Assembly (NCBI GenBank): GCA_029239235.1
Contig: JAQZBD010000016.1
Location: 1 to 33,005, forward strand
Direction: 5' to 3'
From: Herbinix sp.
GTDB lineage: Bacteria; Bacillota; Clostridia; Lachnospirales; Lachnospiraceae
DNA: 33,005 bases
A program made the translations under genes and the position numbers. The notes under the pieces were generated by a model that saw only the letters and a program-made list of their open reading frames with translations, was not told where the DNA came from and did no database searches. Shown in pieces: positions 1 to 33,005 of this stretch. Numbering within the stretch: the first letter of the stretch is position 1; each line of letters begins with the position of its first letter.

Positions 1-171
1 AAAATAGATATTAACTCATTAAAATTTACTATTAGCAAAGACCTGGCCTTTTGAAAAGCAAATATATAAGGTTAATAGTTTCGTAAACCATAGGTCTACG
101 GCTTTTAATATATGTTTATAGTTACAAGGCTAAGGCAGCACGCTCCTGCTTCAGCTTCGGACAAGAAATAT
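1..171. other. Non-coding left edge
   Basis: A+T-rich sequence downstream of the leftward HATPase gene. I see no convincing open frame, tRNA or clear terminator with a U-tract. If the leftward operon continues into further hydrogenase genes, they lie beyond the window. Confidence 0.4.
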
Positions 172-732
172 CTAGATATGATATCCTTCATCCGTTTCAT
201 TTTGATTTTTAGTTAGGTATTTCTTGATAAAAACTGTTACTTCCGGGGAATTTAATGGAACGTCGTCGCCTAGGATCTGTCTAAACTCCCTGGTATCAAG
301 AGTGAATTGATTCCCGTCAAATTCATATGTATAAAGGAAATCAATATGAGTATTCAAAGTAATGAGTGTATGAATCGTGCTGTTCATATCGCCTAAAGGC
401 ATTCGGTCAATATGGGACAGACCAAAGACAGCAGTGATTGTGGTTCCAACTCCGAGTGTAGAAGCGATCTGAAAGCTTCCGCCGGTGCTTAAGGCCGCCA
501 ACTTAAAAAATGGCACACCAAGCCCGATTCTTCTGGTTGTACGGGTGGTAAAAAACGGATCCTCTACCTGCTTTAACTGCTCCTGCGTCATGCCGCTCCC
601 GTTATCCGAGATGATTATCGTCAGCGCATCCTGATCTCTTCGTATTTGAACGGTAATCTCAATCAAAGCAGCGCCAGCCCGTATGGAATTATTCGCAATA
701 TCTAATACATTAAGAGAAATTTCCGTCATCAT
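172..732 (-). CDS. Stand-alone histidine-kinase-type ATPase (HATPase_c), hydrogenase-associated
   Basis: A 186-residue protein made almost entirely of a GHKL/HATPase_c ATP-binding fold. The N-box reads DIANNSIRAG near the N-terminus, the G1 box is DNGSGM, the G2-like glycine stretch is RRIGLGVP, and a GVGTTI motif closes the fold. There is no dimerisation/phospho-acceptor domain and no sensor or membrane segment, so it is not a complete sensor kinase. The last ~70 residues match nothing I recognise. It starts 1 bp after the stop of the NuoE-like gene, so the two are co-transcribed. Small ATPases of this kind are known beside NuoE-like subunits in clostridial [FeFe]-hydrogenase operons, where their role is unclear. 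It probably binds ATP and acts on a protein partner. Its ribosome site is weak, which fits translational coupling to the upstream gene. Confidence 0.85.
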   Translation of the reverse strand: MMTEISLNVLDIANNSIRAGAALIEITVQIRRDQDALTIIISDNGSGMTQEQLKQVEDPFFTTRTTRRIGLGVPFFKLAALSTGGSFQIASTLGVGTTITAVFGLSHIDRMPLGDMNSTIHTLITLNTHIDFLYTYEFDGNQFTLDTREFRQILGDDVPLNSPEVTVFIKKYLTKNQNETDEGYHI

Positions 733-733
733 A

Positions 734-1228
734 CTATTCGTATTTCTTTAAAATACCTTCTACATCGTCGACAGTTAACTTACCGTATACATCTTCATTA
801 ACGGTTAATACAGGTGCGAGCCCGCATGCTCCGATACAACGGCAGGATTCAAGTGAAAACTTACCGTCTGCGGTACAGCCGCCATCATCAACACCAAGTA
901 AATCCTTGAATTTGTTGAAAATGTCACCTGAACCTTTTACATAACAAGCGGTTCCAAGACAGACTGAAATGTTGAATTTGCCCTTAGGGTTAAGGGAGAA
1001 TTGTGAATAGAACGTTACAATGCCATAAATTTTTTCCAACGGTACATTTAACTCGTCGGAAATAATGGTCTGAACTTCGATTGGAAGATAGCCATAGATT
1101 CCTTGTGCCTTCTGCAATATCGGCATTAGAGCGCCTCTGTCATCCCTATATTCATTGATGACCTGTAAAAGGGCAGTTTCCTGCTCCCTTGTTCCTGCAA
1201 AAGGGACTGTACTATTTTGCATTCCCAT
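734..1228 (-). CDS. NuoE-like [2Fe-2S] thioredoxin-fold subunit (HndA/HydC type)
   Basis: A 164-residue protein of the 24-kDa NADH dehydrogenase (NuoE) family. After a helical N-terminal half (ALMPILQKAQGIYGYLP) comes the thioredoxin-like ferredoxin domain. Its [2Fe-2S] cysteines are visible in CLGTACYVKG and SCRCIGACGLAPV. In clostridia such proteins are small subunits of NAD(P)-linked or electron-bifurcating [FeFe]-hydrogenases, passing electrons between the flavin subunit and the catalytic subunit. I chose the ATG at 1228 because an AGGAGG-type site (1236-1242, complement strand) sits 7 nt upstream; a longer frame back to 1270 has no such site. A TATACT -10 element at 1275-1280 (complement) could drive it, though the -35 is poor. 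No NuoF-like or catalytic partner follows in the window; only the HATPase gene does. It may therefore serve the divergent HydS-like hydrogenase or an enzyme encoded elsewhere. Confidence 0.9.
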   Translation of the reverse strand: MGMQNSTVPFAGTREQETALLQVINEYRDDRGALMPILQKAQGIYGYLPIEVQTIISDELNVPLEKIYGIVTFYSQFSLNPKGKFNISVCLGTACYVKGSGDIFNKFKDLLGVDDGGCTADGKFSLESCRCIGACGLAPVLTVNEDVYGKLTVDDVEGILKKYE

Positions 1229-1610
1229 TATAAAACCTCCTTGAATAAAATTGTGTCGCCACACAAACATTGACAGTATACCACAAGTGTGTTAAAAAAT
1301 CTACAAAAATAATTAACAACAATCCGCAGATATATAAAAATACCTGTATGCAAGATGTATAAATTGATAAAAAAGATAGGGAAAACCTTGTAGGTTTCAA
1401 CAGTGGACAAGCTGATTAAATGATTGAATTTACGTATATTTTGATATATAATGATACCATTATACTACATGAATAAAGAACGTATTCCTGTAGTTGAGAT
1501 GCACGGCGCAAAGCAGCAATTTTATGAGAAGGTAAATATCAACTTCTGATAACTTATATTACAAGAATTAAGTACGTGCTAACTTATACTAGTTATAGAA
1601 AGGCGAGAAC
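1229..1610. other. Divergent intergenic region
   Basis: This 382-bp A+T-rich spacer separates the leftward NuoE/HATPase pair from the rightward signalling operon and must hold both promoters. A TATACT at 1275-1280 (complement) lies upstream of the NuoE-like gene. Another TATACT at 1585-1590 lies just before the PAS/GGDEF gene. Neither has a strong TTGACA partner. I found no supported gene here. Confidence 0.4.
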
Positions 1611-2918
1611 ATGGAAGCATTAAATGAGCAACAATTTATCCAATTATTACAATCGGTACCGGGAGGAGTTGCAAAGATTGCATTCGATGATATGCTGACT
1701 CTTGTTTATGCAACAGACAAGTTTTTCTCCATGATAAAGAAGGTGTCGGATAGGACGAGTATTAAATTACCAGCTTCCTTGCTCCGCTTAGTTTATTCCG
1801 CGGATGTGATCAATCTAACTCAGCAACTGGCTAAGGAGAAGCATCGTAAGGACAATATGATTAATTTCTATTTCCGGGTGCTACAACAGGATGGAAGCTT
1901 CCGTTGGTTAATGATTTCTGGAAGTAAGACAGATGAAACCTATCAAAGCGGTGCAAAAACTGTGCCGGTATACTGTTGTGCTGCAGTTGATATAACCAAC
2001 CTCATGCTTGATTATAAAAAGCTGGAGCAAACGAATGAGTATCATCGTGTTATTTCCGATCTTGCAAGAGAGTTGTTTTTTGAATATGAAATAGCCACAG
2101 ATAAACTGATGTTTTCCGAACAGTTTCGGGAAATCTTCGGGAAAGAGAATGTAATGACAGGCTTTCGTAAAAGGCTGGAACAGACAAAGATTATTCATGA
2201 GGAAGAATTACCGGCGGTAATATCTATCTTCAATAGTATGATGAACGGTAGAAAACAGGTGAGATTTGAGCTGAGATTGATTGGGAAGGACGGTATCCCA
2301 ACCTGGTATATCTGCTACGCATCTATTATATTTGATGATAACCGGAATCCCTATAAAGTTGTTGGTAAGGCATCTACAATGGCGATTAAATCAAATGAAT
2401 CCGAGCTTGTAACACATACTCCTAATATCGATATTGTTTCGAATGTCTGTACAAAGGATTCAGCTGAAATATTGATTAAAGAAGCGGCAGCAAATCAAAT
2501 GGAGAATTCCATGAGTGCATTAATGATGATAGATATCAGGAATTTTAAGGGCATTAACGAGGTTAGAAGTGCAATTGATGGGGAGAATATTATAACTTCT
2601 GTCGGAAGGGTGCTAAAAACTTCTTTTCGTACCAGTGACATTATAGGAAGGCTCAGCTTTAGTGAGTTTATCGTATATATTAAGAACGTTTCTTCGGATA
2701 AAATAGTATATGAAAAAGCGAACCAGCTTTGCAAAGCGATCGAAGATATCCACTCCTATGAGCATACGAAGAATAGTTTAGTTGCTAGTATAGGAGTCAC
2801 AATTCATCGAAGCTCAGCGGATCATAAAGTCCTAATGGCAAATGCAACAACAGCACTAGTGATGGCAAAGAAAGTCCCAACCAGTTCCTTTGAAATATTC
2901 AGCGGTTCTGTTTCTTAA
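1611..2918 (+). CDS. PAS-PAS-degenerate GGDEF signalling protein
   Basis: A soluble 435-residue protein. Residues ~1-130 and ~145-260 look like two PAS folds (endings such as GSFRWLMISGS and GIPTWYICYASI), and residues ~270-430 are a GGDEF domain. The active-site loop is ruined: where GGDEF should stand the sequence is SFSEF (residues 349-353), after IIGRL. The metal-site segment reads DIRNFKGINE. The inhibitory-site arginine and aspartate (R340-T-S-D343) are kept at the normal spacing. This is therefore unlikely to make c-di-GMP but could bind it, as other degenerate GGDEF receptors do; that is inference. There are no membrane segments, so the PAS domains would read a cytoplasmic cue such as redox or a ligand. 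It precedes the DRTGG/hydrogenase operon by ~40 bp and may be its first gene. The ATG follows an AAAGGCGAG ribosome site. Confidence 0.85.
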   Translation: MEALNEQQFIQLLQSVPGGVAKIAFDDMLTLVYATDKFFSMIKKVSDRTSIKLPASLLRLVYSADVINLTQQLAKEKHRKDNMINFYFRVLQQDGSFRWLMISGSKTDETYQSGAKTVPVYCCAAVDITNLMLDYKKLEQTNEYHRVISDLARELFFEYEIATDKLMFSEQFREIFGKENVMTGFRKRLEQTKIIHEEELPAVISIFNSMMNGRKQVRFELRLIGKDGIPTWYICYASIIFDDNRNPYKVVGKASTMAIKSNESELVTHTPNIDIVSNVCTKDSAEILIKEAAANQMENSMSALMMIDIRNFKGINEVRSAIDGENIITSVGRVLKTSFRTSDIIGRLSFSEFIVYIKNVSSDKIVYEKANQLCKAIEDIHSYEHTKNSLVASIGVTIHRSSADHKVLMANATTALVMAKKVPTSSFEIFSGSVS

Positions 2919-2957
2919 AGAGATAATTTTGAAATAACACCTAAAATGGAGGGTTTT

Positions 2958-3311
2958 ATGACAATAAAAGATATCAGGGATATATTAATGGCAGAGCTCG
3001 TTGTCGGCGAAGAATGGGGTGACCGAGAGGTGCACACTGCCTGCGGTTCGGATATGATGAGCGATGTATTAGCTTTTATGAAGGATCAGTCTGTGCTGCT
3101 CACTGGCTTATGTAATCTGCAAGTCATACGTACTTGTGAGATGATGGATATCATTTGTATTGTCTTTGTCAGAGGGAAACTGCCCGATGAGGCAATGATA
3201 GAAATGGCGAAGGAGAAAGAAATTGCAATCCTTACTTCAGGGCACAGGATGTTTTCTGCCTGTGGCATGCTTTATGAAAAAGGCTTGCGAGGAGGTCCTG
3301 ATTATAAATGA
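2958..3311 (+). CDS. DRTGG-domain protein (first copy)
   Basis: A 117-residue protein that is essentially one DRTGG-type domain, a small alpha/beta fold named for a motif that is not strictly kept here. Such domains occur in phosphotransacetylase and CBS-pyrophosphatase contexts. In clostridia, short stand-alone forms recur beside [FeFe]-hydrogenase and PHP genes; their function is unknown. Recognisable parts are VVGEEWGDREVHTACGSDMMSD near the N-terminus and EIAILTSGHRMFSACG near the C-terminus. I prefer the ATG at 2958, preceded by GGAGGG at 2948-2953, over the ATG at 2946, which overlaps that ribosome site. The stop overlaps the next start by 4 bp (ATGA), so it is translationally coupled to the RsbW-like ATPase. 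A second DRTGG protein lies downstream at 5362. Confidence 0.8.
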   Translation: MTIKDIRDILMAELVVGEEWGDREVHTACGSDMMSDVLAFMKDQSVLLTGLCNLQVIRTCEMMDIICIVFVRGKLPDEAMIEMAKEKEIAILTSGHRMFSACGMLYEKGLRGGPDYK

Positions 3312-3733
3312 ATAACGATATAATAGTAATGACCTATGAGGTTCCCGCAGACGATTTCACCAGAGCAGGAGAAGCTTCCAGCAGTGTTAAGGGCAAGCTC
3401 AAGAAGATGGGAGTGAATCCCGATATTGTCAGGAAGGTTGCCATAGCCATGTATGAGGGTGAAATTAATATGGTAATCCACGCTTTTGGCGGAACAATTG
3501 ATGTTATTGTGTCTCCGGAAGAGATTATGATGATACTGAAGGATCAAGGGCCAGGGATTGAGGATATTGAGCTGGCTATGCAGGCTGGATATTCGACAGC
3601 TCCGGATAATATACGTTCCCTGGGATTTGGAGCCGGTATGGGCCTGCCCAATATGAAAAGGTATACGGATGATATGAAAATAGAGAGTATCCTAGGTGTA
3701 GGAACCACAGTGACAATGAGGGTAAGCATGTAG
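3308..3733 (+). CDS. RsbW-like anti-sigma-type ATP-binding protein
   Basis: A 141-residue HATPase_c protein of the anti-sigma serine kinase family (RsbW/SpoIIAB-like). It has the N-box with EGEINMVIHA, the G1 box DQGPGI, a G2 box GFGAGMGLPNMK and a closing GVGTTVTM. Family members phosphorylate an STAS anti-anti-sigma partner or act as stand-alone ATP switches; no STAS or sigma gene is adjacent here. It overlaps the upstream DRTGG gene by 4 bp. Its TAG stop abuts a perfect inverted repeat that begins on the last base of the stop codon. The neighbours suggest it relays a signal from the HydS-like hydrogenase, but the target cannot be read from this sequence. Confidence 0.85.
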   Translation: MNNDIIVMTYEVPADDFTRAGEASSSVKGKLKKMGVNPDIVRKVAIAMYEGEINMVIHAFGGTIDVIVSPEEIMMILKDQGPGIEDIELAMQAGYSTAPDNIRSLGFGAGMGLPNMKRYTDDMKIESILGVGTTVTMRVSM

Positions 3734-3817
3734 GTGACAAGGGGTGACGAGGGGACGGGGTTGGTGTCACACCGGACCTGTGACACCAACCCCGTCCCCT
3801 CGTCACCCCTTGTCACC
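3733..3817. repeat. Perfect 39-bp inverted repeat with 7-nt loop
   Basis: The arms at 3733-3771 and 3779-3817 are perfect reverse complements of each other; the loop is CCGGACC. The arm is far more G+C-rich than its surroundings. It carries an internal near-duplication (GGTGACAAGG then GGTGACGAGG) followed by GGACGGGG. The element lies between the stop of the ATPase gene and the hydrogenase start. In RNA it would fold as a very stable hairpin with no U-tract after it. It resembles REP/BIME or MITE-like palindromes spread by REP-associated (Y1) transposases. It opens a spurious in-frame N-terminal extension to the hydrogenase gene. Confidence 0.9.
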
Positions 3818-3835
3818 AGAAAGGCATGGTTTTAT

Positions 3836-5128
3836 ATGGGTAAATTTTTTACATCAGTTCGGTTAAAAGAAGACCTATGTATGGGATGTATCAATTGCAT
3901 CAAACGATGCCCGACACAGGCCATCCGGGTTAGGAATGGGAAAGCTGCAATAACAAAAGAATTTTGTATTGATTGTGGGGAATGCATCCGTATTTGTCCT
4001 CATCATGCCAAAGAAGCTACTTATGACTCGCCTGAAATTATGAAACTATTTGAATATACGGTAGCATTACCAGCCCCATCTTTATATGGACAATTTAATC
4101 ATTTGGATGATGTTAATATCGTTCTGACAGCACTTAAGAAAATGGGGTTTGATGATGTTTATGAGGTGAGCGGCGCAGCAGAGCTGGTGTCTGAGCTATC
4201 AAGGGATTATTTATCGGAACATAAGGAGAAGTGGCCTATCATAAGCACTGCATGTCCTTCTGTTGTGAGGTTGATACAGGTTCGTTTCCCCAGTCTGATT
4301 GAGCATCTCCTCCCAATCTGTGCACCGGTGGATTTAGCAGCTAAAATGGCTAGGGAAAAGGCTATGAAGAAAACAGGTCTTCCCAAAGAGAAGATAGGAA
4401 TTATCTTTATATCACCATGTCCTGCCAAGATGACAGCGGTGAAATCACCAATCGGTATTGATCATAGTGAAATCGATGGTGTATTGGCAATTAAGGAAGT
4501 CTACCCCATCTTGCTGCCCTATATGAAGCAAAGCATTGATGATGTGGAAGAGCTAAGTATCTCCGGGCGAATTGGCATTGGTTGGGGAAGCACCGGCGGA
4601 GAAGCCGGAAGCCTGTTATCGGATAATTATCTGGCAGCAGATGGAATTGAGAATGTCATTAAGATACTGGAGGATCTGGAGGATCAGAAATTTGATGAGC
4701 TGGAATTCATTGAGCTGAACGCCTGTGCAGGAGGCTGTGTCGGAGGAGTTTTAACGGTAGAGAATCCGTACCTGGCTAAAGTCAAGCTGAAAAGACTGCG
4801 TAAGTATCTTCCTGTAGCCTGTAATCATTTGGCAGGTGATAGCTGTGAGGAGGCTTTCTGGACAGATGAGGTAAAATACGAACCGGTATTTAAACTAGGC
4901 AATGACATGAAAGAGAGCATTGCAAATATGTCAAGGGTGGAGGAGCTGTGCAATTTATTTCCGAAGCTGGATTGCGGCTCCTGTGGAGCACCAACCTGCA
5001 AGGCATTAGCAGAGGATATTGTACGAGGGGTTGCGAAGGAACAGGAGTGTATCCATATACTTCGTGATTATATCCACAAGCTGACCGACGAATTGATAAA
5101 ATTAGATACAAAGAATGAGAACCTATAA
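3836..5128 (+). CDS. HydS-like putative sensory [FeFe]-hydrogenase
   Basis: A 430-residue iron-sulfur protein. Residues 15-54 are two 4Fe-4S ferredoxin motifs (C15, C18, C21, C25; C44, C47, C50, C54). Residues ~75-330 are the H-cluster domain: L1 is STAC140PS, L2 is SPC195PAK and L3 is NAC297AGGC301VGG. All four [4Fe-4S]H ligand cysteines are kept. The proton-relay cysteine of catalytic enzymes (the first C of TSCCP) is alanine 139. The C-terminus has another cluster motif (C380, C383, C388, C405). No PAS or kinase domain is attached. These traits match the slow, putatively sensory group C/D enzymes, with the lack of PAS favouring group D. I start at ATG 3836; the longer frame runs back through the palindrome. 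An AGAAAGG ribosome-like stretch lies ~11 nt upstream. Confidence 0.88.
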   Translation: MGKFFTSVRLKEDLCMGCINCIKRCPTQAIRVRNGKAAITKEFCIDCGECIRICPHHAKEATYDSPEIMKLFEYTVALPAPSLYGQFNHLDDVNIVLTALKKMGFDDVYEVSGAAELVSELSRDYLSEHKEKWPIISTACPSVVRLIQVRFPSLIEHLLPICAPVDLAAKMAREKAMKKTGLPKEKIGIIFISPCPAKMTAVKSPIGIDHSEIDGVLAIKEVYPILLPYMKQSIDDVEELSISGRIGIGWGSTGGEAGSLLSDNYLAADGIENVIKILEDLEDQKFDELEFIELNACAGGCVGGVLTVENPYLAKVKLKRLRKYLPVACNHLAGDSCEEAFWTDEVKYEPVFKLGNDMKESIANMSRVEELCNLFPKLDCGSCGAPTCKALAEDIVRGVAKEQECIHILRDYIHKLTDELIKLDTKNENL

Positions 5129-5361
5129 TTGGAGATATATGAGAAACTAAGATATAAAAAACTAATGTAAGTGAAGTCGATATAGTAAGAAACTAATATT
5201 TGAGAAGTCAATATATGAGAAGCTATTATGAAATAAGCAGGTGCATTTAAAGCAGATACATCTAAAGCAGGTACATAGTTAAAATGGAATGAACACAAAG
5301 TATATTAGTACATCTTCCTTTGCTATATAGCAATAGATACACTGAGGTACATGGAGGTAAT
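5129..5361. repeat. Spacer with short degenerate tandem repeats
   Basis: The spacer between the hydrogenase and the second DRTGG gene holds two repeat sets. Three near-identical 15-bp units (consensus AAAGCAGRTACATNT) stand at 5234-5248, 5249-5263 and 5264-5278. Before them, ~5133-5230 carries looser ~27-bp repeats built on GAAGTCRATATA and GAGAAACTAA. There is no open frame of note and no clear terminator. A fresh promoter for the last two genes may lie here, but I could not identify one. Confidence 0.6.
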
Positions 5362-5697
5362 ATGAAGGTTAGTGAGCTCATTAAGAAATGTAGTTTTAAT
5401 GTACTGAATGAGGGGGAAGGTTCTGACAGGGAGATTTTGGCCCCTTATTGTTGTGACCTATTAAGCATTGCCATGGGAAGAATGCCTGCGGATTCTGCCT
5501 GGGTGACAGTCATGGGTAACATTAATACCCTTGCGGTTGCAACCTTAGCGGACGCTTCCTGCATTATTCTTGCAGAAGGAAGTAAGCTGGATGAGCCTGC
5601 TTTACAAAAAGCAAAAGAGCAGGGAATTACAGTACTTGCAACAGAACTTCCTATCTTTGATGCAGCGCTCATGATTTACCAGGAGCAGCATGCTTAA
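5362..5697 (+). CDS. DRTGG-domain protein (second copy)
   Basis: A 111-residue stand-alone DRTGG-type protein, related in layout to the one at 2958. It shows MKVSELIKKC at the start, GEGSDREI (equivalent to EEWGDREV in the first copy), a central hydrophobic strand region and EQGITVLATELPIFDAA near the end. Two copies flanking a hydrogenase suggest a dimeric or heteromeric partner for the Fe-S signalling protein, but the ligand is unknown. I start at ATG 5362, which has GGAGG four bases upstream; the frame extends further up without a good ribosome site. Its stop overlaps the PHP gene by 8 bp, so the two are translationally coupled. Confidence 0.8.
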   Translation: MKVSELIKKCSFNVLNEGEGSDREILAPYCCDLLSIAMGRMPADSAWVTVMGNINTLAVATLADASCIILAEGSKLDEPALQKAKEQGITVLATELPIFDAALMIYQEQHA

Positions 5698-6427
5698 GCT
5701 CTCCTATGATCTTCATATCCACTCCTGCCTGTCTCCCTGTGGTGATGAGGATATGACACCGGCAAATATCGTTGCCATGTCTGCGCTTAAGGGTCTTAAT
5801 GTCATCGCTGTTACGGATCATAATTCCTGCAGGAATTGTCCTGCGGTTATGAAATGGGCGAAAGAATATGATATAATAGCAATACCGGGGATGGAGCTAT
5901 GTACGATGGAAGAGGTACATGTTCTGTGCCTGTTTGAAGAGTTATCAGATGCCCTCCGATTTGATGAATATGTATATGCAAAGCTGATGAGGTACCCGAA
6001 TGATGAACGAGCCTTTGGAAAGCAGGAGATTTATGATGAAGAGGATCAGTTACTCGGGGTAGAACCTTACCTGCTAATTAATGCAACGAACATTTCCTTT
6101 GACGAGCTTGGTATGTTGATGGAGAAATTCAATGGGGTGTATATTCCGGCTCATATGGACAAGAATTCTAATAGCTTAATTTCTAATCTTGGATTTATCC
6201 CTCCGAATGCAGACTTTCTGGCTGCTGAGCTGGCTAAGCTCACCAATCTGGAGAGAATAAGTCAGGGGAATCCGCATTTGAAGCGGTGTAATATTATTAC
6301 CAATTCGGATGCACATACCTTAGAAAATATTAATGAGGCAGTAAATTTTATGGAATGCAAAAGCAGGGATAAGAAAGATATTTTAACTGCTTTAGTAACA
6401 AGGGGAAAGAGCTTCGGCTATCCTTGA
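5690..6427 (+). CDS. PHP-domain phosphoesterase
   Basis: A 245-residue protein of the polymerase-and-histidinol-phosphatase (PHP) superfamily. The metal ligands are visible in order: DLHIHS (H9, H11), TDHN (D43, H44), PGMEL, EEVHVL, PAHMD and NSDAH near the C-terminus. All expected positions for a two- or three-metal centre are present, so it should be an active phosphoesterase, perhaps on nucleotides or a small signalling phosphate. It is cytosolic and overlaps the preceding DRTGG gene by 8 bp. PHP proteins recur beside DRTGG and HydS-like genes in clostridia, which suggests they hydrolyse or sense a product of the same pathway; the substrate is not known. Its stop codon overlaps the -35 element of the asnS promoter. 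Confidence 0.88.
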   Translation: MLKLSYDLHIHSCLSPCGDEDMTPANIVAMSALKGLNVIAVTDHNSCRNCPAVMKWAKEYDIIAIPGMELCTMEEVHVLCLFEELSDALRFDEYVYAKLMRYPNDERAFGKQEIYDEEDQLLGVEPYLLINATNISFDELGMLMEKFNGVYIPAHMDKNSNSLISNLGFIPPNADFLAAELAKLTNLERISQGNPHLKRCNIITNSDAHTLENINEAVNFMECKSRDKKDILTALVTRGKSFGYP

Positions 6428-6451
6428 AATATCTTAAACTTGTGCTATACT
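6424..6451 (+). promoter_or_regulatory. asnS promoter
   Basis: TTGAAA at 6424-6429, a 16-bp spacer and TATACT at 6446-6451 form a near-consensus vegetative promoter ~45 bp ahead of the asnS start. The -35 overlaps the TGA stop of the PHP gene, so asnS is transcribed on its own. Confidence 0.75.
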
Positions 6452-6494
6452 AGATAAGAATACTTTAATCGTACGAACAAAGGAGTATATAATT

Positions 6495-7886
6495 ATGGAT
6501 TTAATCGATATCAGAGAATTGTATCGCAACAAAGAACAATATATTGGCAAGCAAGTTTCCGTCGGAGGCTGGATAAGAAGTGTCAGAGATTCTAAAACCT
6601 TTGGTTTTATAGTATTAAATGACGGAACCTATTTTGAACCGCTTCAGGTGGTATATCATGATACGCTGGAGAATTTCACAGCGATCTCTAAATTAAATGT
6701 AGGCTCTGCTGTTATAGTTAAGGGTATGCTGGTAGCAACACCTGGGGCAAAGCAACTATTTGAGATTCAGGCGGAGGAGATTGAAATTGAAGGCGCATCC
6801 ACCGCAGATTATCCTTTGCAGAAAAAGAGACACACCTTAGAATATCTTAGAACCATGACCCATTTGAGAGCCAGGACAAATACCTTCCAAGCCGTATTTC
6901 GTGTGCGCTCCATGATCGCATATGCGATTCACCAGTATTTTCAGGATAGAGATTTTGTATATGTTCACACTCCAATCATTACCGGAAGTGACTGCGAGGG
7001 AGCGGGTGAAATGTTCCGCGTAACCACTCTGGATATCGATAATATCCCAAGAACAGAGGACGGACAGATTGACTATACTCAGGACTTCTTTGGAAAAGAG
7101 ACAAACTTAACGGTAAGCGGACAGTTAAATGGTGAGACCTATGCTATGGCTTTTAAGAATATCTATACCTTTGGCCCAACCTTCCGAGCTGAGAATTCTA
7201 ATACTACAAGGCATGCAGCTGAGTTTTGGATGATTGAGCCGGAGATTGCTTTCGCGGATTTGAAGGATGATATGGCAATGGCAGAGGGAATGCTCAAATA
7301 TGTAATTCGTTATGTACTGGAGCATGCACCGGAGGAGATGAATTTCTTTAATCAGTTCATTGATCAGGGCTTACTGGAGCGTTTGAATAATGTAGCTGAC
7401 TCCGAATTTGGACATGTTACCTATACAGAAGCGATTGATATCTTAACAAAGAATAACGATAATTTTGATTATAAAGTAACCTGGGGATGTGATCTTCAGA
7501 CAGAGCATGAGCGTTATCTGACAGAGCAGGTATTTAAAAAGCCCGTATTCGTTACCGATTATCCGAAGGAAATCAAAGCTTTCTACATGAAGATGAATGA
7601 GGATAATAAGACCGTTGCGGCAATGGATCTCTTGGTTCCGGGCATTGGTGAAATCATTGGTGGAAGTCAGAGAGAGGATGATTACGAGAAGCTTGTAGAG
7701 AGAATGGACGAGCTGGGTCTTAAGAAAGAGGATTATGAGTTTTATCTTGATCTTAGAAAATACGGTACTGCCAGACATGCAGGCTTTGGTCTTGGCTTTG
7801 AACGCTGCGTAATGTACCTTACCGGAATGGGTAATATCAGGGATGTTGTTCCTTTCCCTAGAACGGTAAGTAATTGTGATTTATAA
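6495..7886 (+). CDS. asnS: Asparaginyl-tRNA synthetase
   Basis: A 463-residue class IIb aminoacyl-tRNA synthetase, full length for the family. It attaches asparagine to tRNA-Asn in the cytosol using ATP. Residues ~1-110 form the OB-fold anticodon-binding domain ([22 protein letters not shown]). Motif 2 appears as [20 protein letters not shown] and motif 3 as [15 protein letters not shown]. The AEFWMIEPE stretch is typical of AsnRS rather than AspRS, as is the ending DVVPFPR. The ATG at 6495 has an AAGGAG site at ~6480, and the gene has its own promoter overlapping the end of the PHP gene. A long stem-loop follows at 7920-7990. Confidence 0.97.
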
Positions 7887-7919
7887 AAGATAAAAGCGGT
7901 CATACTGATTATATATAAT

Positions 7920-7990
7920 GGAGCGAAGTGCTATTAACTACGTTAATCATTCCTTTAAAGAGTGGTTGTAGAAAAATAGTACTTCGCTCC
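7920..7990 (+). repeat. 71-nt stem-loop after asnS
   Basis: Arms GGAGCGAAGTGCTATT (7920-7935) and its partner at 7975-7990 pair over 16 bp with one G-U. The interior also pairs (CTAC with GTAG; AATCATTC with GAGTGGTT using G-U pairs), so almost the whole 71 nt forms one long stem. No U-tract follows. It may end or protect the asnS transcript, or be a small dispersed palindromic element. Confidence 0.6.
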
Positions 7991-8140
7991 TTCGATTGTA
8001 ACCGGGTATGTGCTTGCTGATTCATAAGGGATAGTTTAAATTAAGAATAATTTAATTTATAAAGAAAAATAAAAAAAAATAAAGAAACGGCTCTCAAAAC
8101 CATGAAAAATTGGCGCTATTAAAGAAAACCATAAAAATAA

Positions 8141-8173
8141 TGCTGGAAATATGGTATTACCGCATTCCCAGCA
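8141..8173 (-). terminator. Terminator of the LCP gene
   Basis: On the complement strand TGCTGGGAAT pairs with ATTTCCAGCA (10 bp, one G-U) and is followed by TTATTTTTAT. It lies ~40 bp past the stop of the leftward LCP gene: a good intrinsic terminator. Confidence 0.8.
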
Positions 8174-8212
8174 CTAAAGATAGTCATATTTAAATTTAAT
8201 TTTCAACTACTA

Positions 8213-9493
8213 TTACTCTGTTGCAGTTGATCCTTCCGTAGTTGATGCCTCGGCAGTTGAACCATAGATAAAGTCATGCAGCTCCTGTCTGGTTACACTC
8301 CAGTCCTTAGGCACTAGTACTTCAACATTATATTTTCCCATAGGAACACGTTCATTGTCATAGCTTCCATCAGTAGGGATTCGGAAGGTTTTAAGAGCCT
8401 GAACCTTAAGCTTGGAGGCTTCGTTCAGGTATAAATTAAACTCCTTCTGTGTAATATCTGTTTGAATCTCAACATCCTTTAGAATGTTATTCATTAGCAT
8501 AGCTAATTGCAGTACATTTTTGGATTTCACCTCATCAAAAATAGCATCCAAAACCACACGTTGTCTCTGGGTTCTACCAAAGTCATTGTTCTCAGTTCCG
8601 GTAGAAACCTTACGGACTCGGCAATAGCCTAAGGCTTGATTACCATTCATATGATTCACGCCGGCAACTACAGTTCGGTTGGATTTTTTGGAGATATAAT
8701 TTGTAGTTCTCAGATATTCGGCTTCTTCCTCAGTTAGTGTAATATCCACACCGCCAACCATATCTACAATAGTCTCAAAAGCTTCAAAATCTACCATGCA
8801 GTAGCCATCCAGATCTACTTCAAAATTATTCTCAATGGTCTCATACAGCAAATCAATACCGCCCTTACCGAAGGCTGAATTAAGCTTACTCTTGTCGTGG
8901 CCGGGAATGTCAACATATAAGTCACGCATGATGGAGGTAAGCTTTAAGGAATGATCATCCTTATTCAAGGTGGCAATCATCATAGAATCCGTATTCTTAG
9001 CACCGCCGATTTGTTCCTCACCAATCAGTAAAATATTGACTACCGATTTATCCAGCGTCAGATCCGTAATTGCCTCATCTGAATCAGCGTCATCGGAAGA
9101 TGCATAGGATAAGTTACCATAAATGTAATTACCAACCGTATTAATTAATAGCTTCCTACCGGAATCCGTAAACAAGAGCAGGCTGGCAACGGCTATGAAA
9201 AGTAAGAGGATGGAGGCAGTTACCTTTAAAAACTTCGCAAATCCCCCTTTTTTCTTACGTGGACGCTTCTTGTTATTGCTGCCGCTACCGGAGGATTTTT
9301 TTGGTTCCTGAGAATCAGTTCTAACTTGTTTTGCCAGAGAGGAATTTACTTCCTTAATAAATGCATCACTGTCATAATCCTCTTCATAGCTAAAATGTAT
9401 GTTGGTGGACTTTTGTCCTCTTATATCACGGTTATTCATAAAGCTTGGGATATCTATTGGATTATTTGATATACTATCATTTCTGTTATTCAT
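8213..9493 (-). CDS. LytR-CpsA-Psr (LCP) family cell-wall polymer transferase
   Basis: A 426-residue membrane-anchored protein. The first ~85 residues are a polar, lysine-rich cytoplasmic tail ending in NNKKRPRKKKGG. Residues ~88-108 are one transmembrane helix, and the rest lies outside the cell. The LCP domain (~150-345) shows NILLIGEEQ, NTDSMMIATL, SIMRDLYVDIPG and a YCRVRK segment with arginines that bind pyrophosphate in the family. LCP enzymes move polyprenyl-linked glycopolymers such as teichoic acids onto peptidoglycan. The C-terminus ends in a short Ser/Thr-rich tail (AEASTTEGSTATE). The first motif is less canonical than GxDxR because GEEQIGGAK replaces the usual arginine-rich loop. 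GGGAG stands 6 nt upstream of the ATG. It is a single gene followed by its own terminator. Confidence 0.93.
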   Translation of the reverse strand: MNNRNDSISNNPIDIPSFMNNRDIRGQKSTNIHFSYEEDYDSDAFIKEVNSSLAKQVRTDSQEPKKSSGSGSNNKKRPRKKKGGFAKFLKVTASILLLFIAVASLLLFTDSGRKLLINTVGNYIYGNLSYASSDDADSDEAITDLTLDKSVVNILLIGEEQIGGAKNTDSMMIATLNKDDHSLKLTSIMRDLYVDIPGHDKSKLNSAFGKGGIDLLYETIENNFEVDLDGYCMVDFEAFETIVDMVGGVDITLTEEEAEYLRTTNYISKKSNRTVVAGVNHMNGNQALGYCRVRKVSTGTENNDFGRTQRQRVVLDAIFDEVKSKNVLQLAMLMNNILKDVEIQTDITQKEFNLYLNEASKLKVQALKTFRIPTDGSYDNERVPMGKYNVEVLVPKDWSVTRQELHDFIYGSTAEASTTEGSTATE

Positions 9494-9593
9494 ACGAAAC
9501 TCCCTAATATGTAAAAAATAGATAACGCTACAATAGTACCACTAATCCATACTTATGTAAATACTTAATGCTTAATATGAGTATATAGGCAAT

Positions 9594-9663
9594 AAGGGCT
9601 ATTCTAAATAAAGCAGCAGTTAAATAATACGGACCAGGTTGCTTTAATAGTAGAATAGCCCTT
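9594..9663 (-). terminator. Long stem-loop downstream of queT
   Basis: AAGGGCTATTCTA (9594-9606) pairs perfectly over 13 bp with 9651-9663. Inside it, AAAGCAGC and GTTGCTTT extend the stem with a G-U. It starts ~20 bp beyond the queT stop. The U-run on the complement strand is short, so termination may be only partial. Confidence 0.65.
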
Positions 9664-9683
9664 TTGACTAATATGTTTTTAGA

Positions 9684-10190
9684 TTATTTTGCAATCTTTT
9701 TATCAGCGTGGTTACGGAAGATGATATGTTTAATTCGTCCTAATGCAAGTAATAGAATTGATCCCAAAACACCGGCAGCAAGTAATTGACCGGCACCAAC
9801 CGTGAGCATCATAAGATAAATCGGCTGAGCCTCGCCATAAGCGAATCTTAAAACCCAGGGTACAACGATGGCATTTACTAAAATTGGTGGAATTGGAACA
9901 AGAAATCTGTGCCTTCTTAACTGATAAGAAAGTACGGCAGCGATTAAGGTTGCAAGAGAACCAAAAACGATGTCAAGAACGTCAGCACCTGTAATTAATG
10001 CACTTAAAAAACAACCAATGGCAAGGCCGGGGATGGCAGCAGGTGTGAAGTAGGGCAGGACGGTTAAAGCCTCTGCGATACGAAATTGGATAGGACCGAA
10101 GCTGGAAAATGAGAAGACCAGTACCAGTACGGTGTAGAGTGCAGCAATAACAGCAGCCTCTGTGATAAAAGTTACTTTCGAAGTTTTCAT
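9684..10190 (-). CDS. queT: QueT-family queuosine-precursor transporter
   Basis: A 168-residue integral membrane protein with about five or six hydrophobic helices, of the QueT family: the substrate-binding (S) component of an ECF-type importer for queuosine precursors. Family marks are EAAVIAALYTVLVLVF at the start, FGPIQFRIAEALTVLPYFTPAAIPGLAIGC in the first half, and a glycine-rich GAGQLLAAGVLGS in the last. The imported base feeds tRNA wobble modification (queuosine); the ECF energising module must be encoded elsewhere. AAGGAG sits 9 nt upstream of the ATG. The gene has a near-perfect promoter at 10311-10338 and a structured ~110-nt leader, which suggests ligand control. The positively charged tail (HIIFRNHADKKIAK) is cytoplasmic. 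Confidence 0.9.
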   Translation of the reverse strand: MKTSKVTFITEAAVIAALYTVLVLVFSFSSFGPIQFRIAEALTVLPYFTPAAIPGLAIGCFLSALITGADVLDIVFGSLATLIAAVLSYQLRRHRFLVPIPPILVNAIVVPWVLRFAYGEAQPIYLMMLTVGAGQLLAAGVLGSILLLALGRIKHIIFRNHADKKIAK

Positions 10191-10199
10191 TATTCTTAT

Positions 10200-10262
10200 C
10201 TCCTTTAGTTTTGTTTAAGGGATGTTTTATAATCCCTTCGTCAGGAAGGTTACGAACTGACG
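10200..10262 (-). promoter_or_regulatory. Structured queT leader, candidate preQ1-type riboswitch
   Basis: Reading the complement strand, hairpin A (CGTCAG/CTGACG, 10239-10262) has the loop TTCGTAACCTTC. Hairpin B (AAGGGAT/ATCCCTT, 10217-10238) follows at once, then AAACAAAACTAAAGGAG, which includes the ribosome site. CCTT in loop A can pair with AAGG of the ribosome site to form a pseudoknot, and AAACAAAACTAA resembles the A-rich tail of type-I preQ1 aptamers. QueT genes are classic preQ1 riboswitch targets. The core does not match any class consensus exactly as I recall it, so the class is open. Confidence 0.45.
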
Positions 10263-10310
10263 TGATATTATTGATGCAAGCCTCTTTTTGTAAGGCTTTG
10301 GAACCATATT

Positions 10311-10338
10311 AGTATAGCATGAAAAATGGAGTTGTCAA
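10311..10338 (-). promoter_or_regulatory. queT promoter
   Basis: On the complement strand TTGACA (10338-10333), a 16-bp spacer and TATACT (10316-10311) make a near-consensus promoter. Transcription from ~10304 gives a leader of ~114 nt. Confidence 0.85.
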
Positions 10339-10513
10339 GCGCTGACTCAACGTTTGCCAAAAAGAAATGAAACAGATAAATAAATTTTGGTAGGATCAAA
10401 TGCAACTTCAATGCCTTACAAAGTGGAGCAGCAATCATCACTTTGCAAAAGAGCCTGTTGCGGCTATAATATAGGGCAAACAAAGATCTTTTACATATAT
10501 TTTCCTGAATTGC

Positions 10514-10544
10514 TTGACTCTTCCGTCGAGGAAACTTTTATAAT
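10514..10544 (+). promoter_or_regulatory. MerR-type promoter/operator with 19-bp spacer
   Basis: TTGACT (10514-10519) and TATAAT (10539-10544) are separated by 19 bp, the overlong spacing that MerR activators correct. A dyad TTCC-GTCGA-GGAA sits in the spacer. It lies directly upstream of the merR remnant, so it is probably its autoregulatory site. Confidence 0.75.
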
Positions 10545-10570
10545 GAGCTTAACGAAAGGAGTGGCTTTGG

Positions 10571-10889
10571 ATGCATACTATACGACAATTATTGATCCAC
10601 TATGATATCTCTGCACGCACTTTTACGGTATTATGAAGAAATTGGGTTAATTACTAGTGTAAGAAGCTCTGAATATGCATATCATATGTACGATGAAGAC
10701 ACGATTCAGCGTTTGCAGCAAATTATCATTCTGAGAAAACTGCGTATTCCATTAAAGGAGATTAAAACTATTTTACTAAATGAAAACGCTGCATTAGCGA
10801 TATTATCATTTCAGAAAAAGATAGTAGATCTTGACACTGAAATTATGGCACCTCACAACTGTCCGTACGATATTGGACGATCAACCTAG
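10571..10889 (+). pseudogene. Frameshifted MerR-family regulator remnant
   Basis: An ATG at 10571, eight bases after AAAGGAG, opens MHTIRQLLIHYDISART, the helix-turn-helix start of a MerR protein, but the frame closes after 21 codons. The continuation LRYYEEIGLITSVR is in another frame. Removing one T from the TTTT run at 10621-10624 joins them into ISARTLRYYEEIGLI, the classic MerR sequence. The restored protein runs on through the wing and second helix (KLRIPLKEIKTILL) and stops near residue 113 with IMAPHNCPYDIGRST. Most relatives carry a much larger effector domain, so the 3' end also looks truncated or altered. It is either a dead gene or, if the T is a sequencing error, a short regulator. 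Confidence 0.8.
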
Positions 10890-10933
10890 CTTACATGGGT
10901 TTTTTAGTTTATACGGAATTTGAAGTGGTTTCG

Positions 10934-12019
10934 TTAATGTAATCGGACTGTGGTTCCGTTAACCATAATTGATTTTACTGTACTCCAATCCATTTCTTTA
11001 GAAAAGCTAAATATGGAAATTACTTTACCGGAGTTGATAGAATTGCTTCCTCCCGAGAACCATTCTGTATCAAAGTCAATGATAGTATCTTCATCTGACG
11101 GTGCAGTATCATTTTTGACGCTTCTTTCCGAACGGCCTATTGAAGCCTGAGTTTTTGCGACAGAGATGCGATTATCAGACTTCACTTGTTCAAGAGCTCT
11201 ATAGTAATGATAGAACTTACTAATACTTCCATCCATGAATTCAATTGTGATTAGGCAATTTTCGCTATTAACGTCCTCATTTTCTAATGAACCTAAAAGT
11301 GTGAAGCCAAGATCAGAATAGTATAGCTTTTGGTATGACATGGGATAGCCTTCTGATGCTGGAATATCTATATCCAATTCAGTTAATTCTACTGTCTGGG
11401 TAATTGGTATAGTTATTTTCTTAGAAATACCCTCCATAGAAAAGGTTAGACCTTCCTCCGGATATAGATTAAGCTCCTTACTGACCTTAAAGGAAAAAGA
11501 AAAATATCTACGATATTCATCCGGGGCTTCTTCACGGAGACCATAGCCGACAGGGGATATCCGTAGCTTATGGACAATGTTATCCTTAAAAAATGTCTCC
11601 TGCGCTTTTGGACTTAAGGCTTCTACAGAGATAGTTGCAATACCGGTGTAGGAATCGCAGGCAAGCTCGAGAACAGTAAGTTTATAATCCTTATTTTTTA
11701 TGCTTTCCCCTACCTTCAGTATCTTTTCTTGTGATATACCAAGTAAGCTGCTGATCGTCTCGCGTACTCCCTCGTTTGCTGCGGCAAAAACGGTTGCACC
11801 ACCGATACAAAGTACTGCACATGCTACAAGGGCTACTTTACATAACTGTCTTTTGAAAGAAAATGACATTTCTTTTCTATCTTTTCGTACTTTGTCTAAG
11901 GTTAACTTACGTATTCGTTCTATATTAGCTTGGCCATACAGGGTAGAATTGTCTTCTACTTGAATATCTTCGAGATTTAGCTTTTCAAATAATGAATGCA
12001 TATGAATGCTATGCTTCAT
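10934..12019 (-). CDS. DUF4179-like membrane anti-sigma factor
   Basis: A 361-residue bitopic membrane protein. Residues 1-58 form a basic cytoplasmic segment, residues ~60-80 a transmembrane helix (VALVACAVLCIGGATVF), and the remainder is external and beta-rich. The segment after the helix (NEGVRETISSLLGISQEKI) is typical of the DUF4179 family, which pairs with ECF-like sigma factors in Firmicutes. The cytoplasmic part would hold the sigma factor until an envelope signal releases it; that is inferred from gene order. I start at ATG 12019 because AAGGAGG lies 8 nt upstream; an earlier in-frame ATG at 12040 lies inside the sigma gene without one. It overlaps the sigma gene end by 11 bp. No protease or lipobox motif is seen. 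Confidence 0.8.
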   Translation of the reverse strand: MKHSIHMHSLFEKLNLEDIQVEDNSTLYGQANIERIRKLTLDKVRKDRKEMSFSFKRQLCKVALVACAVLCIGGATVFAAANEGVRETISSLLGISQEKILKVGESIKNKDYKLTVLELACDSYTGIATISVEALSPKAQETFFKDNIVHKLRISPVGYGLREEAPDEYRRYFSFSFKVSKELNLYPEEGLTFSMEGISKKITIPITQTVELTELDIDIPASEGYPMSYQKLYYSDLGFTLLGSLENEDVNSENCLITIEFMDGSISKFYHYYRALEQVKSDNRISVAKTQASIGRSERSVKNDTAPSDEDTIIDFDTEWFSGGSNSINSGKVISIFSFSKEMDWSTVKSIMVNGTTVRLH

Positions 12020-12560
12020 AATAATAACCTCCTTCTTCAAATCTTTTTACAAGTTCGCTGCGGCCGCGATATAGTTTTGATTTAATAGTGGAAAGCGGCA
12101 AATCAAATCGCTCTGCAATTTCTGTTAATTTATAATTCCAAAAATAATAAGAAAGTAGAATATCCTTATCAGGATAGTTTAAGAGAGATATGGTGTCGCG
12201 AAGAAATTGCAGCTGTTCCTTATGAATAATGAGTTCATCTACTCCCTCAGAAGAAAAGACCAGCATATCCTCATCCAAGGGTTCTTCCTCTCTTTTATGA
12301 CACAGTCGTGTCTTTGTCATATTCCTTGCAATCTGTGCAATATATGGCTTTAAACTGCCTGTTTCGATTAGATTTCCTCGATTCTTCCATATGGCGTAAA
12401 ATACATCTGAAGCAATTTCCTCCACATCTTGGATGGACAGTAGGCGTCCGCCGATTCTTGCAGCGATAGAAACGACATAGGAAGAGTAGCGCTCTATCAG
12501 ATACTCCAGTGCCTTTTCCTTATTCTGTTTCAGTCTTTTTATGATGATATAATCCTCCAT
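12009..12560 (-). CDS. ECF-type RNA polymerase sigma factor
   Basis: A 183-residue sigma-70 family protein with only regions 2 and 4. Region 2 covers ALEYLIERYSSYVVSIAARI and DVEEIASDVFYAIWKNR, where the -10 contact helix lies. After a short acidic linker (REEEPLDEDMLVF), region 4 contains LTEIAERFDLPLSTIKSKLYRGR, a helix-turn-helix that would read the -35. It is followed by, and overlaps, a membrane anti-sigma gene, the usual arrangement for an envelope-stress pair. A GGGGG ribosome site precedes the ATG. A TGAAAC at 12610-12605 (complement) resembles an ECF -35, but no matching -10 is clear, so autoregulation remains a guess. Confidence 0.92.
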   Translation of the reverse strand: MEDYIIIKRLKQNKEKALEYLIERYSSYVVSIAARIGGRLLSIQDVEEIASDVFYAIWKNRGNLIETGSLKPYIAQIARNMTKTRLCHKREEEPLDEDMLVFSSEGVDELIIHKEQLQFLRDTISLLNYPDKDILLSYYFWNYKLTEIAERFDLPLSTIKSKLYRGRSELVKRFEEGGYYYEA

Positions 12561-12694
12561 TGGTGCCCCCTTTCATCTATCAATACCTGAATGAAGCGAA
12601 AAAAGTTTCATGAATATAAAAATTATACATTATTTATCTATTTATAAGCGCAGTAATAAATGCGATTTGTCCTATTAATAGATATAAATATTAG

Positions 12695-12743
12695 TTGACA
12701 GTCATTATAGACAAATGTATACTATGAATCATAGACAAATGTA
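12695..12743 (+). promoter_or_regulatory. blaI promoter with two BlaI/MecI-like operators
   Basis: TTGACA (12695-12700), a 17-bp spacer and TATACT (12718-12723) form a consensus promoter. ATAGACAAATGTA occurs twice as an exact direct repeat, at 12707-12719 and 12731-12743, starts 24 bp apart. Each contains the ACA/TGT dyad typical of BlaI/MecI operators. The first overlaps the -10; the second covers the start point. This fits autorepression by the adjacent BlaI-type protein. Confidence 0.8.
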
Positions 12744-12766
12744 GATAATTGATGGGAGATCGGAAT

Positions 12767-13228
12767 ATGAAAAATGGAAAACTTATAAAACAAGGCAGTG
12801 TTGCAAGTAATAGAGATCAACCACCGGTAAGTAATAACGAGAAATCAATTGATAACATAACTAGGTTACCGGAGACTGAATTTGAAGTTATGTCAGTCGT
12901 ATGGAAAAATAATCCGCCAGTAACAACGACAACACTTATGAATCAACTTGGCAATAAAAAAGGATGGAAGCTGCAGACGCTAGTTACGTTATTAAATCGA
13001 TTAACAGAACGAGGCTTTTTACGTAGTGAAAAGTTAGGAAAGGAACGTACCTATTACCCTAGTGTAAGACAAGAAGACTACATCCAATTTGAAACTACAC
13101 TTTTTGTAGAGCGATATCACGATAACTCCTTATTACAACTGGTGAATGCATTCTCAGGAAATAACAGACTTAGTGAGGAAGAAATAAACGAGCTTAGTTC
13201 CTGGTTAAAAAAGCAAGAGGAAAAATAA
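12767..13228 (+). CDS. BlaI/MecI-family transcriptional repressor
   Basis: A 153-residue winged-helix repressor. After a ~35-residue polar N-terminal extension, RLPETEFEVMSVVW opens the BlaI domain, followed by TTTTLMNQLGNKKGWKLQTLVTLLNRLTERGFL (the recognition helix and wing) and KERTYYPSVRQEDY. The C-terminal helices form the dimer part. In the family, a membrane M56 protease senses cell-wall attack and causes cleavage of the repressor. The partner protease begins 1 bp after this stop. I prefer the ATG at 12767 (GGGAG ~8 nt upstream) to the ATG at 12752, which lacks a ribosome site. Two matching operators lie in its promoter, so it probably controls itself and the sensor. Confidence 0.9.
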   Translation: MKNGKLIKQGSVASNRDQPPVSNNEKSIDNITRLPETEFEVMSVVWKNNPPVTTTTLMNQLGNKKGWKLQTLVTLLNRLTERGFLRSEKLGKERTYYPSVRQEDYIQFETTLFVERYHDNSLLQLVNAFSGNNRLSEEEINELSSWLKKQEEK

Positions 13229-13229
13229 T

Positions 13230-14891
13230 ATGGATAATATAGTAGCTATATTCTTTTTATGTTTTACAAATTCTCTCAACATTACATTCCTTATTTTATT
13301 AATGGTTCTTCTGGAGCCATTCTTAAAAAAATATTTTTCTGCCGTTTGTCTGTACCGTCTCTGGGTGGTACTGCTAATTGGATTATTGATACCAATGCGT
13401 TTTGACACCTCGAAAGCCTTATTTTATATAAGTTCGCCGCGAATATCTGTTGAAAATAATGCTTTTAATGTCCCTGGTATGCAAGATAGTAATGAAAGTT
13501 ACAATCTGAAATCAAAAGATACACTATCGCAAAAACAGTTACCTCTAGACACGAGGAATGCAGATAAGACTTCAAAAGAAAGCTGGACTCATTTTTTTAA
13601 GTATATAACGGCATATATTACCTATATCGTTCAAAACAGATACGTATTATTGTCTCAACTTTGGTTACTAGGTGCAAGCTTACTGTTAGCAGTAAAAGGT
13701 ATTCAATATTGTAATTACCGGAAGCGACTAAAAAGGTTTATGAATCCTATTAATCAGGAGGACTTAAAAGAGGAGTACAATTTGTGTATTCAAGAATTAC
13801 ATTTTAGTGACAGAAAAAGGCGACCACAAAATAGTAAAATTATTATTAATAAATGTTCTATCATTACAAGTCCTATGACCGTTGGTGTTTTTAAACCTAC
13901 AATTTTATTCCCAGAGGAATCGTGCTCAAATAAGGATTTTTATTTTATTTTGAAGCATGAGCTGATCCATATTCGAAGGCGAGATTCACTGATGAAATTA
14001 GTACGACTGATAGTTTTGGCTTTTAACTGGTATAATCCATTTTGCTATGTATTATCAAGACGTTTGGATCAATGGTGTGAAACTTCCTGTGATGAACTTG
14101 TTATTTATAATGCGACTAGGGCAGACTGCATAAATTATAGTAAACTTTTATTAAAGTATACGGCTGTTAAAAGAATTGTAACAGATACAATTAATATGAT
14201 TGGAGGAAAGGATAATATGAAAGATAGACTGCATTCGATAATGAATCCTGGAAAAAAACATTCTGGCAAGGTGCTTATTGTACTGTTGCTGTGTCTTGTA
14301 TTTACGACTGTAATTGTGTCGTCAATTACTCATACGGACGTGTTGGCGTCTAGTGAAAACGCTACAACGGAAGAGCCGTTAGTGAACGCAGAAGAAATGG
14401 GTGATATAACAGATAATGTAATGGCTTCTCCAATTAATGATAGTGATTCGACTGACAATGGAGCCATAGATAAAGATGTGAATGTGATTAATTCAAATTC
14501 AGAAGCTGCTCCAACTGCAGCCTCACTTCGTGAAACAGTAGTTGAATATGCAATACAAGCAGAGGGAACTCCATATTTATGGGGAGGCAATGATCTGAGT
14601 ATTGGTGTTGACTCGAGCGGATTTACTCAGCGGATTTATAAAAAAGTGGGTTACGACCTTCCTAGGACGTCAATGGAACAGGCTGATATGTGTGAGGAGG
14701 TTCCTATGGAAAGTTTGCAGGAGGGTGATTTAATATTTTATGCAAGTTCAGGCGATAATGAGGTAAATCACGTCGGAATATATATTGGAGAGGATAAGAT
14801 TATCCATGCAAAAAATGCACGTGAAGGGGTTGTAATTCAAGAAATTAATTATCGTAAGCCATTAAGGGCAGGTAGAATTATCGCAGATTAG
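13230..14891 (+). CDS. BlaR1-like M56 membrane protease fused to an NlpC/P60 domain lacking its cysteine
   Basis: A 553-residue sensor-protease. N-terminal helices lie at ~8-28 and ~40-56, with more at ~125-155. The M56 zinc protease domain faces the cytosol, with H243-E-L-I-H247 and a third ligand region ETSCDE at 284-289. A last helix at ~347-366 leads outside to an acidic Ser/Asp/Asn linker (370-430), then an NlpC/P60 domain (~432-553). That domain has AIQAEGTPYLWGG, LPRTSMEQ, EGDLIFY, NHVGIYIG (H514) and IIHAKN, all typical. The catalytic DCSGF is DSSGF, with serine (codon TCG) at 462. Canonical BlaR1 carries a penicillin-binding domain here. It probably senses peptidoglycan fragments without cutting them (inference). 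The gene starts 1 bp after blaI, with GAGGAAAA as ribosome site. Confidence 0.88.
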   Translation: MDNIVAIFFLCFTNSLNITFLILLMVLLEPFLKKYFSAVCLYRLWVVLLIGLLIPMRFDTSKALFYISSPRISVENNAFNVPGMQDSNESYNLKSKDTLSQKQLPLDTRNADKTSKESWTHFFKYITAYITYIVQNRYVLLSQLWLLGASLLLAVKGIQYCNYRKRLKRFMNPINQEDLKEEYNLCIQELHFSDRKRRPQNSKIIINKCSIITSPMTVGVFKPTILFPEESCSNKDFYFILKHELIHIRRRDSLMKLVRLIVLAFNWYNPFCYVLSRRLDQWCETSCDELVIYNATRADCINYSKLLLKYTAVKRIVTDTINMIGGKDNMKDRLHSIMNPGKKHSGKVLIVLLLCLVFTTVIVSSITHTDVLASSENATTEEPLVNAEEMGDITDNVMASPINDSDSTDNGAIDKDVNVINSNSEAAPTAASLRETVVEYAIQAEGTPYLWGGNDLSIGVDSSGFTQRIYKKVGYDLPRTSMEQADMCEEVPMESLQEGDLIFYASSGDNEVNHVGIYIGEDKIIHAKNAREGVVIQEINYRKPLRAGRIIAD

Positions 14892-15153
14892 TATCCTGAA
14901 AAGTATAGCTTGGTTCTTTAAATTTATCATTAGGAAGCAAGAATACTCCTTACTCTAAGGAGGGGGATAAGAGATTACGTGGTGGGTAATTCACTTGGTG
15001 GGAAATGTCAAGCAAAGATATGGCTAGGGCTTTTCGAATAAGACGGACTAAATATAGTAAAATTCATAATGATATAGAGTTATGGATAATAATGTATTAA
15101 AATAAGGATAAAGTTCATATTGTAATTACTATACTACGTATAAAGGAGGAAAT

Positions 15154-15963
15154 ATGGAAATATCGAATATAATTTTTGCATTTTCGCTGACACTATTTGC
15201 AGGCTTATCCACAGGTATCGGCAGCGGACTAGCACTGCTCACTAAAAAAACCAGTACTAAGTTTCTTTCCGTTTCCTTGGGATTTTCAGCTGGGGTCATG
15301 CTTTATGTTTCCTTTGCAGAGATAATGGTGAAAGCAAATGATGCTTTAAAGTCTGCCCTTGGAGATAAACTGGGAGCCTGGGCTGCGGTAGGAGGATTCT
15401 TCTTTGGTATTTTATTTATAGCCGTTATTGATAAATTAATACCTTCAACAGAAAATCCCCACGAAGTACATACAGTAGAAGAGATGGACGGAACAAGTGA
15501 GGAGCACAAATCAAAATTAATGCGTATGGGTTTATTCACTGCCTTGGCCAAAGCAATACATAATTTTCCGGAAGGATTGGCTACCTTTACAGCTGCATTA
15601 AGTGATCCTAAGCTGGGTATCCCCATTGCCGTAGCGATTGCAATTCATAATATACCAGAGGGCATCGCAGTTGCAGTGCCGGTGTTCTATGCAACAGGGA
15701 GCAGGAAAAAAGCATTTAAACTATCATTTTTATCCGGGCTTTCAGAACCGGTTGGGGCAATCATAGGTTATTTAATTCTATTTAGTTTTTTCAATGATGC
15801 AATGTTTGGTTTTATTTTCGCTTCTGTCGCGGGTATTATGGTTTATATCAGCCTTGATGAGTTGCTGCCTTCAGCTAGAGAGTATGGAGAACATCATCTT
15901 TCCATTTATGGATTAATTGCCGGAATGGCACTTATGGCTGTGAGCCTTTTGTTATTTATATAA
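15154..15963 (+). CDS. zupT: ZIP-family divalent metal transporter (ZupT-like)
   Basis: A 269-residue membrane protein with about eight helices, of the ZIP family, importing zinc and possibly iron or manganese. The metal-binding helices IV and V show the paired motifs [10 protein letters not shown] and [13 protein letters not shown], the signature of Zup[14 protein letters not shown] and [13 protein letters not shown] follow as in family members. A short cytoplasmic loop rich in Glu/His ([14 protein letters not shown]) sits between helices III and IV. AAGGAGG stands just before the ATG at 15154. It seems to be a single gene. No Fur/Zur-type palindrome was evident upstream. Confidence 0.93.
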
Positions 15964-16279
15964 ATTGTTTCTTTTTAAATATGATATATTGGGCTTTTGA
16001 CGTTGAAACCCTCATTGTTAAATTTAACCTAACAATGGGGGTTCACTTAATTAATACTAATAATCATTTTATTTTTTATTATTTATATTTTCTGACTAAA
16101 GTTTTTAATTTAGTAAATAACCTTTAAGCCTTGGATAGATTCTAATGTCCATGACCTTTTGCAATAGGATCTACGTTATGGTTTTGTCAAACAGTATAAA
16201 TATCGAAATCCATAATTACAATGTATATTATGAATAATCGAGCATAGATAATTACTAAGTTTATAATCTGAGGATAAAC
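15964..16279. other. Intergenic region with one stem-loop
   Basis: AACCCTCATTGTTA (16007-16020) pairs over 14 bp with 16030-16043 (one G-U), loop AATTTAACC. It follows zupT but lacks a U-tract directly after the stem, so termination is possible but not certain. The rest is A+T-rich and holds no gene that I can support; a promoter for the LysM gene should lie in it. Confidence 0.5.
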
Positions 16280-17572
16280 ATGAGAATTCATACGGTTCAA
16301 CCCGACGAAACGATATATACCATTGCTGAAGATTATCAGATTCCGGTAGAGCGGCTGCTTAAAGATAATAATCTGCCGCCAAATTATAGGTTGAATGATG
16401 GGCAGAGCCTTATCATCACCTATCCTGAAAAGACTTATCTAGTGCAAGATGGAGATACACTACAAAGCATCGCGGATGCCAATGAGATTTCAGTAAAACA
16501 GTTGCTGCGTAATAACCCCCACTTATCTGATCGGGATTATCTGTATATTGGAGAGGAGATTGTACTCAGCTATCCTCAGCAACAAGACATCAAAGTGATT
16601 GGCTATGCCTTTTCCTATATTCATAAAAATATATTGATTAAGTCATTACCTTTTCTGACCTATCTAACGATTATTAATTACAGGGTTCTAGCGGATGGAT
16701 CTATCCTTAGTGTAAATGATACTGAGGTATTAGAATTGGCGAAAGAATACGGTGTGGCTCCAATTATGATGCTTTCATCAATTGATGAGCAGGGGAGAAG
16801 CAGTTATGGTGTAAATCATACCCTATTAAATAATTATGAGGCGAGATCCCTTTTAATCGGTAATGTGCTTAATATATTAAATGAAAAAGGTTTTATTGGA
16901 ATTGATATAGGATTTCAAGCGATACTACCGGAAGATATACCTGTATATATAGAGTTTATTAGAATAATGACATATAGCCTCAATCAAGAAGGCTATGAAG
17001 TGTTCGTAACCCTAGTCCCTTCAACCTTTGGCTACATCTCAGGAATACAAAATGATATTCCATATTTCTCTCAGATCGGTGAGATAGCTAACCATGTTAT
17101 TCTTATATCATATCAATGGGCTACTGCTTTTATACCAACGGTTGCGCAAACCACGGTAAATTTCTTGAGGGATTATTTGAATTATGTATTAACCCAGATT
17201 CCTCCGGAAAAAATATTCATCGGATTGACGAGACTGGCCTACGACTGGGAGCTTCCATACATTGAGGGAGAAACAACAGGCAGGGGGAATGTGCTTACGA
17301 ATGCAGATGCATTAACCTTGGCTAATCAGACGAATGCAGAGATTAACTATGATGATAAGACTCAGACACCCTATTTCCATTATAATATAACAGGAGTTGA
17401 TCATTTTGTGTGGTTTAAGGATGCCAGATCAGTGAATGCAATTATATCCTTAGTGAATGAATATAATCTTGAGGGCATAGCCATCTGGAATATTATGTAC
17501 TATGCACCGCAGACTTGGCTGGTGCTAAATAGTCAATATAATATTATTTCTGAGAATAATGAAGCTATATAA
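16280..17572 (+). CDS. LysM-LysM-GH18 spore-type protein with degenerate active site (copy 1)
   Basis: A 430-residue protein. Residues 1-48 and 52-97 are LysM repeats that bind peptidoglycan or chitin-like glycans, and ~103-425 is a GH18 barrel like the SleL/YaaH cortex hydrolases of spores. It has no signal peptide, as is usual for spore-coat LysM enzymes. The GH18 catalytic motif DxxDxDxE should fall at 206-213, but the sequence is GFIGIDIGFQ: the acid/base glutamate is Q213, D211 is glycine and the first aspartate is isoleucine. Hydrolysis by the normal substrate-assisted mechanism should be lost. Later barrel segments (IFIGLTRLAYDWELPY, HFVWFKDARS, GIAIWNIMYYAP) are well kept, so the fold is intact. 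It is probably a spore-wall binding protein. A second gene of the same length and defect lies at 19315-20607. Confidence 0.88.
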   Translation: MRIHTVQPDETIYTIAEDYQIPVERLLKDNNLPPNYRLNDGQSLIITYPEKTYLVQDGDTLQSIADANEISVKQLLRNNPHLSDRDYLYIGEEIVLSYPQQQDIKVIGYAFSYIHKNILIKSLPFLTYLTIINYRVLADGSILSVNDTEVLELAKEYGVAPIMMLSSIDEQGRSSYGVNHTLLNNYEARSLLIGNVLNILNEKGFIGIDIGFQAILPEDIPVYIEFIRIMTYSLNQEGYEVFVTLVPSTFGYISGIQNDIPYFSQIGEIANHVILISYQWATAFIPTVAQTTVNFLRDYLNYVLTQIPPEKIFIGLTRLAYDWELPYIEGETTGRGNVLTNADALTLANQTNAEINYDDKTQTPYFHYNITGVDHFVWFKDARSVNAIISLVNEYNLEGIAIWNIMYYAPQTWLVLNSQYNIISENNEAI

Positions 17573-17586
17573 TTCTAATAGTTACG

Positions 17587-17618
17587 AAATCCCACACTTA
17601 TCTGGCAGTGTGGGATTT
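17587..17618 (+). terminator. Intrinsic terminator of the LysM-GH18 gene
   Basis: AAATCCCACACT (17587-17598) pairs perfectly with AGTGTGGGATTT (17607-17618), loop TATCTGGC, followed by TTAAA. It lies ~15 bp after the stop. The complementary A-run gives some activity for leftward transcription too. Confidence 0.88.
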
Positions 17619-17687
17619 TTAAACAAAGATAAAGAGGATAATAGAGCTTAAATAACTAACTTAAGAAAATATGATCCTAGGTGTTAA

Positions 17688-18191
17688 TTACCTTCTGCTG
17701 TTATTAAACCATTCAATTGTAGCTTTTTCCATATCCTTTGGAAGTATATTATTATATACCTGATCATACAGCCAGGCGATTGTCTTCGTCCTTAGATATT
17801 TTCTCATCTCTTCCTCTGCCTCGGACATTACTACCTTTATGAGACAGGGGCATTTCGTATGGGTGTCCGGTAAATTATCTTTATCTAAGAGCACATTGTT
17901 CTGTCTGATTTCTGCGCATTGAAAGAATGGTTCTGTTCCTTCCACGGCTTCCACCACATCCCAAAACGTAATATCATCTGCACTACGAGCCAGGGCGTAG
18001 CCACCCTTTACTCCAGGGATGGACTTAACAATTTGGGACTTGCTAAGCCGGGCATAAACCTTAGAAAGATATGTCTCTGAAATCCCTTGAAATGTCGCCA
18101 AATCCCTTATTCCCACAGAGGTACCCTCTTCCAGGTTTATCATATATAATAAGCAATGTAATGCATATTCAACTCCTACTGAAAATTTCAT
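17688..18191 (-). CDS. Rrf2-family transcriptional regulator, probably Fe-S
   Basis: A 167-residue winged-helix regulator of the Rrf2/IscR family. The start MKFSVGVEYALHCLLYM and the recognition region GISETYLSKVYARLSKSQIVKSIPGVKGGYALAR are typical. Three cysteines (C92, C114, C116) sit where IscR/NsrR relatives hold an iron-sulfur cluster, though the spacing, with CPC, is not the IscR pattern. It would sense iron-sulfur status, oxygen or NO. It is divergent from the flavin-type and ferredoxin genes at 18548-19126, which are plausible targets. A large imperfect inverted repeat (18211-18397) fills the shared promoter region. The ribosome site is either GAGG 6 nt or AAAGGAG ~13 nt upstream. Confidence 0.9.
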   Translation of the reverse strand: MKFSVGVEYALHCLLYMINLEEGTSVGIRDLATFQGISETYLSKVYARLSKSQIVKSIPGVKGGYALARSADDITFWDVVEAVEGTEPFFQCAEIRQNNVLLDKDNLPDTHTKCPCLIKVVMSEAEEEMRKYLRTKTIAWLYDQVYNNILPKDMEKATIEWFNNSRR

Positions 18192-18210
18192 TTATAGCCT
18201 CAAACTCCTT

Positions 18211-18397
18211 TTATTGTAATCCGATAATAGGTGATTGCGAAACTCAGAAACTGCTACTATTTTTCATACCATTGGTGCAGGTTCCTGAACGAAATTTGCC
18301 GTATACAGCATGGAGTGAAGGAATTTGTAGCAATGGTATGAAAAATTTCATGAGCTATATTGTTTCGCAATTATCTATAATCTGATAATTATAATAA
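18211..18397. repeat. 187-bp imperfect inverted-repeat element
   Basis: The two ~70-bp arms are reverse complements at roughly 70 percent by eye. The best-kept blocks are TTATTGTAAT with its partner at 18388-18397, ATTGCGAAAC (18234-18243) with TGTTTCGCAATTA (18361-18373), and ATTTTTCATACCATTG with CAATGGTATGAAAAAT near 18330-18346. It stands between the Rrf2 gene and the flavin-type gene. Shorter relatives of the ATTGCGAA and TTTCGCAATTA blocks recur at 21991-22057, which suggests a non-autonomous mobile element rather than a local hairpin. Confidence 0.65.
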
Positions 18398-18462
18398 CCC
18401 ATTATCTTAACTCATTCAAGACGAACCTAGTGTATTAATGAAAAACCTTTATAAATAATCTA

Positions 18463-18491
18463 TTGACAAAAAAGACGTAGTATTATATTCT
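18463..18491 (+). promoter_or_regulatory. Promoter of the split-barrel/ferredoxin pair
   Basis: TTGACA at 18463-18468 and TATTCT at 18486-18491 are 17 bp apart. A dyad GACAATATATGTC lies just downstream and could be an operator. Confidence 0.55.
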
Positions 18492-18547
18492 AATCATAGA
18501 CAATATATGTCGACGATTAAGTGTATCCATAATATAGGAGGATTAAA

Positions 18548-18919
18548 ATGTTTACAGAAAAATTTCTTGAAGTGGTAAACCATGAAGGTGTTGTATCAAT
18601 AGTAACCTGTTCTAATAACGAGGCTCATGCAGCGAATACCTGGAACAGCTATTTAGTAATTACGGAGGATAATAAAATATTAATTCCGGCAGCTGCAATG
18701 ATCAAGACAGAAGAAAATGTTAAGGCTAATCCTAAAGTGAAGCTGACTCTTGGCAGCAAAGAAGTAATGGGACATATGTATATGGGAACAGGATTTTTAT
18801 TGGAAGGAACAGCAAAATTCTTAACAGAGGGCGACAGCTTTAAGATGATGTTTGAAAAATATCCATTTCTTACAAGAGTTGTAGAGGTTACGGTAACTTC
18901 CTGCAAGCAGACATTATAA
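18548..18919 (+). CDS. Pyridoxamine 5'-phosphate oxidase-like FMN-binding split-barrel protein
   Basis: A 123-residue protein of the FMN-binding split-barrel superfamily. It starts MFTEKFLEVVNHEGVVSIVT and has the pattern TWNSYLVITEDNKILIPAAAMIKTEENVKANPKVKLTLGS, in which small one-domain flavoproteins contact FMN phosphate. The end, FLTRVVEVTVTSCKQTL, forms the last strands. It probably binds FMN (or heme/F420 in distant kin) and handles electron transfer or detoxification; the substrate is unknown. An AGGAGG site precedes the ATG. A ferredoxin gene follows after 15 bp, which makes a redox partner likely. The divergent Rrf2 regulator is the natural candidate controller. Confidence 0.82.
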   Translation: MFTEKFLEVVNHEGVVSIVTCSNNEAHAANTWNSYLVITEDNKILIPAAAMIKTEENVKANPKVKLTLGSKEVMGHMYMGTGFLLEGTAKFLTEGDSFKMMFEKYPFLTRVVEVTVTSCKQTL

Positions 18920-18934
18920 ATTTAAGAGGATCGT

Positions 18935-19126
18935 ATGGCCAGAAGAATAGATAGTACAGCATGTGTAGGCTGTGGAAAATGCCAAAGAGTTTGCATTGTC
19001 GGATGCATTACAGAAGAAAAGAATAGGAAACGGGTAATTAATGAAGCTGCCTGTGTAGACTGCGGCGCCTGTCAGCTTGCTTGTCCTGTAAAGTGTATTT
19101 CTTTGAAGCTGATAGAAAAATCTTAG
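18935..19126 (+). CDS. 2[4Fe-4S] ferredoxin
   Basis: A 63-residue cytosolic ferredoxin with two cluster motifs, CVGCGKCQRVC near the N-terminus and CVDCGACQLACPVKC near the C-terminus. The first motif ends CIVGC rather than the usual CP, a small departure. It carries low-potential electrons, probably for the flavin protein encoded 15 bp upstream. A ribosome site (AAGAGGA) lies before the ATG. A 23-bp perfect stem-loop follows at 19160-19214. Confidence 0.92.
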   Translation: MARRIDSTACVGCGKCQRVCIVGCITEEKNRKRVINEAACVDCGACQLACPVKCISLKLIEKS

Positions 19127-19159
19127 ATGTTTACAAAGTATATTAAAATGTTGATAAGA

Positions 19160-19214
19160 TAATATAATGAGGCAGATACTGTGGATAAGGTACAGTATCT
19201 GCCTCATTATATTA
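19160..19214. terminator. 23-bp perfect inverted repeat between convergent genes
   Basis: Arms 19160-19182 and 19192-19214 match perfectly around a 9-nt loop (GGATAAGGT). It lies between the rightward ferredoxin gene and the leftward LysM gene. The A+T-rich stem base (ATTATATTA) lets it serve as a bidirectional terminator, though no long U-run is present. Confidence 0.75.
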
Positions 19215-19314
19215 AATAGACTAGGCACTAAAAATGCCTTCAGCCCTTCAAGATTTTTATTTTAATAATGGTTAAAGGATAGGACAAATTCATGATTAAG
19301 CACTTTTGTCTTGT

Positions 19315-20607
19315 CTATAGTTTGAGATCTATTCCCTTTTCAATCTCATATTGGGTATTAATCACCAACCAAAGCTGATGGAAATAATACATGATATTCC
19401 AGATTCCAATACCACTGATGCCATAGCTTTTTAAGATTTGTATGGAAGAATCTATGCTCCTTGCATCCTTGAACCATACGATATGCTTAAGGTTATCCTC
19501 ATCCGTATATTCAAAATATGCGGAAAGTATGGATTCATCGTAGTTAATAACAGCATTCATTTCTTTGGCTAATCTTATTACGGACTCATAATTAAGTGCA
19601 TTGGCTTTTGATACACCGGGGACATAGGGTAATCTCCAGTCATATCCAAAGGTGGGCAGACCAATTCGTATCTTTTCGAGAGGAACCTGATCTATGATAT
19701 AATCTAGTAATTGTGGTGTTGTGATGATAGAGAATTGAGTAGGAGGCCTTTGGATGGAGCCCCAATCATAGGATAAAAAAAGTATGCCGTCTGATAATCT
19801 GCTAAATTCAGTATAGTTTAACTTCTGGAAGGTTAACTCGTCTTTATCATAGTAAAGCCCAGGATTTAGAGTTAAGAAGACAGGATAACCCTCAGCATGC
19901 AAACGAATATAAATGCGTTCCAAAAAATCTAAATAGTATTTCTGATTTTCCACGCTAATGAGCTGAAATGCAAGACTAACGGAATGATAGCCCTTTGTTC
20001 TTAGGATTTGAAGAATATTTTCGATTGCCAGTTCCTGTATTTTGGGGTTTAATAGTATATCCTGTATCACTGAAGTATCAATGGCTCCGGTATCTGAATA
20101 AGCAGTTATGACAAAGCTGGAGGCTGTTTCATATAATAGAGCAGTCTGAATAACAGATACGTCCTTATCACTGCCGATGAAACCGCCATTATTCGTGGTA
20201 CGGTAATTCAGAATCAACAGGTTGGACAGATAGGGCAAGGTCATTCTTAGGACTTGGTCATTGATAAAGGAATAGGTATAACCATCTATTAATAATCTTC
20301 CATTTTTATTATTAAAGCTAATCACTAAAGTTTCTCCAATATAAAGATATTCCCTGGCAGCGAGGTGAGGGTTATTTCTAAGCAGCTGCAATATAGTTAC
20401 CTGAAAAACTTCTGCGATACCCTCCAAGGTATCGCCTTCCTTAACGTTATATGTCTGATTAGGATATGTAATAACCAAGGTTTGGCCAACTACAAGGTCA
20501 TCATATGCTTGCATACCATTATCTACAATTAATTTCTCAGCAGTAATATCGAATTTAGAGGCTACTGAATCTATGGTATCTCCTTGCTGAACCACATATA
20601 TTTCCAT
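19315..20607 (-). CDS. LysM-LysM-GH18 spore-type protein with degenerate active site (copy 2)
   Basis: A 430-residue paralogue of the protein at 16280: two LysM repeats (~1-48 and 52-97, MEIYVVQQGDTID and YNVKEGDTLEGIA) and a GH18 barrel. At the catalytic motif it reads KGYHSVSLAFQ, so all three aspartates (positions 208, 211 and 213) and the catalytic glutamate (Q215) are lost. Other barrel landmarks (IRIGLPTFGYDWRLPY, HIVWFKDARSID, GIGIWNIMYY) are intact. It should bind rather than cut glycans. I start at the first LysM codon (20607), as is usual for this family; the frame reaches back to 20643. The ribosome site here is weak, while a strong AAAGGAGG at ~20666-20673 serves an ATG at 20656 in another frame. 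A 9-bp repeat GCCCATGCC/GGCATGGGC encloses this start region. Confidence 0.85.
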   Translation of the reverse strand: MEIYVVQQGDTIDSVASKFDITAEKLIVDNGMQAYDDLVVGQTLVITYPNQTYNVKEGDTLEGIAEVFQVTILQLLRNNPHLAAREYLYIGETLVISFNNKNGRLLIDGYTYSFINDQVLRMTLPYLSNLLILNYRTTNNGGFIGSDKDVSVIQTALLYETASSFVITAYSDTGAIDTSVIQDILLNPKIQELAIENILQILRTKGYHSVSLAFQLISVENQKYYLDFLERIYIRLHAEGYPVFLTLNPGLYYDKDELTFQKLNYTEFSRLSDGILFLSYDWGSIQRPPTQFSIITTPQLLDYIIDQVPLEKIRIGLPTFGYDWRLPYVPGVSKANALNYESVIRLAKEMNAVINYDESILSAYFEYTDEDNLKHIVWFKDARSIDSSIQILKSYGISGIGIWNIMYYFHQLWLVINTQYEIEKGIDLKL

Positions 20608-20964
20608 AATTATGCCCATGCCCATTACCGTACAAAATGCCATGAAAGTGTGGCATGGGCTCGGTTCCTCCTTTACTCCGTATTTTTACTTCGTTCAACC
20701 TTAACCTCAGTTTATATATTTATATTAATATATGTTTAGAACTGATTTATTTTTCATATTATTTTAAATCAAGTCCGATGAAAAATAATACCCATATCAT
20801 AAATATCAATACTAAAAGGTATCGGGGAACCATTCTCCTAAGTTACTCTTTTGTTTTAATGTTCTATAAAATAAATATTAATTTTGTGGAAGGTGGTCAT
20901 ATTTACAAGTAAATAAAAATATATGGTTAATAAGGCATCAGGACATAGAAGCAGCGAGGAGCAT
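20608..20964. other. Divergent intergenic region before the peptide ABC operon
   Basis: A+T-rich DNA between the leftward LysM gene and the rightward ABC operon. It contains the GCCCATGCC/GGCATGGGC inverted repeat (20614-20622 and 20652-20660) and an orphan AAAGGAGG on the complement strand. An 85-codon open frame over 20655-20912 looks spurious: low-complexity Ile/Tyr/Asn, no ribosome site. I see no clear promoter or terminator. Confidence 0.4.
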
Positions 20965-21996
20965 ATGGCAGAGAAGGAATTGTTGCGAATCAGCAATCTG
21001 GTAGCTTCATTTAGCATAAATGGAGGTTATTATGCGGCTGTTGATGGGGTTTCCCTTCAAATCAATGAAAATGAAGTTTTTGCAATCGTTGGTGAGTCAG
21101 GCTGCGGAAAAAGCGCTCTGGCTCTTTCTATTTTGAATTTACACAATAAGGCAAATACAAAGATAGAGGGCAGCATCTATTTTAAAGGAAGAGATATATT
21201 GAGTTTAGGTCTTGAAGAGCTGAACAAAATCAGAGGAAGAGATATCGGAATGATTTTTCAGGATCCACTTACGGCACTAAATCCGCTGATGATAATTGGT
21301 GCACAGATTGAAGAGTCCTTGTTTTATCACACCGGAATGAATATCGGGGAAAGGAAGAAACGTTCCTTGGAGCTCTTAACCCAGGTAGGAATACAATCTC
21401 CGGAGCTTACCTATCACCAGTTTCCCCATGAGTTGTCCGGTGGGATGAGGCAGAGGGCAATGATCGCGATTGCCTTATCCTGCAAGCCCTCCCTGGTTAT
21501 TGCAGATGAACCGACGACAGCCTTGGATGTGACAATTCAGGCTCAAATCTTAGATCTGCTCAGGAGACTTCAAAAAGAAATGAAGTCGGGGATCATCTTA
21601 ATTACCCATGATCTCGGGGTAGTTGCGGAGATGGCAGACAGGGTAGCCGTTATGTATGCTGGGCAAATTGTAGAGACCGCAGACGTGAATGAGATATTTT
21701 CAAATCCATTACATCCCTATACAAAATCCTTATTCGCGTCCATGCCGGATGCCTATCGGAATGCCCGTAAGGACCAGCGTCTTCCGGTGATTGAGGGTAT
21801 GGTTCCTTCTCTTTTAAATATGGAACGGAGGGGGTGTCGCTTTGCACCTCGTATTCCTTGGATTTCTGATGCTGCTCATGAAGCAGTGCCCCAATATCAT
21901 GAGGTTAAGCCCGGTCATCTTGTACTATGCTCCTGTTATAAGAATTTCTATTTAAAATCAATACCTCGGCGGGTAAGTTCATCTACTCTTAGATAA
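20965..21996 (+). CDS. Peptide ABC transporter ATPase, OppD/DppD type
   Basis: A 343-residue ATPase of an oligopeptide/dipeptide importer. It shows Walker A GESGCGKSAL, the signature LSGGMRQRAMIAIAL, Walker B LVIADEPTTALD and the H-loop LITHDLGVV. The family's C-terminal zone after the ATPase is present (GCRFAPR). Of the usual four cysteines that bind [4Fe-4S] in the OppD family, two are missing: APRIPW replaces APRCPY, and DAAHEA replaces the next cysteine. I choose ATG 20965 (GAGGAG just upstream; MAEKELLRISNL aligns with family starts) over 20923. The stop codon lies inside a short repeat element. It is the first gene of a D-F-B-C-binding-protein operon. Confidence 0.92.
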   Translation: MAEKELLRISNLVASFSINGGYYAAVDGVSLQINENEVFAIVGESGCGKSALALSILNLHNKANTKIEGSIYFKGRDILSLGLEELNKIRGRDIGMIFQDPLTALNPLMIIGAQIEESLFYHTGMNIGERKKRSLELLTQVGIQSPELTYHQFPHELSGGMRQRAMIAIALSCKPSLVIADEPTTALDVTIQAQILDLLRRLQKEMKSGIILITHDLGVVAEMADRVAVMYAGQIVETADVNEIFSNPLHPYTKSLFASMPDAYRNARKDQRLPVIEGMVPSLLNMERRGCRFAPRIPWISDAAHEAVPQYHEVKPGHLVLCSCYKNFYLKSIPRRVSSSTLR

Positions 21997-22057
21997 TTGC
22001 GAACTCATAAACTGGGGTAATTAGATACACAGCAGATACTGTATTGTTTTGCAATTA
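21991..22057. repeat. Short inverted-repeat element sharing blocks with 18211-18397
   Basis: ATAATTGCGAACTCATAAACTG (left) and ATTGTTTTGCAATTA (22043-22057, right) mirror each other. They match ATTGCGAAACTCAGAAACTG (from 18234) and ATTGTTTCGCAATTA (18359-18373) with few changes. It sits in the 97-bp gap between the two ATPase genes and supplies the TAA stop of the first. Confidence 0.6.
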
Positions 22058-22093
22058 CTGAACAGCTGCTATCACTGGAGAGGGGATGAAGTG

Positions 22094-23020
22094 ATGTCAT
22101 TATTAGAGGTTGAAAATCTAAAGGTTTATTATCCAATCCGAGGAGGTATCCTGGGGCAGGTTCATAATTATGTAAAAGCCGTGGATGGGATATCCTTTTC
22201 CATAGAGGATGGAAAAACCTTAGGGCTGGTGGGAGAATCGGGATCGGGAAAAAGCACCACCGGTAAGGCTGTTATTGGTTTGGCAAAGATCACGGCAGGA
22301 CAAATCCGCTATCAAGGGGAAGACATAACGAACTATGTGGGAAAGAATCGCTCCCCTTATCGAAGAGGAGTTCAGATGATATTTCAGGATGCCTACTCCT
22401 CTTTGAATCCTAAGAAAAGAGTGATAGATATTGTGGCAGAGCCTATCCGGAATTTTGAACATTTAACATCAAAGCAGGAGCGAAAAAGGGTGGAGGAATT
22501 ATTGGATATTGTGGGGCTTGCACCGGAAAATGTCTTAAAGTATCCCCATGAATTCTCCGGTGGTCAGAGACAGAGGATTGGAATTGCAAGAGCGTTGGCT
22601 TTAAGACCAAAACTGATCATTGCAGATGAACCGGTTTCTGCACTGGATCTATCGGTACAGGCACAGGTATTAAATTTTATGAAGGATATTCAACAGCACT
22701 TTAATCTGGCTTTTCTTTTTATCAGTCATGATCTCGGGGTGGTTGAACATATGTGCTCTGATATTGCAATCATGCATAAGGGTCGTTTTGTTGAGGTGGG
22801 CAGTAAGAACCAAATATATCATCAGCCTCTGCACATCTATACCAAGAGGTTAATTGCAGCCATACCAAATAAGAATCCGAGCATGAGGGAGGAGATGCAG
22901 AGAGTAAGAGAAAGGGTAGCCATGGAATATAGCTTAAAGCGCAATCAGTACTATACAAAGGAGAATCGGGTCTATGATTTGAAGAAAATAAGTGATAATC
23001 ATTATGTTGCTTTACCATAG
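22094..23020 (+). CDS. Peptide ABC transporter ATPase, OppF/DppF type
   Basis: A 308-residue ATPase, partner of the OppD-like subunit. It has Walker A GESGSGKSTT, the Q-loop region MIFQDAYSSLNP, the signature FSGGQRQRIGIARAL, Walker B LIIADEPVSALD and the H-loop FISHDLGVV. The start LLEVENLKVYYPIRGG with a long first loop is typical of OppF. The C-terminus is a charged tail (MREEMQRVRERVAMEY) without the cysteine motif. I start at ATG 22094, with GAGGGG ~8 nt upstream; an earlier in-frame ATG lies in the repeat element. It powers peptide uptake together with the permeases encoded next. Confidence 0.93.
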   Translation: MSLLEVENLKVYYPIRGGILGQVHNYVKAVDGISFSIEDGKTLGLVGESGSGKSTTGKAVIGLAKITAGQIRYQGEDITNYVGKNRSPYRRGVQMIFQDAYSSLNPKKRVIDIVAEPIRNFEHLTSKQERKRVEELLDIVGLAPENVLKYPHEFSGGQRQRIGIARALALRPKLIIADEPVSALDLSVQAQVLNFMKDIQQHFNLAFLFISHDLGVVEHMCSDIAIMHKGRFVEVGSKNQIYHQPLHIYTKRLIAAIPNKNPSMREEMQRVRERVAMEYSLKRNQYYTKENRVYDLKKISDNHYVALP

Positions 23021-23036
23021 AAGGAGAGATGAGGAT

Positions 23037-23999
23037 ATGGGGAAAACAATAGTACGTCGAATCTTAATACTGATTCCGCAGATCATAATCTTAAGCCTGT
23101 TGATATTTTTGCTTGCTAATTTTATGCCGGGAGATGCACTGACCGGTAAAATTGATCCGAATGTTTCACCCAGCCGACTGGAGGAGCTGCGACAGCAGTG
23201 GGGGTATTATGACCCCTGGTACATAAAATACGGCAGATGGGTCTGGAGTGCACTGCACGGGGACTTGGGCGAGAGTACAGCGTATAAGCTTCCGGTGCTG
23301 GAGCTTATTGGCCAGCGAGCCGGCAACACCTTTTGGCTGTCGCTTATGACGGCCGTTATCTCTTATTTTATCGGAATCCTGCTGGGAATTCTATCAGGTC
23401 GGTATCAGAATCAGTTTGCAGATAAGGCAATTGTCTTATATACATTTATTGCGCTGGCAATGCCTACGGTGGTATTTGGTCTGATGAACATCTTTCTATT
23501 TGCTTTTAAGCTTCGATGGTTTCCTATGGGAGGAAGTGTTGATGTAGAGTATGTGGCAGGAACTTTGCCTTATTATAGAGATCGTATCTACCATATGATA
23601 CTTCCTGCCCTGACCGGGGGGCTATTATATACCATAGGTACCATACAATTCCTAAGAAGTGAAATCATTGATTATAAGAATTCTGACTTTGTAATTACCG
23701 CACGTTCCAAGGGAGTTCCGGAACATAAAGTGTTCTCCAGACATATTTTTAGAAATGCCGTACTACCTGTCGCCAGTTTTATGGGTTATGATATTGCCTT
23801 TTTACTGGGCGGTTCCATTTTTATTGAATACGTATTCTCCTATCCCGGTATGGGCAGGTTGTTCATAGAATCTATTCTGAGAAGGGATTATGCTGTAGTG
23901 AATGCTTTGATTATTTTGTTTGCGGTGCTGACTGTTTTAGGCACACTTCTATCTGATGTTATCATGACCATCGTTGATCCAAGAATTAGAATAAAGTGA
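23037..23999 (+). CDS. Peptide ABC transporter permease, DppB/OppB type
   Basis: A 320-residue permease with six predicted helices. The N-terminal helix RILILIPQIIILSLLIFLLANFMPGDAL is characteristic of OppB. The binding-protein-dependent transport domain contains the coupling segment ITARSKGVPEHKVFSRHIFRNAVLP and ends IVDPRIRIK. It forms one half of the membrane channel with the OppC-like protein encoded 32 bp downstream. I start at ATG 23037, preceded by AAGGAG and GAGG; the frame extends to 22992 without a good site. Confidence 0.94.
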   Translation: MGKTIVRRILILIPQIIILSLLIFLLANFMPGDALTGKIDPNVSPSRLEELRQQWGYYDPWYIKYGRWVWSALHGDLGESTAYKLPVLELIGQRAGNTFWLSLMTAVISYFIGILLGILSGRYQNQFADKAIVLYTFIALAMPTVVFGLMNIFLFAFKLRWFPMGGSVDVEYVAGTLPYYRDRIYHMILPALTGGLLYTIGTIQFLRSEIIDYKNSDFVITARSKGVPEHKVFSRHIFRNAVLPVASFMGYDIAFLLGGSIFIEYVFSYPGMGRLFIESILRRDYAVVNALIILFAVLTVLGTLLSDVIMTIVDPRIRIK

Positions 24000-24031
24000 T
24001 TACATTAATATAAGGAAGGAATGTTGACTGC

Positions 24032-24952
24032 ATGGAAAAGGCGAATACAACAAAAGAAGCTAGGGTACCTAATAAGGATGTTAAGTCAATGAAGGCGCCT
24101 TCCTTTTTAAAGTTAATTGAGAAAGAATTAATCAAGGATAAAGCTGCAAGTATGTCCCTTCTGATACTAATCGGAATATTGCTTACCGTTTTTATCTGTG
24201 CTACCTTTCTTAATTCACCAGGCTCCATAAGGATTAATCTGGAAAAGTTGAACCAGGGACCCTCCTCAGAATACCTATTGGGGACAGATGCTTCAGGGCG
24301 TGATATGCTTCCTCAGCTATTTCAGGGAGCCAGAAACTCATTTCTCATCGCTTTTGGTGTAACTTTATTTGGGGGAATCTTTGGTACATTGGTGGGGCTA
24401 TGTGCAGGTTTTTATGGGGGAAAGGTGGATCATGCAATGATGCGTCTGCTGGATTTCATCTCTATGCTGCCAAGACTGATGTTTATCATTGTACTGGTTT
24501 CTTTGATCCCCAATTATAATGTGACTACCTTTATTCTGATTATTACTGCCTTCAGTTGGATCTCGGACGCCAGATTAATTCGTGCTAAGACCTTACAGCA
24601 AAACAGTCTTGATTATGTACAGGCATCGAAAACTCTGGGCACAAGTAATATTGTGATTATGTTTCGCGAGGTGCTGCCTAATATCGGTTCTATGATTATT
24701 GTTAATTTAACCTTGAATTTGGCTGGAAATATGGGATTGGAAACTGGACTGACCTTCCTGGGCTTTGGATTACCCTTTAATACTCCAAGCCTGGGCACCT
24801 TAATTGGCTATGCTGCAACTCCGGAGAACATTCAAAGAAGATGGTGGCAATGGCTGCCGGCAGCCATATTAATTTTCACAATGATGCTTTGTATTAATTT
24901 TGTGGGTCAGGCGGTGAAACGTGCCGCTGATTCCAGGCAAAGAGCCGCTTAA
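24032..24952 (+). CDS. Peptide ABC transporter permease, DppC/OppC type
   Basis: A 306-residue permease, second half of the channel. A 40-residue polar N-terminus leads to helix one (SMSLLILIGILLTVFICATF), then the OppC signature LLGTDASGRDMLPQLFQGARNS and the coupling loop DYVQASKTLGTSNIVIMFREVLPN. The end VGQAVKRAADSRQ matches the family, although DPR, common at this point, is absent. AAGGAAGG lies upstream of the ATG. Twenty bases separate it from the binding-protein gene. Confidence 0.94.
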   Translation: MEKANTTKEARVPNKDVKSMKAPSFLKLIEKELIKDKAASMSLLILIGILLTVFICATFLNSPGSIRINLEKLNQGPSSEYLLGTDASGRDMLPQLFQGARNSFLIAFGVTLFGGIFGTLVGLCAGFYGGKVDHAMMRLLDFISMLPRLMFIIVLVSLIPNYNVTTFILIITAFSWISDARLIRAKTLQQNSLDYVQASKTLGTSNIVIMFREVLPNIGSMIIVNLTLNLAGNMGLETGLTFLGFGLPFNTPSLGTLIGYAATPENIQRRWWQWLPAAILIFTMMLCINFVGQAVKRAADSRQRAA

Positions 24953-24972
24953 GTGAGGAGATGGGGAGAAGC

Positions 24973-26886
24973 ATGGAGATAAGAAAGAGGATGAAGTTAA
25001 GAAAGTTGTTAACAGGAATCGTGATAGTATTACTGCTGGCAGCTTTATTTGGTGAGTATGCAAAAGAGGACCTTGGGAGTGCATTTAAGTCAAGGATGAA
25101 TTTGGAGGAGGATTTTATAGAAGCTCAAACGGAGGAGTTAAGAGAAACAGCAAAAGAAGAGGCAAGAGAAACGCAAGCGGATGTTCAAGGATCCACCGGA
25201 GAAAGTATTGCTTCAGCAGCAGAGGCTGCCGCCAAATTCCCCGATGCAGTTACAAACCATAATCCAAGCATAGAGGGCGGGATTTTAAAGGTTGCACTGG
25301 CCAGCAGTTCTGCTTTTAGTGGAGTATTAAACTCATGCTTTTATGAAGATAATTATGATGCTCAGATTCTAAGTTGGTTTTGTGAAGGACTACTCAGTTA
25401 TGATGAGAATTTTGTAGCAGACCAGGATGGGGCGGCTACGTATGAGTATGATATTAAGTCAAAAACAGTGACGTTGCATATGAGAGCCGGGGTTAAGTGG
25501 CATGATGGTAAGGCGGTTACCCTGGATGACCTGGTCTTTGCGTATGAGGTAATATGTAATAAGGATTATGAGGGGTTTCGCTATAATAAAACATTTACCA
25601 ATATTATAGGCGTAGAGGAGTATCATGCCGGAGAAGCGGATAAAATATCCGGGCTGGAGCTATCGAAAGATGAGATGACACTGGTGATTCATTTTAAAGA
25701 ATTCTACCCCTCCATTCTTGTTGGCGGTTTCTGGAACAACCCAATACCAAGGCATTATTATGAGCAGGTTCCGATTAAGGATATGGCAGCGCATGCAAAG
25801 ACCCGTACCAAACCAATTGGTTTTGGTCCCTTTAAGGTGAAAAATATCGTACCCGGTGAATCAGTGGAGTTGGAACGCTTTGATGAATACTGGATGGGAA
25901 AACCAAGGCTTGACGGAGTAACAGTAACGGTTGTAAAGCCTGAACTGGTACCGGCTGCCATGAGAGAAGGGAAATTTGATATCGCTGAATTTTCCGCACA
26001 GCAATATCCGGATTATATGGAGCCAACAAATTATCAATATTTGGGTCAGGTACAGACCTCCTTTAGCTACACCGGTTTTAAATTAGGAACCTGGAATGCG
26101 AAGAAGAATAAAAATAACTATAATCCAGATTCGAAGATGGCAAATGTAAAGCTTCGCCAGGCAATCGGATATGCGGTGGATAACCAGGCTATTGCACAGT
26201 ATATCTATCATGGCTTGCGTTTTCCTGCAACCTCAGTGATTACCCCAAGACACAGGGCATACCAGAATACCCAGCTATCAGGGTATACGTATAATCCTAA
26301 AAAGGCGGAGCAGCTATTAGATGAGGCTGGTTATCTTGATGTGGATGGTGATGGATATCGTGAGAATCCAAAGGGAGAAAGACTTACGATTGTCTGGGCA
26401 ATGATGGATGGAGAGAATGCAGATGTGATTGCACAGTATAAAATTCAATGCTGGAGAGATGTAGGTCTTCGCATCGAATTATATCAGGGACGCCTTAGTG
26501 AGTTTAATGCCTTCTATGAAGCCATTGAAGGCGATGACCCGGCAATTGATATGTATGATGCAGGCTGGAGTACAGGTTATAATCCGGATCCATCCGTATT
26601 GTGGGGACGTAATTCGGCAGCAAACTACACCAGATACACAAGTGATACCTTTGACGTCATCATAGGCCAAATATCCTCCAACCTGGCTTGGGATAACGAG
26701 TTTTTAACAAATAAATATAGGGAATGGCAGGAGGTTTTTTTTCAGGAAGCTCCGGCAATCCCAGTGTTCTGGAGGATAGGGCTGGTTGCAGTAAACAATC
26801 GCGTAAAAAACTATGAAAATATATCAAGCGATATGAAGCAGACCAGCCATTTAATTGAACTAACGGCAGAAGAGCCAATAAAATAA
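24973..26886 (+). CDS. Peptide-binding protein (SBP_bac_5 family), membrane-anchored
   Basis: A 637-residue extracytoplasmic solute-binding protein, the substrate receptor of the operon. Residues ~12-28 are a hydrophobic signal or anchor (LLTGIVIVLLLAALFG) with basic residues before it. No lipobox cysteine is present, unlike most Gram-positive binding proteins, so an uncleaved membrane anchor is likely. An acidic Glu/Thr linker (~45-75) follows, then the domain proper with VKWHDGKAVTLDDLVFAYE, GFGPFKVKNIVPGESVELERFDEYW and LRQAIGYAVDNQAIA, all typical of peptide binders. The length exceeds the usual ~540, partly through the linker. I use the ATG at 24973 (GGGGAGAAG upstream). The ATG at 24961 abuts its ribosome site. 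Confidence 0.92.
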   Translation: MEIRKRMKLRKLLTGIVIVLLLAALFGEYAKEDLGSAFKSRMNLEEDFIEAQTEELRETAKEEARETQADVQGSTGESIASAAEAAAKFPDAVTNHNPSIEGGILKVALASSSAFSGVLNSCFYEDNYDAQILSWFCEGLLSYDENFVADQDGAATYEYDIKSKTVTLHMRAGVKWHDGKAVTLDDLVFAYEVICNKDYEGFRYNKTFTNIIGVEEYHAGEADKISGLELSKDEMTLVIHFKEFYPSILVGGFWNNPIPRHYYEQVPIKDMAAHAKTRTKPIGFGPFKVKNIVPGESVELERFDEYWMGKPRLDGVTVTVVKPELVPAAMREGKFDIAEFSAQQYPDYMEPTNYQYLGQVQTSFSYTGFKLGTWNAKKNKNNYNPDSKMANVKLRQAIGYAVDNQAIAQYIYHGLRFPATSVITPRHRAYQNTQLSGYTYNPKKAEQLLDEAGYLDVDGDGYRENPKGERLTIVWAMMDGENADVIAQYKIQCWRDVGLRIELYQGRLSEFNAFYEAIEGDDPAIDMYDAGWSTGYNPDPSVLWGRNSAANYTRYTSDTFDVIIGQISSNLAWDNEFLTNKYREWQEVFFQEAPAIPVFWRIGLVAVNNRVKNYENISSDMKQTSHLIELTAEEPIK

Positions 26887-26917
26887 ATAACGACAACAAA
26901 TTTTATAACAAGGGTAG

Positions 26918-26956
26918 CAAAAGCCGATGTATGTCTGGGATATAGAGCGGCTTTTG
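26918..26956 (+). terminator. Terminator of the peptide ABC operon
   Basis: CAAAAGCCG (26918-26926) pairs with CGGCTTTTG (26948-26956), ~30 bp past the operon end. The loop is long (21 nt) and the U-run sits within the stem base. Confidence 0.65.
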
Positions 26957-26965
26957 TCGTGAAAA

Positions 26966-27036
26966 TGTGGAAAACATTGGTTTTAACAAACAATAATTTC
27001 CAATTATCCACACTATCCACAATTCAATGTGGATAA
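26966..27036. promoter_or_regulatory. Cluster of DnaA-box-like 9-mers
   Basis: TTATCCACA occurs exactly at 27004-27012 and, inverted (TGTGGATAA), at 27028-27036. CTATCCACA (one change) is at 27013-27021 and TGTGGAAAA (one change, inverted) at 26966-26974. Four boxes within 71 bp of non-coding DNA would bind DnaA if real. No replication gene is seen nearby. Confidence 0.6.
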
Positions 27037-27222
27037 AATACAATAATTACCAATTCGTCGACATAATTGGATAGCATTCCATGGAATGGGACTATCGAAC
27101 TATACTGAAAGGCAAATCTGATTATCTATTTTTCCTCATATTATGAACAATTTCGACTTAAAAGAATAATATATATTAGGATATGACGTAGTATCCAAAT
27201 ACAAAAAAAAGGGGAATTTAAT

Positions 27223-28050
27223 ATGAGTAGCAATAGAGAGCATAGTGCAAAAGTAGTGAGCTCAGAAACTAGTGTAAGCACAAATTGTGATATGGGATGT
27301 GACGCAGGCGTTGTTAAGTCTGATACACTTTCCGGCGCAGAAAATTATCCTTGGTATGGTGGAGATTTTAAAATCCCGAAGGTACTTGCTGAATTTGTAA
27401 TTCAAATTGATACAGAAGCATTAATTAGATTAAATGAGCCATCCTATGAAATTAAGCGCATTGAAAAACAGGTTTTCTTAACACAGTGCAGATTCATTGC
27501 TGGAACAGATAAGGTATTTTTAGAGGGATACATTAGAAAGAACATTGAATATGCAGCAAGAACCTGCACAAACGCTAAAAGCTCCGGCATTGGCGGTGTA
27601 ATCAAGGATACAACCGTGCATGTTCCTTTCAAAGTATATACAAAGGTTGATTTCAAAGGCAACAAACCATATATCAGACCAAATCTTCCTCCAATGGTTG
27701 CAAGATACTTTGACGAGAAACGTATGGGTAAGGATATCAGAGAAGCTGACAGATCCGAAGTTGAAATCTTCAATGAGCCGGTATATTGCGAACTTGAATG
27801 GGCTGCAGTATTTGATGCTGATATTGATAGGAAGGGTACTCCGATCCATGGCTTCAAAAATGAAGAGGAATTCCAGGAATTCACTGACAAATCTGTTGTG
27901 TATCTGTGTGTCAAGTTACTCCAGAAACAGCAGATCTGCTGGCCTGGACCAAAGCCTCCACATCCACATGATAAAGAAGATTGCAAGGTTCCCGGAAGTA
28001 TGGACGCTCCTTGGAGCTATCCCAGTACAGATTTCAGTCAGTTGAAATAG
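27223..28050 (+). CDS. SPOCS/DUF3794-type spore coat-like protein
   Basis: A 275-residue protein with no signal peptide or membrane helix. Residues ~60-190 resemble the SPOCS (DUF3794) fold of clostridial spore proteins such as SipL: EIKRIEKQVFLTQCRFI, KVFLEGYIRKNIEYA and TVHVPFKVYTKVDF are alternating strands with the usual VPF segment. The N-terminal ~45 residues are Ser/Cys-rich (SVSTNCDMGCDAG). The C-terminus is rich in Pro, Trp and His (WPGPKPPHPHDKEDC). Cysteines scattered through the protein could crosslink a coat layer. AAGGGG stands before the ATG. The gene stands alone between a terminator region and a hairpin at 28129. The exact family is judged from the repeat pattern only. Confidence 0.6.
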   Translation: MSSNREHSAKVVSSETSVSTNCDMGCDAGVVKSDTLSGAENYPWYGGDFKIPKVLAEFVIQIDTEALIRLNEPSYEIKRIEKQVFLTQCRFIAGTDKVFLEGYIRKNIEYAARTCTNAKSSGIGGVIKDTTVHVPFKVYTKVDFKGNKPYIRPNLPPMVARYFDEKRMGKDIREADRSEVEIFNEPVYCELEWAAVFDADIDRKGTPIHGFKNEEEFQEFTDKSVVYLCVKLLQKQQICWPGPKPPHPHDKEDCKVPGSMDAPWSYPSTDFSQLK

Positions 28051-28128
28051 CGAATAATCAGAAAGAGGCAGATATGATCCGATGGGGTCTTGAGGCCTCC
28101 CGCAATACAAAAGTGTTAAATAAAGGGG

Positions 28129-28170
28129 GAATGCGCCGCATATTAACAAAAGTTAATTTGCGGCGCATTC
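28129..28170 (+). terminator. Strong stem-loop after the SPOCS gene
   Basis: GAATGCGCCGCA (28129-28140) pairs perfectly with 28159-28170, and ATTAAC/GTTAAT extends the stem inside a T/T mismatch. The loop is AAAA. It is followed by TTAC, so the U-run is poor, but the stem is very stable. Confidence 0.75.
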
Positions 28171-28187
28171 TTACAAGAGGGGGAGTT

Positions 28188-28244
28188 ATGAAAAAATCTA
28201 TGTTAATTATACTTATTAGCTTGTCGAAGCCAGTCACCGCATAA
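28188..28244 (+). CDS. 18-residue ORF with strong ribosome site
   Basis: AGAGGGGGAG lies 4-5 bases before an ATG encoding MKKSMLIILISLSKPVTA. This looks like the basic-plus-hydrophobic start of a signal peptide, but the frame ends where the second hairpin begins. It could be a leader peptide or the 5' remnant of a lost exported-protein gene. Confidence 0.25.
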   Translation: MKKSMLIILISLSKPVTA

Positions 28245-28510
28245 GCGATGGTGGCTTCTTAATCATGTCAACCAATTTAAAAAGATGTTACTAATTTGTT
28301 GCTTCATCTTATGTTCTAAGTATAACCAAGAATTGTGACTAAAGTATGCAGAAAAAGTGAAGAATCTGTGTCTGAATTATAATAATAAAATAAACTAAGT
28401 TTATTTTAAATTAATAGAATGAAGAGGAAGTTAGTGTCATATGATTTAATGGACAAAGAATCATACATCGGATGGACAAGTGAAGCAAAGGATGGAAAGG
28501 AGAAGGATAA

Positions 28511-28804
28511 GTGGAAATTATATCGCAATACGTGGTAATTATAGTATTAGCAATTTGCCTATGCCTGGGTTACATCATAAAGCATAGTATCACAGTGATT
28601 CCAAATAAGTACATACCGCTTATTATGGCAATTGCGGGCACAATTCTTAATGTGTGGATTAGCGGGTGGACATTTAATCCGGATATTTTGCTTGGCGGCT
28701 TAGCAAGTGGTCTAGCAAGTACAGGGACCTATGAAATGATAACGAATATCACCGGAAAAAAGAGTGCAGGTGAATCGGTTATGGACGACGTGGTGAATAC
28801 GTGA
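28511..28804 (+). CDS. Holin-like small membrane protein (Hol44/phage_holin type)
   Basis: A 97-residue protein with a GTG start and AAGGAG 8 nt upstream. It has two or three hydrophobic segments: YVVIIVLAICLCLGYII near the N-terminus, YIPLIMAIAGTILNVWISGW in the middle and LLGGLASGLASTGTYEMI near the end. The phrase NKYIPLIMAI..GTILNVWI.GW and the GGLASGLASTG repeat are typical of Hol44-type phage holins. These oligomerise in the membrane to release an endolysin. No endolysin, tail or other phage gene is next to it, so it is either a domesticated holin (several sporulating clostridia use holins in development or toxin export) or a prophage scrap. A terminator follows at 28895-28928. Confidence 0.8.
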   Translation: MEIISQYVVIIVLAICLCLGYIIKHSITVIPNKYIPLIMAIAGTILNVWISGWTFNPDILLGGLASGLASTGTYEMITNITGKKSAGESVMDDVVNT

Positions 28805-28894
28805 ATAAAAGAGCTATTAAAAAGCGTCACCTAAGAGTACTACTAATGGAGGGACACAGTTAACAGCATTGAGAAATATTGATATGGACTGAAA

Positions 28895-28928
28895 AGGAAG
28901 GACTATTAATAGGTTAAAAGTCCTTCCT
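28895..28928 (+). terminator. Terminator after the holin-like gene
   Basis: AGGAAGGACT (28895-28904) pairs perfectly with AGTCCTTCCT (28919-28928) and is followed by GATTTTTG: a good intrinsic terminator. Confidence 0.88.
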
Positions 28929-28974
28929 GATTTTTGTGATTCTTTAACAATGACAAGCGATTCAGTCAATGTAC

Positions 28975-29370
28975 TTAATTATTTGTTAATGCATGATATA
29001 CGGCTACTCTGAGTACATTGCTGGAGTAGGTCGCGCCGCCGATGGTATCAACCTCTAAGCTATTATTAGCAACGATATCATTTACGATTACCTCAGCTGG
29101 TTTCCCTGTCCCACATTCATGGGATAGAATATTAATCTTTGTTATTGTATGATTCTCTACGGTAACTTCAACAGCTGCGTTTACCATACCACCATCTTCG
29201 CTTCCGGTATAAGTTCCATCCTCCACCTGGGAGAGATCAAGACCTCCAAAAGAAAAGCTTTCATAGGATTTTATGCTTTTATTTATTTGGAAAAAGCCAA
29301 ATATTCCAGCTGCTACAATAACAAAAAGAATGAAAGAAATGACTATGAAAAATCTTTTTAGTTTACTCAT
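28975..29370 (-). CDS. FMN-binding (FMN_bind) membrane-anchored protein
   Basis: A 131-residue protein with one N-terminal transmembrane helix (FFIVISFILFVIVAAGIFGFF) and an external FMN_bind domain. The motif DTIGGATYSS (108-117) holds the threonine (T114) that carries covalently bound FMN in RnfG/NqrC-like domains. The domain also shows GTYTGSEDGGMVNAAVEVTVENHTI, typical of the family. It should carry electrons at the outer face of the membrane. Its start overlaps the end of the flavodoxin gene by 8 bp, so the two flavoproteins are co-translated, under the MarR-type regulator at the head of the operon. An ApbE-type flavin transferase, needed for the covalent link, is not seen in the window. 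Confidence 0.9.
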   Translation of the reverse strand: MSKLKRFFIVISFILFVIVAAGIFGFFQINKSIKSYESFSFGGLDLSQVEDGTYTGSEDGGMVNAAVEVTVENHTITKINILSHECGTGKPAEVIVNDIVANNSLEVDTIGGATYSSNVLRVAVYHALTNN

Positions 29371-29905
29371 AGGACTGCCCCAGACTTTCTAAGATTGGTC
29401 TAAGATTTTTCTTGTTGGTGAAGTCAAGAGGGTGATCATAGCTCTCAAGCATCCCTTTGGCATCCGCATCAGAATTCTTCATTTTCTTTAGCTGTATCTT
29501 TTTGATTTGCATAAGTACCTTATTTAGAGGGCTTAATTTCTTGTAATTAAAGCCGCCACGGAGATAGTAGAACTGTATGTGGCTACGCATTTCTTCAGGA
29601 ATATTAACATCGCGAACGGCCTGAATTGTGGCTTCTCGCACAGGAGATGCGCCAACAGCAAAAACAATAAGTTCTTTACACTTAAGCTGCTCATAATTTT
29701 TCTTAATGAGATCAAAGCCGTTAATTCCTATGGCATAAAGACCTCCTCCATAAATTATAGTATCATACTTAAGTAAATCTGACACCTTCGTAGTCTTACC
29801 TGGCAGCAGTTCACAATGCAATTCTTGTGAAAGCCAAGTGGCATACTCTTTTGTAAAGCCCGAACCAGAACGATAGACCACAGCAATTTTCTTATTTGCT
29901 AACAT
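29363..29905 (-). CDS. Flavodoxin-domain protein (HemG-like)
   Basis: A 180-residue cytosolic flavodoxin-fold protein. The start KKIAVVYRSGSGFTKEYATWLSQEL is the FMN phosphate loop, and YDTIIYGGGLYAIGINGF and ELIVFAVGASP are the isoalloxazine-contact loops. It resembles the menaquinone-dependent protoporphyrinogen oxidase-like flavodoxins more than short electron-carrier flavodoxins, but no heme genes are nearby. The C-terminal part is basic (MQIKKIQLKKMKNSDADAKG). It overlaps the MarR gene by 14 bp and the FMN-binding gene by 8 bp. It is a likely partner for electron transfer to the membrane flavoprotein. Confidence 0.88.
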   Translation of the reverse strand: MLANKKIAVVYRSGSGFTKEYATWLSQELHCELLPGKTTKVSDLLKYDTIIYGGGLYAIGINGFDLIKKNYEQLKCKELIVFAVGASPVREATIQAVRDVNIPEEMRSHIQFYYLRGGFNYKKLSPLNKVLMQIKKIQLKKMKNSDADAKGMLESYDHPLDFTNKKNLRPILESLGQSYE

Positions 29906-30359
29906 AATCTTTACCCATCCCTTCTAAAATATCTCTCATGGAAAACAACACTCTTTTTGTAGCCGCCAAATCCTCTTTTGTAAAACTTCCAAATAAATGA
30001 TCCATAAAGATACAGCTTTTTTCATCATAGGCAGCACTAAATTCTTCACACTTTGGAGTAGCCTTGATCCTAAGTCTTCTGGCATCAGCTTCATCTTTGG
30101 ATATTTCAACATAGCCCTTCTGTTCCAGCTTCAGCACTAATTGCTTTACATTCTGATGGGAGCTGCCAACTCCTTCTGCTAATTCTGAGAGGGTGGGAGC
30201 GTAACCTTCCATAATTCCAAGAACAAGCAATACAAACCACTGCTTCGTGGAAACTTCCTCAAAGAAGGAATCACCAATGGTTTGCAACTGATTAGATAGC
30301 ATAAAGATTAGAGCAAAGATTAAATGCGGGTCATCCGCACCTCGAGTATCCAGTTTCAT
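29892..30359 (-). CDS. MarR-family transcriptional regulator
   Basis: A 155-residue winged-helix regulator. The HTH and wing appear as APTLSELAEGVGSSHQNVKQLVLKLEQKGYVEISKDEADARRLRIKATPKC, the classic MarR pattern with the DxR wing motif, and flanking helices form the dimer. It heads the three-gene operon with the flavodoxin and FMN-binding genes, which overlap in series. Two perfect palindromes stand in its promoter, so it probably represses its own operon and responds to a small molecule or redox cue. The ribosome site is AGGAGG just upstream of the ATG at 30359. Confidence 0.92.
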   Translation of the reverse strand: MKLDTRGADDPHLIFALIFMLSNQLQTIGDSFFEEVSTKQWFVLLVLGIMEGYAPTLSELAEGVGSSHQNVKQLVLKLEQKGYVEISKDEADARRLRIKATPKCEEFSAAYDEKSCIFMDHLFGSFTKEDLAATKRVLFSMRDILEGMGKDYVSK

Positions 30360-30382
30360 AAGAGCATCCTCCTGCCTTAATA

Positions 30383-30436
30383 GGTAATATATTACCTTAT
30401 AATATGTAATATATTACTTAATTTCTCTTTTGTCAA
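30383..30436 (-). promoter_or_regulatory. MarR operon promoter with two palindromic operators
   Basis: On the complement strand TTGACA (30436-30431), a 17-bp spacer and TATATT (30413-30408) form the promoter. GTAATATATTAC occurs at 30406-30417, overlapping the -10, and again within the perfect 14-bp palindrome GGTAATATATTACC at 30383-30396, past the start point. The centres are ~22 bp apart, two helix turns, as for paired MarR dimers. Confidence 0.85.
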
Positions 30437-30678
30437 TCCATAATTAAAAAAAATCCTTACAAGCCAGTACGAAAAGCATATTATTGCACCAACATATTTG
30501 CATGGTAAAAAGAGACCAGAATAAATGTTCGTAGGCATGTATTGCAGAATGAATAAATTTTGGTTATAATGTTCAGATAAATAGAGAACCCTCAATCTGT
30601 TTATATTATTAGAAAAGTATATTGAGAAAAGTATATTTTTTCTAATGGTCTATCTATCTCCAGAGAAAAGGAGGAACT

Positions 30679-31746
30679 ATGAGATTTATACATATCGCAG
30701 ATATCCATCTAGGTGCAATTCCGGATTCCGGTAAGCCCTGGGGTACTCTCCGGGAGAAGGAGATCTGGAATAGCTTTCAAAAGATAATACATACATGCAA
30801 CGAGGAAAAGGTTGAGCTGCTGCTTATTGCAGGAGATATGTTTCATAAGCAGCCGCTGCTACGGGAATTGAAAGAAGTTAATTATCTCTTTGGGAAACTA
30901 GAAACCACCCAGGTGGTTTTAATGGCAGGTAACCATGACTTTATCGCAGCCCGCTCTCATTATCAAGGCTTTCAATGGAATGAAAAGGTTCATATGTTTC
31001 CTGATGAGGAATACGCTGCCTTTGAATTTCCGGAATTTGAGACAATCGTCTCTGGATTTAGCTATTGTAATCGAGATATTACACAGCCTCGCTACGACGA
31101 GGTAAAGCCAAAGCAGAAGGACAAAATAAACATTCTGCTTGCCCACGGGGGCGACGATCATGATATTCCCATGAACCGAAGAAAAATGCTGGAGTCCGGC
31201 TTTGATTATATTGCCCTTGGACACATCCATAAACCAGAGATAATTTCAGAGAGAATGGCCTATTCAGGCTCCCTAGAACCCATTGATAAAAATGAAGTTG
31301 GTGAACGGGGCTATATTCTTGGTGAAATTATGCATGATCAAGAGAGCAGGAATAAGACTTCCATACGATTTATTCCAAGTGCAGTAAGAGAATATAAAAG
31401 GGTAGACCTAAAAGTTACCCCTAATACAACAAATGGGTCACTAAGAGATCAGGCAGAAAAGATGATTCAATCGCTTGGAGAACAGCACATTTATTCCTTT
31501 CGTATTCAGGGATTAAGGGATGCCTTAATACATTTTGATAAAGAAGCGCTAAAGCCCTTGGGTAATGTACTGGAGGTAGAGGACTCTTCCATTCCGGACT
31601 ATGACTTTGAGGCTCTTTACCGGGAAAATGAAGGTAATCTGATTGGGCTCTTCATTCATAAAATCCTGGAAGGTGCCGAGAAGGATGAGCTGGCAAAGAA
31701 AGCACTTTATTACGGGATAGAGGCACTTCTTGGTTCCAGGAGTTAG
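30679..31746 (+). CDS. SbcD/YhaO-type DNA repair metallophosphoesterase
   Basis: A 355-residue protein of the Mre11/SbcD family. Metal-site motifs appear in order: ADIH (D8, H10), AGDMFH (D53), GNHD (85-87), LAHGGDD and GHIHKP. This is a two-metal nuclease centre, and all ligands are present. The C-terminal third is the capping domain, with the sequence style of Bacillus YhaO rather than E. coli SbcD. It should trim DNA ends together with the Rad50/SbcC-like ATPase encoded ~100 bp downstream. AAGGAGG precedes the ATG. Confidence 0.92.
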   Translation: MRFIHIADIHLGAIPDSGKPWGTLREKEIWNSFQKIIHTCNEEKVELLLIAGDMFHKQPLLRELKEVNYLFGKLETTQVVLMAGNHDFIAARSHYQGFQWNEKVHMFPDEEYAAFEFPEFETIVSGFSYCNRDITQPRYDEVKPKQKDKINILLAHGGDDHDIPMNRRKMLESGFDYIALGHIHKPEIISERMAYSGSLEPIDKNEVGERGYILGEIMHDQESRNKTSIRFIPSAVREYKRVDLKVTPNTTNGSLRDQAEKMIQSLGEQHIYSFRIQGLRDALIHFDKEALKPLGNVLEVEDSSIPDYDFEALYRENEGNLIGLFIHKILEGAEKDELAKKALYYGIEALLGSRS

Positions 31747-31844
31747 TCACATCCGACATGGAGTAGCCGGACGGCCAAAGGGTTGTAAGTGTGAATTGTG
31801 ATAAATGATCGTTCGTATAATTTCGAAAGGTAATGGTACATACG

Positions 31845-33005
31845 ATGCTTTTAAGAAGGTTAAAACTAAATTACTTTGGCCGGTTCCACGAGAAAGAGAT
31901 TGAGCTTAAGCCCGGTATTAATCTGATCTATGGAGAAAATGAAGCGGGTAAATCAACGATTCATACCTTTATTAAGGGCATATTTTTTGGAATAGAGCGT
32001 ATGAGAGGAAGAGGAGCTGCCACAAAAGAAGACGTCTATCATAAATATCTGCCATGGGATTATCCCGGAGCCTATAATGGAAGCTTAGAGATTGGGACAG
32101 AAGATGGGGAGTATCAGCTAAATCGAAGCTTTCATGCGAATGATAAGAGCTTTTCAATCATTGACCTTACTACAGGTCGAGAAGTAAAGCTAGAAGAAGG
32201 GTCAATTTGTGATCTGATTCCAGGACTCACTGAAGCAACCTATAAGAATACAATCAGCATCGAGCAATTAAAGGCTTCCACAGACACAGTGCTGGCCGGT
32301 CAGGTGCAGAATTATATTGCAAATCTGTCCCTTGCCAAAAGCCAAGAGGTGGATGTACAAAAGGCAGTTTGGCTGCTGGCAGAGCAGCGAAAACTGCACG
32401 ATACCAGTCAGACCTTGGAAGAAATGAAAAGAATCGGGTCATTCGTGGATGAGGGTTTAAAAAATGAAGAAAGACTGGATCAGTTATCGTTTCAATTAAA
32501 GGAGCTCCAAGCAAGAGAAGACAAGATAAATTCAAGGAAGCATACGATAGATACTAGTGATTGTTATGAGGAGGAGAGGATGCTTCAGCTTCCTGCAATT
32601 ATTGAAAAATACCATTCCTTTCAAAGGATATCTGATCAACTTAAGCAGCTGGAATACCAACACGAAGTACTAAAGAAAAAAATAGATCAAATAAAGCTAA
32701 ATGAAAGCGAGTCTGATGAGTTAAAAGAGGATATAAAAAGGTTAGAACAGGATCAGCGCAGAAGAATTGAGCTAGAGCATTCCGAGCGTGGATTGCAGCA
32801 AGAAAAAGAAGGGTTCTATAAAAGCTATAGAAAAAAGCAAATAATAAGTCTGAGTCCAATTGTATTATTAAGTTTATTAGCTTTTATAATACTGGAATCT
32901 CGCTTTTTGAGCTTTTTACTCATAGCAGCTACTATTAGCTTGGGCATTATAATATATTTTATTATGAACAGATCTATGGAACGAATGGGACTTAAATTTC
33001 GTCAA
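31845..33005 (+). CDS. YhaN/SbcC-like ATPase, 5' part (cut by window end)
   Basis: 387 codons are visible and the frame is open at the window edge. The N-terminal ABC-ATPase half starts MLLRRLKLNYFGRF and has Walker A GENEAGKST at 30-38; a Gln-containing ISIEQLKAST follows. Residues ~215-330 are long charged coiled coil (QLSFQLKELQAREDKI, DELKEDIKRLEQDQ). Residues ~335-375 hold a hydrophobic hairpin of two likely membrane helices (VLLSLLAFIILES, SFLLIAATISLGIIIYFIM), a feature of YhaN-like rather than SbcC proteins. It pairs with the SbcD/YhaO gene. The start may instead be ATG 31833 (MVHTMLL); AAAGG precedes both. Confidence 0.88.
   Translation, partial: MLLRRLKLNYFGRFHEKEIELKPGINLIYGENEAGKSTIHTFIKGIFFGIERMRGRGAATKEDVYHKYLPWDYPGAYNGSLEIGTEDGEYQLNRSFHANDKSFSIIDLTTGREVKLEEGSICDLIPGLTEATYKNTISIEQLKASTDTVLAGQVQNYIANLSLAKSQEVDVQKAVWLLAEQRKLHDTSQTLEEMKRIGSFVDEGLKNEERLDQLSFQLKELQAREDKINSRKHTIDTSDCYEEERMLQLPAIIEKYHSFQRISDQLKQLEYQHEVLKKKIDQIKLNESESDELKEDIKRLEQDQRRRIELEHSERGLQQEKEGFYKSYRKKQIISLSPIVLLSLLAFIILESRFLSFLLIAATISLGIIIYFIMNRSMERMGLKFRQ

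Follow-up and report, generated by a model that had tools for sequence, protein, structure and literature searches.

A BlaR1-like M56 protease of Herbinix with a serine-substituted NlpC/P60 domain, probably a sensor of cell-wall fragments

Introduction

What might a receptor protease of the BlaR1 type be sensing when the domain that follows its protease is an NlpC/P60 domain in which the catalytic cysteine has been replaced by serine? The question is raised by a gene in a window of Herbinix sp. DNA, by which we mean the whole stretch analysed (33,005 nucleotides, contig JAQZBD010000016.1); coordinates are those of this window, and features lie on its + strand except where marked otherwise. In BlaR1/MecR1-BlaI/MecI systems, paired operators are found at the promoter. 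The original prediction for this locus, made from the DNA sequence alone, was of a BlaR1-like M56 protease keeping its HELIH motif, with an NlpC/P60 domain in place of the penicillin-binding sensor, a Cys-to-Ser change beside retained histidines, and signalling through a BlaI-type partner.

The analysis bears this out in part. At all orthologous loci found, the repressor gene is paired with that of the M56-NlpC receptor, and the two share a single promoter that holds two copies of a predicted operator. Our best reading, to which we give a probability of roughly 0.6, is of a BlaI/BlaR1-type switch that regulates itself and senses through an NlpC/P60 domain, disabled as an enzyme, that would bind peptidoglycan stem peptides without cutting them; the binding, the cleavage of BlaI and the output are the parts of that switch that we infer. 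The receptor's role, in other words, is probably to sense fragments of the cell wall and not to cut them.

Results

Receptor architecture

The receptor is encoded by a 553-residue open reading frame (13230..14891) in which an M56 protease is fused to a C-terminal NlpC/P60 domain. Pfam at E <= 0.001 finds Peptidase_M56 (residues 14-336, 13269..14237, E 2e-37) and NLPC_P60 (residues 446-540, 14565..14849, E 8.3e-24) and no other family, so that NLPC_P60 alone follows the protease and no transpeptidase-type or penicillin-binding sensor domain is found at this threshold. The NCBIfam model blaR1_generic has a cut-off of 400 bits, which the protein, at 96, misses by a wide margin. The only solved structures matching the M56 part at E <= 0.001 are those of S. 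aureus-type BlaR1 (8exp, 8exs), of which 8exp aligns to residues 151-364. In this alignment the HELIH motif (residues 243-247, 13956..13970), the third zinc ligand E284 (14079-14081) and D288 (14091-14093) fall into register, with H243, E244, H247, E284 and D288 opposite BlaR1 H201, E202, H205, E242 and D246; all five are invariant across the three orthologues described below. The zinc ligands of BlaR1 are given as H201, H205 and E242 in the available part of the source (PMC9834060), and the HExxH...E site of the BlaR1/MecR1 receptors is thus present here.

A Kyte-Doolittle script places hydrophobic segments at residues 10-36, 36-54, 140-158 and 348-366, the last of them (14271..14327) preceding the part presumed to lie outside, and a BlaR1-like topology with the C-terminal domain outside the membrane would match this layout, which is drawn from hydropathy only. 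Between the last segment and the NlpC/P60 domain runs an acidic linker (residues 367-430, 14328..14519; 14 acidic residues and 1 basic) that is poorly conserved. A full-length fold predicted from two sequences was discarded for its pLDDT of 30.6.

Serine 462 and the NlpC/P60 active site

The NlpC/P60 domain modelled on its own (residues 425-553) reaches a pLDDT of 95.2, with 6b8c, 7cfl and 3h41 among its best five Foldseek rows. It reads GVDSSGF instead of DCSGF: aligned to YkfC (3h41), Ser462 (codon TCG, 14613-14615), within DSSGF at residues 461-465 (14610..14624), takes the place of the catalytic Cys238, while His514 (14769..14771) sits at the catalytic His291 and His526 (14805..14807) at the third triad position, His303. 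The roles of these YkfC residues, and of those lining the pocket, are described in the accessible portion of the structural report (PMC2954226). As regards the features of a C40 peptidase, then, the NlpC/P60 fold is there by prediction and the catalytic cysteine is missing, being serine in three of three orthologues. Both histidines are kept in the same three, His526 being a position that is His in only 3/8 standalone genus domains and in 21/34 viral rows of the control alignments described below. A serine at the nucleophile position is also aligned in PDB chain 7v6s of MepS, which we take to be an engineered inactive form.

At the level of the protein, the original prediction thus stands on the HELIH-bearing BlaR1-like protease, the NlpC/P60 domain in place of a penicillin-binding one, the substitution at the YkfC Cys238 position and the retained histidines. 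It had also named, beforehand, a preponderance of cysteine among homologues of the same architecture as the outcome that would speak against it; when these were examined, every one of the three carried serine.

Orthologues and constraint

Full-length orthologues occur in 3/34 genomes of the genus, namely the window's own (G000), G002 and G006. Receptor identity to the window protein is 76% (G002) and 47% (G006), and identity over the NlpC domain alone, at 84% and 57%, exceeds both of these values. All three read DSSGF, with the serine encoded by TCG, TCT and AGT; since TCN and AGY codons are at least two steps apart, the serine has either been held through such a change or been reached twice. 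Cysteine, by comparison, is found in 27/27 standalone NlpC/P60 domains gathered by a motif script over the collected loci, which returned 32 rows (3 fused with Ser, the 27 standalone, and 2 spurious matches to Ser-rich linkers that were dropped) and is not exhaustive in that it requires a motif of the HVxxYxG type. The NlpC domains of viral contigs have cysteine in 80/80 (the best 80 of 95 relatives), a set for which one of the two finding DNA patterns admits only Cys or Ser at the nucleophile and the other does not cover the position. The control rows of two alignments add 8/8 and 34/34 with Cys, the 34 being part of the viral 80 and most of the 8 lying within the standalone 27. A tree of 46 rows, 4 of them fused domains with 3 distinct sequences, groups these domains together (support 98/83), which is consistent with one fusion.

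Rates of substitution (NG86) between the window and G002 copies give dN/dS of 0.15 (0.098/0.650) for the NlpC domain, 0.19 for the M56 core and 0.26 for the first 57 residues, with the loop 58-138 (0.62) and the linker (0.75) as the least constrained parts. The window-G006 comparison gives 0.22 for NlpC and 0.23 for the M56 core, and between G002 and G006 the NlpC value (0.28) is above that of the core (0.22), dS in these distant pairs being above 1.3 or not computable. Taken together, the values suggest constraint on the NlpC domain similar to that on the protease core and much stronger than on the loop and linker, as judged from only three orthologues, two of them close.

No full-length M56-NlpC protein was found outside the genus among the genome samples of relatives (61), order (392), class (391), family (397) and phylum (299), which overlap with one another and with the genus sample (34) and all include G000. 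In the order, class, family and phylum samples scoring was limited to 3-4 candidates per genome at most (E <= 1e-30 to 1e-44), and a distant independent fusion elsewhere could be missed. An exact short-peptide scan of genome contigs returned only the Herbinix copy (JAQZBN010000004.1) and two partial M56 matches. A first-pass viral scan gave 75 stretches with no relative, a plasmid search 865 records with partial matches and 0 covering 80% of the query, and a search of the literature, of incomplete coverage, no paper joining M56, NlpC and BlaI.

The gamma-D-Glu pocket

Alignment to YkfC also locates a substrate pocket, with Y449, W451, D461, S463, R479 and S481 at the positions of Tyr226, Trp228, Asp237, Ser239, Arg255 and Ser257. 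All but the first are kept in 3/3 orthologues. Scored over five residues (Tyr226, Trp228, Asp237, Ser239, Ser257), the pocket is complete in the window protein and G002 (5/5) and has 4/5 in G006, where the Tyr226 position is Phe; it is Tyr in the window protein, in G002 and in 42/42 standalone rows. In the available part of the YkfC report, Tyr226 is tied to transition-state stabilisation and, in a docked model, to the gamma-D-Glu carboxyl (PMC2954226), so that the Phe of G006 argues against catalysis yet is not neutral for binding. The same portion of the report has Asp256 serving the free L-Ala amine; in the window protein this position is T480, and a free N-terminal L-Ala is therefore probably not required. 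It further describes oxidised, inactive YkfC retaining L-Ala-gamma-D-Glu in the crystal, from which it follows that an NlpC pocket with a dead nucleophile can still hold its ligand. As read from these alignments, the pocket supports a gamma-D-Glu stem peptide as the putative class of ligand.

The operon and its operators

Directly upstream of the receptor lies a BlaI/MecI-type repressor gene (12767..13228) of 153 residues from the ATG at 12767, for which a GGGAG is seen upstream by eye; the family searches were started one codon earlier, at 12764. Its product contains a Penicillinase_R domain (Pfam, E 1.5e-25) and is matched by MecI/BlaI structures. A gene of this type sits in the same place in 3/3 orthologous loci, at 83.7% (G002) and 69.9% (G006) identity to the window repressor. 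All three repressors share the sequence VNAF, whose Phe aligns with a MecI/BlaI Phe that is given in the available part of the source as the P1' residue of the BlaI cut, with Asn101 as P1 in S. aureus BlaI (PMC9834060); in the window repressor P1 is Ala.

The operon is preceded by a promoter, TTGACA-N17-TATACT (12695..12723; 11/12 matches), in a layout common to the orthologous loci. The region has 19 promoter-like sites, a number not raised over shuffled sequence (mean 17.9), and among them this one ranks first. ACA-NN-TGT is the core of the BlaI/MecI operator family. Pattern scans predict two such operators here, one TAGACAAATGTA (12708..12719) that lies in the promoter spacer and extends into the -10, and a second TAGACAAATGTA 24 bp downstream, just past the -10 (12732..12743), so that of the BlaI/MecI features both the domain and a predicted operator pair at the gene's own promoter are present. 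The two TAGACAANTGTA copies at the promoter are spaced by 24, 24 and 23 bp in the three species. The strict pair, GACANNTGTAN{8,16}GACANNTGTA, occurs in exactly 3/34 genus genomes, those that carry the receptor, once in each and at this promoter, against 1 match for the reversed-pattern control across all 34.

Single sites are less informative. TAGACAANTGTA has 13 matches in 7 genomes compared to 29 for the reversed control, and in G000 the numbers are 3 and 2, with two of those 3 sites belonging to this operon; the search for a regulon of single sites was given up, its matches not being above control. Within the window GACANATGTA is found 3 times against a shuffled mean of 0.21, the third copy (18771-18780) lying inside an open reading frame (18548-18919), while the looser KACANNTGTM is found 3 times against 1.5, a number reached by 20/100 shuffles. 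A relaxed pair pattern, scanned in 9 genomes, matches only the operon's own promoter in G000 (control 1), and neither it nor the strict pattern finds a second pair in that draft genome. In G006 it matches the own promoter and one site overlapping the end of a small open reading frame (control 2), in G002 it gives 8 matches at 5 places, one of them the own promoter (control 0), and in G004 and G015, which are without the receptor gene, 4 matches each. Three of the four further places in G002 were inspected (the one on contig C108 excepted). They comprise a short tandem repeat, a site shortly after a gene end, and a site on contig C82 that is intergenic and might be a second target. From the strict and relaxed pairs, the operon itself is the only clear target. 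Given the conserved BlaI-type neighbour and the operator pair, the predicted signalling through BlaI is likely, while the triggering of proteolysis by ligand binding is a step that we still infer.

Over 20 kb around the G006 copy the sole similarity to the window, beyond the pair, is a paralogous ABC ATPase, which makes the repressor and receptor genes the unit; the flanks of the G002 copy have several genes in common with the window. An ECF sigma gene and a DUF4179 anti-sigma-like gene (10934-12560, - strand; DUF4179 just under the cut-off) adjoin the operon in divergent orientation. This pair was considered as a member of the unit and rejected, being conserved beside the G002 copy but not found in the 20 kb around that of G006. 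On the other side, 262 bp 3' of the zinc-protease receptor, is a gene for a ZupT-type zinc transporter (15154-15963), and the scan gave no terminator-like site on the + strand between the two. The window also holds two LysM plus GH18 genes (16280-17572, and 19315-20643 on the - strand), of the kind seen in spore-cortex hydrolases. Neither zupT nor the downstream LysM-GH18 gene has a match within 20 kb of either orthologue.

Other M56 ectodomains

A script found 31 M56 open reading frames among the collected loci, the 3 orthologues and 28 others, in a sample that was drawn by similarity to the receptor query and is not a census. Pfam scans of the C-terminal tails of 20 of the 28 gave LytR-CpsA-Psr in 1, DUF4825 in 4, PepSY in 3, YscJ/FliF in 1 and nothing in 11, with neither NlpC nor transpeptidase in any of the 20; the DUF4825 or repeated PepSY ectodomains are those at L046, L048, L055 and L057, and at L052, L059 and L063. 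Two proteins scanned whole (L004, L037) have no ectodomain above the cut-off.

The LytR-CpsA-Psr case belongs to a second blaI-M56 pair in G000 itself (locus L194, contig C300, 2-1687, - strand), whose ectodomain (E 4.9e-29) is cut by the contig end and whose BlaI-like open reading frame (1659-2072, - strand) was identified by eye. Relatives spanning both parts are found in G023 and G006, making 3/34 genomes with G000, and G028 matches the M56 part only; a BlaI-like open reading frame lies just upstream of each of the three LytR-CpsA-Psr-M56 genes, as judged by eye and not by family scan. The window encodes a standalone LytR-CpsA-Psr protein as well (8213-9493, - strand), whose identity to the M56-fused domain is 42% over the part that the two have in common. 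M56 proteins of this genus thus carry wall-enzyme ectodomains of two kinds, NlpC/P60 and LytR-CpsA-Psr, which suggests that receptors of this family are able to recruit various wall enzymes for sensing.

Discussion

The mechanism we propose would run as follows. When there is no signal, a dimer of the BlaI-type repressor would sit on both predicted operators and block the promoter. Outside the membrane, the NlpC/P60 domain would hold a stem peptide of the X-L-Ala-gamma-D-Glu type without cleaving it, binding would be relayed via the transmembrane helices to the M56 site, and the latter would cut the repressor and so derepress the operon. The sensor of BlaR1 is likewise an enzyme-like domain used for binding and not for turnover.

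Compared to the staphylococcal BlaR1/MecR1-BlaI/MecI systems (8exp), the locus shares the HExxH...E site, hydrophobic segments that hydropathy puts at matching positions, the adjacent BlaI-type repressor and the paired operators, here predicted, at the promoter. It differs in its NlpC/P60 sensor with serine, in that the conserved unit is of two genes without a beta-lactamase or PBP gene, and in the Ala at P1 of the repressor, which is Asn in S. aureus BlaI. With the NlpC/P60 gamma-D-Glu-diamino acid peptidases (YkfC 3h41, SagA 6b8c and Acd24020 of C. difficile, 7cfl) it has in common the predicted fold, the pocket residues and both histidines, whereas the nucleophile has gone from Cys to Ser and the domain is fused to a membrane protease. 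Mycobacterial RipD has similarly lost its NlpC/P60 nucleophile, its triad being given as Ala83-Ser132-Glu144 in a source whose available wording is inconsistent as to which residue became Ser (PMC12067865); in RipD, however, the His is lost too, whereas here only the Cys is changed, and that text does not describe RipD as a receptor protease. Closer to the proposed signal, BlaI/MecI are reported to respond to gamma-D-Glu-diamino acid dipeptides, and in Bacillus licheniformis gamma-D-Glu-mA2pm coactivates BlaI by binding it in the cytoplasm, as far as the available part of that paper goes (PMC3305447). There, as in our proposal, BlaI control responds to a stem-peptide fragment with gamma-D-Glu, but the dipeptide binds the cytoplasmic repressor, whereas here the ligand would be read outside by the receptor.

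Because both histidines are kept, the main rival is that Ser462 is itself a nucleophile, and that Ser462-His514-His526 make up a slow hydrolase or a long-lived gamma-D-glutamyl ester trap; in the trap version the receptor would read covalent acylation, much like BlaR1 with penicillin. The retention of His526 in all three orthologues, at a position so often not His in standalone genus domains, and the presence of serine and no other residue across two codon families both favour this, against which a serine is also what the presumably inactive MepS 7v6s carries. We consider either version unlikely, given moreover that G006 is without the equivalent of Tyr226, linked to transition-state stabilisation in the accessible YkfC text (PMC2954226). 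It is improbable, too, that the NlpC domain is a mere wall anchor and that the stimulus, be it membrane stress, a metal or something acting on loop 58-138, is read elsewhere: against G002, constraint is weakest on that loop and on the linker, and the peptide pocket is kept. In favour of an anchor are the M56 proteins whose ectodomain is of another kind or not recognised, and RipD, a non-catalytic NlpC/P60 protein that binds the wall (PMC12067865).

A decaying or misassembled domain would make the serine a sequencing error, or a change without effect in a gene that is being lost. It might be suspected because two of the three genomes are drafts with more than a hundred contigs, but the three assemblies are separate, one of them having a 4.1 Mb contig, and all carry the same serine, there is no internal stop, and the NlpC domain is under purifying selection (0.15 against G002), so that this explanation is largely refuted and we give it very little weight. 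Hardly any weight at all falls to an ordinary beta-lactam sensor, which the BlaR1-type protease and BlaI-type partner might suggest, in view of the missing transpeptidase-type domain and the low blaR1_generic score.

Several observations nevertheless weaken the preferred reading of a sensor that binds stem peptides without cutting them. A pure binding domain would not need the two histidines that are kept, and the Phe of G006 removes a group modelled to hold gamma-D-Glu in YkfC. In the G002-G006 comparison the NlpC domain is less constrained than the M56 core, P1 of the aligned repressor site is Ala and not Asn, and relaxed operator pairs also turn up at four more places in G002 and in genomes that lack the receptor gene.

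More tentatively, and with some doubt on our part, BlaR1-type M56 receptors may be a general class that uses captured, disabled wall enzymes as sensors, among them NlpC/P60 with Ser, LytR-CpsA-Psr and penicillin-binding domains, with the NlpC type reading stem peptides, possibly as a gamma-D-glutamyl-serine ester. If this is true, the NlpC-type switch senses wall turnover directly, and not an antibiotic. The locus offers a putative receptor for peptidoglycan fragments outside the cell in which signalling by direct cleavage of a repressor can be put to the test, and a natural Ser-for-Cys NlpC/P60 domain, kept across species, that is useful for the question of binding versus trapping versus slow cutting. 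It would separate the sensing of wall damage from that of beta-lactams within the BlaR1 family, and hints at the origin of the antibiotic sensors of that family.
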